DNA of 64,000 nucleotides from Micromonospora peucetia (GTDB taxonomy: Bacteria > Actinomycetota > Actinomycetes > Mycobacteriales > Micromonosporaceae): NCBI RefSeq assembly GCF_900091625.1, contig NZ_FMIC01000002.1, forward strand, positions 6,820,001 through 6,884,000, given 5' to 3'. Below are positions 1 to 64,000 of the stretch, piece by piece. Each line of letters opens with the position of its first letter. The stretch's first letter is position 1. The position numbers and the translations under genes were made by a program. The notes below the pieces were generated by a model. The model worked only from the letters and a program-made list of their open reading frames with translations. It was not told the origin of the DNA and did no database searches.

Positions 1-167
1 ATCTCCCGGACCTCGCCGACCACCAGCTGACCGGTGACGGTCTCCCGCAGGTCCTCGACGGACTCGACCTCGATGCCGAGGTCGACCAGGGCCTGCTCCA
101 GGTCGCCGGTGGGCAGGTCGGCGGGGAGGTCGACGTACTCCCGCAGCCAACTGACAGAAACTCGCAT
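1..167 (-). CDS. pheT: Phenylalanyl-tRNA synthetase beta subunit, 5' end only
   Basis: This is the first 55 or so codons of PheT; the rest lies beyond the left edge. PheT forms the alpha2-beta2 enzyme with PheS, charging tRNA-Phe in the cytoplasm, and carries tRNA recognition and editing. The visible N-terminus starts MRVSVSWLREYVDLP and continues into a stretch typical of the family (ADLPTGDLEQALVDLGIEVE). The ATG is at 165-167, 40 nt after the pheS stop, so pheS-pheT are transcribed as one unit. Identification rests on the N-terminal pattern plus the pheS neighbour. Confidence 0.93.
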   Translation of the reverse strand, partial: MRVSVSWLREYVDLPADLPTGDLEQALVDLGIEVESVEDLRETVTGQLVVGEVRE

Positions 168-207
168 GACTTCAGACCACCGTTCCCATGACTCGTACCC
201 GCATCGC

Positions 208-1410
<1,203 letters not shown>

Positions 1411-1421
1411 TCAGGCCCGCC

Positions 1422-1441
1422 GCCCGCCGACACCGGCGGGC
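1422..1441 (-). terminator. Hairpin downstream of the TrmH-family gene
   Basis: A perfect 8-bp GC stem (gcccgccg / cggcgggc) with a 4-nt acac loop lies 26 nt past the stop of the RNA methylase gene. There is no U tract, which is common for actinobacterial terminators. It separates that gene from pheS. A weaker ctacgg/ccgtag stem lies at 1356-1380 in the pheS leader. Confidence 0.45.
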
Positions 1442-1466
1442 TGGCTAAACGAACGCCGTGGCGCGT

Positions 1467-2360
1467 TCATGGGCGGAGGCTCTCCCCTGCGGTCGGTGCC
1501 TGCGACAGCCGGGTCACACCCCGGCGCTGTGCTCTCGCTGAAGCGTACAGGCAGACGGCGGCGGCCGCCGCAAGGTTAAGGCTCTCGGCGCGCCCGTGCA
1601 GGGGCACCCGGACCCGGGCGTCGGCGGCGGCGGTGAGCCTCTCGGGCAGGCCGTGCGCCTCCGAGCCGAAGAGCCAGGCGGTGGGGGTGGCGAGCCGGCC
1701 GTCGTCGCCGAGGTCGTCGAGGTCGTCCTCGCCGTAGCCGGTGGTGGCGAACACGGTGAGCCCGGCGGCGCGCAGCGCCGCGACCACACCCACCGGATCG
1801 GGCGCGCGGACCACGTCGACGTGGAAGAGGCTGCCGGCCGACGCCCGCACGCACTTGCCGTTGTACGGGTCGACGGCCTCTCCGGCGAACACCACCGCGG
1901 CGGCCCCCGCGGCGTCGGCGGTGCGCAGCACGGTGCCGGCGTTGCCCGGGTCACGGATCTCGGCGAGCACGGCCACCAGACGGGGCCCGGCGGCCAGGGC
2001 CTGCTCCAGGGGCACGTCGAGGTGCCGGCAGACGGCGACGAGGCCCTGCGGGGCGACGGTCTCGGCCAGCGCGGCGAGCGCCTCGTCGGTCACCTCGGAG
2101 ACGGGCACGTCGGCGGCGGCCGCGCGGGCGGCCAGCTCGGCGTGCCGGTCCAGGGCGGCGGGCGTACCGAAGAGCTCGGTGACCACCCCCGGGCGGGCCA
2201 GGGCCTCGCGGACCGCCTGCGGCCCCTCGGCCAGGAAGCGGCCGGCGGCCTCGCGGTCCCGGCGGCGCTGCAACCGGCGGGCGGCGGCCACCCTGGGGGT
2301 ACGCGGGGTGAAGGGGCCGGAGACAGCGTCGAGGCGTCTCCCGCGCGATGATGACTGCAT
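1467..2360 (-). CDS. TrmH/SpoU-family RNA 2'-O-methyltransferase
   Basis: This 297-residue SPOUT methyltransferase is predicted to methylate ribose in 23S rRNA using SAM. An N-terminal substrate-binding domain contains the usual FLAEGPQAVREAL segment (about residues 43-55). The SpoU knot motifs are visible: LAEIRDPGNAGTVLRTADAAG, then LFGSEAHGLPE, then the C-terminal SLNLAAAAAVCLYA. The order fits the family, which often lies between rplT and pheS in actinobacteria. The start is uncertain: the ATG at 2358-2360 lies inside a 14-bp inverted repeat, and the first 18 or so residues are not conserved-looking. The exact rRNA position cannot be told from sequence. Confidence 0.88.
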   Translation of the reverse strand: MQSSSRGRRLDAVSGPFTPRTPRVAAARRLQRRRDREAAGRFLAEGPQAVREALARPGVVTELFGTPAALDRHAELAARAAAADVPVSEVTDEALAALAETVAPQGLVAVCRHLDVPLEQALAAGPRLVAVLAEIRDPGNAGTVLRTADAAGAAAVVFAGEAVDPYNGKCVRASAGSLFHVDVVRAPDPVGVVAALRAAGLTVFATTGYGEDDLDDLGDDGRLATPTAWLFGSEAHGLPERLTAAADARVRVPLHGRAESLNLAAAAAVCLYASARAQRRGVTRLSQAPTAGESLRP

Positions 2361-2374
2361 GGGAGACGCCTCGA
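2329..2374. terminator. 14-bp perfect inverted repeat after rplT, spanning the methylase start
   Basis: Arms tcgaggcgtctccc (2329-2342) and gggagacgcctcga (2361-2374) are exact reverse complements separated by 18 nt. The repeat starts 18 nt past the rplT stop, so it can end the infC-rpmI-rplT transcript. It also encloses the proposed ATG of the downstream methylase, so the same hairpin could limit translation of that gene. Confidence 0.55.
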
Positions 2375-2392
2375 TCTACTGGTGCGCGGGGA

Positions 2393-2785
2393 TCAGGCGG
2401 CCTGGGCCGCCGCGCCGCCGGTGCCCTCGGCCGTGACCGCGGCCCGGGCCAGCTCGACGATCGCCGCGAAGGAGGCGGCGTCGTTGACAGCCATGTCGGC
2501 CAGGATCTTGCGGTCAACCTCGATGCCGGCCAGGCGCATGCCCTGGATCAGGCGGTTGTAGGTCATCCCGTTGGCACGGGCGCCCGCGTTGATCCGCTGG
2601 ATCCACAGCTGCCGGAAGTCGCCCTTGCGGTCACGACGGTCCCGGTAGGCGTACTGCATCGAGTGCAGCACCTGCTCCTTGGCCTTGCGGTAAAGGCGGG
2701 AGCGCTGACCGCGGTAGCCGCTCGCGGATTCCAGCAGGGTACGACGCTTCTTCTGGGCGTTCACAGCCCGCTTGACGCGTGCCAT
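2393..2785 (-). CDS. rplT: 50S ribosomal protein L20
   Basis: This 130-residue protein starts [19 protein letters not shown], the diagnostic basic N-terminal tail of L20, followed by [17 protein letters not shown] and the globular RNA-binding domain ([20 protein letters not shown]). L20 is an early 23S rRNA binder needed for 50S assembly, and in several bacteria it represses its own operon. It follows rpmI by 31 nt. The last 15 residues ([11 protein letters not shown]) are a non-conserved tail. Confidence 0.97.
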
Positions 2786-2816
2786 CTCAACTCCTAATTA
2801 CGTAAGGTGGCGCGCG

Positions 2817-3011
2817 TCAGCGGCCGAGCAGCTTCTTGATGCGCTTGACATCGGCCTTGGCCAGCACGACGGTGCCGGTCAGCCGACGGGTCTGGGTGGA
2901 GGGCTTCTTCTCCAGGTTGTGCCGGAGGCCGGCCTGCTGGGCAACGATCTTGCCCTTGCCGGTCACCTTGACCCGCTTGCCCATCCCCGTGTGGCTCTTC
3001 ATCTTCGGCAT
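2817..3011 (-). CDS. rpmI: 50S ribosomal protein L35
   Basis: This 64-residue protein starts MPKMKSHTGMGKRVKVTGKG, the L35 signature, and ends VKRIKKLLGR. The ATG at 3009-3011 is the family start; a longer in-frame reading into infC adds only non-conserved residues. It lies 19 nt after infC and before rplT in the standard operon order. Confidence 0.96.
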   Translation of the reverse strand: MPKMKSHTGMGKRVKVTGKGKIVAQQAGLRHNLEKKPSTQTRRLTGTVVLAKADVKRIKKLLGR

Positions 3012-3030
3012 GTGGAACGTCTCTCCCCTG

Positions 3031-3675
3031 TTACTCGCCGCTGTTGTCGGCGACTGTGCCGGTGTCAACGGCCGCTGCGGGCTCGCCGTCCGGGGCGACG
3101 CCCTCGGCGTCCCGCTCCCTCGGCCCGCCCCGGGTGGCCGTCGCGGCGACCGCGGCGGCCTTCGTGGCGCGGTGCGGCGCGAGCACCATGATCATGTTTC
3201 GACCGTCCTGCTTGGGAGCGGCCTCGACGTACCCCAGCTCCGAGATCTCCGACTCGAGCCGGCGCAGGAGCCGGTAACCCAGCTCCGGGCGGCTCTGCTC
3301 GCGACCGCGGAACATGATCGTCACCTTGACCTTGTCGCCGGCCTTCAGGAACCGCACCACGTGACCCTTCTTGGTCTCGTAGTCGTGCGGGTCGATCTTC
3401 GGCCGGAGCTTCATCTCCTTGATGACGGTCTGTTGCTGGTTACGCCGCGCTTCGCGCGCCTTGAGTGCGCTCTCGTACTTGAACTTGCCGAAGTCCATGA
3501 GCTTGCACACCGGCGGGCGCGCCATCGGCGCAACCTCGACCAGGTCCAGGTCTACGTCCGCGGCCAGCTGAAGGGCGCGCTCCAGCGGGACGATGCCCAC
3601 CTGCTCACCCTCGGGGCCGACCAGTCGGACCTCACGTGCCCGGATCTGCTCGTTCACGCGTGGTTCGACGCTGAT
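3031..3675 (-). CDS. infC: Translation initiation factor IF-3, probable AUC start
   Basis: IF-3 binds the 30S subunit, checks the start codon and prevents premature 50S joining. The conserved block runs from [18 protein letters not shown] through [23 protein letters not shown] to the C-domain [25 protein letters not shown] and [13 protein letters not shown], followed by a roughly 37-residue Ala/Gly-rich tail. No ATG, GTG or TTG sits where the family begins. An ATC codon at 3673-3675 follows a perfect AGGAGG after 4 nt, giving 214 residues starting (M)SVEPRVNEQ after the first codon and Ser. Rare AUU/AUC starts are known for infC and let IF-3 control its own synthesis. The alternative GTG at 3655-3657 has no Shine-Dalgarno. 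The gene identity is certain; the start is inferred. Confidence 0.95.
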
Positions 3676-3944
3676 GGGGCCTCCTCGAGTCAAAGTCTCT
3701 GCGTGGCCGACCCCTGCGGCTCCCGGGTGGGAGCCGACCCGGAAAGCAGAAGGCCCCGGCGCATGCCAGGGCCCGCTCGACCGGTCAGCACGATCACATG
3801 ATCGCGCATCCGGCGCCGGGACGTGCCCGGAACCGGTGACCGGACCCGGCCACCGTGATGGCGACTCGGGTGGGAGCAGGCGCTCCTCTTTCATGGCTGT
3901 GTGCCCGCGTGCGACTGCGCACACGCGAAGACAGCCTGGTCGAC
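3676..3944 (-). promoter_or_regulatory. infC-rpmI-rplT 5' leader with two hairpins
   Basis: About 270 nt of non-coding leader precede infC. Two strong stem-loops are visible on the minus strand: a 9-bp stem with an ATGC loop (3752-3773) and a perfect 7-bp stem ggctccc/gggagcc (3718-3735) just before the ribosome-binding site. An inverted repeat cgatc/gatcg lies near 3791-3804. Structured leaders upstream of infC often mediate L20 or IF-3 feedback; which applies here is not shown. Confidence 0.55.
3752..3773 (-). terminator. Attenuator-like hairpin in the infC leader
   Basis: On the minus strand, arms GGCCCTGGC and GCCGGGGCC pair over 9 bp (one G-U) around an ATGC loop, and the stem is followed by TTCTGCTTT. 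A GC stem plus a T-rich run inside a leader is the shape of an intrinsic attenuator. Confidence 0.5.
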
Positions 3945-3950
3945 TCAGTC

Positions 3951-3980
3951 ACACTACACCCCTCGCCCGAGCACCCCCAA
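3951..3980 (-). promoter_or_regulatory. Candidate promoter for the infC operon
   Basis: On the minus strand a TAGTGT -10 (3951-3956) lies 18 nt downstream of TTGGGG (3975-3980). The -10 fits TAnnnT; the -35 is weak. The position would give a leader of about 270 nt. Confidence 0.35.
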
Positions 3981-3994
3981 ACCGGGCACCCTGC

Positions 3995-4468
3995 TCAGCG
4001 GCCGGTGGCGCTCTCGGCGAGCCGGGCCTGGTGCGCCTGGTGCAGCCGGCGCAGGGCGCGGACCCCCTCGACGGCCAGTTCCTTGTCGGCGGCCTGCAGG
4101 GCGACCATCGGCAGCAGGTCGTCGTCGTGCAGCTCCAGGCTGGCCCAGGGCGCACCCCGATCGAAGCGGACCCCCCGTACGACCTCCCACGGCAGCTCGT
4201 ACGAGCCGACGACGTTGCGCACCCGCACCCCGCGCGCGTCCGCCTCGACCCGGGGGCGGGTGAAGATCAGGAAGGCGAGCGCCCCGAGGACGCCGAGACC
4301 GACCATCGCGATCTGGTCACCGCGCTGGAAGCTGCCGTAGCCGTTGCCGGTCGCGCCGCTCAGCGAGGTGGCCACCAGGCTGAACACCACGAACAGCACA
4401 GCCGCCGAGATCCAGCAGACCACCCGGATGCGGTGCGGACGGAGCTGGACGGACTCGATTTCGCTCAC
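3995..4468 (-). CDS. Membrane protein with PH-like domain
   Basis: The protein has 157 residues from the GTG at 4466-4468 (VSEIESVQLRPHRIRV). Two hydrophobic helices (about residues 14-34, IRVVCWISAAVLFVVFSLVA, and 55-72, AMVGLGVLGALAFLIF) precede a small beta domain reading VEADARGVRVRNVVGSYELPWEVVRGVRFDRGAPWASLEL. That order matches the actinobacterial bacterial-PH family of small membrane proteins, whose function is unknown. An upstream in-frame ATG adds 21 residues with no recognisable feature. It ends inside the putative infC promoter region. No catalytic residues are expected. Confidence 0.75.
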   Translation of the reverse strand: MSEIESVQLRPHRIRVVCWISAAVLFVVFSLVATSLSGATGNGYGSFQRGDQIAMVGLGVLGALAFLIFTRPRVEADARGVRVRNVVGSYELPWEVVRGVRFDRGAPWASLELHDDDLLPMVALQAADKELAVEGVRALRRLHQAHQARLAESATGR

Positions 4469-4537
4469 CCCACCAGTCTGCCACCCGCTCCGGGCCGTTC
4501 CCGCGCCGCCACACGTTTCCGACACCGGCACGCCCCG

Positions 4538-5251
4538 TCAGCCGTCCTCGGCCTCCAGCTCGCCCAGTTGCCGCAGGCGGGGCAGGTCGCGAACGGTGAT
4601 CCGGCGATAGTCCGTGTCGACCAGACTCTCCGTGCGCAACTCACGGAGGGCCTTCTGGATGGAGGTCTCGGCGGCGCCGCAGATGCTCGCAAGCTCGGGC
4701 TGCGTGAGCCGCACGTCGATGACGACGCCGTCGCGGCCCTGGCGGCCGTGGGTGCGACAGAGTTCGGCGACGACCCGGGCGACCCTGATCATCACCGGGT
4801 ACGAGGTGAAGTCGATGCGTCGCCGGTTGGACCAGCGCAGCCGGTCCGACACCATCGCCGCCAACTCCAGGGCGGCGTCCGGGTACTCCTTGAGGAACGC
4901 CTTGAACCGGTCGGGCTGGATGACCCGGTAAGTCGCTGGCCCGCAGGTGGTGACACTTGCCGAGCGGGGCCGGTCGTTGAGGGCCGACATCTCGCCGACG
5001 AGGTCACCGCCGACGCGCAGGGCCAGCAGCGCGGACCGCCCGTCCGGGAGAGTCGCGGTGACCTTCGTCAGCCCCTCCTCCAGCAGCACCAGGTGCGACT
5101 CCCGTACGCCCTCGTGGATGACGATCTGTCCGGGCGGGACCCGCCGGCGGACGCCCAACTCCAGCAGGGCGATCCGGACCGGAGGGCCGAGCCGTTGCAG
5201 GAACGTGCCGTAGGGCCAGGTGACGTCGGACAGCTCGGCTGGTCCTCGCAT
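4538..5251 (-). CDS. Crp/Fnr-family cyclic-nucleotide-binding regulator
   Basis: From ATG 5249-5251 this is 237 residues. An N-terminal cyclic-nucleotide-binding beta roll is clear: PPGQIVIHEGVRESHLVLLEEG, then GDLVGEMSALNDRPRSASVTT, the phosphate-binding-cassette region with conserved G-E-x-x-L and R-S-A. A long dimerisation helix follows, then a C-terminal winged HTH (LTQPELASICGAAETSIQKALRELR). It probably binds a nucleotide or small effector and DNA. It is divergent from a nucleotide-cyclase-like gene 350 bp away, suggesting they work together. In-frame codons extend upstream to ATG 5411-5413, which would add 54 residues with a hydrophobic helix (WPPGVLLALVIVQLAVAAAR); I prefer the shorter family-like start but cannot exclude a membrane-anchored form. 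Confidence 0.85.
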   Translation of the reverse strand: MRGPAELSDVTWPYGTFLQRLGPPVRIALLELGVRRRVPPGQIVIHEGVRESHLVLLEEGLTKVTATLPDGRSALLALRVGGDLVGEMSALNDRPRSASVTTCGPATYRVIQPDRFKAFLKEYPDAALELAAMVSDRLRWSNRRRIDFTSYPVMIRVARVVAELCRTHGRQGRDGVVIDVRLTQPELASICGAAETSIQKALRELRTESLVDTDYRRITVRDLPRLRQLGELEAEDG

Positions 5252-5603
5252 CAGCGGTCTCATCCTCCTCGGCCAGCGACAGCCGTCGAAGCGTAGCCGG
5301 CCCTGCGCGTAACGCGATGTCCGCAGACGCCGGGCGGCAGCGACCGCGAGTTGGACGATCACCAACGCCAGCAGGACGCCCGGCGGCCAGCCGACCGCGA
5401 GCAGCAGCTCCATCAGACCGATCCTCATGCGACCAGGACACCGCCTGACCGCGCGCCGGAGACCCGCACAGGAGGGGATGACGCCCTGACGACAGTTCCG
5501 GCGATGCCGTACTTCTACGGGGTTCCGCAGAGCCTGCCTCGGTTCGATGTCTCCTGCGGTGCCCGCCTGTGGGGCGGGTCGGGCGAGGAAGGGCGGCACG
5601 ACG

Positions 5604-6434
5604 ATGCGACATCCCGAGCGACGACTGTTGATATCCGTGGACATGGAGCGGTACAGCCGGCGCACCAACCTCCAGCAGTACGAGGCGCAGCAGCACTTCC
5701 GAGAACTGCTGCACGAGGCCGCCGGCGACGTCGGTCTGAACCGGGTCGCCTGGACGACGCAGCAGGCCGGGGACGGCGAGCTGGCGATCCTTCCCCAGGA
5801 CGTGGCCGAGTCCCGCGTCATCGGCCGGTTCGTACCGGAGCTGAACAGGCGGCTGCGCAGCTACAACAGCAGCCGGGTGCCAGCCGCCCAGATCCGCCTG
5901 CGGGTCGCTGTCCACCAGGGACTCGTCCACCTCGACGGGGCCAACGGCTTCCCCGGCAACGCCGTCGTCTTCGTCTGCCGGCTGTGCGAGGCGAAACCCG
6001 TCAAGCGCGCCCTGGCGGCCTTTCCCGACGCCGGGGTGGCACTGATCGTGTCGGCGGAGATCTACCGCGACGTCGTCACCGAGTACCCGGAGGAGATGCG
6101 TCCGGAGCGGTTCCGGCGGGTCGAGGTCGTCCATCCGGACAAGGGGTTCCAGGAAGACGCGTGGCTCTGCGTCGTGGACGAGGACATGTCCGCCCCGTCG
6201 GCGGCGGAGAACTCGACGCCGACGCCGCCCGCACCACGAAACATGGGGCCCGGTGCGGACCACCGACAGGAGGCGTCGGACTCTCCGTCGACCCGGACAC
6301 CGCGCACGGGCGGCATCCGGACGGGCGACATCCGGGTCGACGGCCAGAACGCGATCGGGCCCGGCGCCACGGCGATCGGCTCCGTCGGCCGCGATCTGAC
6401 CTTCGGCGGCGGACGGGAGGGCCGGGCACGGTGA
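5604..6434 (+). CDS. Class III nucleotidyl-cyclase-like protein with C-terminal glycine-rich motif
   Basis: The product has 276 residues from ATG 5604 (MRHPERRLLIS), with AGGAAGGG about 10 nt upstream. Residues 1-195 follow class III cyclase topology: LLISVDMERYS (first metal Asp position), AGDGELAILP (second metal Asp), IRLRVAVHQGLVHL, GNAVVFVCRLCEAK and VALIVSAEIY. Both metal-site aspartates are present, but the usual transition-state Asn in GxxVN is Val, so activity is doubtful. A disordered Pro/Ser linker (about 205-235) leads to GDIRVDGQNAIGPGATAIG at residues 241-259. A near copy of that motif occurs in the next protein. The stop overlaps the next GTG (GTGA). Similar cyclase-like proteins occur in actinobacterial NTP-dependent conflict systems; the role here is inferred. 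Confidence 0.72.
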   Translation: MRHPERRLLISVDMERYSRRTNLQQYEAQQHFRELLHEAAGDVGLNRVAWTTQQAGDGELAILPQDVAESRVIGRFVPELNRRLRSYNSSRVPAAQIRLRVAVHQGLVHLDGANGFPGNAVVFVCRLCEAKPVKRALAAFPDAGVALIVSAEIYRDVVTEYPEEMRPERFRRVEVVHPDKGFQEDAWLCVVDEDMSAPSAAENSTPTPPAPRNMGPGADHRQEASDSPSTRTPRTGGIRTGDIRVDGQNAIGPGATAIGSVGRDLTFGGGREGRAR

Positions 6435-8710
6435 CTGCACCCGACTTCCCGTACCCGCACGGCGTCGGCGACGACGGCGCAGGCGACCCGGACGGGCACC
6501 GGGACGTCCCCGGCGACGACGGGTACGACCGTCCCGAGGAGGGCCCGGCGGCGACAGGCCCCGACCAGGGTCCACCGGACAGACCGGTGGACCCGGCAGA
6601 GTCGTCGGACGGCGGCGAGGCGGACGAGCCGGAGGAGCCGCTCGACTCGGGAGATGTGATCCGCAGGCTGGCCGATCTGCTCGGCGGTGCCACGATCGGC
6701 CTCGGCGACGTGCGTGTACGGGGGCAGAACGCCACCGGTCACGGCGCCGTCGCGATCGGCACCGTCAATGTCACCACTGCAGGAACCGACGGCACGGGGC
6801 GGATCTGGTACGAGCGTCTGAGCGAGACCGACGTCCGGGAACTGGCGCAGGGGTACGCGCCGACGTCGAGCGACCAGCAACTCGACCGTCACCTCAAGCG
6901 CCGCCACCTGGTGTGCCTGTCCGGCCCATCCTCAAGTGGCCGGTTCACCTCCGCCGTCCTCGCCACCGTCCGCAGGCACGGGCACGACCGCGCCTGCGTC
7001 CTGGGCGCGGAACAGCCCGACGACCTGCTCGGACCGAGCGAACGGTTGCCCGGCGGACGCGGGTACGTGCTCCGGCTCGCGGATACCGCGGCGAACGCCG
7101 TCGACGGGTTCACCCTGGTGGCGCTCGCGGCTCGGGCCGAGGCGACCGGTATGACGCTGATCCTGGTGGGCGATTTCTCCCGGCGCCGTCAGGATCTCGC
7201 CGGCCACGTGGTGGAACATCGGGTGCCGCCCGCGGTGGAGGTGTTCAGGGCGCGACTGCGCCAGCAGCTGACGGGACGATGCGTCGGCTGGTGCCCGGAC
7301 GGCTGCGACGGCATCTGTGTGGAGCGGTATCTCGACGACGGATGCGTCACCCATCCGCTGCTCTCGGCCTACCTCGCCGGCGAGCCCCGTCCGGGCGAGG
7401 TCGTGCCCGTGGTGGAGCTGATCGCCCGATCGGTTCCGCACGGCCCCGCCCTGACCGAGAGGTTGGAGCAGCTACTCCCCCGCCAGTTGCGGGAACGCGC
7501 CACGCAGATCCTCGACATCGGCCGGCACGACGGCCCGGACGGGGTCGACGGTTGGGCTGCCGACCAGGCCCGCGCGTTCCGGCTGGCCTGTGCCGTGCTG
7601 GCCGGGCAGCCGGTGGCGGAGATCCGTCAGGCGGCCGAACGCCTGGCCGGGGCCGACCTCACCGGGATTCCGTCCACCGGTCCCCGGCTGCGCGGCCCGG
7701 ACCTCGACACGCTCCTCGGATCGACGCTGCGCCAGGCCGTCGTCGTGGTCAGCGACGAACGCGCCGCGGGTGGTCAGCGGATCGAATTCGGCACCGGCAG
7801 CGAGCAACTCCGGTCGACGTTGCTGGAGGTCGCCTGGACGGACTGGTGGCTGCCCGGACAGCTGCTCGGCTGGCTGGCGGACCTGGTCCGCTCCGACGTG
7901 CCGGGAGTCCGGCAGGCCGCCGCGGGCGCCATCGGCTGGTCGGCCGGACGGGACGTGCGGGCAGCCCTGGAGACGGTCGGCGACCTGGCCCGGGAACGGC
8001 GGGCGGGCGTCCGACAGGCCGCCGCCATCGTGCTGGTCGCGATGGCGATGCAACCCGGCCTGCGACAGCGCGTGCGGACCGAACTCGACCAGTGGGCGGC
8101 AGGGCCGGCGGCGCACCTACGGGACACCGTCGCCCGGGCGTACGGCCTCGGACTGGCCCGCCTCTGGCCCGACGCCGCCCTGACGCAACTGCGTCTGGTG
8201 GCGCAGGCCCGCATGCAGCGGCGGAACAACTCCGTGGTCCGGGGCCTGGTCGAGGTCTACCGGGACGGTCACGCGGCCACGCTCGTGCCGGAGCTGGTCG
8301 ACTGGACCGCGTCCGAGGACCCGGAGGTGCGGCTGCACGCGGCGCGGACGCTGCGCGTCCTCGCCGACCGGTGGGCGGAGCCGCCCAGGGAGCACTGGCC
8401 GGAGCTGCTGGATCTCGTCCGGCGGCGGATTGTCGGGCCGGGCGACGTCGCCGCGCTGTGGGCCGCGGCGCTGGGCATGCCGCAGACGGCCTACCGATCG
8501 TGGCGGACGCTCGGCTTCTGGCTGAACCGGGCGGACGGCGACCCCGAGGTCGCGGCCCACTGCCTGGCCCTGCTCCGGCACGTGATCGCCGGTCGGCCGC
8601 CGCTGTGCCACCGCCTCGACCACCAGATCCGCCACGTCTGGCGGCCCATCATGCCGCGCAACGACCTGCTCGACGCCGTACACGCACTCATCGACGAGGA
8701 CCTGTCATGA
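6431..8710 (+). CDS. Degenerate P-loop (inactive-STAND-like) protein with HEAT-like repeats
   Basis: GTG start at 6431 overlaps the upstream stop; GGGAGG lies 10 nt before it; 759 residues. An acidic disordered N-terminus (1-80) is followed by GDVRVRGQNATGHGAVAIG (92-110), matching the motif in the preceding protein. A P-loop-like segment SGPSSSGRFTSA (about 164-175) has Arg in place of the Walker A Lys and Phe in place of Ser/Thr; TLILVGDFS (242-250) looks like Walker B. Five cysteines lie at 284, 288, 292, 296 and 305 (C-x3-C-x3-C-x3-C-x8-C). Residues from about 480 onward are helical repeats (PGVRQAAAGAIGWS, AGVRQAAAIVLVAM, PEVRLHAARTLRVLA) of HEAT type. This layout resembles inactive STAND scaffold proteins of conflict systems. 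No enzyme activity can be assigned. Confidence 0.68.
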   Translation: MTAPDFPYPHGVGDDGAGDPDGHRDVPGDDGYDRPEEGPAATGPDQGPPDRPVDPAESSDGGEADEPEEPLDSGDVIRRLADLLGGATIGLGDVRVRGQNATGHGAVAIGTVNVTTAGTDGTGRIWYERLSETDVRELAQGYAPTSSDQQLDRHLKRRHLVCLSGPSSSGRFTSAVLATVRRHGHDRACVLGAEQPDDLLGPSERLPGGRGYVLRLADTAANAVDGFTLVALAARAEATGMTLILVGDFSRRRQDLAGHVVEHRVPPAVEVFRARLRQQLTGRCVGWCPDGCDGICVERYLDDGCVTHPLLSAYLAGEPRPGEVVPVVELIARSVPHGPALTERLEQLLPRQLRERATQILDIGRHDGPDGVDGWAADQARAFRLACAVLAGQPVAEIRQAAERLAGADLTGIPSTGPRLRGPDLDTLLGSTLRQAVVVVSDERAAGGQRIEFGTGSEQLRSTLLEVAWTDWWLPGQLLGWLADLVRSDVPGVRQAAAGAIGWSAGRDVRAALETVGDLARERRAGVRQAAAIVLVAMAMQPGLRQRVRTELDQWAAGPAAHLRDTVARAYGLGLARLWPDAALTQLRLVAQARMQRRNNSVVRGLVEVYRDGHAATLVPELVDWTASEDPEVRLHAARTLRVLADRWAEPPREHWPELLDLVRRRIVGPGDVAALWAAALGMPQTAYRSWRTLGFWLNRADGDPEVAAHCLALLRHVIAGRPPLCHRLDHQIRHVWRPIMPRNDLLDAVHALIDEDLS

Positions 8711-9537
8711 CCACTCACCCCACCGGGCCTCCCACCACGGGAGCGTCCGTGCCGTCACAGCCGGAGCGCCGCCGCTGGTGGCACGCCTTCCTCCCGCCGG
8801 CCGAACCGGTCACCCTCTTCCCGCCGCCGGCGCCACCGGTCCCCAGCACGGTGACGTTCCGGCACGACGTGCCGCAGCCGATCCTGGTCCCGGCGTGGGG
8901 AGACGCCTTCGACTTCCGCCTGCACGCCGTCTACACCTGGACCGCGCAGAACATGGCCTACGAGGAGCTGCGGCTGCGGGCCGAGCGGCATCTCGCCTGG
9001 GCGGGCGGCATCGTCCGAGATCGGGCGGTGGACCTGGCCCGGCAGTACGAGCCGCACCGCTCACACGACCTGGAGCGGGCGCTGAACGACCGGCTGACCG
9101 GTCAGCGCTGGCCCCGGGAGGGTTCCCAGCCGCACTTCTGGGTGCAGGTGCGGGTCAGCCCGGACGAGCGGGTGCGGGAGCGGCTACGGCCGTACTGGGA
9201 GGAACGGATCAAGCTCGAATGCGACCACGAGCTGCAGAAGATCAGGGCCCAGCAGGCGGACGAGTTGACGCGCCGGTGGTGCACCGTGCTGCAGAGCCTC
9301 GAGGACGATCCGGTGACCGCGCACGCGGCCCGGCTGACCGGTGAGCAGTTCGCCGAGGTCTTCCGTCGCTATGTGCAGGAGCGTCGGGAGACGGTGCCGG
9401 ACCTGGTGGCGCTGCTACGCGAGGCCGTACGTGGACACGGCGACCTCGGCATGGGGCCGTCGGAGTACACCGAGGCGTGGGACGCGGCGATCCGGACGTA
9501 CGAGCGACGCCACGGGCTCTCCGATCGGGTGAACTGA
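8707..9537 (+). CDS. Uncharacterised protein, third gene of the cassette
   Basis: The product has 276 residues; its ATG overlaps the preceding stop (ATGA), so the three genes are translationally coupled. The N-terminus is Pro-rich (PPAEPVTLFPPPAPPVP), followed by a beta-containing segment (ILVPAWGDAFDFRLHAVYTW) and long charged helices rich in Arg/Glu (ERIKLECDHELQKIRAQQADELTRRW). No signal peptide or membrane helix is visible. The pattern of an amphipathic beta segment followed by a coiled helix loosely recalls SPFH/band-7 proteins, but I do not recognise a family. Its position suggests an effector or accessory part of the cyclase/P-loop system. Confidence 0.6.
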   Translation: MTTHPTGPPTTGASVPSQPERRRWWHAFLPPAEPVTLFPPPAPPVPSTVTFRHDVPQPILVPAWGDAFDFRLHAVYTWTAQNMAYEELRLRAERHLAWAGGIVRDRAVDLARQYEPHRSHDLERALNDRLTGQRWPREGSQPHFWVQVRVSPDERVRERLRPYWEERIKLECDHELQKIRAQQADELTRRWCTVLQSLEDDPVTAHAARLTGEQFAEVFRRYVQERRETVPDLVALLREAVRGHGDLGMGPSEYTEAWDAAIRTYERRHGLSDRVN

Positions 9538-9540
9538 CGG

Positions 9541-9596
9541 CCGCGACCGTCGGATCATCGGGGCCTACTTCGGCGTCGATGATCCGGCGGTCGCGG
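9541..9596. terminator. 20-bp inverted repeat between convergent genes
   Basis: Arms 9541-9560 (ccgcgaccgtcggatcatcg) and 9577-9596 pair at 19 of 20 positions around a 16-nt loop. It begins 3 nt past the stop of the plus-strand cassette and overlaps the end of the minus-strand transporter gene, so it can stop transcription from both sides. Confidence 0.75.
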
Positions 9597-10602
9597 CGGG
9601 AACTGCCGGACCATCGCTGGCGGGCGGGGCGGCGCGGGTGCTCCGGCGGCCGGTACCTCGGCCGGCGAGCAGGGCGGCCAGCAGGGTGAGCAGCGCCCCG
9701 GCGAGCACCGGCAGCCGCAGACCGGGGCCACCGGGCAGCAGCGCGTCCAGCAGCAGGGCGCCGCCCAGTTGCCCGGCGACCAGGGCGAGCCCGGTCCGCA
9801 GCACGCCGACCGCCGGGACCCCGACCAGCAGGGCGGCCACGATGACGACGCCGAGCAGGCCACCGGTGTAGAGATACCAGTCGCCCGGCCAGGTCGGGGC
9901 CGGCCCGGTGAGGGCGCCGGCCAGCCCCGCCACCAGCAGCACGACGGGCGTGGCCGTGGCGAAGTTGACCACCATCCCGGCGGCGGCCGAACCGGCGGCG
10001 GAGACCCGCGCGTTCAGCGCGGACTGGAGCGCGACTGCCAGCCCACCGGCCACGGCGAGCAGGACCAGACCGAGGGCGAGGTCGCCGACGGGCTGGCCGA
10101 GCTGGGCCAGGGCCACGGCGGTCACGCCGAGCAGCGCCCCGGCCACGCGGGCCCGGGTGAGCGCCAGCCGCCCCACCGGGGCCAGCCCGGCCCGGTCCAC
10201 GGCCAGCCCGCCGAGGCTGCCCCCGGCGACCTGGGCGATGGTGAAGACGGCCACCCCGAGCACCGGCACGATGTACACACTGAGCAGCACGATGGCCGCG
10301 CCGCCGAGCCCGCCCAGGTACGCCCACCAGGGCAGCCGGGCCCGGCGCAGCGCGACCAGGCCGGTCCGCGCCGACGGCAGCGCCAACGCCCCGAGGCCGA
10401 CCAGCAGTGCCCCGCCGAGGTTGTTGACCACCGCGCCCAGGGTCGCGTTGCCGGCCCGCTCGCCCAGCTCGGCGTTGACCGTGCCCTGGACCGCCGAGGC
10501 GACCCCGGCGAGGGTGACCACGGTCAACGCCGCCCACGGCGGCAGACCGCGCGAGACCGGGGGCGACGCCGGGCCGCCCGCCGCCACGGGAGGGCGTCTC
10601 AC
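9565..10602 (-). CDS. DMT-superfamily (YdcZ-type) membrane transporter
   Basis: The product has 345 residues and about ten hydrophobic helices (for example ALTVVTLAGVASAVQGTVNA, AIVLLSVYIVPVLGVAVF, LLGVVIVAALLVGVPAVGVL). The internal duplication, with GTVNAELG in the first half and QSALNARVS in the second and glycine-rich helices such as NNLGGALLVGLGAL and GQLGGALLLDALLP, is the pattern of DMT transporters of the DUF606/YdcZ group. The substrate is unknown. The GTG start at 10600-10602 overlaps the hisG stop as GTGA, so it is coupled to hisG. Both termini are disordered and Pro/Ala-rich. Confidence 0.8.
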   Translation of the reverse strand: MRRPPVAAGGPASPPVSRGLPPWAALTVVTLAGVASAVQGTVNAELGERAGNATLGAVVNNLGGALLVGLGALALPSARTGLVALRRARLPWWAYLGGLGGAAIVLLSVYIVPVLGVAVFTIAQVAGGSLGGLAVDRAGLAPVGRLALTRARVAGALLGVTAVALAQLGQPVGDLALGLVLLAVAGGLAVALQSALNARVSAAGSAAAGMVVNFATATPVVLLVAGLAGALTGPAPTWPGDWYLYTGGLLGVVIVAALLVGVPAVGVLRTGLALVAGQLGGALLLDALLPGGPGLRLPVLAGALLTLLAALLAGRGTGRRSTRAAPPASDGPAVPAATAGSSTPK

Positions 10603-11444
10603 AGCCGGCAGGCGTGGATGTTGGTGACCAGGATCGCGCGGGCGCCGAGCTCGTACAGCTCATCCATGATCCGGTGCACGTCGTCGCTGAGCACCATCGC
10701 CTGCACCGCCACCCAGCCCTCGCGGTGCAGCGGGGAGACGGTCGGCGACTCGATGCCCGGGCTCAGCGAGCTGGCCCGGTCGAGCAGGCCGGCCGGCACG
10801 TCGTAGGCGAGCATCACGTAGCGGCGGGCGACCAGCACGCCGTGCAGGCGGCGCAGCAGTTGCGCGGCCTGCGGGTGGGCCGGGGCGTCGGCGCGGCGGA
10901 CCAGCACCGCCGAGGAGCGCAGCAGCGGCTCGCCGAAGACCACCAGGCCGGCCTGGCGCAGTGTGGTGCCGGTCTCGACCACGTCGGCGACCACGTCGGC
11001 GACACCGAGCCGGATGGCGTTCTCCACCGCTCCGTCGAGGCGGATCACGTCGGCTTCGACGCCCAGCTCCGTGAGGTGCCGCTCGACCAGCCCCGGATAG
11101 GCGGTGGCGATCCGGTGCCCGCCCAGCTCCCGCACGTCGTCGACATCCTCGGGGCGGGCGGCGAAGCGGAAGGTGGCCCGGCCGAAGTCGAGATCCACGA
11201 CCTCCTCGGCCGGCGCGCCGGAGTCGATCAGCAGGTCGCGGCCGGTGATCCCGACGTCGAGGTCGCCGGAGCCGACGTAGGTGGCGATGTCCTTCGGGCG
11301 CAGGTAGAAGAACTCGACGTCGTTGGGCTCGTCCCGGCAGACCAGGTCCTTCGGGTCGGTGCGCTGGCGGTAGCCCGCCTCGCGCAGCATCTGGGCGGCC
11401 TTCTCGGCCAGGGCGCCCTTGTTGGGTACGGCGACACGCAGCAT
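10599..11444 (-). CDS. hisG: ATP phosphoribosyltransferase (long form)
   Basis: HisG condenses ATP and PRPP in the first step of histidine synthesis. The protein has 281 residues from ATG 11442-11444 (MLRVAVPNKGALAEKA), with AAGGAG 10 nt upstream. It shows the catalytic domain (NDVEFFYLRPKDIATYVGSGDLDVGITGRDLL, then DVVADVVETGTTLRQAGL near the PRPP site) and a C-terminal regulatory domain (MVLSDDVHRIMDELYELGARAILVTNIHACRL). The long form is feedback-inhibited by histidine and does not need HisZ. hisE lies 45 nt upstream, the usual actinobacterial hisE-hisG pair. Confidence 0.96.
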   Translation of the reverse strand: MLRVAVPNKGALAEKAAQMLREAGYRQRTDPKDLVCRDEPNDVEFFYLRPKDIATYVGSGDLDVGITGRDLLIDSGAPAEEVVDLDFGRATFRFAARPEDVDDVRELGGHRIATAYPGLVERHLTELGVEADVIRLDGAVENAIRLGVADVVADVVETGTTLRQAGLVVFGEPLLRSSAVLVRRADAPAHPQAAQLLRRLHGVLVARRYVMLAYDVPAGLLDRASSLSPGIESPTVSPLHREGWVAVQAMVLSDDVHRIMDELYELGARAILVTNIHACRL

Positions 11445-11489
11445 GACGGAGTGCTCCTTCGATCGATTCTGATCAACGACGGGGCGCAC

Positions 11490-11753
11490 TCACAGATGTC
11501 GGTATACGTCCTTCAGGTCGAGACCGCTGGCGAGCATCAGCACCTGGACCTGGTAGAGCAGCTGGGAGATCTCCTCGGCGGTACGCTCCGGCCCCTCGTG
11601 CTCGGCGGCCATCCACGACTCGGCCGCCTCCTCGACGACCTTCTTGCCGATGAAGTGCACGCCCTTCTCGAGCGCGGCGACCGTGCCCGAGCCGGGGGTG
11701 CCCGCAGCGGCCTTGGCCTGCAGCTCGGCGAACAACTCCTCGAACGTCTTCAC
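11490..11753 (-). CDS. hisE: Phosphoribosyl-ATP pyrophosphohydrolase
   Basis: This 87-residue enzyme hydrolyses PR-ATP to PR-AMP, the second step of histidine synthesis. The MazG-like all-alpha fold is recognisable: [15 protein letters not shown], then the metal-binding helices [18 protein letters not shown] and [21 protein letters not shown], ending DLKDVYRHL. It is a stand-alone domain, as in actinobacteria, and is paired with hisG. Confidence 0.95.
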
Positions 11754-11838
11754 GAAAGGCGATTCTTCCAGTCGTCCGGCTGGCCCGGACGCGCCGGGTC
11801 AGGCCCTGCTCACCGACCGGGACCGCGCGGGAATCCCA

Positions 11839-11865
11839 CCCGGCGTCGGCACGCCCGGCGCCGGG
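11839..11865 (-). terminator. GC hairpin immediately after ribH
   Basis: A 7-bp stem cccggcg (11839-11845) with cgccggg (11859-11865) abuts the ribH stop codon. It could end the riboflavin operon before hisE. There is no T tract. Confidence 0.35.
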
Positions 11866-12363
11866 TCAGCCGCCGAAGCCGACCCGGTGGCCGTTGCTGG
11901 CGAGGCCGCGGATGGCCAGGGCGGCGTCGAGGGCCGCGACGGTGGCCGACCAGCCCTTGTCCTCCGCCGAGCCGGGCAGCCCGGCCCGATCCCGGGCCTG
12001 CGCGATGGTGTCGACGGTGAGGACGCCGTGCGCGACGGGCTTGCCCTCGTCCAGCGCCACCCGGGTCAACCCGTCGGTGACGGAGCGGCAGACGTAGTCG
12101 AAGTGGGCGGTGGCGCCCCGGACCACCACGCCGAGCGCTACCACCACGTCGCAGTGCCGCGCGAGGGCCTGGGCCACCACGGGCAGCTCGACCGAGCCGG
12201 CCACCCGGGCGGTGACCGCCCGGGCCCCGCACGCCTGTGCTGCGGCGACCGCCCGGTCGAGCATGTGGTCGGTCAGCTCGCCGTGCCACCGCGCGGCGAC
12301 CACACCGACGGTCATCCCGGCGGCGTCCACCGCCGTCACGCCCGGTTCACCGAAACCCGCCAT
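11866..12363 (-). CDS. ribH: 6,7-dimethyl-8-ribityllumazine synthase
   Basis: RibH joins the pyrimidine from RibD with dihydroxybutanone phosphate from RibBA to make lumazine, the penultimate riboflavin step. The 165-residue sequence has VGVVAARWHGELTDHMLDRA, VAGSVELPVVAQALA and LGVVVRGATAHFDYVC; the G-A-T-x-H-F-D/E segment includes the catalytic His. It follows ribBA by 2 nt. The protein normally forms 60-subunit capsids or pentamers. Confidence 0.96.
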   Translation of the reverse strand: MAGFGEPGVTAVDAAGMTVGVVAARWHGELTDHMLDRAVAAAQACGARAVTARVAGSVELPVVAQALARHCDVVVALGVVVRGATAHFDYVCRSVTDGLTRVALDEGKPVAHGVLTVDTIAQARDRAGLPGSAEDKGWSATVAALDAALAIRGLASNGHRVGFGG

Positions 12364-12365
12364 GC

Positions 12366-13628
12366 CTAAGCTCCGATCTCGTCACCGGGGACCGGGTGGC
12401 CCATCGGGGCCTCGGTCACCTCGTCCAACTCCAGCAGGTGCCCCATCCGGTCCCGCTTGGTGCGCAGGTAGCGCACGTTCTCCGGATGTGGTCGCACCGG
12501 CAGCCCCTCGCGGCCGGTGACGGTCAGCCCGTAGCCCTCCAGGCCGGCGCGCTTGGCCGGGTTGTTGGTGAGCAGCCGCATCGAGCGCACCCCGATGTCG
12601 TAGAGGATCTGCGCGCCGGTGCCGTAGTCCCGGGCGTCGGCCGGCAGGCCAAGGTCGAGGTTGGCGTCCACCGTGTCCCGGCCCTGGTCCTGGAGCTGGT
12701 ACGCCTGGAGCTTGTGCAGCAGCCCGATGCCGCGCCCCTCGTGGCCGCGTACGTAGAGCACGACGCCCCGCCCCTCCTGGGCGACCCGGTCCAGCGCGGC
12801 GTCGAGCTGTGGGCCGCAGTCGCAGCGCACCGAGCCGAACACGTCCCCGGTGAGGCACTCGGAGTGCACCCGCACCAGCACGTCCCGCCCGTCGCCGATC
12901 TCGCCCGTGACCAGGGCGACGTGCTCGGCCGAGTCGTGCTCGCTGCGGTAGCCCAGGGCCCGGAACACGCCGTGCCGGGTGGGCATCCGGGCGTCGGCGA
13001 CCCGCTCCACCTGCTTCTCGGTCCGCCGCCGGTACGCGACCAGGTCGGCGATGGTGACCAGGATCAGCGAGTGCTCGACGCAGAACTTCTCCAGGTCGGG
13101 CACCCGCATCATGGTGCCGTCGTCGTTGACCAGCTCGCAGAGCACGCCGGCGGGGCGCAGCCCGGCCAGCCGGGTCAGGTCGACGGCGGCCTCGGTGTGC
13201 CCGGGCCGGCGCAGCACGCCGCCCTCGCGGGCCCGCAAGGGCACCACGTGCCCGGGACGGGCCAGGTCGGCCGGGCCGGTGCCAGGGTCGGCGAGCAGCC
13301 GGATGGTGTGCGCCCGGTCGGCGGCGGAGATGCCGGTGCTCACCCCCTCCCGGGCGTCCACGGTCACCGTGTAGGCGGTGCCGCGCCGATCCTGGTTGGT
13401 GTGGTGCTGCGGCGGCAGGTCCAGCCGGTCACACTCGCCCTCGGTCAGCGGCGCGCAGATGTAGCCGGACGTATGGCGCACCATGAACGCGAGCAGCTCC
13501 GGCGTCGCCAGTTCGGCGGCGAAGATCAGGTCGCCCTCGTTCTCCCGGTCGGCGTCGTCGACCACGACGACGGGCCGGCCGGCGGCGATGTCCGCCACCG
13601 CCTGCTCGATGCTGCCAAAGGCGGTCAT
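12366..13628 (-). CDS. ribBA: Bifunctional DHBP synthase / GTP cyclohydrolase II
   Basis: This 420-residue fusion supplies both entry branches of riboflavin synthesis. The N-terminal RibB half has [20 protein letters not shown] (acidic metal-binding loop) and [19 protein letters not shown]. The C-terminal RibA half has [21 protein letters not shown], where three cysteines bind zinc, and [20 protein letters not shown] for GTP binding. The ATG at 13626-13628 overlaps the stop of an upstream mini-ORF as ATGA. GGAGGG in that repeat supplies the Shine-Dalgarno, so ribBA translation starts inside repeat-derived sequence. Confidence 0.96.
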
Positions 13629-13696
13629 GCCGACCCTCCGCTTCGCTCCGTGCCGCCATGAGCCATCCGGACTGCGCCTCTGATTCGCTCGCTCAT
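13625..13696 (-). CDS. Repeat-encoded mini-ORF 2 (23 codons) upstream of ribBA
   Basis: ATG at 13694-13696 reads [21 protein letters not shown], then Ser-Ala and TGA. The stop overlaps the ribBA ATG (ATGA) and the start overlaps the stop of mini-ORF 1. The first 15 or so bases and the last 24 match mini-ORF 1. It may serve only to carry ribosomes from ribM to ribBA; whether the peptide is stable or useful is unknown. Confidence 0.5.
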
Positions 13697-13746
13697 GCCG
13701 ACCCTCCGCTTCGCTCCGCGCCGCGCCTTCTGATTCGCTCGCTCAT
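13693..13746 (-). CDS. Repeat-encoded mini-ORF 1 (17 codons) downstream of ribM
   Basis: ATG at 13744-13746 overlaps the ribM stop (ATGA) and reads [17 protein letters not shown] then TGA, overlapping the next ATG. The unit carries its own GGAGGG Shine-Dalgarno six bases before the following ATG. Its sequence is a near copy of mini-ORF 2 without the central insert. Confidence 0.5.
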
Positions 13747-14441
13747 GCCACGGCCTCCGAGTAGGTCGACGGGATCGGGGCGGGCGCCGGTCGGGCGACC
13801 CGCGAGGTGTGCCACCAGGCGACGAGGCCCCAGGCACAGAAGCCGCCGTAGACGAGGTACATGGCGGCCGATGGATAGAACCCGCCGCGCAGCAGCAGCG
13901 GTACGCCGACCGCGTCGACGGCGATCCAGATCAGCCAGAAGTCCACCCAGCCACGAGCCATGCCGTAGGTGGCGAGCAGGCTGCCGGTGAGGATCCAGGC
14001 GTCCGGTAGCGGCCCCCAGGAGCCGAGCGCGGCGAGCACCGGGTACCCGGCGGCGATGCCGATCCCGGCCGCGACCAGCAGGCCGAGGCGCTCCCGGCCG
14101 GTGGCCCAGCGGGGTGCCACCGCGACCCCGTCCCCGTCGCCGCTCCGGCGGCGGTTGCGCGACCAGCGCCACCAGCCGTAGACGCTGACCGAGAAGAAGA
14201 AGACCTGCCGGCCGGCCTGCCCGTAGAGGTCGTGCGCCTGTGGCGTGGCGAAGACGCCGCCCAGGAAGACGGTGAACAGCAACGCGTTGCCGATCATGCC
14301 GACGGGCCAGGCCCAGACCACCCGGCGCAGGCCGAACACCGCCGACGCCAGCCCGAAGCCGTTGCCGACGATCTCCCGGACCAGCACCGGCGAGCCGGCG
14401 AGGCTGACCTGCGCGTCGAGCAGCCACCCGAGCGGGCCCAT
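13743..14441 (-). CDS. ribM: RibM/PnuC-type riboflavin transporter
   Basis: The product has 232 residues from ATG 14439-14441, overlapping the ribE stop as TGATG. It is a multi-helix membrane protein of the PnuC family: LVREIVGNGFGLASAVFGLR, VWAWPVGMIGNALLFTVFLGG, then FFFSVSVYGWWRW, the conserved aromatic ligand-binding stretch, and AYPVLAALGSWGPLPDAWIL-like later helices. PnuC relatives take up vitamin precursors by facilitated diffusion. Location inside an FMN-riboswitch rib operon in the order ribE-ribM-ribBA-ribH, as in some streptomycetes, argues for riboflavin rather than nicotinamide riboside. Substrate is inferred from context. Confidence 0.85.
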   Translation of the reverse strand: MGPLGWLLDAQVSLAGSPVLVREIVGNGFGLASAVFGLRRVVWAWPVGMIGNALLFTVFLGGVFATPQAHDLYGQAGRQVFFFSVSVYGWWRWSRNRRRSGDGDGVAVAPRWATGRERLGLLVAAGIGIAAGYPVLAALGSWGPLPDAWILTGSLLATYGMARGWVDFWLIWIAVDAVGVPLLLRGGFYPSAAMYLVYGGFCAWGLVAWWHTSRVARPAPAPIPSTYSEAVA

Positions 14442-15136
14442 CAGGCCACCTCGCCCGGCGCGACGGCGCCCGGCAGACCGCCGCGCGGGTCGACGGCCGA
14501 CAGCCCGCCGCGCAGGTCGGCGTCCGGGGCGGCGGGATCGGCCAGCCGGGCGCCCAGCAGCCGCTCGACGTACTTGGCGAGCACGTCCACCTCGAGGTTG
14601 ACCGGGTCGCCGACCCGGCGGGCACCGAGGGTGGTCAGCTTCAGCGTGGTGGGAATCAGCCCGACCGCGAACCAGTCCGGGCCGACCCCGGCGACGGTCA
14701 GCGAGACGCCGTCGACGGTGATCGAGCCCTTCTCCACCACGTACCGGGCCAGGGCGGCGGGCAGCCGGAACCGGACGGTCTCCCACTGCGCGGCCGGCTC
14801 GCGGGCGATGACCTCGCCGACGCCGTCGACGTGCCCCTGCACGAGGTGCCCGCCGAGGCGGCTGTTCAGCGCGGCGGCCCGCTCCAGGTTGACCTGGTCG
14901 CCGGCCCGCAGCGCGCCCAGCGCGGAGCGGCGCAGCGTCTCCCCCATCACGTCCGCGGTGAACGTCCCGTCGGAGACGTCGACCACGGTCAGGCAGACGC
15001 CGTTGACCGCGATCGAGTCACCGTGCCGGGCGTCCGAGGTGACCAGCGGACCGCGGACCGCGACCAGCGCCGAGTCTCCCGCCGTCTGCGTGATCCGGAC
15101 GACCTCACCCAACTCCTCGACGATTCCGGTGAACAT
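14441..15136 (-). CDS. ribE: Riboflavin synthase alpha chain
   Basis: The enzyme dismutates two lumazine molecules into riboflavin and the RibH substrate. The start MFTGIVEELGEV is diagnostic. The two internally repeated lumazine-binding barrels are visible: DSIAVNGVCLTVVDVSDGTFTADV with SRLGGHLVQGHVDGVGEV, and GSITVDGVSLTVAGVGPDWFAVGLIP. It has 231 residues, slightly long because of a Pro/Gly-rich tail after VLAKYVERLL. It lies 1 nt after ribD and overlaps ribM by one base. Confidence 0.95.
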   Translation of the reverse strand: MFTGIVEELGEVVRITQTAGDSALVAVRGPLVTSDARHGDSIAVNGVCLTVVDVSDGTFTADVMGETLRRSALGALRAGDQVNLERAAALNSRLGGHLVQGHVDGVGEVIAREPAAQWETVRFRLPAALARYVVEKGSITVDGVSLTVAGVGPDWFAVGLIPTTLKLTTLGARRVGDPVNLEVDVLAKYVERLLGARLADPAAPDADLRGGLSAVDPRGGLPGAVAPGEVA

Positions 15137-15137
15137 G

Positions 15138-16199
15138 TCAGCCCTCCCTCTTCCGGGGCAGCGCGGTGATCCGCAGGTCGGGTCCGACCTGCGTAACGTC
15201 GATGAACTCCAGGTCGATGGCCTCGGCGATGGTGGTCACACCGGCGTCGAGCAGGGCGGTGGGGCCGGCGCCGAGCAGCCGGGGCGCGACGTAGCCGACG
15301 ATCTTGTCGACCAGGCCGGCGGCCAGGAAGGCCCCGGCCAGCTTCGGGCCGCCCTCCAGCAGCGCGGCGCGGACCCCGCGCCGGTGCAGCTCGGCGAGCA
15401 GCGCCGGCAGGTCGACCCGGCCGTCGGGCCCGGCGCCGACCTCCGCCGCGGTGGCGATCCACGTGCGGGCCGCACCGTCGCGGACCCGGGCGTCGGCGGG
15501 CGTACGTCCCGCCGAGTCCACCACCACCCGCAGTGGCTGCCGGATGGCGAGCGTGCCGTCACGCAGGTTGCGGGCGGTGAGCCGGGGGTCGTCGACGAGC
15601 ACCGTGCCCACCCCGGCGAGCACCGCGTCGACGGTTCCGCGCAGCGCGTGCACGTCCATCCGGGCGGCCTCGGAGGTGATCCACATGCTGGTGCCGTCGG
15701 CCGCCGCCGACCGGCCGTCGAGCGTCGCGGCGAACTTCCAGATCACGTACGGCCAGCCCCGGCGCATCGAGGTGAGCCAGGCGATGTTGCCGGCCTCCGC
15801 CTCGTACGCGCGTACCCCCGTGTCCACCTGGACCCCGGCGGCGCGCAGCGTGGCGGCGCCCCCGGTGGCGAGCGGGTTGGGGTCGGGCACGGCGATGACG
15901 ACCCGGTCGACGCCGGCCCGGACCAGCGCGGTGCTACAGGGGCCGGTGCGGCCGGTGTGATCGCAGGGTTCCAGAGTGACCACGGCGGTGCCGCCGCGAG
16001 CCCGCTCCCCCGCCTGGGCGAGCGCGACGATCTCGGCGTGCGGTCCCCCGGTGTAGGCGTGGAACCCCTCGCCGACCACCTGCCCGGCGGCGTCGAGCAG
16101 CACGCAGCCGACCACCGGGTTGGGGCTGGTCGTGCCGAGACCGCGCGCGGCGAGTTCCACCGCGCGACGCATCGCCTCGTCAACGGAGACGCCGGCCAT
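15138..16199 (-). CDS. ribD: Bifunctional pyrimidine deaminase / reductase
   Basis: RibD deaminates and then reduces the ring-opened GTP product in riboflavin synthesis. It has 353 residues from ATG 16197-16199 (MAGVSVDEAMRRAVELAARG). The deaminase zinc site is TGGPHAEIVAL with VTLEPCDHTGRTGPC, giving the expected His and two Cys ligands. The NADPH reductase domain follows (VIWKFAATLDGRSAAADG, LLEGGPKLAGAFLAAGLVD). It is the first gene after the FMN riboswitch. Confidence 0.95.
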   Translation of the reverse strand: MAGVSVDEAMRRAVELAARGLGTTSPNPVVGCVLLDAAGQVVGEGFHAYTGGPHAEIVALAQAGERARGGTAVVTLEPCDHTGRTGPCSTALVRAGVDRVVIAVPDPNPLATGGAATLRAAGVQVDTGVRAYEAEAGNIAWLTSMRRGWPYVIWKFAATLDGRSAAADGTSMWITSEAARMDVHALRGTVDAVLAGVGTVLVDDPRLTARNLRDGTLAIRQPLRVVVDSAGRTPADARVRDGAARTWIATAAEVGAGPDGRVDLPALLAELHRRGVRAALLEGGPKLAGAFLAAGLVDKIVGYVAPRLLGAGPTALLDAGVTTIAEAIDLEFIDVTQVGPDLRITALPRKREG

Positions 16200-16360
16200 G
16201 CCCTGCCCTCTCACTCGCCGGTCGACGCGCGGGCGGTCATGGGAGGCAACGGCATGGGGCCGCGAGCGTGCGGCGGCGGAATCCGGGTACGGCACAGCCG
16301 CCCCGGGGGGCGCGCACGGCACGCTGAGTCAGCGGCCGGGCAGGGCCCGTCCGTCCCGCG

Positions 16361-16530
16361 CGCTGTCTCCCATCCGGACTGTCAGGGGGCGGGGGTTTCC
16401 CGCTCCCAACCGTCGGCCCCGGATTCTCACCAGGTCCACCGGGCGGCACGAGGCCGACCGGGTCGCGGGCTTACCACGGTCACGCCGTGGATCACCGCCG
16501 GTTCGGAATTTCACCGAGTCCCGCCAGCGC
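16361..16530 (-). promoter_or_regulatory. FMN riboswitch (RFN element)
   Basis: The minus strand contains the conserved RFN blocks in order: CTCGGTGAAATTCCGAACCG, GGCGGT, TAAGCCCGCGA, GGTGAGAATCCGGGGCCGACG, and AGTCCGGATGGGAGA. The closing strands pair around them. It lies about 160 nt before the ribD start; the intervening sequence contains GC-rich hairpin candidates that could form a terminator or hide the ribosome-binding site. FMN binding should shut off ribD-ribE-ribM-ribBA-ribH. Confidence 0.95.
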
Positions 16531-16614
16531 GTGGTGGGTACACGGGCAGTCTTACACGCCGTACGGGGGGTGGCGCCACCCGGGCGAGGTAGTTCACAGC
16601 AACAGGGCACGAAA

Positions 16615-17571
16615 TCACGTAACCCCGCGCCGCCGGTCCACCGCCACGTACGAGCCGGGTTGGCTCTTGGCCACGGTCTTCATCTCGGAGGCGACCGCGA
16701 TCGCCTCCAGCGGGTCGGTGAACCGCTTGCCCGGGTCGGAGAGGGAGACGCCGATCGAGAGGGTGACCAGGGCGGACCGCCGGATGTTGCCCCGGCGGTC
16801 CTTCAGCTCCACGTAGCCGCGCGCGGCGTCGACCGGGTCGTAGAGCGAGTCGGCGGCCTTCTCGAAGTCGGCGGAGACCCGGGAGGTGAGCGGCCGGACC
16901 TGGTCCGGGGTGCAGACGATGACGAAGTCGTCCCCGCCGACGTGCCCCAGGAAGGCCGGTGGCAGCCCGACCGAGACCACCGCCCGGTGCAGGCTGCGGG
17001 CCAGGGCGGAGATGAAGTCGTCGCCGCGGACGAAGCCGTACCGGTCGTTGACGCTCTTGAACCGGTCGATGTCGATGTAGCCGACGGCGTAGTCGACGCC
17101 GTTGCGGACCCGGTCGGCGATCTCCCGGCGGATCCGGCTGTTGCCGGGCAGCCCGGTCAGCGGGGAGACCTCCCGGAACTCCTTGTTGCGACGCAGCGTG
17201 GAGCTGACCCGGGCGACCAGCTCCGCGGTGTCGAAGGGCTTGACCAGGTAGTCGTCGGCGCCGGCGCTGAGCCCGTGCACCTTGTCCACCGTCATGCCCT
17301 TGGCGGTCAGCATGATCACCGGCAGGGCCGAGGTCATCGGGTCGGCGCGCAGCCGCCGGGTCAGCTCCAGCCCGTCGATGCGCGGCATCATCAGGTCGAC
17401 CACCGCCAGGTCGGGCCGTTGCCGCTCGATCGCCTCGAGCGCCTCCTGGCCGTCGCTGGCGTGGATCACGTCGAAGCCGTGCAGCCGGAGGTTGAACTCG
17501 ACGAAGCGCACGATGTCGTCGTCGTCGTCGACGACGAGGATGACGTCCTTGCGGTCGCCGTCCGGTTCCAC
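16615..17571 (-). CDS. Receiver-GGDEF response regulator (putative diguanylate cyclase)
   Basis: The product has 318 residues from GTG 17569-17571, one base after the rpe stop. Residues 8-125 form a receiver domain: VILVVDDDDDIVRF acidic pocket, phospho-acceptor Asp in LAVVDLMMPRIDG, and Lys in DYLVKPF. A GGDEF domain follows (PLTGLPGNSRI, GYIDIDRFKSVNDRYGFVRGDDFI, HVGGDDFVIV). The active-site motif is GGDDF instead of GGDEF/GGEEF, and no RxxD inhibitory site is seen before it. If active it would make c-di-GMP when phosphorylated; the Asp substitution makes that uncertain. BldD, a c-di-GMP receptor, is encoded 25 kb away. No histidine kinase is adjacent. Confidence 0.88.
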   Translation of the reverse strand: MEPDGDRKDVILVVDDDDDIVRFVEFNLRLHGFDVIHASDGQEALEAIERQRPDLAVVDLMMPRIDGLELTRRLRADPMTSALPVIMLTAKGMTVDKVHGLSAGADDYLVKPFDTAELVARVSSTLRRNKEFREVSPLTGLPGNSRIRREIADRVRNGVDYAVGYIDIDRFKSVNDRYGFVRGDDFISALARSLHRAVVSVGLPPAFLGHVGGDDFVIVCTPDQVRPLTSRVSADFEKAADSLYDPVDAARGYVELKDRRGNIRRSALVTLSIGVSLSDPGKRFTDPLEAIAVASEMKTVAKSQPGSYVAVDRRRGVT

Positions 17572-17572
17572 G

Positions 17573-18253
17573 TCAGGCCCCGGAGGCGGCGCGTTCCGCG
17601 AGTGCCCGCAGCTTCCGGACGGCCTCGGCGGGGTCGTCGGCGCCATAGACGGCGGTGCCGGCGACGAACGCGTCGGCACCCGCCTCGGCCGCCTGCTCGA
17701 TGGTGTCGGCGGCGATCCCGCCGTCGACCTCGATGCGCAGTTCGAGGTGGCCGGCGTCGACGTGCCGGCGGGCCGTACGCACCTTGTCCAGCAACTGCGG
17801 GACGAACCGCTGCCCGCCGAAGCCGGCCTTGATGGTCATGATCAGCAGCGTGTCGAAGCTCGGCAGCAGCTCCAGGTAGGGCTCGATCGGGGTGTCCCGG
17901 TCGATCGCCAGCCCGGCCTTGGCCCCCGCGGAGCGCAGGTCCTTGGCCAGGGCCACCGGGTCGTCGCACGCCTCGGCGTGGAAGGTGACGTTGTACGCCC
18001 CGGCGTCGGCGTACCCGGGCGCCCACCGGCGCGGATCCTCGATCATCAGGTGCACGTCGAAGGGCAGCTCGGTGGCGGCCCGCAGGCTCTGCACCACGGG
18101 CAGCCCGATGGTCAGGTTGGGCACGAAGTGGTTGTCCATGACATCCACGTGCAGCCAGTCCGCGGCGTTCTCGACAGCGCGGACCTCCTCGGCGAGGCGG
18201 GCGAAATCGGCGGCGAGAATGCTGGGCGCGACGATGGGCGGCGGTACGGTCAC
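17573..18253 (-). CDS. rpe: Ribulose-phosphate 3-epimerase
   Basis: Rpe interconverts ribulose-5-P and xylulose-5-P in the pentose phosphate pathway; ribulose-5-P is a RibB substrate, so its place beside the rib operon is sensible. The TIM barrel has 226 residues from GTG 18251-18253. Motifs: [30 protein letters not shown] (metal and catalytic His-Asp), DVHLMIEDP, and DGGIAADTI with [12 protein letters not shown] (phosphate site). An earlier ATG would add 19 non-conserved residues. Confidence 0.95.
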
Positions 18254-18420
18254 CCGGCCAGTGTACGAACGCGGCCAGCGGCCACCCACAGCGCGCCACC
18301 CACCGAACAACCGGTGATCCGACGGTGACCGGTAGTGCGGAACCGGCGGTCCGGGCGGCTCGGCCTGAACGTGGTGCTGCCCTCGCCGCAGGCGTGGGGC
18401 GGCCTGCCGGTCACCTGAGC

Positions 18421-18447
18421 GGGGCGGCCACCACGGATGGCCGCCCC
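18421..18447 (-). terminator. Hairpin after the M28 peptidase gene
   Basis: A perfect 10-bp stem ggggcggcca (18421-18430) / tggccgcccc (18438-18447) with a 7-nt loop lies 14 nt beyond the peptidase stop. Confidence 0.65.
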
Positions 18448-18461
18448 GACCCGTGCCGCGC

Positions 18462-20207
18462 CTAGCTGGCCTGGAGGGTGACGTCGTCGACGACGAAGCT
18501 GGTCTGCAACGAGTAGTCCTCCGTGCCGGTGAACTTCACCGTCACCGTCTGCCCCGCGTACGCCGCCACGTTGAACGACCGCTGCACGTAGCCCGCCGCC
18601 GCGTTCAGGTTCGAGTACGTCGCCAGCGTCGCCGACCCCACCTGCACCACCAGCCGGTCGTACGCCGTGCTCGACGTCGTCTCGGCCGTGTCGATGTGCA
18701 ACCAGAACGACAACGTGTAGCTGGCACATCCCGCCGGGATCGTCACCGACTGCGACAGGGTTTCCGTCCGCGTCGTGCCGGAGCCGGCCAGCCACGCCTT
18801 GTACGAGCCCGACCGGGCCGGCTGGGCGCTGTCGTTCGTGATCACTCCAGACGACGCCGTCCACGGCGACGTCCCGTTCTCGAACCCACTGTTGCCGATC
18901 ACCTGCCCACCGGCGCAACCACCACCCCCACCGACGGTCAGGGTGTAGCTGGCGGAGCGCGACACCCCGCCGGAGCCCGCGCCGGTGACCGTGACGGTGT
19001 AGGTGCCCGCCGGGGCCGAGGCCGACGCGCTGACCGTCATGGTGGCGGAGCCGCCGGAGGTGACCGACGACGGGCTGAACGACACGGAGACCCCGGCCGG
19101 GGCGCCGGTCGCCGACAGGCCGACCGTCTGGGCGGTGCCGCTGGTGGTGGCCGTGCTCACCGTCGCCGTGGTCGACGCGCCCGGCTGCACCGAACCCGAC
19201 GTCGGGCTCACCGCGACCGAGAAGTCGTTGGTGACCGTGCCCACGGCGGTCTGCCAGATGGCGTACGCGATCCCGTCGGCGCTGCGGTTGAGCACCGTGG
19301 CGCTGACGTTCGAGGTGGTGTCGCAGGACCGGTGGTAGCACGGGTCGTACGCCGAGCCGGACGTGCCGCCCCACTTGGCCGCCTGCGCCGTGGTCTTCCG
19401 GGCGCTGGCGCCCGAGGCGTACCCGGAGGTCTGGATGCCGGCCTGCTGGAACGAGTAGTCGTCGGAGCGGCCCTGGCCCTCGACGTTCTCCTCCGGCTGG
19501 ATGTTCAGCGAGTCCCAGTACGCCTTGAGCGGCGCGGCGGTGGTGGAGGTGATCCGGTTGATGAAGTAGCCACCGTTGGTGGAGCCGACCATGTCGAAGT
19601 TGTAGTAGCCCTTGATGTAGCCCTTCTGGACGGTGCTGAGGGAACGGACGTAGAAGTCGGAGCCGTTGAGGCCCTGCTCCTCGTCGGTCCACCAGGCGAA
19701 CCGGACCCGCTTGGTCATGGCCGGGTTCTGCTGGGCCAGCACCAGCGCGTTCTCCAGCAGCGCCGACGAGCCGGAGCCGTTGTCGTTCATGCCCGGGCCC
19801 GCGGACACGCCGTCGAGGTGCGCGCCGAACATGACGACCTGGTCGGCGGGGCCGCCGGGCCACTCGGCGATCAGGTTGTTCGACCGGTACGTGCAGTCGG
19901 TGCAGACCTGCTCGGTCACCGTGTACCCGGCGGCCTGGAGCTTCGTCTTGACGTACGTGAGGGAGGCCGTGTAGCCGGCGGTGCCGGCCCGCCGGTTGCC
20001 GCCGTTCTGGGTGGCGATGGTCTGGAACTGCGTGAGGTGGGCCTGGACGTTGGCCACCGCGATGTCCGGCGCGGCCAGGGACTGCGCGGCGGGCGCGGGC
20101 GCGGCGGCGGACTGCGCCGGGGCGGCCGACGCCGGCATGCCGGCCAGCGCCGCCGCGCCGGTGAGCACGGCGAGCGCGACGCCGGCGGTCAGGACTCTTC
20201 GCTTCAT
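18462..20207 (-). CDS. Secreted M28 aminopeptidase with C-terminal accessory domains
   Basis: The product has 581 residues from ATG 20205-20207, with GAGGAG 5 nt upstream. A Sec signal peptide ([30 protein letters not shown]) is followed by an Ala/Pro-rich propeptide. The M28 zinc-peptidase core shows all ligands: [29 protein letters not shown] (catalytic and ligand Glu), YNFDMVGS and PCYHRSCDT. After about residue 330 comes an Ig-like/PPC-type beta domain ([18 protein letters not shown]) and then a carbohydrate-binding-like jelly roll ([14 protein letters not shown]). It resembles streptomycete secreted aminopeptidases. It has its own leader and terminators on both sides, so it is monocistronic. 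Confidence 0.93.
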
Positions 20208-20286
20208 GGACGCTCCTCGATAAAGGGGGACGCCTGATGATGCCATCCAGGAATACGAATGGGCGAGCACGAACTGAGCCGACCGA

Positions 20287-20333
20287 CACCGCCGCGCCGA
20301 CCCGTGTGGTCCACACAGGTCGGCGCGGCGGTG
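20287..20333 (-). terminator. 23-bp inverted repeat after rsmB
   Basis: Arms 20287-20309 and 20311-20333 are reverse complements with one mismatch and nearly no loop; stable pairing would open to a short apical loop. It starts 31 nt after the rsmB stop and isolates the def-fmt-rsmB operon from the peptidase gene. Confidence 0.75.
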
Positions 20334-20364
20334 CAAAGCGGGGCAGTGCGGGTCGATGCGCCGC

Positions 20365-21972
20365 TCAGGTGCGGCGAAGCATCGCGAGGAACATCGCGTC
20401 GGTGCCGTGCCGGTGTGGCCACAGCTGCACCGTCGGCCCGGCGCCGAGACCGGGCATCCCCGCCGGCAGCAGCGGCCGGGCGTCGACGAAGTCGACCGGC
20501 ACGCCGGAGCGGCGGGCCGCCTCGGTCACCGTCACGTGCGTCTCCACGGTGTGCGGGGAGCACGTCACGTAGGCGACCAGCCCACCCGGACGGGTCGCGC
20601 GCAGCGCCGCGGCCAGCAGCTCGCGCTGCAACCGGGTCAGCGGGGGCAGGTCCGAGGGCTGACGCCGCCAGCGGGACTCCGGCCGCCGGCGCAGCGACCC
20701 CAGCCCGGTGCAGGGCGCGTCGACCAGCACCCGGTCGAAGTGCCCCTCCGGCAGGTCCGGGTCCGCGCCGACGGTGCGGCCGTCGATGTTCAGCACGGTC
20801 ACCGGCAGGCCCCGGGTGGCCTGGGTGACCAGCCGGGCCCGGTGCTCGGAGACCTCCACCGCGGTCACCCGCGCGTCCCGCTGGGCGGCGAGGGCGCCGA
20901 GCAGGCCGGACTTGCCGCCCGGGCCGGCACACAGGTCCAGCCAGTGCCCGTCCGGGCCGTCGAGCGGGGCCACCGCCAGGGCGTTGGCCACCAACTGGGA
21001 GCCCTCGTCCTGCACGTGGGCGCGGCCCTGCGCGATCGCCGGCAGGTCGCCGGGCGCCCCGCCAGCGAGATAGACCGCGTACGGGGAGAAGGCCCCCGGT
21101 GCGCCGCCGGCCGCGTCGGCCAACTCCGCCGCGTCGGCCAGCCCCGGCCGGGCACACAGGTGCACCGGCGGGCGCTCGTTGTTCTCGATGAGCAGCCGGG
21201 TGGTCTCGCCGAGGTCTCCGCCGAGCGCCTCGGCGAAGGCCCGCACGATCCACTGCGGATGGCTGTACGCCAGGGCGAGGTGGCCGATCGGGTCGCTCTC
21301 CGCCGACGGGGCCAGCTTGGCCACCCAGGCGTCGGCGTCCCGGCCGGAAACCTCGCGCAGCACCGCGTTGGCGAAGCCCGTCGCGCCGGGGCCCACCGCC
21401 CGGACCAGGTCGACGGTCGAGGAGACCGCGGCGTGCGCCGGCACCCGGGTGTGCAGGAGTTGGTACGCCCCGAGCCGCAGCGCGTCGCGCACCGGCGGGT
21501 CGATGCGCTGCACGTCCCGCCCGGCGGCGTCGCTGAGGATCGCGTCGATGGTGCCGAGGTGCCGCAGCGTGCCGTAGGTCAGCTCGGTGGCGAAGGCGGC
21601 GTCCCGGCCGGTCAGCCCGGCGTCCCGCAGGAACAACGGAAGCACCAGGTTCGCGTACGCGTCGTCCCGGTGCACCGCCGCGACCGCCTCGTAGGCCACC
21701 TGGCGGGGCAGGTCCGCCGCCGGACGAACCGGGCGCCGGCCGCCGTCGCGGCGGTCACCGCCGGCCCGGTCGCCCCACTGGCCGCCCCGCGCCGGCCGAT
21801 CGCCGCGCTGGCCGCCCGAGGCACGCTCACCGCGCCCACCGAACCGGTCACCACCGGATCGCTCACCGCGCCCACCGGAACGCTCGCCGCCGAACCGCTC
21901 ACCGTCGGGTCGCTCGCCGGGTCGTCCGGCGGAGTGACGGTCGCCCGTGGGCCGTTCCGTAGGGCTCGTCAC
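20365..21972 (-). CDS. rsmB: 16S rRNA m5C967 methyltransferase with RG-rich N-terminus
   Basis: RsmB methylates C967 of 16S rRNA using SAM. The product has 535 residues. The first 80 or so are a low-complexity tail of Arg/Gly/Asp ([20 protein letters not shown]), then a NusB-like domain ([25 protein letters not shown]), then the methylase with SAM site [19 protein letters not shown] and the two catalytic cysteines in [16 protein letters not shown] and [14 protein letters not shown] 21970-21972 overlaps the fmt stop (GTGA). The order def-fmt-rsmB is usual. Confidence 0.94.
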
Positions 21973-22895
21973 GCGAGTTCCTCCCCGCTCGTGACCCGGA
22001 CGCCCCGCGCCCAGTCGGTCGCCGGCATCGCCCGCTTGCCCGCCGCCCGGACCTCGCCGAGCCGCACCGGGGTCGTGGCCGTGCCGACCAGCAGTCGGGA
22101 CTTCTCCACCAGCAGCTCGCCCGGCTTCAGCTCCGGGCCGTCGGGCACCGGCGTGACCGGGCCCAGCTTGACGCGCTCACCCCGCAACGTCGTCCACGGG
22201 CCGGGCGCCGGGGTGCAGGCCCGGATCCGCCGGTCCACCGCGAAGGCGGGATCGGACCAGCGCACCCGGGCGTCCTCCACGGTCAGCTTCGGCGCCAGCG
22301 ACACCCCGTCGGCGGGCTGCGGCTCGGCCCGGGCGGTGCCGTCGTCGATCGCGTCGAGGACGGCCACCAGCAGACCGGCACCGGAGTGGGCCAGCCGCTC
22401 CAGCAGGTCGCCGGACGTGTCGGTCGGACGGATCTCGTCGGTCAGCGTGCCGTAGACCGGGCCGGTGTCCAGCCCTTCTTCCAGCTGGAACACGCTCGCG
22501 CCGGTCAGCTCGTCGCCGTGCAGCACGGCGTGCTGCACCGGCGCGGCCCCGCGCCAGGCGGGCAGCAGCGAGAAGTGCAGGTTGATCCAGCCGTGGCGGG
22601 GGATCTCCAGGGCGGCCGGCGGCACCAGCGCGCCGTAGGCGACCACGGGGACGCAGTCGGGGGCCAGCTCGCGCAGCCGGTCCAGGAACTCGGGCTCACG
22701 CGGCCGGGCGGGGGTGAGCACCTCGATGCCGTGCTCGTCGGCCCATGCCCCCACCGGGGAGCGGACCAGGCCACGACCACGACCGGCGGGAGCGTCCGGC
22801 CGGGTCACCACGGCGACCAGCTCGTGACGGGAGGCCGCCACGGCGGCCAGGGCGGGAACGGCGACGGCCGGCGTACCGGCGAAGATCACGCGCAC
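21969..22895 (-). CDS. fmt: Methionyl-tRNA formyltransferase
   Basis: Fmt formylates initiator Met-tRNA with 10-formyl-THF. The product has 308 residues starting [20 protein letters not shown]. The catalytic loop [21 protein letters not shown] contains the Asn-His pair and the SLLP motif. [17 protein letters not shown] continues the N-domain, and a C-terminal OB fold follows. It begins 4 nt after def. Confidence 0.96.
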
Positions 22896-22899
22896 GGGC

Positions 22900-23460
22900 T
22901 CACCGACCCAGGCCGAAAAGGCTGCCGGAGGCGTGCGGGTTGAGCTTCACCATCGGCGGGGTGGCCGGGTCGTACCACTCCGCCTGGCGGATCGCCTTCA
23001 TCGCCTCCTTGCGCCCGGCCGGGTCCAGCCGGTCCAGGAAGAGCACCCCGTCGAGGTGGTCGGTCTCGTGCTGCACACAGCGCGCCATCAGGCCGGTGCC
23101 GACGATCTGCATCGGGTCGCCGTAGCCGTTGAAGCCCTTGGCGATCACGTTCTGCCGGCGCTTCGTGTCGAAGTAGAGGCCGGGGATGGACAGGCAGCCC
23201 TCGGGACCGTCCTGCTCCTCGGAGTCGGGAAACTCCAGCACCGGGTTGACCAGATGGCCGACCACGTCGTCGACGTCGAAGGTGAACACCCGCAGGCCCA
23301 CACCGAGCTGCGGCGCGGCGAGGCCGGCGCCGTTCTGCTCACGCATCGTGTCGGTCAGGTCGGCGATGAGCTTGCGCAGCTCGACGTCGAAGTCGACCAC
23401 CGGATCGGCCGGCGTGCGCAGCACCGGATCCCCGAACAGACGGATGGGCTGGACGGTCAC
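22900..23460 (-). CDS. def: Peptide deformylase
   Basis: Def removes the formyl group from nascent proteins. The 186-residue product shows the three metalloenzyme motifs: [27 protein letters not shown] (ligand Cys) and [16 protein letters not shown] (HExxH type with Q before it). The GTG at 23458-23460 begins [18 protein letters not shown]. It is first in def-fmt-rsmB. Confidence 0.96.
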
Positions 23461-23502
23461 TCGGCATGGCTCCTTCGGCGGGCGGGCTGGTGCCGTACCA
23501 GT

Positions 23503-23801
<299 letters not shown>

Positions 23802-24785
23802 TCAGACGGCGGTGCCCGCCTCCCCGGCCAGGACCGCGTCGCCACCGAGCAGGGCGTGCTCGGGCAACGGCAGCTTGATCCGGTGGGCGGCCTCCCAGTC
23901 GTGGATCAGGCCGGGCCGTGCCTGGGCGGCGAAGTAGTCCACCGCGCTCATCCCACCGACCACCGGCTCGTCCACCTCGGCGACGAGTTGGGCCGGCACC
24001 AGCCGGAAGCCGCTCTGCAGGGCGGCGCTGAGCCGACGGTGCCCGTCGACGACGAAGAAGTACTCCCCGGTGTAGCCGATCCGCAGCGGCTCCAGCGCCT
24101 CGTCGCCGCCGGCGGCGACCTCGCCGACGAACTCCGAGTCCCACAGGTCACGCAGGTGGGCGATGTCCTCGGTCGGGTAGACCCGGCCCGGGTCGAGCAG
24201 CAGCAGCGGCGGGGCGTCGCGCAGCACGTCCGCGCACAGCCGGCCCTCGTACGCGTCGATGATGTGCTCGATGACCTCGCTGGCCGGGGCGCGGGTGGTG
24301 TCGCAGATCAGGTCGTAGTTGCGCAGCCGGGCCTTGTCCACCCCGTAGCGGACGATGAACCGGCCGCGCTCGCTCTCGCTGCGTTCCCGCAGCTTGGCCT
24401 TGGCCTCCTCCTGGGAGGCGTAGCTCTCGGCCGGGCCGGAGGGACGGTCGAGCACCCGGCGGGCCGCCTCGCCCGGCTCGGTGATCATGTGCACCTTGAG
24501 CGCGTCGGTGAAGAAGTGCCAGGCCAGCCGGGAGTCCATGACCAGCCGCTCGCCGGAGGCGGCGATGTCCCGCTGGAGCTGGTCGACGTAGCCATCGACG
24601 GCCTGGTCCAGCTCGGCGTGCAGGTTGAGCTGGAGCGCGGTCATCTGTCGGTCCTGCGCCATCTGGCGGTAGAGGTCACCGACGCTGACCCGGCGCAGGC
24701 CGAGCCGCTTGGCGATCTGAACGGAGACGGTGCTCTTGCCGCTGCCGAGGTCACCATTGAAGACGATCGACTGACGAACGGTCAC
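23802..24785 (-). CDS. Cytidylate-kinase-like P-loop protein fused to ParB-like domain
   Basis: The product has 327 residues from GTG 24783-24785, preceded by AGGGGTGG. An intact Walker A (VFNGDLGSGKSTVSVQIAKRLG) and NMP-kinase-like features (VSVGDLYRQMAQDRQM, ERLVMDSRLAWHFF, YDLICDTTRAPASEVIEHII) fill residues 1-190 and match cytidylate/adenylate-kinase-like folds. Residues 200-300 look like a ParB/Srx domain: VYPTEDIAHLRDLWDSEFV and YFFVVDGHRRLSAALQSG, with the DGHRR motif. The substrate is unknown; ParB/Srx folds can bind or hydrolyse nucleotides. It does not group obviously with its neighbours. Confidence 0.72.
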   Translation of the reverse strand: MTVRQSIVFNGDLGSGKSTVSVQIAKRLGLRRVSVGDLYRQMAQDRQMTALQLNLHAELDQAVDGYVDQLQRDIAASGERLVMDSRLAWHFFTDALKVHMITEPGEAARRVLDRPSGPAESYASQEEAKAKLRERSESERGRFIVRYGVDKARLRNYDLICDTTRAPASEVIEHIIDAYEGRLCADVLRDAPPLLLLDPGRVYPTEDIAHLRDLWDSEFVGEVAAGGDEALEPLRIGYTGEYFFVVDGHRRLSAALQSGFRLVPAQLVAEVDEPVVGGMSAVDYFAAQARPGLIHDWEAAHRIKLPLPEHALLGGDAVLAGEAGTAV

Positions 24786-25109
24786 GACTGGTCCACCCCT
24801 GATCACCGGCTGTTTGACATCATCGACATCGCGCCGAACCGACGCGCTCCCGCCATCGTCGCGCGATCCTGCGACAACTCCAGCTCGGCGCCTCTGGCGC
24901 CGCGCCGCGACCTGGAGCCGTCGTACGCCCGGGCATGACGGGCGATGCTATCACCCGCCCCACCGCGTGCCGCCGGACACGGCGTGCGACGACGGGCCAG
25001 GCCAGCCGGCCCCGACCGGTGTGGCCGCGCGGCGGCGTCGACGGACCCGCGTCGGAGGACGGCAGTCCCCCGACGGCGGTGTTGACCTGCGCCCCGGGCT
25101 CCGGCCCGC
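24786..25109. other. Intergenic region between the kinase-like gene and priA
   Basis: This 324-nt stretch has no supportable gene. A hairpin of two 11-nt arms with one mismatch (25050-25060 and 25065-25075, loop ggca) lies about 35 nt past the priA stop and is a terminator candidate. The rest should contain the kinase promoter; TAGCAT on the minus strand near 24946 is a possible -10, without a convincing -35. Confidence 0.4.
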
Positions 25110-27317
25110 TCAGAAGAGGGCCAGCGGATCGACCTGGAGCCGGACCGGGTCGGCGGCCTTGCGGGCGGCGCGCACCCCGGCCGCCGAGTGCAGCGCGCCG
25201 GCCAGCGCGGCGGCCCGGGCCCGGGGCACCCGGACCAGCATCCGCTCCCGCTCCCCGTCGGCCGGCACCGGCCCGAGCAGTTCGGCCTCCGCCGGCAGCC
25301 GGGCCTCGGCCAGCAGGTCGGCCACCGCGGCCGGCGAACCGGTCACGCTGGCCATCCGCACCGCCGGCGGGAAGCCCAGTTCCCGTCGCTCGGCCAGTTC
25401 CCGGGCAGCGAACCAGCCGGCGTCCCAGCGCAGCAACGCCTGCACGGGGGCGAGGGCGCCGTCGGCGACCACCACCACCCGGCCGCCCGTGGCGGCGGGA
25501 CGGGCCAATGCGGCAGCCGCCAGCCAGCGGCGCAGCGCTTCCTCCCCCGCCCGCAGGTCGGCCCGGGTGAGCAAGGCCCACGAGTCGAGCAGCAGCACCG
25601 CGCCGAAGCCACCCTCGGCGACCGGCTCGGCGCCGGGGGTGGCGATGACCAGGCCGGCGCCGCCCGGGACCGTGGCCAGCACCTCCTCGCGGCCCGAGGT
25701 GCGCACCGGCACGCCGGGGAAGGCCCGGCCCAGCTCCTCGGCGGTGCGCCGGGCGCCGGTGACGGAGGCGCGCAGCCGCCGTCCGCCACACTCCGGGCAG
25801 GCGTACGCGGCGGCGACCCGCCCGCACCAGCGGCAGGCCGGGGTGCCCTCGGCGGAGGGCAGCGCGAGCGGTCCGGCGCAGTGCGGGCACCGGGCCGGGG
25901 TGCGGCACTCGGCGCAGGCCACCGAGGGCAGGTAGCCACGGCGGGGCACCTGGACCAGCACCGGCAGGTCGGCACGGAGCGACTCCCGGGCGGTGGTCCA
26001 GGCCAGGCTGGGCAGCCGGGCGGTGGCCGCCCCGGGGTCCCGGGCCAGCTGCGGGTCGTCGCCGGTGGGCGCGATCACCGGCATCCGGGCCCGGACGGTC
26101 GCCCGGTCGGGCAGCACCTCGCGGGCCCATCCGGTCTCCACCAGCAGCTGTGCCTCGGCGGTGCGGGTGTACCCGCCCACCAGGGCGGCGGTGTCGCCCT
26201 GGTGGGCGCGGGTGAGCAGCACGTCCCGGGCATGCGGGTAGGGGGCGCGGGGCTCCGCGTGCAGGTCGTCGCCGTCGTCCCAGATCGCCACCAGCCCGAG
26301 TCGGGCGACCGGGGCGAACATCGCGGCCCTGGTCCCGACCACCACCGCCACCTCGCCGCGCCGGGCGGCGAGGAACGCGCGGTAGCGCCGGGCGGGGCCG
26401 AGCGCGGCGGAGAGACAGACGTGCCGCCCCGGACCCAGGGCGTCGTGCAGCGCGGCGTCGAGGCGGTCCAGGTCGCGGTTGTCGGCGACGACCACCACCG
26501 CGCCCCGGCCGCCGGCCACGGATGCGGCGACAGCCTCGGCGTACCGGGCGGGCCAGTCCTCCCCCGGCAGCGCCGACCAGACCGCCCGGGGGGCCCGACC
26601 GTCGGCGAGCGCCCGGAGCATGGCCGGCCCGGCCGGGTAGTCCCGCCAGGCGTCGGGACCGGGTGCGGCCACCGGAGCGGGGTCCCCCGGGTCCTCGCCG
26701 GGCCGCGGCTGGTCGCCGCCCGGGGTGTCCGACGGTTCGGCGACGCCCGCCCCGGCCGGGCCGCCGTCCGGCCCGGTGGCGTCCCCGGCGGGCCCGGTGG
26801 CGTCCCCGGCGGGCCCGGTGGCGTCCCCGGCGGGCCCGGTGGCGTCCCCGGCGGGCAGGGCGGAACCCTCGACGGGCAGGGCGGAACCCTCGGCGGGCGC
26901 GGTGGAGCCCTCGGCGGGCAGGGCCCTGGCGCGGACGTCTTTCTCGACCCGGGCGTGCCGGGGCGGGACGGCTAGGCGGAGCACGTCGGCGAGGCTGCCG
27001 GCGTAGCGGTCCGCGACCGCCCGGGCCAGCCGGGCGACCTCCGGCGCGAGTACCGGCTCCGGCGAGACGACCTTCTCCAGGTACGCCAGCCGGCCGGTGT
27101 GTCCCGAGTCGTCGGCCCGTTCCAGCAGCCAGCCGTCGACGAGCTGCCCCGCGAAGCGGACCTTCACCCGTGCGCCGGGGACGGCGTCGGCGTCCAGCTC
27201 GGCCGGGACGAGGTAGTCGAACGGGCGGTCCAGGTGGGCCAGCGGCACGTCGACGCAGACACGAGCGACCGGCGACCCCTGCGCGGGTCGCCGGTCGCTG
27301 CGCCTGGTGCCGGTCAG
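25110..27317 (-). CDS. priA: Primosomal protein N' (PriA), helicase motifs lost
   Basis: PriA reloads the replisome at stalled forks. The N-terminal 3'-DNA-binding domain ([22 protein letters not shown]) and the zinc-binding cysteines ([13 protein letters not shown], then CRWCG and CPECGG) are clear. Walker A is replaced by [12 protein letters not shown] and the DEEH box by WDDGDD, as in other actinobacterial PriA proteins, so it is probably not a helicase. A low-complexity insert at about residues 134-182 is encoded by 21-bp tandem repeats. No ATG/GTG/TTG precedes the conserved N-terminus. I place the start at CTG 27315-27317 overlapping the metK stop (CTGA); the GTG at 27246-27248 would remove a core strand. 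Confidence 0.88.
26771..26917. repeat. 21-bp tandem repeat inside priA (7 units)
   Basis: Four identical 21-mers (gcccggtggcgtccccggcg plus g; 26771-26854) are followed by three diverged units of the same length (26855-26917). All are in frame and encode heptapeptides such as PAGDATG and variants of ALPAEGS. The unit length of a multiple of three allows copy-number change without frameshift. Confidence 0.9.
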
Positions 27318-28507
27318 GCTCCCGCGGCCGACTTGAGGTCGGCGGCCCGGTCGGTGCTCTCCCAGGTCAGATCCGGCAGCTCCCGGCCGAAATGGCCGTA
27401 GGCAGCGGTCTGCTGGTAGATCGGACGGAGCAGGTTGAGGTCCCGGATGATGGCGGCCGGGCGCAGGTCGAAGACCTCGGAGACGGCCTTCTCGATCGAG
27501 GCGACCGGCACGGTCTCGGTGCCGAAGGTCTCGACGAAGAGGCTGACCGGGTGGGCCTTGCCGATCGCGTACGCGACCTGGACCTCGCACCGCTCGGCCA
27601 GGCCGGCGGCGACCACGTTCTTGGCCACCCACCGCGTCGCGTACGCCGCCGAGCGGTCGACCTTCGACGGGTCCTTGCCGGAGAACGCGCCACCGCCGTG
27701 CCGGGCGTAGCCGCCGTACGTGTCGACGATGATCTTTCGTCCGGTCAGGCCGGCGTCGCCCATCGGGCCGCCGATCTCGAACCGGCCGGTCGGGTTGACC
27801 AGCAGCCGGTAGCCCTCGGTGTCCAGGCCGAGGCTCTCCAGCTCCGGGGCGATGACATGCTCGCGCACATCGGGGGTGAGCAACGAGTCCAGCGAGATGT
27901 CCGCGGCGTGCTGGCTGGAGACGACCACGGTGTTCAGCCGGACGGGGCGCAACCCCTCGTACTCGATGGTGACCTGGGTCTTGCCGTCCGGGCGCAGGTA
28001 GGGAATCGTGCCGTCCTTGCGGACCTGGGAGAGCCGTCGGGCCAGCCGGTGGGCCAGGGCGATCGGCAGCGGCATCAGCTCCGGTGTCTCGGAGCAGGCG
28101 AAGCCGAACATCATGCCCTGGTCGCCGGCGCCCTGCGCGTCCAGCGCGCTCTCCGACGCCCCGGTACGCAACTCGAAGGCGTTGTCGACGCCCTGCGCGA
28201 TGTCCTCGGACTGGGCACCGATGGAGACGCTGACGCCGCAGGAGGCGCCGTCGAAGCCCTTCTTCGACGAGTCGTAGCCGATGTCGAGGATGGTCCGGCG
28301 GACGATGGTCGGGATGTCGGCGTACGCCTTGGTGGTCACCTCGCCCGCGATGTGCACCTGACCGGTGGTGATCAGGGTTTCCACCGCGACGCGGCTGCGT
28401 GGATCCTCGGCGAGCAGGGCGTCGAGAATACCGTCGCTAATCTGGTCGGCGATCTTGTCCGGGTGGCCTTCCGTGACCGATTCGGAAGTGAAGAGGCGGC
28501 GTGTCAC
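27314..28507 (-). CDS. metK: S-adenosylmethionine synthetase
   Basis: MetK makes SAM from methionine and ATP. The product has 397 residues from GTG 28505-28507 ([20 protein letters not shown]), with AGGAG 5 nt upstream. Signature motifs: [16 protein letters not shown] (substrate His, Mg-binding Asp), [13 protein letters not shown] (adenine loop), and [19 protein letters not shown] (P-loop-like, catalytic Lys). A longer in-frame reading exists, but the family start and Shine-Dalgarno support this one. It is followed at once by priA. Confidence 0.97.
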
Positions 28508-28595
28508 GGCACTCCTAAATTGTGGAAGTCGTTCCGCGGCAGTGTAATCATCCGCGTTGAAGCCTGGACCCTTCGGTCGTGCCCGATTCCAGCCG

Positions 28596-29804
28596 TCAGG
28601 AACGACCGGGCAATCGGGCCACCACGAGATCCCAGACACCGTCGGCGAGGTCCTCCTTGGACCGTTCGGGCATCCGGTTGACCGAACCGTCCACACCGAT
28701 AACCGTCGCCGCGTTGGTGTCGGCGCCGAAGCCCTTGTCGGGCCCGACCTCGTTGATGACGACGAGGTCCGCCCGTTTGCGGGCGAGCTTGGCCCGGCCG
28801 TTGGCCTCGGCGTCGCCCGTCTCCGCGGCGAACACCACCAGCACCTGCTCCGGGCGACGGCGTCGGCCCAGCTCGGCCGCGATGTCCGGATTTGTGACGA
28901 GCTCGATGGTGGGCGCGCTGCCGTCGTCCGACTTCTTGATTTTGCCAGGCGCGTAGGTCGCCGGACGGAAATCGGCCGGAGCCGCCGCCATCACCACCGC
29001 GTCGGCGTCGGCGGCCGCCGCCAGGGTGGCGTCGCGCAGCTCGCCCGTGGTGCCGACCCGGACCAGGTCGACGCCGGCGGGATCGGGCAGCGAGACGTTG
29101 GCCGAGATCAGGGTGACCCGGGCGCCCCGGGCCACCGCGCAGCGGGCGAAGGCGTAGCCCTGCTTGCCCGAGGAGCGGTTGCCCAGGAAGCGGACCGGGT
29201 CGAGGGGCTCGCGCGTGCCGCCGGCGGTCACCACCACGTGCCGCCCGGCGAGGTCGGCGGGGGCCTCGACGCCCCGCGCGAGGGCCCGGCTGGCGACCGC
29301 GAAGATCTCCGCCGGATCGGGCAGCCGGCCCTTGCCGGTGTCCGCTCCGGTGAGCCGGCCGACGGCGGGCTCGACGACCCGCACGCCCCGGGCGCGCAGC
29401 GTCGCGACGTTGGCGACGGTGGCCGGGTGCTCCCACATCTCGGTGTGCATGGCCGGGGCCAGCACGACCGGGCAGCGGGCGGTCAGCAGCGTGTTGGTGA
29501 GCAGGTCGTCGGCGAGGCCGTGGGCGGCCTTGGCCAGCAGGTCGGCGGTGGCCGGCGCGACCACCACCAGGTCGGCCTGCTGACCGAGTCGGACGTGCGG
29601 CACCTCGTGCACGTCGGACCAGACGTCGTCGGCGACTGGTTGGCCGGAGAGCGCGGCCCAGGTCGGGGCCCCGACGAAGCGCAACGCCGACGCGGTCGGC
29701 ACGACCCTGACCTGGTGGCCCGATTCGGTGAAGAGGCGCAGCAGCTCACACGCCTTGTAGGCGGCGATGCCGCCGCCTACCCCGAGGACGATCCGGGGGG
29801 ACAT
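28596..29804 (-). CDS. coaBC: Bifunctional PPC decarboxylase / PPC synthetase
   Basis: CoaBC carries out two steps of coenzyme A synthesis. The N-terminal flavin-dependent CoaC half shows [40 protein letters not shown] and [14 protein letters not shown] (the PAMH variant usual in actinobacteria). The C-terminal CoaB half shows [31 protein letters not shown], and KIKKSDDG near the CTP site. The length of 402 residues is normal. It follows rpoZ by 14 nt. Confidence 0.96.
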
Positions 29805-29818
29805 CGACGCGCGGCGGA

Positions 29819-30082
29819 TTACGGCTGGTCGGTCGGCTCGGCGGTGAGCAGGCCCGCGTTGATCTCGCGCATGGCGATGGAGAGCGGCTTCTCCTGCGGC
29901 GTGGTCTCGACCAGCGGGCCGACGTATTCCAGCAGGCCCTCACCGAGCTGGCTGTAGTAGGCGTTGACCTGGCGTGCACGCTTGGCGGCGAAGATAACCA
30001 GCGCGTACTTCGAGGTCGTCTTCTCGAGAAGCTCGTCGATCGGCGGGTTGGTGATGCCTTCGGGGTTTGCGATGGATCCCAC
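29819..30082 (-). CDS. rpoZ: RNA polymerase omega subunit
   Basis: Omega helps assemble the beta' subunit. The product has 87 residues: [41 protein letters not shown], in which the T-S-K-Y and A-K-R-A-R-Q motifs are diagnostic. It lies in the common order gmk-rpoZ-coaBC-metK. Confidence 0.96.
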
Positions 30083-30125
30083 GAATTAACCTCTGCGTCT
30101 ATCGCACCGCGCGCGGTGCTGGCGG

Positions 30126-30659
30126 TCAACCGCGCACATGCGGTGGCGCCGTAGCCAGGAAAGAAGAACCGGACAAGCCTAACAGCTCGTCGACGACCCG
30201 CCCGGTGCGGTCGTGCGCGAGGGTGTGTTCGAAGGCGGCCAGCGTGGCCTGCGTGGGGACGACTCCGGGCGGGTGCAGCAGCACCAACCGGGCGTCGGGA
30301 AGCGCCGCCCGGACCAGCAGCGCGCCGGCGAGGTCGAGGCCGACCAACACCGGCTGACCGGCGGCGAGCCGGGACCACAGCGGTTCGTACGGGGTGCCGC
30401 GCCGGTGGGGCCCGGCCCGGCTCCACTCCAGCAGCTCGCCGGCGGCGAGCATCCGGTCGAACTCGGCCGGGGCCAGGAAGAGCCGGTCGACGCCGTCCAG
30501 CTCGCGCTCGCGGCGGGGTCGCGTGGTGGCCGGCACCGGGATCCAGACGGACGGAGAACGCGCCCGGACGCGCTCGACGACACTCTCCGTGCCGGAGCCC
30601 GAAGGCCCCGCCAGGACAGTGAGCCGAGCCGCCGGGCGCGCCTCGTCATCCGTGCTCAC
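30126..30659 (-). CDS. gmk: Guanylate kinase-like protein with altered P-loop
   Basis: Position between mihF and rpoZ and the overall sequence identify a guanylate kinase. GPSGSGTESVVERV replaces the usual GPSGxGK[ST]: the phosphate-binding Lys is Thr. The GMP-binding segment is recognisable (TTRPRRERELDGVDRLFL, FDRMLAAGELLEWS), and VGLDLAGALLVRAALPDARLV matches the central strand region. The LID segment (usually RLxxRGTD with catalytic Arg) is missing, and the protein is 177 residues rather than about 190-210. It may be a pseudo-kinase or have shifted function; another gmk would then be expected elsewhere. Confidence 0.82.
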   Translation of the reverse strand: MSTDDEARPAARLTVLAGPSGSGTESVVERVRARSPSVWIPVPATTRPRRERELDGVDRLFLAPAEFDRMLAAGELLEWSRAGPHRRGTPYEPLWSRLAAGQPVLVGLDLAGALLVRAALPDARLVLLHPPGVVPTQATLAAFEHTLAHDRTGRVVDELLGLSGSSFLATAPPHVRG

Positions 30660-30684
30660 TGCTTGTTTCTACACGCAGCCAGCC

Positions 30685-31002
30685 TCAGTTGGCGGCGAAC
30701 TCTCCAAGCAGTGCCTTGCGCTGCTGCTCGCCGAGGCCACGCAGGCGACGGCTGTCGGCGATCTTGAGCTTCTCCATGATCTGGGTGGCCCGGATCTTGC
30801 CGATACCCGGCATCGCCTGCAGCACGGCGGAGACCTTGAGCTTGCCGACGACGTCGTCGGACTCGGCACGCTCGAGGACGGCTCCGAGGGTGGTCTTGCC
30901 CTGCTTGAGCTGCTCCTTCAGCTCAGCACGGGCCTTGCGGATCTCCGCGGCCTTCTCCAGCGCGGCAGCGCGCTGTTCCGGGGTCAGTGACGGGAGCGGC
31001 AC
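30685..31002 (-). CDS. mihF: Actinobacterial integration host factor
   Basis: The product has 105 residues: MPLPSLTPEQRAAALEKAAEIRKARAELKEQLKQG, then a helix-two-turn-helix region with AMPGIGKIRATQIMEKLKI and RRLRGLGEQQRKALLGEF. This is the mIHF/sIHF family, a nucleoid protein unrelated to proteobacterial IHF that influences supercoiling and development. It is upstream of gmk in the expected actinobacterial neighbourhood. Confidence 0.96.
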   Translation of the reverse strand: MPLPSLTPEQRAAALEKAAEIRKARAELKEQLKQGKTTLGAVLERAESDDVVGKLKVSAVLQAMPGIGKIRATQIMEKLKIADSRRLRGLGEQQRKALLGEFAAN

Positions 31003-31143
31003 CAGTTCTCCTCAGGTCCCTATCGCGACGGGCGGATCGCACCGCCGCATCTGTGAAACGTGATGTGGCTGTGAACCAAGGGGTCCATGGTTCCCAGCGC
31101 GGGGAAAACTAGCGGGCGACGACGTATTCGGCAACGTGGGCGC

Positions 31144-31157
31144 GCGATGATCATCGC
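31144..31157. promoter_or_regulatory. 14-bp perfect palindrome upstream of mihF
   Basis: The sequence gcgatgatcatcgc is fully self-complementary. It lies 142 nt before the mihF start, in the 178-nt gap after pyrF. It has no loop, so an operator is more likely than a terminator. Confidence 0.35.
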
Positions 31158-31180
31158 AAAGTGACCGACCCGTCAGTCAG

Positions 31181-32017
31181 TCACCGGGCGCCGAGAGCCG
31201 CCCGGCAGTCGGTCAGGGCCCGGTCGGCGGCGGCCCGCAGGGCGTCCGGATCCGGTCCCGCGCCCAGCACCTCACGGGAGTACGAGGGCAGCACCGCGGG
31301 CAGTGCGGAGCCGAAGACGACGCGTAGATCCGCCGCCGTGGCGCCCTGCGCCCCGAGGCCCGGGGCGAGCAACGGACCGTTCACGGCGGACAGGTCGTGA
31401 CCGGTGTCACCGATGGTCGCGCCGACCACCAGCCCGATGCTGCCGAGCGGCTTCGCACCCGCGTTGAGCTGGGAAATCTCGTCGATGACGAGCTGCGCGA
31501 CGGTGCGTCCGTCGGCGGTGCGGGCGCGCTGCACGGCGGCCCCCTCGGGGTTGGAGGTGAGCGCCAGCACGAAGACCCCACCGCCGTGTTCGGCGGCCAG
31601 TTCGAACATCGGCGCGAGCGCGCCGACGCCGAGGTACGGACTCGCGGTCACCGCGTCCACATGGACCGGGCTGGATGGGTCGAGGTACGCCGAGGCGTAG
31701 GCGGCGACGGTCGAGCCGATGTCGCCGCGCTTGACGTCCAACAGAACGAGCGAGCCGGCAGCGCGTAACTGTCGGATAGTTGACTCAAGAATCGCCATAC
31801 CTTTCGAGCCGAACCGCTCGAAAAAGGCCGACTGGGGCTTGATCACCGCGACCCGGTCACCGAGGGCTTCCGTGACCGTCCGGGCGAACCGGTCAAGCCC
31901 CCGGATGTCGTCGTCGAGCCCCCAGCGGGCCAGCAGCCCGGGGTGCGGGTCGATGCCGACGCAGAGCGGTCCCCGCTCGGTGACGGCCCGGTGCAGGCGG
32001 GTGCCGAAGCTGTCCAT
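31181..32017 (-). CDS. pyrF: Orotidine 5'-phosphate decarboxylase
   Basis: PyrF makes UMP. The product has 278 residues and is the long (type 2) form. Catalytic motif SLVLLDVKRGDIGSTVAAYA contains the Lys and Asp network, with VGIDPHPGLLARWG at the N-terminus and VGATIGDTGHDLS near the phosphate site. It lies downstream of pyrD and bioA, the last pyr gene of the window. Confidence 0.95.
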   Translation of the reverse strand: MDSFGTRLHRAVTERGPLCVGIDPHPGLLARWGLDDDIRGLDRFARTVTEALGDRVAVIKPQSAFFERFGSKGMAILESTIRQLRAAGSLVLLDVKRGDIGSTVAAYASAYLDPSSPVHVDAVTASPYLGVGALAPMFELAAEHGGGVFVLALTSNPEGAAVQRARTADGRTVAQLVIDEISQLNAGAKPLGSIGLVVGATIGDTGHDLSAVNGPLLAPGLGAQGATAADLRVVFGSALPAVLPSYSREVLGAGPDPDALRAAADRALTDCRAALGAR

Positions 32018-32148
32018 CCGGTTCTCTTCCTCTCCTGCGCACCCCGGGGCGGCACCGCCGGGGCAAGTCGCGTCCAGTGGGCGGCAGGCGCCGCCCGCGT
32101 ACTCCCGCCGGCGGATGACCGGCGGGTGACCGTCCAGTGCCCGGCCGC

Positions 32149-33423
32149 TCAGCCGGCCCGCACGGCGGCGGCGACCCCGGCGGCGATCCGGGCCAGGTCG
32201 GCGTCGTCGGTGACGTACGGCGGCATGGTGTAGACCAGGTCACGGAACGGCCGCAGCCAGACCCCCTCGGCGACCGCGGCGGCGGTGGCGGCGGGCAGGT
32301 CCACCTCGCGGTCGAGCTGGACCACGCCGATCGCGCCGAGCACCCGCACGTCGGTCACCCCCGGCACGCCGCGCAACGGCTCCAGGCCGGCCCGCAGGCC
32401 CGCCCGCACCCTCGCCACCTGCCCCGCCCAGTCGCCGGCCCGCAGCAGGCCGAGGGAGGCGTTGGCGACCGCACAGGCCAGCGGGTTGCCCATGAACGTC
32501 GGGCCGTGCGCCAGCACCCCGCCGGCGGAGATGCCGCGGGCGACCTCCGCCGTGCAGAGCGTGGCGGCCAGCGTCAGGTATCCCCCGGTGAGCGCCTTGC
32601 CCACGCACATCACGTCGGGCGCCACCCCGGCGTGCTCGGCGGCGAACATGGTGCCCGTCCGCCCGAAACCGGTGGCGATCTCGTCGAAGATCAGCAGCAC
32701 CCCGTGCGCCCGGGTCACCTGGCGCAGCACCCGCAGGTAGTGCGGATGGTGGAAGCGCATACCGCCGGCGCCCTGGACCACCGGTTCCACGATGACCGCG
32801 GCCAACTCGTGGGCGTGCCGCTCGACCGCCTCGACCAGGGCCGCCTCGTAGGCCGGGTCGGGCGGGGTGTCGAAACCGCCGGGCGGCACGGGGGCGAAGA
32901 CCTGCCGGGGCAGCACGTCACCCCAGAGGTGGTGCATGCCGCCCTCCGGGTCGCAGACGCTCATCGGGTGGAACGTGTCACCGTGGTAGCCGCCCCGCCA
33001 GGTGCCCAGCCGGCGGCGCTGCGGCCGGCCGGTGGCCCGCTGGTACTGCAGGCACATCTTGACCGCGACCTCGACGCCGACCGAGCCGGAGTCGGCCAGG
33101 AAGACGTGCTCCAGCCCGTCCGGGGCCAGCTCGATCAGGGTGGTCGCCAGGCGCACCGCGGGCTCGTGCGTGAGCCCGCCGAACATCACGTGGCTCATCC
33201 GGCCGAGCTGGTCGGTCACCGCCGCGTCGAGCACCGGGTGCCGGTAGCCGTGGATCGCCGCCCACCACGACGACATCCCGTCGACCAGCTCCCGCCCGTC
33301 GGCTAGCCGCAGCCGTACGCCCTCGGCGCTCTCCACCACGTAGGGCGGGCTGGCCGGCGGCAGCGCCCCGTACGGATGCCAGACATGCGCCCGGTCGGCA
33401 ACCAGGATCTCCTCAGGCGTCAC
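32149..33423 (-). CDS. bioA: Adenosylmethionine-8-amino-7-oxononanoate aminotransferase
   Basis: BioA uses SAM as amino donor in biotin synthesis. The product has 424 residues from GTG 33421-33423 ([19 protein letters not shown]). Class III aminotransferase features: [69 protein letters not shown] and the PLP Lys in [14 protein letters not shown]. The W-W and H-x-S signature distinguish it from other class III members. No other bio gene is adjacent; it sits alone between pyrD and pyrF. Confidence 0.93.
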
Positions 33424-33471
33424 CCGCCCTCCCCTCTCTCCCCGCCCTGCCCTCCCCCGCCCCCGTTCGCG

Positions 33472-33554
33472 CTCCCCGCGATCTTGCACTTTTGGCCCGC
33501 GGTACGCCCGGTGTGAGCGATATGTCGGGGCAGGAAGTGCAAGATCGCGGGGAG
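33472..33554. repeat. 83-bp palindromic (REP-like) element between pyrD and bioA
   Basis: Two perfect 20-bp arms (33472-33491, ctccccgcgatcttgcactt, and its complement at 33535-33554) flank 43 nt. It fills most of the 138-nt intergenic gap. It may form a large hairpin, acting as a terminator after pyrD, or be one copy of an interspersed element. Confidence 0.75.
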
Positions 33555-33561
33555 AGCGGGG

Positions 33562-34584
33562 TCATGGGGTGAGGGTGGGGGTGGCGCGGATGGCGGCGCG
33601 GACCAGGGCCGGACCGCGGTAGATGAAGCCGGTGTAGAGCTGGACCAGGGCGGCGCCGGCGTCGAACATCCTCGCTGCGGCGTCCGGGTCCACGATGCCG
33701 CCGACGCCGATCACCGGTAGTCGGCCGTCGGCCTCCCGGTGCACGAAGGTGACCACCTCGCGGGCGCGGTCGGCGAGCGGGCGACCGGAGAGGCCGCCGG
33801 TCTCCGCGCCGCGGGCCCGGTCGACCGGGGCGAGCCCGTCGCGCGCCAGCGTGGTGTTGGTGGCGATCACCCCGGCCGCGCCCCGGGCCAGGCAGACCTC
33901 CAGCAGCTCGGCGATCGCCGGCTCGGTGAGGTCCGGGGCGATCTTCACCAGCACCGGCTTCTCCCCCACCAGCGCCGCCAGGATGGCGTCCAGGTGTGCC
34001 CGGTCCTGTAGGGAGCGCAGACCGGGGGTGTTCGGCGAGGAGACGTTGACCGCGAAGTAGTCACCGTGCTCGCGCAGCGCCCGGTACGAGGCGAGATAGT
34101 CCTCCACCGCCTCGTCCAGCGGGGTCACCTTGGACTTGCCGAGCGAGATGCCCAGCGGCGCCCCGATCGGGCGGGGCAGCGCCGTGAGCCGGGCCGCGAG
34201 GGCCTCGGCACCGGCGTTGTTGAAGCCCATCCGGTTGACCACCGCCTCGCTGGCCGGCAGCCGGAACAGCCGGGGCCGGGGGTTACCCGGCTGCGGACGC
34301 GCGGTGACCGTACCGACCTCGACGAAGCCGAAGCCCAGCGCCGGCCAGGCGGGCAGCGCCACGCCGTCCTTGTCCATCCCCGCGGCGAGCCCGACCGGGT
34401 TGGGGAACTCGACGCCGAACACCGTGCGCGGCGCGCGGACGGCGTACCGGGCCCGCAGCACGGCCAGGGCCGCCGGCCGGCGGGAGAGCCCCGCCAGCCG
34501 GCGCAGCGTCCACTCGTGCGCGACCTCGGCGTCGCCGCCCCCGAGCCGGAACAGCCCCGGCCGGACCACCCGCTCGAAGATCAC
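33562..34584 (-). CDS. pyrD: Dihydroorotate dehydrogenase (quinone), class 2
   Basis: PyrD oxidises dihydroorotate with FMN and passes electrons to quinone at the membrane. The product has 340 residues from GTG 34582-34584 ([20 protein letters not shown]), with GGAAGGA upstream. The short N-terminal helix typical of class 2 precedes the barrel. Motifs: [39 protein letters not shown] (catalytic Ser), [10 protein letters not shown] and [14 protein letters not shown]. It lies 145 nt after carB. Confidence 0.95.
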
Positions 34585-34729
34585 CGCGTCCTTCCCCGTG
34601 CCGGACCGCCGGTGCCCGCGCAGGCGACACCTGTCTCGGCAACCCCACGGCCGCGAAGGTCCGCCGGCAGCGGTCCCGGGGTGAGCAGCCACTCCCGGAC
34701 CGACGGACGCGCCACGGGGGCGGCGGCCG

Positions 34730-38123
<3,394 letters not shown>

Positions 38124-38131
<8 letters not shown>

Positions 38132-39287
38132 CTGTGCGCCCCTCGCTCTCGGTCCGGCCCTCGATCAGCTCCGCGAAGCGGTCGAAGAGGTAGTCCGCGT
38201 CGTGCGGACCGGCTGCCGCCTCCGGGTGGTACTGGACGGTGAAGGCGGGCACGTCCCTCGCCCGCAGCCCCTCGACCACGTTGTCATTGAGGCAGACGTG
38301 TGACACCTGGACGCCACCGAACTCGGTCTCGATCACCTGGTCGGGTACGACCGCGCCGGCCACGGCGCCCGGGACCTCGACCGCGAAGCCGTGGTTGTGG
38401 CTGGTCACCTCGACCTTGCCGGTGACCCGGTCGAGCACCGGCTGGTTGATCCCCCGGTGGCCGTAGCCGAGCTTGTACGTGCCGAAGCCCAGCGCCCGGC
38501 CGAGGATCTGGCTGCCGAAGCAGATGCCGAACAGCGGCACCCTACGGCGTAGCACCTCCCGGGCCAGGGCCACCGGCCCGTCGGCGGTTGCCGGGTCGCC
38601 CGGGCCGGGCGAGAAGAAGATCGCGTCCGCACCGGTGGCGAGCAGGTCGTCGATGGTGGAGTTGGCCGGGAGCACGTGGGTGGTGACCCCCCGGGCGGCG
38701 AGCCGGCGCGGGACGTTGCGCTTGATGCCCAGGTCCAGCGCGGCGACCGTGAACCGGTGCGCACCGACGGCCTGCACCACGTAGGGCTTCGCGGTGGTGA
38801 CCTCGGCGGAGAGGTCCGCGCCGACCATCTCCGGGGACTGCCGCACCCGGGCCAGCAGCGCCCGGGGGTCGGTCTCGACGCTGGAGATGCCGACCCGCAT
38901 GGCGCCGCGCTCACGCAGGTGCCGGGTCAGCGCCCGGGTGTCCACGCCGCTGATGCCGACCACGCCCTCGGCGGCCAGCCGCTCCTCCAGCCCGCCGGTG
39001 GCCCGCCAGTTCGAGCCGATCCGGGCCGGGTCGCGGACCACGTAGCCGGCGACCCAGATCCGGCCCGACTCGTCGTCCTCGCCGTTGACGCCGGTGTTGC
39101 CGATGTGCGGGGCGGTCTGCACCACCACCTGGCGGTGGTAGGACGGGTCGGTCAACGTCTCCTGATAGCCGGTCATGCCGGTGTTGAAGACCGCCTCGCC
39201 GAAGGTCTCCCCGACGCTGCCGTACGCCTCGCCGTGGAACGTCCGCCCGTCCTCCAGGACGAGGATCGCCGATTGTCTGCGGGTCAC
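38124..39287 (-). CDS. carA: Carbamoyl-phosphate synthase small subunit
   Basis: CarA hydrolyses glutamine and channels ammonia to CarB. The product has 387 residues. N-domain: [20 protein letters not shown] and [19 protein letters not shown]. Class I glutaminase: [16 protein letters not shown] with nucleophile Cys, and [23 protein letters not shown] with the His-Glu pair. The GTG start at 39285-39287 overlaps the pyrC stop. Confidence 0.97.
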
Positions 39288-40561
39288 TTGAGAGCCTTTC
39301 CGTCCAGGACCGTCGGCTCGCCGCGCAGGAAGGTCGCCACGATGCGACCTGGCAGCGTCATGCGGGCGTACGGGGTGTTGCGGCTACGACTGGCCATTTC
39401 CGCCGGCTCGATGGTGCGGCGGGCGGCCGGGTCGACCAGGGTCAGGTTGGCCGGCACGCCGGGAGCGGGGTCGAGGCCGTGCTCCTCCAGCCCGGCGATC
39501 CGGGCCGGGGTGCGCGACATCCGCTCGGCGATCAGGTCCCACCGTGGGCCCAGCACGTCGAGGGCGATCGACAGCGCCGTCTCCAGGCCGAGCATGCCAG
39601 GCCGGGCGTACGCCCACTCGCACTCCTTGTCCTCCACCGCGTGCGGGGCGTGGTCGGTGGCGACGATGTCGATCACGCCCTCGACCAGGGCCGCCCGCAG
39701 CGCGGCGATGTCGGTCGCGGTGCGCAGCGGCGGGTTGACCTTGTAGACCGGGTCGTAGGTCTCCGCCCGGGAATCGGTGAGCAGCAGGTGGTGCGGGGTG
39801 ACCTCGGCGGTGACCCGGACGCCCCGGGCCTTGGCCTGGCGCAGCACCTCGACGCTGCCGGCGGTGGAGACGTGGCACACGTGCAGCCGGCTGCCGACGT
39901 GCTCGGCGAGCAGCACGTCCCGGGCGATGATCGCCTCCTCGGCGACCGCCGGCCAGCCGGTCAGGCCGAGCCGGGTCGAGACCTCGCCCTCGTGCATCTG
40001 CGCGCCCTCGGTGAGCCGGGGCTCCTCGGCGTGCTGGGCGATGGTCCCGTCGAACGCCTTCACGTACTCCAGCGCCCGGCGCATCAGCATCGGGTCGGCG
40101 ACGCAGTACCCGTCGTCGGAGAAGATCCGCACCCGGGCCGCCGAGTCGGCCATCGCACCCAACTCGGCGAGGCGCTCGCCGGCCAGGCCGACGGTGACCG
40201 CCCCGATCGGCTGCACGTCCACCAGCCCGGCCTCCCGGCCGAGCCGCCAGACCTGCTCGACGACGCCGGCGGTGTCGGCCACCGGCGAGGTGTTGGCCAT
40301 CGCGCAGACCGCGGTGTAGCCGCCGAGTGCCGCCGCCCGGGACCCCGACTCGACGGTCTCGGCGTCCTCCCGGCCGGGCTCACGCAGGTGGGTGTGCAGG
40401 TCGACCAGGCCGGGCAGGGCGACCAGCCCGGTGCCGTCGACGACGGTCGCGTCCGGCGCGGCCAGTCCGGCACCGACGGCGGCGACGACGCCGTCGCGGA
40501 TCAGCACGTCGGTCGGCGCGGCGCCGACGACGCTGACGTTGGAGATCAGGTATGAGCTCAC
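39284..40561 (-). CDS. pyrC: Dihydroorotase
   Basis: PyrC closes carbamoyl aspartate to dihydroorotate. The product has 425 residues of the amidohydrolase family: [20 protein letters not shown] carries the HxH metal site, [20 protein letters not shown] and [14 protein letters not shown] carry later His ligands, and [19 protein letters not shown] carries the catalytic Asp. It overlaps pyrB and carA by 4 nt each. Confidence 0.97.
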
Positions 40562-41484
40562 CGGTTGTTACCCCCGAGCAGCAGGTAGAGGACGGCCATC
40601 CGCACGGAGACCCCGTTGGCGACCTGTTCGACGATGGTGGAGCGGGGCGAGTCGGCGACCTCGGGCGTGATCTCCATCCCCCGGTTCATCGGGCCGGGGT
40701 GCATGACGATCGCGTGCTCGGGCAGCCGGCGCATCCGCGGGCCGTCCAGGCCGTAGCGGCGGGCGTACTCGCGGGCGGACGGGAAGTAGGAGTCGTTCAT
40801 CCGCTCCCGCTGCACCCGCAGCATCATCACCACGTCCGACTGCGGCAGTACCGCGTCGAGGTCGTAGGAGACGTCGGTGCCGGGCGCGAGCGCCTGCGCG
40901 ATGTGGACGGGGATCAGGGTCGGCGGTCCGACCAGGGTCACCTTGGCGCCGAGCGTGGAGAGCAACAGCACGTTGGAGCGGGCCACCCGGCTGTGCAGGA
41001 CGTCCCCGACGACCGCGACCGACAGGCCGGCCAGCCGGCCCAGCCGGGAGCGCATCGTGTACGCGTCGAGCAGCGCCTGGGTCGGGTGTTCGTGGGTGCC
41101 GTCGCCGGCGTTGACCACCGAGCCGTCGACCCAGTCGGCGAGCCGGTGCGGGGCGCCGGAGGCCGGGTGCCGGACGACCACCGCGTCGGCCCCCATCGCC
41201 TGGAGGGTCAGCGCGGTGTCCTTCAGGCTCTCACCCTTGGTCACGCTGGAGCCCTTGGCCGAAAAGTTGATCACATCGGCGCTGAGCCGCTTCGCCGCCG
41301 CCTCGAAGGAGATCCGGGTCCGGGTGGAGTCCTCGTAGAAGAGGTTGACCACGGTGCGCCCGCGCAGCGCGGGCAGCTTCTTGATCTCCCGGCCGGCGAC
41401 GGTGGCCATCTCGGCGGCCGTGTCCAGGATCGCGGTGGCGGTGGCGGCGTCCAGGTCGGCGCCGGAGAGCAGGTGCCTGATCAC
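40558..41484 (-). CDS. pyrB: Aspartate carbamoyltransferase catalytic chain
   Basis: PyrB joins carbamoyl phosphate and aspartate. The product has 308 residues from GTG 41482-41484 ([20 protein letters not shown]). The carbamoyl-phosphate site is [20 protein letters not shown]; aspartate-site and domain motifs include [26 protein letters not shown] and [12 protein letters not shown]. No pyrI is present. Its GTG overlaps the stop of a repeat-derived mini-ORF that links it to pyrR. Confidence 0.97.
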
Positions 41485-41603
41485 TGTGTCCGCCTTTCGT
41501 TCGCGACTGCGGGGCTCCGCTGCGCTGCACTCCTCGCGCTCACCGGGGCCTGCCTTTCGTTCGCGACTGCGGGGCTCCGCTCCGCTGCACTCCTCGCGCT
41601 CAC
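41481..41603 (-). CDS. Repeat-encoded 40-residue mini-ORF between pyrR and pyrB
   Basis: GTG at 41601-41603 overlaps the pyrR stop (GTGA), and the TGA at 41481-41483 overlaps the pyrB GTG (GTGA). The peptide is two near-identical 20-residue units, [20 protein letters not shown] and [26 protein letters not shown] upstream of the final GTG can serve as the pyrB Shine-Dalgarno. It most likely keeps translational coupling; peptide function is unknown. Confidence 0.55.
41484..41603 (-). repeat. Two tandem 60-bp MIRU-like units at the pyrR/pyrB junction
   Basis: Units 41544-41603 and 41484-41543 share the 30-nt-plus core including cgttcgcgactgcggggctc (plus-strand reading). The period of 60 is a multiple of three, so both copies are read in one frame. 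The array is bounded exactly by GTGA at each end. Confidence 0.8.
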
Positions 41604-42181
41604 CGGGTACCCCCGTACAACTTGACCTCGTCGGTGCCGTCGGTCTCCGCGAGGGTGACCTTCACGCTCTCGGCGAGGGAGGTCGGGATGTTCTTGCCGA
41701 CGTAGTCGGCGCGGATCGGCAGCTCGCGGTGTCCGCGGTCGACCAGGACGGCGAGCTGGACGGACGCCGGCCGCCCGACGTCGTTGAGCGCGTCGAGCGC
41801 GGCCCGCACCGTACGGCCGGAGAAGAGCACGTCGTCGACCAGGATGACCCGCCTGCCGTCGATGCCGCCGGGCGGCACCTGGGTCGGCCCGACCGCGCGG
41901 GTGGCGTGCCGGCGCAGGTCGTCGCGGTAGAGGGTGATGTCGAGCACGCCGACCGGGACGGTCACGTCCTCGAAGGTGCTGATCCTGGCGGCCAGCCGCC
42001 TCGCGAGCGGGGCGCCCCGGGTGGGGATGCCGAGCAGCACGGTGTTCTCGGCACCCTGGGTCTTCTCCAGGATCTGGTGGGCGATGCGGTCGACCACGCG
42101 CTGAACATCGGCGCTGGCGAGGATCACCTTCACCGAGGGTTGTCGCGGCGACGGCGACTGCACAGTCGGTGGGTAGGCCAC
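41600..42181 (-). CDS. pyrR: Bifunctional pyr operon regulator / uracil phosphoribosyltransferase
   Basis: PyrR binds pyr mRNA when UMP is high and has weak UPRT activity. The product has 193 residues from GTG 42179-42181 with AAGGAGG 6 nt upstream. Conserved: [28 protein letters not shown], and the PRPP loop [21 protein letters not shown], followed by [27 protein letters not shown] short N-terminal tail precedes the core. It is first in the pyr operon; the leader just upstream carries a matching binding hairpin. Confidence 0.96.
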
Positions 42182-42195
42182 GGCGGACCTCCTTC

Positions 42196-42213
42196 CCCGC
42201 CTCACGGGACGGG
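42196..42213 (-). promoter_or_regulatory. Predicted PyrR-binding hairpin before pyrR
   Basis: The minus strand reads CCCG-TCCCGTGAGG-CGGG: a 4-bp stem closing a loop that fits the UCCnGnGAGG core of PyrR sites. The AAGGAGG ribosome-binding site begins 6 nt downstream, so bound PyrR could block translation of pyrR and the coupled pyr genes. Confidence 0.75.
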
Positions 42214-42384
42214 TCGTTAAAGGACGTCGGATGCCGGCACCGGACCGCGAACGGCCTGGACCGGGGCTTCCTGCCACGTTACCAGTGGTCACCGGCAGGA
42301 ACGCCGCCGGCTGCTGACCCCCTGGTCAGCCCGGCGAAATGGTGACAACTTCCCCGATGATCCCAACGGTAAGGTCACGACCAC

Positions 42385-42413
42385 TTGACCAGTTGTACCA
42401 ATCCCCGTACCGT
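42385..42413 (+). promoter_or_regulatory. Candidate bldD promoter
   Basis: TTGACC (42385-42390), a 17-nt spacer and TACCGT (42408-42413) fit an actinobacterial sigma-70-type promoter. It lies 52 nt before the bldD ATG. Confidence 0.5.
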
Positions 42414-42464
42414 CACGCTCCGTAGCGACCCTGGGAGAACCCCGAGCAGCACTGGGAGTGTTTA

Positions 42465-42953
42465 ATGCCCTCTGAATACGCCAAGTCTCTGGGCGCCCGC
42501 CTGCGCTCCATCCGCCAACAGCAGGGCCTGTCCCTGCAGGGTGTGGAGGAGAAGTCGAACGGGCGGTGGAAGGCGGTGGTGGTCGGCTCCTACGAGCGTG
42601 GCGACCGCGCCGTCACGGTGTCGCGCCTGGCTGAGCTGGCCGACTTCTACCGCGTACCCGTCTCGGAGCTGCTGCCCGACGGCAGCGGGGTTCGTCACGA
42701 GCCCACCAGCAAGATCGTCCTCGACCTGGAGCGGCTGTACGACGAGGCCTCCGAGGAGCTGGCCTACGTCGCCCGGTACGCCCGCGCCATCCAGCAGCAA
42801 CGCGGTGACTACAACGGCCGCGTGCTCTCCATCCGCGCCGACGACCTGCGCGCCCTCGCCATCGTCTACGACGCCTCGCCGTCCGGCCTGATCGAGCGGC
42901 TCACCGAGCACGGTGTGCTGGTCGCCGACCCGCGGGCGTTCTTCGCCAGCTGA
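42465..42953 (+). CDS. bldD: Developmental regulator BldD, c-di-GMP-binding
   Basis: BldD represses sporulation genes during vegetative growth of mycelial actinobacteria and dimerises on c-di-GMP. The product has 162 residues. N-terminal XRE-type HTH: SLGARLRSIRQQQGLSLQGVE, WKAVVVGSYERGDRAVTVSRL, LADFYRVPVSELLP. The C-terminal domain carries the c-di-GMP signature RGD-x8-RxxD as RGDYNGRVLSIRADD (about residues 113-127). The ATG at 42465 is the family start. It is transcribed opposite to the pyr and aro genes and has its own terminator. Confidence 0.96.
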   Translation: MPSEYAKSLGARLRSIRQQQGLSLQGVEEKSNGRWKAVVVGSYERGDRAVTVSRLAELADFYRVPVSELLPDGSGVRHEPTSKIVLDLERLYDEASEELAYVARYARAIQQQRGDYNGRVLSIRADDLRALAIVYDASPSGLIERLTEHGVLVADPRAFFAS

Positions 42954-42963
42954 CCTCGACCGC

Positions 42964-42997
42964 GAAAGGGCCCGTGCCGTCCGGCACGGGCCCTTTC
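42964..42997. terminator. Strong bidirectional terminator between bldD and nusB
   Basis: A perfect 15-bp stem gaaagggcccgtgcc / ggcacgggccctttc with a gtcc loop starts 10 nt after the bldD stop. The A and T runs at the stem ends give T-rich tails in both directions, suiting the convergent nusB gene as well. Confidence 0.85.
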
Positions 42998-43073
42998 GTC
43001 GTCGTTCGTGTCGCGTCCCCACCCGCCGTCACCCCGCCGGGTGTGACCCACGTCGGGTGTGACGTGTGCCGCG

Positions 43074-43508
43074 TCAGCGGGTGGCGTACTCGGCGATGCG
43101 GCCGAGGATGCCGTTGAGGAAGCGCGGCGAGTCGTCGGTCGACATCTGCCGGGCCAGTTCGACGGCCTCACTGATGGCCACCGCATCGTCGATCTCGTCG
43201 ACGTAGAGCAGCTCGTAGACCGCGATCCGGGCGAGGTTACGGTCGACCGCCGGCATCCGCTCCAGCGTCCACCCCTCGGCGTAGCTGGCGATCACCTCGT
43301 CGATCCGGTCGAGGTGGGCGGCGACACCCTCGACCAGGCCCACCGCGTATCCCAGGTGCTCGGGGCGGGGTTTTTCGATCCGCTCGATGTAGCCGGCGAG
43401 CACCTCGACCGGCGGGCGGTCCCGTAGGTCGGCCTCGAAGAGCACGTCCAGCGCCCGCTTGCGCGCCTTGCGGCGCGCCGGCATCTGCTGCTTGGGGCCC
43501 TCGGCCAT
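43074..43508 (-). CDS. nusB: Transcription antitermination factor NusB
   Basis: NusB with S10 supports rRNA antitermination. The product has 144 residues: ARRKARKRALDVLFEADLRD, then the helical core with WTLERMPAVDRNLARIAVYEL, DAVAISEAVELARQMSTDDS and FLNGILGRIAE, all family landmarks. Its ATG overlaps the efp stop (TGATG). Confidence 0.96.
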   Translation of the reverse strand: MAEGPKQQMPARRKARKRALDVLFEADLRDRPPVEVLAGYIERIEKPRPEHLGYAVGLVEGVAAHLDRIDEVIASYAEGWTLERMPAVDRNLARIAVYELLYVDEIDDAVAISEAVELARQMSTDDSPRFLNGILGRIAEYATR

Positions 43509-44065
43509 CAGGCGCGGCCGAGGTAACGGCCGTCGCGGGTGTCGACCTTGATCTTCTCGCCGGTGGTGATGAAGAGCGGCACCTGCACGGTCGCGCCGGT
43601 CTCGACGGTGGCCGGCTTGTTGCCACCGGTGGACCGGTCGCCCTGCAGGCCCGGCTCGGTGTAGGTGACCTCCAGCACGACGCTGGTCGCCAGCTCGATG
43701 TAGAGCGGGAGGCCCTCGTGGGTGGCCACGGTCGCCTCGGCTTCGGGCAGCAGGTAGTTCGCCGCCTCACCGACGGTGGCGCCCGGCACGGTGATCTGGT
43801 CGAACGTCTCCAGGTCCATGAAGACGTAGTCGTCGCCGTCGGCGTACAGGTATTGCATGGTGCGCTTGTCCACGGTCGCGGTCTCGACCTTGGTGCCCGC
43901 GTTGAAGGTCTTGTCGACCACCTTGCCGGACAGCACGTTCTTCAGCGTGGTACGCACGAACGCACCACCCTTACCGGGCTTGACGTGCTGGAACTCAACG
44001 ACGGACCAGAGCCCTCCGTCGAGGTTGAGTACCAGGCCGTTCTTCAGGTCGTTGGTGGTGGCCAT
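43508..44065 (-). CDS. efp: Elongation factor P
   Basis: EF-P rescues ribosomes stalled at polyproline. The product has 185 residues, three beta domains: [20 protein letters not shown], the loop [17 protein letters not shown] with the tip Lys that carries modification in other species, and the C-terminal signature [21 protein letters not shown] Lys at the tip is normal for actinobacteria. It is coupled to nusB. Confidence 0.97.
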
Positions 44066-44171
44066 TTCCTGCCTTGATCATCAATTGGCGGACAGACCTG
44101 GCAAGTCTACTAGTTGCGCCGAACGCCGCTGCCCGCCGCTGTCCGCGACGTTTCCACCGCCGCTCCCGACG

Positions 44172-44603
44172 TCAGCGGGAGCGGGCGGCCAGATGGTGCA
44201 GGGCCAGGCGGTAACCGTCGACGCCGAGGCCGCAGATCACCCCGGTCGCCACCGCCGACACCACCGAGTGGTGCCGGAACTCCTCGCGGGCGTGGATGTT
44301 GGAGATGTGCACCTCGACCAGCGGCCCACGCAGCATGGCGCAGGCGTCCCGGACCGCGTACGAATAGTGTGACCAGGCGGCCGGGTTGAGCACCACGGCG
44401 GCGCCCTCGTCGGCGGCGGTGTGCAGCCATCCCAGCAGCTCGTGCTCGGCGTCGGTCTGCCGGACCGTCACGTCCAGGCCGAGCTCCCGCCCGGTCGACT
44501 CGCAGAGCGTCACCAGGTCCGCGTAGCTGGTCGCCCCGTAGACGTCCGGCTGTCGGGTGCCGAGCCGGCCGAGGTTCGGGCCGTTGAGCACGTGGACCTT
44601 CAT
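44172..44603 (-). CDS. aroQ: 3-dehydroquinate dehydratase, type II
   Basis: AroQ catalyses the third shikimate step. The product has 143 residues: [21 protein letters not shown] with the active loop Arg-Tyr, [38 protein letters not shown]. These are the type II motifs, with Trp-Ser in place of the more usual Tyr-Thr before His. It overlaps the aroB stop by 4 nt. Confidence 0.95.
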
Positions 44604-45676
44604 GCGGCCACCTTGCGGTAGGCCGCCGCCAGCAACTCGTCGTCCGGGCCCTCCAGGATCGCCGGCCGGGCCAGCCCGTCCAGCACGACGAAACGCAGCT
44701 GGCTGCCCCGGGCCTTCTTGTCCACCCGCATCGTGGCGAGCAGTCCCGGCCAGGCCTCGGCCGGGTAGCTGGTGGGCAGGCCGAGCGCCGCCATGGCCGT
44801 GCGGTGCCGCTCGGCGGTGGGGGCGTCCAGCCTGCCGGCCAGCCGGGCCAGCTCACCGGCGTAGACGACGCCGACCGACACCGCGTGGCCGTGCCGCCAG
44901 CGGTAGCCCTCCGCCTTCTCGATGGCGTGGGCCAGGGTGTGGCCGTAGTTGAGCACCTCCCGCACGCCCGCCTCGCGCAGGTCGCCCGAGACCACGTCGG
45001 ACTTCACCCGGATCGCCCGCTCGATCAGCTCGCGGGTCACCGGCCCGGTCGGGTCGGTGGCCGCGGCCCGGTCCCGTTCCACCAGGTCGAGGATCACCGG
45101 GTCGGCGATGAAGCCGCACTTGACCACCTCGGCCAGGCCGGCGGCAAGGTCGGTCTGCGGGAGGCTGTCCAGCGTCGCCAGGTCGGCGAGGACGCCGACC
45201 GGCGGATGGAACGCCCCGACCAGGTTCTTGCCGGTGGCGGTGTTGATCCCGGTCTTGCCACCCACCGCAGCGTCGACCATGCCCAGCAGCGAGGTCGCCA
45301 CCGGCACCCAGCGCACCCCACGTAGCCAGCAGGCCGCGACGAAGCCGGCCAGGTCGGTCACCGCGCCGCCGCCGACACCCACCACCGCGTCGGTACGGGT
45401 GAAGCCGGCCTCGCCCAGCCGGTCCCAGCAGGTCGCCGCGACGTCGATGTGCTTGCCCGCCTCGGCGTCCGGCACCTCGATCAGCAGCGGCGCGACGCCG
45501 GCCGCGCGCAGCCGCCCGCCGATCGCGTCGGCCAACTCCTTGAGCGGGCGCGCGTGCAGCACCGCCACCCGGGTCGCGTCGGGCAGCAGGCCGGGCAGCG
45601 CGTCGAGCAGGTCGCGTCCCACCAGCACGTCGTACGGGCGCTCGCCGCCGACCGGGATCCGGGTCACCTCGTCCAT
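44600..45676 (-). CDS. aroB: 3-dehydroquinate synthase
   Basis: AroB converts DAHP to dehydroquinate with NAD and a metal. The product has 358 residues from ATG 45674-45676 ([20 protein letters not shown]). [19 protein letters not shown] is the NAD site, [24 protein letters not shown] the active-site segment, and [20 protein letters not shown] carries a metal His. A longer in-frame start adds 16 unlikely residues. Confidence 0.96.
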
Positions 45677-45740
45677 CGCCGGCAGCCTAGTCCAGCCGCC
45701 CTGTCCCGGGCGGGACCTGTCCACTTCGTGGCCACCCCGG

Positions 45741-46706
45741 TCACCCGGACACCCGCGCCGCCCAGCCGGTCAGCCGGCGGGCGTGCTCGGCGACCTCGTC
45801 GCGCAGCGCGTCGGGACGCAGGACGGTGAACGGCCAGCCCAGCCCCGAAAGCAGTTGGGCCATCCCGTCCAGGTTCTCCGCGCGGGCGCGCAGCAGCACG
45901 CCGCCGGCGGTCGTGGTCAGCTCGGCCACGCTCGGCGGGACGCGGCGTCGGGCGGCGACCAGATCAGTCTCCAGCAGCACCTCGACGTCGTGGGCGTACG
46001 GCACGCGGGCCAGCGAGCGGGTCACCTGGGCCACCGCGTCGAAGCCGTCGGGCGCGGTGAAGGTCTCCTCCCCCTGTTCCACCGCGCCGATCCGGTCCAG
46101 CCGGAACGTGCGCATCTCCCCGCGCAGGTGGTCGTGGCCGGTGACGTACCACCGACCGGCGTGGAAGACCAGCCCGTACGGGTCGAGTTCCCGGCGGGTC
46201 GCCGCGCCCGAGAAGGAACGGTGCTCCAGCCGCACCCGGCGCCGCTGCCGGGTGGCTGCCCCGAAGGTGAGCAGCGTTCCGGTCGCGGGTCGGGCCTGCG
46301 ACGTGGAGCGGCGCAGGGTGAAGCCGAGGTGCTCCTGCACGGCGGCGAGGCGGTCGGCCAGCGGGGGTGGGAGCACCCGGCGGATCTTGGCCAGGGCGGT
46401 CGCGGTCGCCGGCTCCTCGGTGCCCAACCCGAGCCGCTCGGCGGCGACCAGACCGAGCAGCACGGCGACGGCCTCGTCGTCGGTGAGCATCAGCGGTGGC
46501 AGCTTGTAGCCGGGGCCCAACCGGTAGCCGCCGTCGCGGCCCCGCTCGGCGGTCACCGGGATGCCCAGCTCGGCCAGGGTCGTGGCGTAGCGGCGCACGG
46601 TGCGCCCGTCCACCCCGAGCCGGCGGGCCAGCTCCGCCCCGGTGAGCCGGTGATGGCTCTGGAGCAGTTCGAGCATGCCGAGCACCCGGGCGGCGGGATG
46701 TGACAC
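45741..46706 (-). CDS. HTH/WYL-domain transcriptional regulator
   Basis: The product has 321 residues. The N-terminal winged helix reads [34 protein letters not shown] followed by [20 protein letters not shown]. The central WYL domain carries [20 protein letters not shown] and [11 protein letters not shown], with a C-terminal WCX extension. WYL proteins sense nucleic acids or ligands and regulate nearby or stress genes. It is divergent from a hydrolase gene with only 80 bp between starts, so that gene is a likely target. Together they interrupt the aro cluster. Confidence 0.9.
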
Positions 46707-46786
46707 GGGCCATTCCTAAAAGCGGGCGGAAAGCGTCCTGATTCAATCGTACGGTGGCTCCGGACGACGAGAGAGGGAGGTCGCAG

Positions 46787-47515
46787 ATGGCGACGTTCGT
46801 GCTGGTTCCGGGTTTCTGGCTGGGCGGTTGGGCGTGGCGCGAGGTGACCGCGGCGCTGCGCGGGCAGGGCCACGAGGCCCACCCGGTGACGCTGACCGGA
46901 GTGGCCGAGCGCGCCCACCTCGCCGGGCCGGAGGTGGGCCTGGAGACGCACACCACCGACATCGTCCGGTTGATCGAGGTGGAGGACCTGCACGACGTGG
47001 TGTTGGTGGGGCACTCCGGCGGCGGGCTGCCGGTGACCCAGGCCGCGGACCGCGTCCCGGACCGGATCGCCCGGGTGGTCTACGTGGAGAGCGGGCCGAT
47101 GCCGGACGGCATGTCGCAGTTCGACAGCAACCCGCCGGAGGAGCAGGAGCGGCTGCGCGCCGAGATCGGCGCCGGGCACCTGCTACCGCCGCCCCCGTTC
47201 GACCCGGCGGCGGACCCGGAGAACCTGGCCGGGCTGGATTCCGCCGCGCTCGCACTGCTGCGGCAACGCGCCACCGCCCACCCGCTGCGCGCCGCCACCG
47301 ACCCGGTCCGCCGCACCGGTGGGCGCGCGGTGCCGACGGCCCTGGTGGCCAGCACCTTCCCGATCGAGGTGGTCGAGGGCATGATCGCGCAGGGCCACCC
47401 GTTCTTCGCCGGGCTGGCCGGCGGTCAGCTGCACGCGCTGCCCACCGGGCACTGGCCGATGCTCAGCGAGCCGAAGGGCCTGGCCGACGTGCTCGACCGG
47501 ATCGCCCGCGACTGA
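46787..47515 (+). CDS. Alpha/beta hydrolase
   Basis: The product has 242 residues from ATG 46787, with GGGAGG 6 nt upstream. Alpha/beta hydrolase fold: ATFVLVPGFWLGGWAWREVT (oxyanion loop), nucleophile elbow VVLVGHSGGGLPV with Ser, and C-terminal HALPTGHWPMLSEP with the catalytic His. It resembles the plant esterase/salicylate-esterase-like group by its GFWLGGWAW start. Substrate unknown. It is probably controlled by the divergent WYL regulator. A weak cggcgtg/cacgccg hairpin (47530-47554) follows. Confidence 0.85.
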   Translation: MATFVLVPGFWLGGWAWREVTAALRGQGHEAHPVTLTGVAERAHLAGPEVGLETHTTDIVRLIEVEDLHDVVLVGHSGGGLPVTQAADRVPDRIARVVYVESGPMPDGMSQFDSNPPEEQERLRAEIGAGHLLPPPPFDPAADPENLAGLDSAALALLRQRATAHPLRAATDPVRRTGGRAVPTALVASTFPIEVVEGMIAQGHPFFAGLAGGQLHALPTGHWPMLSEPKGLADVLDRIARD

Positions 47516-47564
47516 CGGCCGGCGGAACGCGGCGTGCCCGGACCGCGCACGCCGGCATCCCGGC

Positions 47565-48068
47565 TCAGCGCTTCAGCAGCGCGACTATCTCGGCGGCGAT
47601 CTCCGCCGGGGACCGTCCGTCGGTGACGACCGTCGCGGTGGCCACCTCGGCGTAGAGCGGGCGGCGCTGGTCCAGCAGATACTTCAGCGTCGCCCGGGGG
47701 TTGATCGCCAGCAGTGGACGGCCCGCGCCGAGCCCCACCCGCTTCACGGCGTCGGACAGGTCGACGGAGAGGTACACCACGGCGTGCCCGACCAGGGCCG
47801 CGCGGTTCTCCTCGGCGAGGACCGCGCCGCCGCCGAGGGCGAGCACGCCCCCGCACGAGGCCAGCCCCGCCGCCACCGCCGCCCGTTCGAGGGTACGGAA
47901 GTGGTCCTCACCCTCGTCGATGAAGATCTCCGAGATCGGCTTGCCCGCCTGCCGCACGATGTCCAGGTCGGTGTCGCGGAACTCCACGCCGAGCAGCTCC
48001 GCGAGCGCCAGCCCGACGGTGGTCTTGCCGGAGCCGGGCGCCCCGACCAGTACGCAGACCGGCGCCAT
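47565..48068 (-). CDS. aroK: Shikimate kinase
   Basis: AroK phosphorylates shikimate. The product has 167 residues from ATG 48066-48068; an ATG three codons upstream is equally possible. Walker A is VGAPGSGKTTVGLALAELLG, the shikimate site DTDLDIVRQAGKPISEIFIDEGEDHFRTLE with its Asp, and ALGGGAVLAEENRAAL the second glycine motif. It is 70 nt downstream of aroC. Confidence 0.95.
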   Translation of the reverse strand: MAPVCVLVGAPGSGKTTVGLALAELLGVEFRDTDLDIVRQAGKPISEIFIDEGEDHFRTLERAAVAAGLASCGGVLALGGGAVLAEENRAALVGHAVVYLSVDLSDAVKRVGLGAGRPLLAINPRATLKYLLDQRRPLYAEVATATVVTDGRSPAEIAAEIVALLKR

Positions 48069-48138
48069 CAGCGGCACCGCCGGTCGGCAGCGCGTCCCGG
48101 CCGGCGGGCTGCCACACGCTCTGGCCGCTGGCCCGCGC

Positions 48139-49317
48139 TCACCGGATCACCAGCGCGTCGAGGTAACCGGCCAGGTTGCGGCGGATCTCGGCGACCGAGT
48201 CGCCGCCGAACTTCTCGGTGGCGGCCTCGGCGAGCACCAGCGCCACCATCGCCTCGGCGACGACGGCGGCGGCGGGCACCGCGCAGACGTCCGAGCGTTG
48301 GTTGATCGCGGTGGCCGGCTCGCCGGTGGTGACGTCCACCGTCGCCAGGGCCCGGCTCAGCGACGAGATCGGCTTCATCGCGGCCTTCACCCGCAGCGGC
48401 TCGCCGGTGGTGATGCCGCCCTCCAGCCCGCCGGCCCGGTCGGTGACCCGACGCACGCCGGTCGCGGTGGGAATGATCTCGTCGTGCGCCTCGGAGCCCC
48501 GGGAGCGCGCCTGCTGCCAACCGTCCCCGATCTCCACGCCCTTGATGGCCTGGATCGACATCAGGGCGGTCGCGAGCCGGGCGTCGAGCTTGCGGTCCCA
48601 CTGGACGTGGCTGCCCAGGCCCGGCGGCACCCCGTACGCCAGCACCTCGACCACGCCGCCCAGGGTGTCGGCGGCCTTCTTCGCGGCGTCGACCTCGGCG
48701 ACCATCCGGGCGCTGACCTCGGGGTCGAGGCAGCGCAGCGGGTCGGCGTCGATGCGGGCGGCGTCGGTGGGCGTCGGACGGAGCCCCGGCTTGACCGCGA
48801 CCGGGCCCAGCTCCACCACGTGGGAGACGATCTCGATGCCGAGCGCCTGCCGGACCAGCGCCTTGGCGACCGTGCCGACGGCGACCCGGGCAGCGGTCTC
48901 CCGCGCGCTGGCCCGTTCCAGGATCGGCCGCGCGTCGGTGTGGCCGTACTTCTGCATGCCGGCCAGGTCGGCGTGGCCCGGACGGGGGCGGGTGAGCGGC
49001 GCGTTGCGGGCCTGGCGGGCCAGCTCCTCCTCGTCGACCGGGTCGGCGGCCATGACGGTGCGCCACTTGGGCCACTCGGAGTTGCCGACGCGGATCGCGA
49101 CCGGGCTGCCGAGCGTCACCCCGTGCCGGAGCCCGCCGATGATCTCGACCTCGTCCTGTTCGAACGCCATCCGCGCGCCCCGGCCGTAGCCGAGCCGCCG
49201 CCGGGCCAGCTCACCGGCGATCTCCCCGGTGGTCACCTCGACGCCGGCGGGTACGCCCTCCAGCATCGCGACGAGGGCGGGTCCGTGCGATTCCCCTGCA
49301 GTCAACCAGCGCAACAC
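48139..49317 (-). CDS. aroC: Chorismate synthase
   Basis: AroC makes chorismate with reduced FMN. The product has 392 residues from GTG 49315-49317 ([21 protein letters not shown]). The signatures [26 protein letters not shown], and the C-terminal [20 protein letters not shown] are diagnostic. The longer ATG reading adds ten residues not seen in the family. Confidence 0.97.
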
Positions 49318-49470
49318 AGCGGTCAGTCTGTCACGCCCGGTGCCCACCGGCGTGCGGTGCCCGCCTCGTCCCGCCCTGCGGACGCGACACGGCTCACCGG
49401 GGGCCTCGGCCGCGGCGGTTCCGGGTGGCGCTCGCCCGGCCGCCGCCCGGACCCGACCCGCCGGTGGGAC

Positions 49471-49525
49471 CCGCGCCGCCCGGGGCCGGTCCGGTACACG
49501 CCGGAACCGGACCCGGGCGGCGCGG
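49471..49525 (-). terminator. Large GC hairpin after the glycosyltransferase operon
   Basis: Arms ccgcgccgcccgg (49471-49483) and ccgggcggcgcgg (49513-49525) pair perfectly, and inner tccggt/accgga segments can extend the stem. It lies 3 nt past the stop of the family-2 glycosyltransferase and separates the polysaccharide locus from aroC. The remaining 150 nt upstream of aroC hold its leader with no other feature seen. Confidence 0.7.
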
Positions 49526-49528
49526 GGC

Positions 49529-50449
49529 TCAGATGCCCCGGCCCCGCTTGTGCAGGGTGCGCAGTACCGCGTCGGCGCGGATCACCCGCCCGGCCACGGC
49601 GAGGGCCAGGTACGCCCGCGGCTCGCGCGGGTTACGCCGGATGGTGTGCCGGGCCCAGCGCATCGCGCCCCGCCGATCGCCGGACGCGGCCCGGGCGAAG
49701 GCGATCTGCCCGGTGACCCGCGCCTCGCCGGCGGGCTGGGTGCCGAACTCGGGGTAACGCTCCAGCAGCCACTGCAACGCCTCGGAGATGGTGTCCCAGC
49801 GCTGCGCGAAGTAGGACCGCTTGTGCCAGCGCACCAGCACGTACGGCGTGCGCAGGTTGCGCAACGGCGCGCTGCGGGCGGCCCGGAGCAGGAACTCGTA
49901 GTCCTCCGCGTAGCTGCCCGGGATCTCCTCGTCGACCAGCCCGAACCCGTCGCGCAGCGCGGCGGCGCGGATCAGGAAGGTCGACGGGTGCAGCTCCGTC
50001 ATCCGGTCCCGCAGCAGGTCGGCCAGGGTGACCGAGTCCTTCGGCAACGCCCGGTCGACGGTGTGCCCGTCGTAGCTGACCCGGATCCCGCAGCTGACGA
50101 ACTCCGCCTCGGGGTGGGCGGCGAGCGCCTCGACCTGGGCCCGCAGCTTGCCGGGCAGCCACTCGTCGTCGTCGTCGCAGAATGCGACGAGCTCACCGGT
50201 GGCGGCCAGCACCCCGGAGTTGCGGGCACCGGCCAGGCCGGGGGCACGCTCGTTGCGGATCACCCGGACCAGCCGGTCCGGGCGGGACAGCTCGGCCAGC
50301 GAAGCGTCCGGCTCGGACTGGTCGTACACCACCACCACCTCGATCGTGCCGGGGTGGTCCTGGTCGAGGATGGCGCGTACGGCGGCCCGGAGCAGCTCCG
50401 GACGGTCCCGGGTGGGCACCACCGCGCTCACGCTCGGGTGTTCGGTCAT
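49529..50449 (-). CDS. Family 2 glycosyltransferase
   Basis: The product has 306 residues from ATG 50447-50449 ([20 protein letters not shown]). GT-A fold: [19 protein letters not shown] nucleotide-binding start, [29 protein letters not shown] with the DxD-like metal motif, and [13 protein letters not shown] with the catalytic Asp region. A C-terminal helical tail ([20 protein letters not shown]) follows. The ATG overlaps the stop of the upstream gene. It probably adds a sugar to the polysaccharide repeat unit. Confidence 0.92.
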
Positions 50450-51138
50450 CGCCGCTCTCCGTTCCGGTCCGGCCGTGCCCACGGCCGCCACCTCGTCCGC
50501 TGCCGCCGTCCGGTCGACGCGGCCACCAGGTCCTCCACGATCCGCCCCACCTGCTCGACCGCCGCGCGGCGTGCTCGCGACGCGTCCGGGTCGGCCGCGA
50601 CGGCGAACCGGGACGGGTCGGCGAGGCCGGCGGTCAGCGCCTCGAACAGCGCCTCCCGGGTCTCGGCCAGCGCCACCATGCCGGCCGCGCCCAGGCGACG
50701 GGCGAACAGCTGCTGGTGGTCGTCGACGTGCTCGCCCCGGGCCGGGTCCCGTGGGACGACGATCGGCAGGTGACCGTGCCGTCGGGCCTCCAGGATGGTG
50801 GCCGGGCCGCCGTGGCAGACCACCAGGTCGGCCTCGGCCATCGCGGTCTGGAGCTCGTCGTGGCCGAGGAAGGCCACCGCCCCGGGCACCCCGGGGACCC
50901 GGGTGTGTCCGTGCTGGACGGTCAGCCCGACGTCCTCGGCGAGGGCGGGGTGCCATTCCTCCAGCCAGCCGACCAGGCGGTCGAACGGATGCTTGTCGGT
51001 GCCGACGGCGACCAGCAGCCGGGCCCGGGCGAGGTCGCCGGAGTCGCGCGGCTGGGGCAGCCGGTTGGCGGGCGCCGGCCGGGGCCGGCCGGGGGCGACC
51101 CGGTGCACGGGGGCGGTTCCGGTGCTCTCGGCGCTCAC
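50446..51138 (-). CDS. Alg13/PssE-like glycosyltransferase catalytic subunit
   Basis: The product has 230 residues from GTG 51136-51138, overlapping the preceding stop (GTGA). It matches the C-terminal GT-B (GT28) half: ARLLVAVGTDKHPFDRLVGWLEE, then AVAFLGHDELQTAMAEADLVVCHGGPATILEARRHGHLPIVVPRDP, the donor-binding stretch with HGG, then EHVDDHQQLFARRLGAAGM. Such proteins act with an Alg14-like membrane partner, here the gene just upstream. The donor sugar is unknown. Confidence 0.87.
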   Translation of the reverse strand: MSAESTGTAPVHRVAPGRPRPAPANRLPQPRDSGDLARARLLVAVGTDKHPFDRLVGWLEEWHPALAEDVGLTVQHGHTRVPGVPGAVAFLGHDELQTAMAEADLVVCHGGPATILEARRHGHLPIVVPRDPARGEHVDDHQQLFARRLGAAGMVALAETREALFEALTAGLADPSRFAVAADPDASRARRAAVEQVGRIVEDLVAASTGRRQRTRWRPWARPDRNGERR

Positions 51139-51617
51139 AACAGGGTCCCCACGACGGTGGCCTCCGGGTACTGCCGGCGCTGCTCGTCCCACTGCACGAG
51201 CATCGCGGAGAGGAACGGCCGGCAGAGCCGGGCGGTCAGGGTCGGGGTGTCGATCCGGTCGTACACCTCGATGTAGACGGTCGGCACGCGCCGCAGCCGG
51301 GCGAGCACCACGAACGGGACGGCCACCCCGGCGCCGGTGGTCACCACCGCGGCGACCCGGCGCGACCGCAGCACCCGCCAGGCGAGGACGGCGTTGCGCA
51401 GCAGGTTCGGCACGTTGCGGGTGGTCGGGTGGTGCGCCGGGATCAGGTCCTCGCCGGCGAGCAGCGAGAGCGCCTCGGGTGTGTCGAAGGTGACCCAGCA
51501 TCGAGGCCAGCGTTCGTACCACGGGCGTAGGGCGAGCAGTTGGGCCAGATGGCCACCGCTGGAGCCCACCAGGAGCAGAACCCCGGGCGCGCCGGCATCC
51601 TCGGTTGTCGTTCCCAC
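51135..51617 (-). CDS. Alg14/PssD-like glycosyltransferase accessory subunit
   Basis: The product has 160 residues from GTG 51615-51617 with GGGGAG upstream. VLLLVGSSGGHLAQLLALRPWY is the glycine-rich start of Alg14-like proteins, followed by CWVTFDTPEALSLL, RNVPNLLRNAVLAWRVLRSRR, VVTTGAGVAVPFVVLARL and TVYIEVYDRIDTPTLTARL. It supplies the acceptor-binding and membrane-anchoring half of a split GT-B enzyme with the overlapping Alg13-like gene. Confidence 0.87.
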   Translation of the reverse strand: MGTTTEDAGAPGVLLLVGSSGGHLAQLLALRPWYERWPRCWVTFDTPEALSLLAGEDLIPAHHPTTRNVPNLLRNAVLAWRVLRSRRVAAVVTTGAGVAVPFVVLARLRRVPTVYIEVYDRIDTPTLTARLCRPFLSAMLVQWDEQRRQYPEATVVGTLL

Positions 51618-51842
51618 GCGACTCCCCACAAGTTCGCTTGGATGTTCGGTGGCCGCCACCCGACAGCAGATCACACGTCCTGCGGCCGTCAAATAGGGCG
51701 ACCGGACGACTGGTAGATCTCCGCGGGTGGCGGATCGGGCGTGTCGCGCCGGCCGCCGACATCGACGGTCGTTACGACCTGGAGTTCTTCCGTCACTTTC
51801 CGGAGTGGACGGCGGACCGCAGGCTCCGGTGATTTCGGCGGA
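51618..51842. other. Intergenic region splitting the polysaccharide operon
   Basis: This 225-nt gap is less GC-rich than its surroundings. On the minus strand TTGACG near 51690 could be a -35 for the Alg14/Alg13/GT2 genes, but no good -10 follows. No gene is supported. Confidence 0.35.
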
Positions 51843-53105
51843 TCAGCCGCTATGTCGTTTCTCGATGACGTCCAGCAGGGCGGGATGCAGCGCGGCGTTC
51901 CAGCCCGCGCCGGCGTCGGCGAGCCGCCAGGTGCGCAGCCACATCTCCAGCAGGTAGGCGTCGGTCACCAGCCGCCGGGGCGCCGGCCCGAGCCCCAGCT
52001 CGGCGCCGTACCGGTCGAGGTGGGCGTCGACGGCCCGCGCCGCCGCCGAGGCCGGCTCGCCGCGCAGCACCAGGGCCCGCTGGAACGCGTCGTGCGCCAG
52101 GTCGAAGCCGAGCGGCACGTCCGGTGCGCTGTGTTCCCAGTCCCAGGCGACGAGACGCCCGGCGTGCACGCCGAGGTTCCAGGGCACCCAGTCGCCGTGC
52201 CAGTGCCCGAACTCGACGGCCGTGTCGCCGTGCCGGCTGGTCAGAGCGGCCACGGCGGCGACCGCCCGGGCCCCGTCCGGTACGTTGGCGGCGGCACGTC
52301 CGGCCTCGGCGGCGAGCCGGGCCAGGAACGCCGACCCGGCCAGGGGACGCGGTGGTGCCGGTGGGCGGCCCCGGCGGGCCACCGCCAGCAGCGCCGCGAT
52401 CCGCGGCGGTTCGCCGGCCGACACCCCCCGCACGGCCGGCGGCAGCGGCTCGACCAGCGCGACCGCCTGCCCGTCGGTGGCCGACTCGGTAAGCAGCCGG
52501 GGTGCCGCCGGGTGGTCGGGCGCGCCGGTCACCGTGGGCAGTTCGCGCAGGGCCGCCGCCTCGGCGGTCACCAGTGCACGGGTGGCCCCGTTCCAGCCGA
52601 TCTTCGCGTAGCCGAGGGCCCGACCGTCCGGGGCGAACAGTTGCAGGGTGGGCTTGTGGTTCGGATCCGGCGGGCGGACCCCGCAGGCCGCGTGGACCGC
52701 CGCCTCGCCGAGCGCGGCGCCCAGTCGCCCGGCCAGCAGCGCCTCGTCGGCCGCGACCCCCTCGGGCAGCGACACGGTCAGCCGGGGGAACGGGGCCAGG
52801 TCGACCGCACCGACCCGCGCCAGCGTGCCGAGCGCGGCCCGCACCGCCCGCACCTTCGGCGGGCGCAACGCGTTGTACGCCAGCAGCGAGGCAGCCGTGG
52901 CCCGGGGCGCGCCCAGCGGCAGCAGGAACCGGGCCCGGGCGAGCGACGGGACGACCGCGTACCGGGCGACGGCGCGGTGCCCGGGCGGCGGCGGGCCGCC
53001 CACGGTCAGGGCGATCCGCTCGTCGCCGAACACGGCCCGGGTGACCCAGCCCAGCCCGTCGGTCCGCGACCGGGGGTCGGCCGCGTCAGTGGCCCGCGCC
53101 GTCAC
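51843..53105 (-). CDS. APH-fold phosphotransferase-like protein
   Basis: The product has 420 residues from GTG 53103-53105, overlapping the sulfotransferase stop (GTGA). The C-terminal half has the aminoglycoside/choline-kinase-like catalytic motif GHWHGDWVPWNLGV (HxDxxxxN) and the metal Asp in LVAWDWEHSAPDVPLGFDLAHD. The N-terminal lobe is long and Ala-rich, with a possible ATP Lys in LGYAKIGWNG. It may phosphorylate a small molecule or sugar in polysaccharide synthesis; this is inference from location, as no substrate is indicated. Confidence 0.8.
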   Translation of the reverse strand: MTARATDAADPRSRTDGLGWVTRAVFGDERIALTVGGPPPPGHRAVARYAVVPSLARARFLLPLGAPRATAASLLAYNALRPPKVRAVRAALGTLARVGAVDLAPFPRLTVSLPEGVAADEALLAGRLGAALGEAAVHAACGVRPPDPNHKPTLQLFAPDGRALGYAKIGWNGATRALVTAEAAALRELPTVTGAPDHPAAPRLLTESATDGQAVALVEPLPPAVRGVSAGEPPRIAALLAVARRGRPPAPPRPLAGSAFLARLAAEAGRAAANVPDGARAVAAVAALTSRHGDTAVEFGHWHGDWVPWNLGVHAGRLVAWDWEHSAPDVPLGFDLAHDAFQRALVLRGEPASAAARAVDAHLDRYGAELGLGPAPRRLVTDAYLLEMWLRTWRLADAGAGWNAALHPALLDVIEKRHSG

Positions 53106-54016
53106 GGGGCCCGGTCCGGCCAGTCGAGCTCCAGCCCCAGCCGCTGCCGCAACGCGTCGTTGTACGGGCGGTAGTACTCGGTCAGCTCGGCGCGCACCGC
53201 CGGCTCCAGCGGCGCCGAGCGACGGTCGTTGTAGACCTTGAAGTCGGGCAGGTCGTGCGGGGGCAGGCCGAGGAAGTCCAGCGTCCGGCGATAGGTCGAC
53301 CGGGCGTCGCGGTAGAGGTCCTCGCTGGGCAGGAAGAGGATCTGTTGCCGGTCGAACCGCTCCAGCCACGGCTCCAGATGTTCCAGGTAGCGGCCCCGGG
53401 CCCGGTAGGTGTACCAGTCGTACGGCTCGCTGAAGTGCTCCGGCTCGGCGATCAGCCGTTCCCGCTCCCCCGCCGTCCGTTCCTGCTCGGCGGCCAGCGC
53501 GGCGGCGAACTCCAGCGGCTCGATGCCGTGCGTCCGCCGCTCCTTCCAGTGCGAGTACGCCCGCTCCACCGGATCGCGCAGCAGCACGATCAGCCGCACC
53601 GACGGCATCAGCGCGGCGACCCGCTGCGCCGCGAGGGGATGGAACATGTACAGCGGCGCCGCCTCGCCGACCCGTACCGGCCCGCCGTGCCGCTTCTCCA
53701 GCGCCTCCCGCTGGCGTTGCGTCGGGAAGTGCGACCGGTACCAGGGCTCGCCGCGCCGCCAGTGCTCCTCGAAGTAGTGCGCGGACTTGGTGTTCCAGGC
53801 CGGGAAGAGCCGGGGCACCAGCGGGTGCTGGATGAGGTAGTTCCACAGCGAGGTGGTGCCGCCCCGCTTGGTGCCGATGACGAGGAAGTCCGGCAACGGC
53901 CGACGGTCGCTGGTACGCACCCCGTACTCGACGAGTGACTCCCGCACCCGATCTGTCACCTGGGTCGGTACGAGCTGCTTCACCCGGTCTCGGATGGACG
54001 ACACGACGGACCTCAC
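53102..54016 (-). CDS. Sulfotransferase
   Basis: The product has 304 residues from GTG 54014-54016, overlapping the flippase stop (GTGA). The PAPS 5'-phosphosulfate loop is DFLVIGTKRGGTTSLWNYLI and the 3'-phosphate site is VRLIVLLRDPVERAYSHWKE, in the usual order. EPYDWYTYRARGRYLEHLEPWLERF is the heparan/carbohydrate-sulfotransferase-like central part. It most likely sulfates a sugar of the polysaccharide. Confidence 0.92.
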   Translation of the reverse strand: MRSVVSSIRDRVKQLVPTQVTDRVRESLVEYGVRTSDRRPLPDFLVIGTKRGGTTSLWNYLIQHPLVPRLFPAWNTKSAHYFEEHWRRGEPWYRSHFPTQRQREALEKRHGGPVRVGEAAPLYMFHPLAAQRVAALMPSVRLIVLLRDPVERAYSHWKERRTHGIEPLEFAAALAAEQERTAGERERLIAEPEHFSEPYDWYTYRARGRYLEHLEPWLERFDRQQILFLPSEDLYRDARSTYRRTLDFLGLPPHDLPDFKVYNDRRSAPLEPAVRAELTEYYRPYNDALRQRLGLELDWPDRAP

Positions 54017-55659
54017 CTGCCCTTCGATTCCTCCGGGGCGGGCCCGGCGGCGGCCGGGGCCGCCTCCTGCCGCCCACGGACCTGCACCATGGTCACCCGG
54101 ATGCGGCGTCGCACCCGGGGCAACGTCAACAAGCCGACGCAGCCGGCAGCCAGTACGGCCACGGCCACGGCCAGGCCGCCGATCCCCCGCCCGCCGGCCA
54201 GCACCCCGACCGCCGCCGCGGCGCCGACCCCGGCGACGGTGGCCGCCCCGGCGCGCAGCATCGCCGCGTCGACCAGCGGCTCCCCGATGACGGCCCGGGC
54301 ACAGCCGACCGAAGTTAGGTTCTCGGTGGCGATGCCGAGCGCCCATGCCAGCGCCGCCCCGGTCGCGCCGTGCGCCGGGATCAGCCACAGGCCGAGGGAG
54401 ACGGTGACGAGCAGCCCGGCCAGCGTGGCGACCAGGTGCAGCCCGCTGCGCCCGCCCATCAGCAGCAGGCTCTGCACGTTGCCGACCCCGGTGTTGACCA
54501 GCATGGCCAACGCGAGCACGGTCATCGCGGGGGCGCCGGCGGTGAACTCGGGCCCGAAGAGCTGGAGGAAGGCCAGCCCGAAGACGGCGAGCAACAGGTA
54601 GACCGGCCAGGACAGCACCAGCCCCCACGTGGTCAGTTGCCGGTGCACGGCCGCCGCCGCAGCCCGGTCGCCCCGCCCCAGCAGCCGGGACAGCTGCGGC
54701 GACACCGCGACCCGGAGCCCCTGCATGGCCAGTTGGCCGGCGAGGATGTAGCGCCCGACGGCGCCGAACACACCGGCGTCGGCCGGCCCGGCGAGCACCG
54801 ACGTGAGCAGCACGCCGACCCACATGTTGCCGGCGTCGATGGCGGCGGACGCGGCCCGGGGCAGCGCGAATCGCCAGAACGCCGACCAGTCCTGCGGTTC
54901 GGGCCGCAGCGTCGCGCCCCGGCCGACGCCGAGCGGGCCGGCCACCAGCGTCAGGCAGGCCAGCAGGGCGAGCGCCGCCGGCACCAGCCAGCCGGTCATG
55001 CCGGCCAGCAGGCCCCCGCCGGCCAGGGCCGCCGCGCCGACCAGCACCGGTCGGGCCACCGGCAGCAGGAAGAACTGCACCCCGACGTACGCCCGGATCG
55101 GGCGCACGCAGCGCAGCGCGGCGAGCAGCAGCGTCATCGCCACCACCACCGGCACCGCGGCGAAGCTGACCGTCAGCAGGGCCGCGCCGTCGACGCCGGA
55201 GCCGTCGAACAGGCTCGGGGCGAGCCTGTCGGCGGCGAGCACCCCGCCCACGGCGACGACGACCGCCGCCAGCAGCGGCGGGACCAGCGCCACCGGGAGC
55301 ATCCGGGCGGCGTCACCCCGGGCGCCGAGGCGCCGGCGGGGCAGCGCCCACATCAGCCCGGTCTCCGCGCCGAGGGTGCACACGGCGGTGGCGACGGTGA
55401 CCACGCCGATCGCGGCGAAGAACGCCCCGGAGCCGACCGTGCCGTAGCCACGGGTGATGACGACCGCGAGCAGGAAGCCGAAAAGTCCGCTGGTGGCCGC
55501 CCCGATCAGCCCGGCCACGCCGCTGCGGACGCTGCGCCGCGTCTCCGTGTCGTCGGCGGGCGGGCCGGCCGGGGCGGTGGCCGGCGACCGGCCCGGGGCC
55601 GATCCGCCCGGTTCGGCGGCCGGGTGGGGCCCGGCCGGCGGGTGGGTGGCGGCGGTCAT
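54013..55659 (-). CDS. Wzx/MVIN-type polysaccharide flippase
   Basis: The product has 548 residues from ATG 55657-55659, overlapping the previous stop (ATGA). After a 40-residue Pro/Ala-rich head there are about 12-14 hydrophobic helices (for example SGVAGLIGAATSGLFGFLLAVV, VVTVATAVCTLGAETGLMWAL, MTVLALAMLVNTGVGNVQSLL). ITRGYGTVGSGAFFAA is the characteristic early motif of polysaccharide flippases. It should move lipid-linked repeat units across the membrane. Confidence 0.9.
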   Translation of the reverse strand: MTAATHPPAGPHPAAEPGGSAPGRSPATAPAGPPADDTETRRSVRSGVAGLIGAATSGLFGFLLAVVITRGYGTVGSGAFFAAIGVVTVATAVCTLGAETGLMWALPRRRLGARGDAARMLPVALVPPLLAAVVVAVGGVLAADRLAPSLFDGSGVDGAALLTVSFAAVPVVVAMTLLLAALRCVRPIRAYVGVQFFLLPVARPVLVGAAALAGGGLLAGMTGWLVPAALALLACLTLVAGPLGVGRGATLRPEPQDWSAFWRFALPRAASAAIDAGNMWVGVLLTSVLAGPADAGVFGAVGRYILAGQLAMQGLRVAVSPQLSRLLGRGDRAAAAAVHRQLTTWGLVLSWPVYLLLAVFGLAFLQLFGPEFTAGAPAMTVLALAMLVNTGVGNVQSLLLMGGRSGLHLVATLAGLLVTVSLGLWLIPAHGATGAALAWALGIATENLTSVGCARAVIGEPLVDAAMLRAGAATVAGVGAAAAVGVLAGGRGIGGLAVAVAVLAAGCVGLLTLPRVRRRIRVTMVQVRGRQEAAPAAAGPAPEESKGR

Positions 55660-57011
55660 GCGGGCACCGCTTCCGGGCGCGGGAGACGGGGGCGGTGCAG
55701 GCGGGCCGCCCTCTCCCGCTCGGTGAGCGCCATCGCGAAGGCGACCGCGAAGAAGGCGACCGCGAGGTTCTGGTTGGCCATGCCGTAGAAGGGGATCTGC
55801 ACCAGGCAGACGACCGGCACCACGGCCAGCCACTGCCCGGCGGCGGAGCTGGCCCGGGCGCAGATCAGCGCGGCGGCCACGAACCAGGCGAGGAAGCACA
55901 GCAGCGCGGGGACGCCGTGGCTGAACAGCACCATCCACAACTGCCCCTGGGTGCCGATCGGCGCCTCGGCGCTGACGGTGTCCACGTTCACCGGCGCGCC
56001 ATAACCGAGCCAGGGCGACTCCCGTACCCGCCGGATCACCTCGACGTAGAGCGACAGCCGGTCGGTGTTGGTGTCGCTGGACTCGACCCGGTTGCCGATC
56101 AGCTGGGTGACCGGGATGAACAGGGTGACGAGGCCACCGGTGACCACCACCCCGACGATCGACGCGGCCACCCGGACGTTGCCGCGCAGGGCGGCTCGGA
56201 CGCCGAGCACCGCCAGCCCGGCGCCGAGGCTGAGGAACATCGCCCGGTTGAGCGTGAGGAAGGCTGGGGCCAACGACAGCGGCAGCGACGCCAGCAGCGC
56301 CCAGCGCAGCACGCCACGCTTGCGCAGCATGGTGAAGGCCACCACGCAGGGCAGCGTCATCGCGTACGCGCTGCCGTAGTTGTTGGTGTACGCGAACGGC
56401 GCGGCCGGCCGGTAGATCGGGTTCAGCGACCGGGCGCTGTATTCCGCGGTGGTGAGATGGACCATGTCCTGGATGAACGGGGTGTTCGCCACCCCGCCCG
56501 GCAGCAGCACCTCCACCGGGGTGGTCAGCGCGAACCGGGGCGCCAGCACGCCCAGCCAGCCCAGGGCGACCAGCGCGAACCAGAAGGCGCAGAGCGGCAC
56601 GAGCACCGCAACCTGGTCGGGGCGTTCCCGGGTGACCGCGTAGACGTAGACGCCGACCACCAGCGCGGTGAGATAGAAGGCGAGCCGCAGGGCGAACGTC
56701 AGCAGCGAGGCCGGCGTCTGGAGCTGGGTGGCGCTGACCACCACGATGGTCAGGAACAGCAGCCAGATCCCGGCGGCCGGGGGCAGCGGCACCCGCCCCC
56801 GGATGAACAACAACGCGAACAGCAGCGCCCCGAGCAACGGCCACCCGAGGTAGAACGCGCCGGCCAGCCACCACACCGGCACCATGCCGAACATCAACGC
56901 CAGCGGCCAGAGCGGCAGCCGTGGCGGGGCCGGCGGCTGCGGCAGCCGTACGGCGTCGCCGCCTGGGCCGCCGCCCGGCTCGGTCGTCGCCGGCGCGCGG
57001 GTGACGGGCAC
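55656..57011 (-). CDS. O-antigen ligase/polymerase-like (Wzy-type) membrane protein
   Basis: The product has 451 residues with about 11 membrane helices. A Wzy_C/ligase-like core shows a large periplasmic loop (YSARSLNPIYRPAAPFAYTNNYGS), then FLTLNRAMFLSLGAGLAVL (family R-x-x-x-x-x-x motif) and SPWLGYGAPVNVDTV...GTQGQLWMVLFSHGVPA with the conserved G-Y-G and N-x-x-L-x-x-L-x-x-x-G-like pattern. It probably polymerises repeat units. It sits between the chain-length protein and flippase, a normal Wzx/Wzy context. Confidence 0.85.
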   Translation of the reverse strand: MPVTRAPATTEPGGGPGGDAVRLPQPPAPPRLPLWPLALMFGMVPVWWLAGAFYLGWPLLGALLFALLFIRGRVPLPPAAGIWLLFLTIVVVSATQLQTPASLLTFALRLAFYLTALVVGVYVYAVTRERPDQVAVLVPLCAFWFALVALGWLGVLAPRFALTTPVEVLLPGGVANTPFIQDMVHLTTAEYSARSLNPIYRPAAPFAYTNNYGSAYAMTLPCVVAFTMLRKRGVLRWALLASLPLSLAPAFLTLNRAMFLSLGAGLAVLGVRAALRGNVRVAASIVGVVVTGGLVTLFIPVTQLIGNRVESSDTNTDRLSLYVEVIRRVRESPWLGYGAPVNVDTVSAEAPIGTQGQLWMVLFSHGVPALLCFLAWFVAAALICARASSAAGQWLAVVPVVCLVQIPFYGMANQNLAVAFFAVAFAMALTERERAARLHRPRLPRPEAVPA

Positions 57012-57014
57012 GGA

Positions 57015-58637
57015 TCAGCCCCGGCCGCTGTGGGTCAGTACGAAGCCGAGCGGGGTGACCCCGGCGGCACGCAGCCGCTCCACGAGCCGGCGCAGGTCGC
57101 CCTGCCGGGTCCGGTCCTGCTCGACCACCACGACCGCGGTGCCCTGCCGAGCGACGGCGACCCCGCGTTCGTCGGATTCGGCCGGCGGGGCGTTGAACAG
57201 CACCAGGCTGTGGTCGGCGCCCTGCCGCCAGGTGCCGAACCGGACGCTGCCCGCGCCCACGTTCACCGGGTCGGTGCTCGCCACCTTCCCGTTTGCGCCG
57301 GCCGCCATCGAGGTGACCCGGGGCAGGGTCAGCGTGGCGTCCGGGTCGGTGGACGGGCGGGCGCCGATCGGGTGCGGGGACGGGCGGCGGACCGCCGCCG
57401 ACTCCGGCGTACCTGCGCCCTTGCCGTCCACCGGCGAGCCGGCCGGACGGGGCTTCGGGAGGGCCGGGCGGGACGGGTCCGCCGCGGCGGGCAGCCGTTC
57501 CCGGTCGGCGAGCACGGTGGTGCGCAACCGGTCGGCCCGGCCACTGTCGTCGGCGACGAAGACCTCCCGGCCGACGGCCGCCAGGGCCACTGCCAGCCCG
57601 GCGGTGATGGCCGTGGGGTCCTCCTCCCGGGCGGTCAGCAGGGACACCCGGGCGGGTTGGCGTACCCGCTCGGCGATGGCCATCGCCACGTACCGGATGT
57701 CGGCGTCGACCGCCTCCCGGCCACCGCGCCACCGGCGGCTGCGGACCGTGCCGAGCAGCGCCAGCCCGGTGGCGTCGCGACCGTCGTCGACCGACCGGAT
57801 CCGCCGGTCCATCGACTCCCAGGCGTACGCCAGCACCACGCCGAGCAGCATCCCGCCGAGCAGGCCGGCGAGCAGGTAGAGCGGGCGGTTGCCGGCCGAG
57901 GAGGCCAGGGCCCGCTCGGCGGTCTGGGTGACCCAGCCGGGGTTGACGTCGACCGCGGCGATCTCGGTCCGCGCGGCGTTGAGCTGGGTGAGCTGGTTGT
58001 TGATTCCGGTGAGCTCGGTCACCGCGGCGTCGACGGTGCCCGCCCGGGCGTTGTTGACCCGCTTCTGGAGGGCGGCCTGCTGGGCGGCGACCTTGGCGAT
58101 GCTCTCGTCGTACGAGCGCAGCATCTCCTCGCGCTGCTTCTCGTACATCGCCCGCCGCACGTCGATGTACGCCTGGGCGGCGAGGTTGACGCCGTCGACC
58201 GCCTGCTCGGCGGTGGGGGCCTGGTAGACGAAGCGCAGGATCTGCCCGCCCGTGGGCACCTCGACCTCCAGGGCGTCGCGCACCGCGCGCGGGTCCAGCC
58301 CGCCCGAGTCGGCCAGCCGCTGCACCACGTCGGTGCCCGTGGCGATGCCGCTCTCCACGTTCATGTTCACCGCCCGGTCGGCGTTGGCGCCGCTGGGCGT
58401 GAACGCGTCGGTGACGACGGGACGGACGGCCACGACCGCGCTGGCGGTCACGGCGGTGGGGACGAGCACCACGTAGCCCACCGCGGCGAGCAGGCCGACC
58501 GCGGCGACGGCTCCGACCAGCCGGATCCGGTGCAGCGGGACGCGGAGCAGGTCGGTCAGCGTGACGGTGCGGCCCGGTGTGCCGCCACCACCGACGGGGG
58601 TGTCCGTGGGCCAGGAACCGGGGGAAGCATCAGTCAT
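57015..58637 (-). CDS. Wzz-type chain-length protein with degenerate BY-kinase domain
   Basis: The product has 540 residues. N-terminal Wzz domain: TM1 IRLVGAVAAVGLLAAVGYVV, a periplasmic coiled coil (KQREEMLRSYDESIAKVAAQ) and TM2 YLLAGLLGGMLLGVVLAYAW. The C-terminal half follows the bacterial tyrosine-kinase layout (RYVAMAIAERVRQ, REVFVADDSGRADRLR, HSLVLFNAPPAESD), but the Walker A position reads LTAREEDPTAI with no GK[ST]. No tyrosine-rich tail is present. It probably controls chain length without kinase activity. It overlaps the acetyltransferase by 8 nt. Confidence 0.87.
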   Translation of the reverse strand: MTDASPGSWPTDTPVGGGGTPGRTVTLTDLLRVPLHRIRLVGAVAAVGLLAAVGYVVLVPTAVTASAVVAVRPVVTDAFTPSGANADRAVNMNVESGIATGTDVVQRLADSGGLDPRAVRDALEVEVPTGGQILRFVYQAPTAEQAVDGVNLAAQAYIDVRRAMYEKQREEMLRSYDESIAKVAAQQAALQKRVNNARAGTVDAAVTELTGINNQLTQLNAARTEIAAVDVNPGWVTQTAERALASSAGNRPLYLLAGLLGGMLLGVVLAYAWESMDRRIRSVDDGRDATGLALLGTVRSRRWRGGREAVDADIRYVAMAIAERVRQPARVSLLTAREEDPTAITAGLAVALAAVGREVFVADDSGRADRLRTTVLADRERLPAAADPSRPALPKPRPAGSPVDGKGAGTPESAAVRRPSPHPIGARPSTDPDATLTLPRVTSMAAGANGKVASTDPVNVGAGSVRFGTWRQGADHSLVLFNAPPAESDERGVAVARQGTAVVVVEQDRTRQGDLRRLVERLRAAGVTPLGFVLTHSGRG

Positions 58638-59145
58638 GGAACTTCTTCACCGTCTGTTGTGGATTTCCGGCGACCACGACCCGCGGCGGCACGTCCGTAC
58701 GGACCACCGTGGCGGCGCCCACGACACTGTCCCGGCCGATCCGCACGCCCTTCAGCACCAGGGCGTGCGCCCCGATCCACACGTTGTCCTCGACCGTGAT
58801 CGGGGCGCGGGTCGCCGGGACGGGCGGGTCGTGCCGCTGTTCGGGTGGCAGGTTGTGGAAGTCGTTGTCCAGCAGCTCGCAGTCCGAGAGCAGGCACCGG
58901 TCGCCGATCGTGACCGACGTCCAGGTGCCGATCCAGGTGGCGTTCAACAGGCAGTCGGCGCCGACCCGCACCTCGCCGGGGCCGGCGAAGCGGACCAGCT
59001 TGTTGATCCGGGTGCCGTCGCCGATGCTCACCCGTACGCCCCGGCGCAGCCGGATCCGGCCGCGGATCTCCACGCCCCGACCCAGCGTCAGCCGGGGATA
59101 GCGCAGCGTGTACCAGCCGCGCTTGACCGCGAAGACGACCCGCAC
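58630..59145 (-). CDS. Hexapeptide-repeat acyltransferase
   Basis: I place the start at GTG 59143-59145 (VRVVFAVKRGWYTLRYPRL), 6 nt after AGGGGG, giving 171 residues; a TTG 99 nt upstream would add an Arg-rich, non-conserved head. The left-handed beta helix is clear (GRGVEIRGRIRLRRGVRVSIGDG, WIGTWTSVTIGDRC), with LLSDCELLDNDFHNL and the late NVWIGAHALVLKGVRIGRDSVVGAATVV. It resembles colanic-acid-type O-acetyltransferases. The probable acetyl acceptor is a polysaccharide sugar. It is the first gene of the wzz-wzy-wzx operon. Confidence 0.88.
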   Translation of the reverse strand: MRVVFAVKRGWYTLRYPRLTLGRGVEIRGRIRLRRGVRVSIGDGTRINKLVRFAGPGEVRVGADCLLNATWIGTWTSVTIGDRCLLSDCELLDNDFHNLPPEQRHDPPVPATRAPITVEDNVWIGAHALVLKGVRIGRDSVVGAATVVRTDVPPRVVVAGNPQQTVKKFHD

Positions 59146-59252
59146 CACGAGCCCCCTGCGGTTGCCACCCGCGCCGACCAACGCCCCTCCCCCACGTCGT
59201 GCGGGCCGGCGACGGCTGATCCGTCGCCGGCCCAATGTGAACAATCTACCGA

Positions 59253-59268
59253 TGTTCCGTTACGAACA
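59253..59268. promoter_or_regulatory. Inverted repeat upstream of the polysaccharide operon
   Basis: The sequence tgttccgttacgaaca has 5-bp arms TGTTC/GAACA with a 6-nt spacer. It lies about 110 nt before the chosen acetyltransferase start in a lower-GC spacer. It may be an operator. Confidence 0.4.
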
Positions 59269-59276
59269 GTCGACCG

Positions 59277-61259
59277 TCACTGCACGGAGAAGAAGGTCGA
59301 CGGCGTTGACCACGTCACGCCGGCGGTCGCCGGGACCACCGTCGCCGTCGTTCCGTTGACCGCCGGGGCGACCGTCGGGTCGAACGGCACGCTGCGCAGC
59401 GTTCCGTCGGTGGCACCGTACACGACCCGGCCGCCGACCCAGGCCATGCCCCGCACGGTCGACCAGGTCACCCCGGTGGTGGGCAGGGTGAACTCGGTGG
59501 CGCCGAGGTAGTTGCCGTCGATCTCGAAGTACCGGTAATAGAGGCCGCTGGCGCCCGTACGGGTGTAGTAGAGGCGGCCGTCGAGGTAGAAGGCGCCGGT
59601 CATCACCGCGGGGTTGAACCAGTCGTTGTAGCCGGACGCCTCCCACGGCGCGCCGATCGCGCCGCCGTTGAACAGCGAGATGTCGATCCGGCTGCCGGTC
59701 GGGGTGCCGGCGACGGTGTGCGACCAGTAGATCCGGTCGCCCACCCGCCAGGTCGCGCCGGCCGCCGTGTAGTTGGGCTGGCTGACCGTGGCCGGGGTGC
59801 CCAGGCTGGTGCCGTCGAACGGAACCTTGGCCAGTTCCCCGGCGCCGGTGCCGACGTAGAGGTTGCCGGTGGTCTCGGTCGGCGGGTTCTTCGGGGTGAT
59901 GGTGCGCCCGCCGGCCAGCGGGAACATCCCGAGCCGGCCGTGGTACTCGTTGCCCATGCCGTCGGAGTTGTGGCCGAAGTAGAGGCCGTCGGTGCCGCGC
60001 CAGAGCACCGGCACCGAGGAGCCCCAGTTGCTGGTGCCGGCCGGCATCGACGCGCTGCCGCTGCGGCGGGGGTTCCAGTTCACCGGCATGCCGGTGGCGG
60101 GGGTGACCGCGGCGATGCCGAGCCGGTCGACCGCGCCGTTGCCGGCGTTGTCGCTGGCGTTGGGGTTGTTCACCCAGCGGAAGTGCCCGCCGAGGTAGAT
60201 GACGTTGTCGGCGACCTCGACGGAGGTGATGGTGTCGTTGCCGGTGTAGTCGACCCAGGTGCCGAGCTGCCCGGACCCCTGGGCGGCGGTCTCGAAACGC
60301 ACCAGCGCGTCGCAGTACGCGGCCGGCCAGCCGGAGCCGCCGTTGGTGCCGACGACGAACCAACTGCTGTCGGCGCCGAACTTGACGTCCTGCACGTAGT
60401 GCACGAAGGTCGCCGGCGCCGCGCACGGCGGGACGAACTTCTCCGTGCTCCAGTCCCGCACGGTCGGGGTGCCCGAGAGGTCGACCAGCGCCATCTGGTT
60501 GCGCGGCAGGTCGTTGACGAACTTGAAGTTGCCGCCGACCACCAGGGTGTTGCCGTCCGGGGAGACGTCGATGGTCCAGACGTACGAGGTGGTCTCGTGC
60601 CGCCCGACGGTGGCGTTCACGTCGAAGGTCGGGTCGATCGCGCCGGTCGTGGCGTTGAGCCGGCCGAGGCCGGCGTGCGCGGTGCCGTTGAGCCAGTTGA
60701 ACGCACCGGCCACGTAGAGCCAGTTGCCGTGCAGCGCCAGGTCACGGACGGTGCCACCGTCGGAGCGGCCGACCCAGCTGTCGACGATCTCGCCCGTGGC
60801 GGGGTTGAGCGCCACCAGGTTCTTACGGGAGACGCCGTTGACGTTCTTGAAGGTGCCACCGACGATCAGCGTGCCGCCGGGCCCGGCGACCAACGTGTTG
60901 ACCGCGCCGTCCAACACCGGCAGGAAGCTGGTCGAGATCGTGCCGGTGGCCCGGTCGTACGCGAAGAGGTAACGCTGGGTGGTCCAGGCCGCGCTGGCGG
61001 TCTGCCTGATCTGGGTGAAGCTGCCACCCACGTACACCGTGGAGCCGACCTGCGCGAAGGCGCGGGTCTCGCCGTCCCGGGCGTGCGGTGTGGCGTCGGC
61101 CGGGTTGGCCGAGACCAGGGTCGCCGTTTCGGGAGCCGGCACCACGGCGGCGGAGGTCCCGGTGGGGACGGCCAGCACGACGGCGGCGGTCACGACTGCG
61201 ACCACCGCCGCCCGGGTACGGAGTCCGGCGAATCGCCGAGAGAGCGGGATTTCGGGCAC
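59277..61259 (-). CDS. Secreted beta-propeller protein (delta-60-like repeats)
   Basis: The product has 660 residues from GTG 61257-61259 with GGAGG 7 nt upstream. A signal peptide (TRAAVVAVVTAAVVLAVPTG) precedes about seven to ten repeats of the form V-Y-V-G-G-x-F followed by L-A-x-x-x-x-x-T-G (VGSTVYVGGSFTQIRQ, GTLIVGGTFKNVNG, NWLYVAGAFNWLNG, NTLVVGGNFKFVND, NVIYLGGHFRWVNN). These match delta-60/Kelch-like extracellular propellers common in actinomycetes. Ligand unknown; perhaps it binds the exopolysaccharide. It is read towards the polysaccharide operon. Confidence 0.85.
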   Translation of the reverse strand: MPEIPLSRRFAGLRTRAAVVAVVTAAVVLAVPTGTSAAVVPAPETATLVSANPADATPHARDGETRAFAQVGSTVYVGGSFTQIRQTASAAWTTQRYLFAYDRATGTISTSFLPVLDGAVNTLVAGPGGTLIVGGTFKNVNGVSRKNLVALNPATGEIVDSWVGRSDGGTVRDLALHGNWLYVAGAFNWLNGTAHAGLGRLNATTGAIDPTFDVNATVGRHETTSYVWTIDVSPDGNTLVVGGNFKFVNDLPRNQMALVDLSGTPTVRDWSTEKFVPPCAAPATFVHYVQDVKFGADSSWFVVGTNGGSGWPAAYCDALVRFETAAQGSGQLGTWVDYTGNDTITSVEVADNVIYLGGHFRWVNNPNASDNAGNGAVDRLGIAAVTPATGMPVNWNPRRSGSASMPAGTSNWGSSVPVLWRGTDGLYFGHNSDGMGNEYHGRLGMFPLAGGRTITPKNPPTETTGNLYVGTGAGELAKVPFDGTSLGTPATVSQPNYTAAGATWRVGDRIYWSHTVAGTPTGSRIDISLFNGGAIGAPWEASGYNDWFNPAVMTGAFYLDGRLYYTRTGASGLYYRYFEIDGNYLGATEFTLPTTGVTWSTVRGMAWVGGRVVYGATDGTLRSVPFDPTVAPAVNGTTATVVPATAGVTWSTPSTFFSVQ

Positions 61260-61370
61260 GCTACGCCTCCATGTCGGGAGAGAACCCGCGTAGCGTGCCT
61301 GCTCGACCCCGGCTGGCGATATCCGCCGATTGGGCGGTCAGTGCATCGGCAACATGACACCGCACACAGG

Positions 61371-61388
61371 GAGTCAGATGTCCGACTC
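61371..61388. promoter_or_regulatory. Palindrome upstream of the beta-propeller gene
   Basis: The sequence gagtcagatgtccgactc has arms GAGTC/GACTC and further near-symmetry inside. It lies about 110 nt before the GTG start and may be an operator. Confidence 0.35.
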
Positions 61389-61426
61389 ACCCCCATCACG
61401 TTGCGTCGAATTGTGAACGCACGGTG

Positions 61427-63127
61427 TCAGCGGGCGCCCCCGGTGGGCTGCCGGAGATAGCTGTCGCGCCCGGCGCGGGCGAACCCCGCCACCGACGAGG
61501 CGTCGTGGTTCATGGTCATGTCGCAGGTGTTCGACCGGCGGGTCATCCCCGGGGAGTTGAAGTAGATCGCCGCCTTGATCTTCGGGTGCGCCTTCAGCGC
61601 CGCCGGGAACTCCTCGAACCAGCGCCGCTTCGCGTCCGGGTCGGCCGTGTCGAAGTTGGTGCCGAACTCCGCGAGCATCCGTGGCTTGCCGACCCCGACG
61701 CGGTGCTCGTCCAGCCACCGGTAGAAGCCGCCGATGGTGGTGGCCGGGCTCTTCCAGACCTTGCTGCCGTTGCAGACGTGGAAGTTGTACGGGTCGTAGC
61801 CCACCCAGTCGACGTACCGGTCGCCGGGATAGAGGGCGGTGTAGCGGTTGTAGTGACCGGACCAGCCCATCATCGTCCAGACCCAGACCGCGTTCTTCGC
61901 GCCGGCCGCGGCGAACCGGTCGTGCACGTACCGCCAGGCGCGGACGAAGTCGGCGTCACTGCCCTTGGCCGGTTCGTCCTCCGGCTCGTGGTCGAAGCCC
62001 ATGAACACCGGCACGCCGGTGTCGCGGATCCGGCCGGCGACCGCGTCGATGGTGGCGTCGTACCGGCCGCTGTAGACGTCCTGCCAGGTCAGCACGGTGC
62101 CGGAGGAGAAGATCCGTGACTCCCAGGCGAAGAACATCAGTCGCCCCTCACGCATCTGCTGTTGCTGGTAGGCGTCGGGGAAGGCGCCGTTGCTGCCGGC
62201 GTTGGAGAAGTCGTGGTAACGGTGCACGACGTCGAACTTCCGCCCGACCTGCGCCTCCACCTCGGCGACCGCGGCGCCGTGGTCCCACCCGTCGCCGGCA
62301 CCGGCCGGGGAGTACATCCCCCACCAGGCGCCGCACGAGGGCACGAGCCGGCTCGACACGTCGCCGCACCGGTCCGTCCCGCCCGAAGGGCTCGCCGTCG
62401 GGCTCGGGGAGGTGCGGGTGGGGCTGGCGCTGGGCGTCGGCCTCGGCGCGGGGCTCGGCGCGACCGTCCGGCTCGGCGACGGCGCGGCGCTGGTCACCAC
62501 CGGCGTCGGCCGGGCGTCGACGTCGTAGCTGATCTCCAGGCGCGGACGCAGGTCAGGGTTGCGGTTCTCCGTCGCCGCCCAGTAGATCCTGGTCTCCAGG
62601 CCCGTCTGTGCCAGCGAGACCGTCCAGGTGCCGTTGCCCTTCACCAGGGCCGAGACGTCCCACTCGTTGAAGCCCGGCGCCACACCGGAGACGGTGTCCA
62701 GCACCGCCCCAGGCAGGGCCGGCGTCGGCCGCGCCGCGCGGGCGTCCAGCGGGGAGGCGTGCGCGGTCACCGTCGCCGGGAACTTCTGCCACGCGTGCAC
62801 CCGCAGCGTGGCCCGCACGTTGACCGCCGTCGCCGGCAGGGTGGTCACGGCGAACTGGACGACCGCCTCCCGGTTGCCCCGGGGGTTGCCGTCGCAGCGG
62901 ACCGCACAGGTCGCCAGCGTCGTCTTCGCGCCATTGTCCCCGTCCTGCGACACCATGGTCGCCGTGGTGTCTGCGGTCGCCCGGATCGACAGTTCGTCGG
63001 CGGCCAGCAGCGGCATCGTGGTGGCCACGATGCCGGCCACGACCGTGGCGCCGGCCACGCCGAGGACGACGGCCTTGCGCCGTGGGCCGGGGTGCCGGGT
63101 GAGGCGGTGCAGTCCGTGCCTGCTCAA
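61427..63127 (-). CDS. Secreted GH26-type glycoside hydrolase with N-terminal CBM-like domain
   Basis: The product has 566 residues. A signal/TM segment (VVLGVAGATVVAGIVATTMP) is followed by a beta-sandwich like the disaggregatase/CBM96-related domain (ADTTATMVSQDGDNG, VVQFAVTTLP, VNVRATLRVHAW, FNEWDVSALV), then a Pro/Ser/Thr linker. The catalytic part resembles GH26 beta-mannanases: VPVFMGFDHEPEDEPAKGSD (acid/base Glu) and PRMLAEFGTNFD (nucleophile Glu). YVDWVGYDPYNFHV lies between them. It may trim or process the locus polysaccharide; substrate is not shown. Confidence 0.87.
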   Translation of the reverse strand: MSRHGLHRLTRHPGPRRKAVVLGVAGATVVAGIVATTMPLLAADELSIRATADTTATMVSQDGDNGAKTTLATCAVRCDGNPRGNREAVVQFAVTTLPATAVNVRATLRVHAWQKFPATVTAHASPLDARAARPTPALPGAVLDTVSGVAPGFNEWDVSALVKGNGTWTVSLAQTGLETRIYWAATENRNPDLRPRLEISYDVDARPTPVVTSAAPSPSRTVAPSPAPRPTPSASPTRTSPSPTASPSGGTDRCGDVSSRLVPSCGAWWGMYSPAGAGDGWDHGAAVAEVEAQVGRKFDVVHRYHDFSNAGSNGAFPDAYQQQQMREGRLMFFAWESRIFSSGTVLTWQDVYSGRYDATIDAVAGRIRDTGVPVFMGFDHEPEDEPAKGSDADFVRAWRYVHDRFAAAGAKNAVWVWTMMGWSGHYNRYTALYPGDRYVDWVGYDPYNFHVCNGSKVWKSPATTIGGFYRWLDEHRVGVGKPRMLAEFGTNFDTADPDAKRRWFEEFPAALKAHPKIKAAIYFNSPGMTRRSNTCDMTMNHDASSVAGFARAGRDSYLRQPTGGAR

Positions 63128-63206
63128 GGAGTACTCCCTGTGTGTCGGGCGGTGACGGTCAGCAGCGTAACCACGGCCACGGCGTGACGTGGGGAGGACA
63201 GCCGGA

Positions 63207-63234
63207 CCTAAGCGCGTCTTAACCGTCGCCTAAG
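63207..63234. promoter_or_regulatory. Three TTA(A/G)G-type boxes with 11-bp spacing before the GH26 gene
   Basis: Plus-strand 6-mers cctaag (63207), cttaac (63218) and cctaag (63229) are spaced exactly 11 bp apart. Direct repeats once per helical turn are typical of OmpR/PhoB-family response-regulator sites. They lie 80-107 nt before the GH26 start. Confidence 0.45.
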
Positions 63235-63280
63235 GATGCCCTGGCGGACCACAGGGGACACTCCCGTCCCATGTCGGCGG

Positions 63281-64000
63281 TCAGGTGGCGCGGGCGGCGG
63301 CCAGTGCGGCGGCCATCGCGGCCCGGGGCGCGGCGACGCCGGTGAAGTGCTCGAACTGGCCCACCGCCTGGGCCAGGAGCAGGTCGAGCCCGGAGACGAT
63401 CCGGCAGCCGGCGGCCTCGGCCGACGCCGCCAACGGCGTCGGCCACGGGTCGTAGAGCGCGTCGAAGACCACCGAGCCGGGCCGCCAGGCGGCCGTCACG
63501 GCGAGCGGGTCGGCGCCCCCCTTCGGCACGGTCGAGATCACCACGTCGGCGTCGAGGTGAGCGGCCGCGTCGTCCCACGCCGCCGCGCGCATCGGCACGT
63601 CGACCGCACGTGCCACCGGGCGGATGTCCTCGGTTGCGGCCATCCGACGAGCCACCACGGTCACCTCCCGGGCGTCCAGCCGGCCCGCCGCAGCCACCGC
63701 CGCGCGCGCCGTGCCACCCGCGCCCAGCACGGTCACCGTCGCACCGGGCCGTACCCCGGCGTCGGTGAGCACCTCGACCATGCCGACGACGTCGGTGTTG
63801 TCGGCGTACCAGGAGCCGTCCGGCCGGCGTACCAGCGTGTTGGCGGCACCGACGGCGGCGGCGACCGGCGAGACCTCGGCGGCCACCGCGAGCGCCGCTT
63901 CCTTGCCCGGCATCGTCACCGACAGCCCGGCCCACTCCGGGCCCAGGCCGGCGACCAGGGCCGGCAGCTCCGCCGCCGCGCACTCGATCCGGGTGTACGA
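63281..64000 (-). CDS. aroE: Shikimate dehydrogenase, 3' part
   Basis: AroE reduces dehydroshikimate with NADPH. About 239 C-terminal residues are present; the start is beyond the right edge. The window begins within YTRIECAAAELPALVAGL, then LSVTMPGKEAAL with the catalytic Lys, AANTLVRR and ADNTDVVGMVE with the shikimate-binding Asn-Asp, and VTVLGAGGTARAAVAAAGRL, the Rossmann loop. The ending is QFEHFTGVAAPRAAMAAAL. In relatives aroE is next to aroC; here the polysaccharide locus lies between them. Confidence 0.95.
   Translation of the reverse strand, partial: SYTRIECAAAELPALVAGLGPEWAGLSVTMPGKEAALAVAAEVSPVAAAVGAANTLVRRPDGSWYADNTDVVGMVEVLTDAGVRPGATVTVLGAGGTARAAVAAAGRLDAREVTVVARRMAATEDIRPVARAVDVPMRAAAWDDAAAHLDADVVISTVPKGGADPLAVTAAWRPGSVVFDALYDPWPTPLAASAEAAGCRIVSGLDLLLAQAVGQFEHFTGVAAPRAAMAAALAAARAT

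Follow-up and report, generated by a model that had tools for sequence, protein, structure and literature searches.

Bacterial amyloid signalling is known mainly from pairs of a receptor and a predicted pore-former. In published accounts, bacterial amyloid signalling sequences (BASS) are described as motifs of about 20-25 amino acids encoded in adjacent or overlapping genes of filamentous actinobacteria, which form ten families with matching motifs within each pair and usually have Bell as the effector (PMC7889193, PMC8086366, PMC12261475). In these accounts, the NLR carries the motif N-terminally and the effector encoded next to it carries it C-terminally (PMC7889193, PMC12261475), amyloid signalling motifs are near-identical copies in short, G/N-rich disordered segments (PMC7889193, PMC8086366, PMC12261475), and rarer non-Bell effectors, CHAT and TIR among them, have been published with BASS (PMC7889193). 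In STAND conflict systems, an NTPase and a second, separate protein with enzyme activity, which is only occasionally a cNMP cyclase, carry the same adaptor; these systems are found in multicellular bacteria, and Crp-like regulators are linked to some related systems (PMC7159879, PMC8195603).

The window analyzed in this study is a stretch of 64,000 nucleotides from Micromonospora peucetia. A gene for a class III nucleotidyl cyclase-like protein of 276 aa with a disordered C-terminal linker and motif (5604..6434, + strand) overlaps by 4 bases the gene for a STAND-like P-loop protein of 759 aa with HEAT repeats (6431..8710, + strand), which overlaps by a further 4 bases a fourth gene (8707..9537, + strand; 276 aa) without a known domain. 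Divergent from the cyclase gene lies a gene for a Crp-family regulator with a cyclic-nucleotide-binding domain and a Crp helix-turn-helix (4538..5296, - strand; start codon uncertain). Exactly these four genes were missing between conserved flanks in a close relative (G617), and all four were present in G625, indicating that the Crp-type regulator and the fourth gene belong to the cyclase/STAND unit. The first-pass annotation of this DNA had omitted these two genes, which are missing along with the pair in the close relative.

Translation of nt 6324-6386 gave GDIRVDGQNAIGPGATAIGSV (cyclase residues 241-261) and translation of nt 6704-6766 (+ strand) gave GDVRVRGQNATGHGAVAIGTV (P-loop protein residues 92-112). 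The two sequences were identical at 15 of 21 residues, as had been claimed in the first-pass annotation; its core of 241-261 on the cyclase is extended here to residues 238-261 (6315..6386, + strand). At the DNA level, 47 of 63 bases were identical. Since the codons agree at only 10 of the 15 identities, this is a protein-level match, and the interpretation as a DNA repeat was ruled out. Comparison of the cyclase tail with the N-terminus of its partner gave a z of 8.4, a score reached by 0 of 1000 shuffles. When the own genome was searched with a 29-residue motif, both known copies were recovered (E 6.6e-14 and 0.0012), and two further matches, with E values of 1.5 and 1.9, were rejected as convincing copies. 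The former, on the matched strand, lies within what we take to be an AMP-binding enzyme, and the latter falls in an arginine-rich frame.

Both motif copies sit in predicted disorder, outside the globular folds of the two AlphaFold2 models: in the P-loop protein, residues 87-122 had a pLDDT below 50, and in the cyclase, residues 211-276 had block means of 44-56. The disordered surroundings that had been noted earlier were thus borne out, and in neither model was the motif part of an unrelated globular fold. The motif was conserved and the linkers on either side were variable. Conservation, measured as the mean majority fraction per alignment column, was 0.84 for STAND residues 92-112 versus 0.29 for residues 1-66 (35 sequences). 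For cyclase residues 237-263 versus 196-236 it was 0.78 versus 0.34 when the first 18 rows were taken, and 0.46 versus 0.28 with all 53. A consensus pattern of the C-terminal copy was found in 75 of the 120 cyclase homologues listed and in 74 of the 79 closest, and that of the N-terminal copy in 65 of 68 STAND homologues. Because the search pattern itself constrains part of the residue frequencies in motifs selected with it, the alignment of 35 sequences was used instead; in it, V96, G98, N100, A101, G103, A108, and G110 of the STAND copy were invariant. Relative to the linker, the motif was enriched in G, N, and I and depleted in P, L, E, and K (33 matching loci). One published BASS3 peptide scored z > 3 against the motifs in only 2 of 86 sequences; the match to this peptide was not consistent, and membership in BASS3, as judged by this one peptide, was rejected.

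The locus-by-locus comparison of partners started from 81 loci, comprising 80 fetched from 140 matched places and the window's own. In 38 of these, no next gene had the position and length that had been set, and they were left out of the pair test. The remaining 43 pairs consisted of 40 chosen by rule and three (L042, L055, and L082) that were added by hand after the sequences had been seen. At shuffle p<=0.01, the cyclase tail resembled the N-terminus of its own partner in 33 of the 43 pairs (30 of 40 when the three hand-added pairs were left out), with a median z of 7.4, and in 28 of 43 the own partner ranked highest among the partners of unlike loci. The motif, whose presence in homologous pairs had been proposed as a check, was therefore found there. 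In contrast, neither the STAND C-terminus versus the next gene nor the cyclase tail versus the gene after STAND reached p<=0.01 in any of the 40 rule-chosen loci (0/40 each), and both controls again gave 0 at 0.01 when rerun with another seed. Ten pairs missed p 0.01. In one of them the partner looks caspase-like, and another, L084, was lost through masking, having given p 0.001 under an earlier mask. With proline/alanine linkers unmasked, 26 of 43 pairs were at the floor of 0.005; a second mask variant, which covered part of the motif, gave 29 of 43 at p<=0.01 and was superseded by the version reported here.

The motif varied between loci, and partners within a locus stayed matched. For example, the cyclase cores of L088 and L090 are similar (distance 0.27), but both motif copies are unlike (0.67 and 0.68), and each still matches its own partner. 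Of 300 sampled mismatched pairs from unlike loci, 27 reached p<=0.01; therefore, the motifs also have a general pattern in common. Matching extended to genomes of another family, namely L124 (z 12.8), L120 (z 9.1), L116 (z 7.8), and L117 (z 7.0), values that are somewhat inflated by taking the best among several downstream frames. A partial Mantel test gave r 0.47 (33 loci) and 0.61 (23 loci), which is non-independent evidence because the loci were picked for matching. On these sequence comparisons, coupling of the cyclase to the STAND protein by the motif is well supported.

The second protein of the pair, a P-loop protein with HEAT repeats, is likely of the STAND (NLR-like) type. In its AlphaFold2 model, an NTPase-like domain (residues 126-260, placed by the secondary structure of the model; 6806..7210, + strand) is followed by helices, an H-E-E-H element at about 422-472, and HEAT-like helical repeats (residues 458-758; 7802..8704, + strand). 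A four-cysteine cluster, C-x3-C-x3-C-x3-C, lies at residues 284-296 (7280..7318, + strand), and its pattern was present in 63 of 68 close homologues. The Walker A of the window, VCLSGPSSSGRFTS, reads G-x4-G-R and not G-x4-G-K. This change of lysine to arginine was seen in every window-type partner showing the pattern; the lysine was present in L037 and L040, and the pattern was not found in the partners of L069, L079, L091, and L098. SAMD9, Avs3, and the AVAST5 filament were among the Foldseek/VIA-align matches of the model, with modest scores, and for the NTPase part the AAA+ protein TRIP13 scored as high by fold as STAND proteins. nSTAND3 was matched in 8 of 18 relatives, always below the Pfam cut-off, and not in the P-loop protein of the window itself. 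The 50 VIA-align matches listed included no plant- or animal-type NLR, a PDB sequence profile search with the STAND alignment gave nothing relevant, and an NCBIfam scan gave no matches. PADLOC returned one weak HEAT match for this protein. In a genus homologue (G548), the two aligned stretches fall within a single open frame, and a reading of it as frameshifted was dropped.

The first protein of the pair has, according to its AlphaFold2 model (pLDDT 82.7), a class III nucleotidyl cyclase fold. Its core comprises residues 1-195 (5604..6188, + strand), with block means of 80-98 over residues 1-190. All of the 50 Foldseek matches listed from the PDB were class III cyclases or proteins with such a domain, the best being 2bw7 (E 3.9e-8). 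A Pfam scan of the protein gave no match, no cyclase family was among the Pfam matches of 53 homologues, and a PDB sequence profile search with the cyclase alignment gave nothing relevant.

The Crp gene product, scanned over 4541-5608 with an upstream extension included, matched PF00027 (E 2.9e-16) and PF13545 (E 9.2e-13). Of the other 80 loci fetched, 45 had a Crp homologue, and the pocket positions were Glu in 42 of 46 and Arg in 45 of 46. No exact TGTGA-N4-8-TCACA site was found within the window, and no conserved palindromes were found upstream of the cyclase in 15 loci, 3 of them unanchored. Among the 80 other loci, 25 had a homologue of the fourth gene, and all 25 also had a window-type STAND gene; such a homologue was the gene after STAND in 26 of the 40 rule-chosen loci. 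A Pfam scan of the fourth gene gave no convincing match. The proposal, made from its sequence, that its product is Band 7/SPFH-like was rejected, as the matches of the 25 homologues included no Band 7 family; two of these homologues weakly matched fvmX5 (best E 0.0015).

We consider it somewhat probable that the four genes form a signalling unit in which the STAND protein would template assembly of the cyclase through the motif and the product would act through Crp. The STAND/HEAT protein would be the receptor, as its likely family suggests, and would oligomerise once its HEAT repeats meet a trigger. Oligomerisation would cluster the disordered N-terminal motifs, which could then nucleate an ordered, probably cross-beta, amyloid-signalling-like assembly into which the C-terminal motif of the cyclase would be recruited. 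Because class III cyclases work as dimers, the enzyme might be switched on by being brought together in this way. The nucleotide would be read by the divergent Crp-type regulator, as linkage and the conserved pocket suggest, and different motifs in paralogous units would prevent cross-talk between parallel units. The first-pass annotation had suggested a homotypic module coupling a sensor to a scaffold. The homotypic module is the best reading, because the motif is present in homologous pairs, non-globular, and matched locus by locus, and gene order and motif positions are as published for BASS. The coupling also stands; the roles are probably reversed, the STAND/HEAT protein being receptor-like and the cyclase answering.

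The two motif regions are both disordered and glycine-rich, and low complexity or chance might account for such a likeness; however, the shuffle tests refute this (a z of 8.4 in the window, significance in 33 of 43 pairs, and 0/40 in both controls), as does the conservation of the motif between variable linkers, and its probability is negligible. Matching at each locus fits any homotypic contact, so the motifs could also bind or pair as a beta-arch or short beta-solenoid and serve as a stoichiometric docking tag with no amyloid-type templating. Docking pairs are usually complementary and seldom identical, which argues against this explanation, and near-identical copies, short G/N-rich disorder, and a receptor-N/effector-C layout are published traits of amyloid signalling; we regard docking as unlikely. 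It is improbable that the motifs never contact each other and instead serve as ligands of one shared third partner or as a localisation tag common to the two proteins. Identical tags within one unit would also match per locus if the third partner changed, but the motif differs among many paralogous units, and the gene after STAND, as far as this one gene is concerned, shares nothing at its N-terminus with the cyclase tail (0/40).

A separate question, which fits either reading of the motif, is whether the cyclase is dead and acts as a nucleotide-binding brake or scaffold, with Crp reading some other nucleotide. Canonical catalytic positions were assigned by us from the class III sequence pattern, and the class III set was incomplete. 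Of the 81 loci, 79 retain the metal Asp of D13, 80 that of D57, and 79 Arg126. In contrast, the canonical Asn position is V122 in the window and V or I throughout its clade, with N in 17 of 81 loci, and the base-reading Lys/Asp pair is replaced by Gln/Gly, Gln53 occupying the base-Lys position (Q in 61 of 81 loci). Because of these changes, the window-clade cyclase may be inactive or may make something else, and according to Kaur et al. (2020, PMC7159879), the cyclase domains of some conflict systems are inactive. However, decay seems an unlikely picture since both Asp, the Arg, and many further polar residues are conserved, the latter being invariant in 53 aligned homologues, and a dead enzyme is doubtful.

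Returning to the assembly of an active cyclase by the STAND protein, a wider interpretation is possible and is offered tentatively. The unit may represent a branch of amyloid-type bacterial immunity that works by a second messenger, in which NLR-like receptors with diversified, locus-specific prion-like motifs assemble and activate a nucleotidyl cyclase whose product reprograms transcription via Crp, with no killing by pores, and dozens of insulated motif pairs may be evolving in parallel in Micromonosporaceae and other filamentous actinobacteria. If true, wiring of a receptor, a cyclase, and a regulator by such a motif in a large, diversifying family would add a second kind of output to amyloid signalling. 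The specificity of assembly could be tested directly on the dozens of matched and mismatched motif pairs that occur naturally, and a testable role is offered for genes whose homologues are named hypothetical or HEAT proteins.

The unit resembles Pycsar in combining a class III cyclase fold with a cyclic-nucleotide-binding protein, and an Anabaena uridylate cyclase was among the Foldseek matches. The cNMP-binding effector of Pycsar is a membrane or TIR protein, whereas the cNMP-binding partner here is a Crp-type regulator and not a dedicated cNMP-sensing death effector; in addition, a STAND-like protein is present and the cyclase had no PADLOC match. The likeness to Avs (AVAST) anti-phage receptors lies in the structure matches of the P-loop model to Avs3 and the AVAST5 filament. 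As in the STAND conflict systems described by Kaur et al. (2020, 2021), the host is a multicellular bacterium, and a STAND-like protein would be joined to a separate cyclase by a common adaptor; however, the adaptor there is an EAD or Death-like domain and here a disordered motif of about 20 residues, and the MoxR/vWA or FtsH parts are absent from the four genes of this unit. Compared with BASS, the fold of the effector is that of a class III nucleotidyl cyclase instead of Bell, and the unit also holds a Crp-type regulator. In agreement with BASS, the hosts are filamentous actinobacteria, a similar short motif occurs in the products of adjacent genes (33 of 43 pairs; controls 0/40 and 0/40), the genes overlap, the motif context is disordered, many motif variants are each matched to their partner, and the motif is N-terminal on the likely NLR-like protein (92-112) and C-terminal on the effector (241-261 of 276).

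Three genes in the window run head to tail on the forward strand with 4-base overlaps between neighbours: a gene for a cyclase-like protein (5604-6434), one for a P-loop/HEAT, STAND-like protein (6431-8710), and a fourth gene of unrecognised kind (8707-9537), in whose product no recognised domain was found. Of 25 fourth-gene homologues, 2 weakly matched fvmX5 (best E 0.0015), a domain that belongs to FtsH ternary systems. A Crp-type regulator, its start uncertain, lies on the opposite strand at about 4538-5296 (Pfam cNMP_binding, E 2.9e-16; HTH_Crp_2, E 9.2e-13). The first-pass annotation had proposed that the cyclase tail (residues 241-261, 6324-6386) and the STAND N-terminal region (residues 92-112, 6704-6766) share a 21-residue motif. 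Both segments were confirmed at these positions, with identity at 15 of 21 residues. The pair scored z 8.4, which none of 1000 shuffles reached. Codons agree between the two copies at just 10 of the 15 identical residues, indicating that selection acts on the protein.

The motif stands out against a linker that varies among homologues. Among the matches listed, a single consensus pattern was present in 75 of 120 cyclase homologues and 65 of 68 STAND homologues, and V96, G98, N100, A101, G103, A108, and G110 were invariant across 35 aligned STAND sequences. Five of the 79 closest cyclase homologues missed the pattern; two carried a variant motif, and three were short proteins ending upstream of it.

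A search for the cyclase family across 150 genomes of the window's family found it in 80 (E<=1e-5), at up to 9 copies per genome. We fetched 80 of the 139 places besides the window's (numbered L loci) and took the gene after each cyclase as its partner when it encoded 650-830 aa and started within -30 to +20 bases. Including the window's, 43 pairs were tested, of which L042, L055, and L082 were added by hand. The cyclase tail resembled the first 170 residues of its partner at p<=0.01 in 33 of the 43, or in 30 of 40 without the hand-added loci. Ranked against the partners of unlike loci, the own partner came top in 28/43 cases by row and 27/43 by column; in an earlier run, the mean score was 45.2 for matched and 22.7 for mismatched pairs. 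Neither control, STAND C-terminus versus following gene or cyclase tail versus gene following STAND, matched at any of 40 loci; a rerun again gave no match for either at 0.01, and at 0.05 one match for the first and none for the second. The gene following STAND was a fourth-gene homologue in 26 of these 40 loci. Mismatched unlike pairs reached p<=0.01 in 27 of 300 cases sampled from 1500, implying that a weak pattern is also common across loci.

Ten pairs missed p<=0.01 (L038, L044, L047, L053, L064, L069, L073, L084, L096, and L100); L047, L096, and L100 fell between 0.01 and 0.05, and L084 failed because of masking (p 0.001 in the earlier run). Matched motifs included QAQSIQNVYGGAHAETINFG / EAQTITNIFGGVHAGAANFG (L040), IGGHAKVGGGIAGGDIHVSF / IRGHAHVGGGIAGRDIIVHY (L060), GAIFTGSVSVGNGGRLAGRDF / GAVFTGSVGVQGGGQLAGRDF (L070), and QIGGVGAIGTGNAVSI / RIGGVGAVGMGNTIKI (L090). 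Between L088 and L090, the cyclase cores are similar (distance 0.27) and both motif copies have diverged (0.67 and 0.68), with the partners at each locus still matched. The disordered surroundings noted in the first-pass annotation were borne out: two co-encoded proteins carry disordered, matched motifs that vary together between loci.

Some cyclase relatives have other neighbours. At L053, L059, L062, and L104, the next gene starts with YALLVGIDxY, which we take to be caspase-family-peptidase-like; obvious sharing of the tail motif was not seen at these loci (L053 tested, p 0.44). At L036 (5669-5760), the cyclase tail is NSVQVNHGNVVQARDIHGGVVMG and the start of the next gene reads as TIR-domain-like; the single pattern scanned there occurred once, and the tail presumably resembles motifs of Streptomyces NB-ARC proteins. 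At L055 (4849-5544), a partner of just 232 aa with a weak EAD10 match (E 0.014) carries the cyclase tail motif and stands where the STAND protein would be.

A phylum-wide scan (E<=1e-10) detected the cyclase in 8 of 396 genomes, one being the window's own, and yielded ten further loci (L115-L124), of which L119 belongs to the window's genus. A motif was clearly shared (z 7.0 to 12.8) at four loci from another family of the class (L116, L117, L120, and L124) and moderately at L123 (z 4.5); these z values are somewhat inflated because each comes from the best among several downstream frames. In the remaining five, the motif was not shared or not assessable within a flank of about 1.5 kb.

Among the 80 other loci, a Crp homologue occurred in 45, and the fourth gene in 25, always alongside a window-type STAND gene. 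Counting the window, 27 of 81 loci had Crp upstream in divergent orientation, and in most of the remaining cases it lay upstream on the same strand; its pocket Glu (42/46) and Arg (45/46) were conserved. Within the genus, 22 of 101 genomes had a STAND orthologue (matches of at least 52% identity), all with infC within about 13 kb of it as compared by eye, and infC and hisG were present in all 101. Genome G617, whose infC was the top scorer after the window's own (98% identical), lacked all four genes, with 83 bases separating the matched parts of the genes on either side, whereas G625 carried all four between the same flanks. The boundaries of the unit are thus defined, and the unit is dispensable. 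An infC with the same 98% identity occurs in G564, where the STAND gene is present. In the window (3995-10602) and at L125, the unit is flanked on one side by a 178-aa membrane-protein-like gene and on the other by a transporter-like gene adjoining hisG. Its distance from infC is 7-13 kb in most other STAND-bearing genomes versus about 3 kb, so it has shifted locally inside a conserved region.

The motif-bearing effector has a cyclase fold. The HEAT repeats of the STAND protein may sense a trigger, upon which the protein would oligomerise, its clustered motifs would nucleate assembly, and the cyclase would be recruited and activated through its own copy, with Crp as the probable reader of its output. 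The STAND protein also contains a four-cysteine cluster, C-x3-C-x3-C-x3-C (7280-7318, residues 284-296), found in 63 of 68 close homologues, in looser form at L069, L080, L081, L084, L087, and L098-L100, and absent from L083, L086, and L088-L093. It is possibly a zinc or iron-sulphur site and perhaps a redox input.

No description of this STAND-cyclase gene pair was found in the titles, abstract openings, and passages covered, and a mention may exist in Dyrka et al. 2020, the original work on BASS, or in its supplements. The elements have published counterparts: STAND proteins linked to cyclase domains through a common adaptor domain (PMC8195603), and cyclase domains, plus Crp-like regulators adjoining some related systems (PMC7159879). 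In bacterial amyloid signalling, motifs lie at NLR N-termini and effector C-termini encoded by adjacent genes (PMC7889193), and it was on grounds like these that the motif of a new fungal pair was accepted as bona fide (PMC12261475, section 3.3). The layout of the window's unit is the same.
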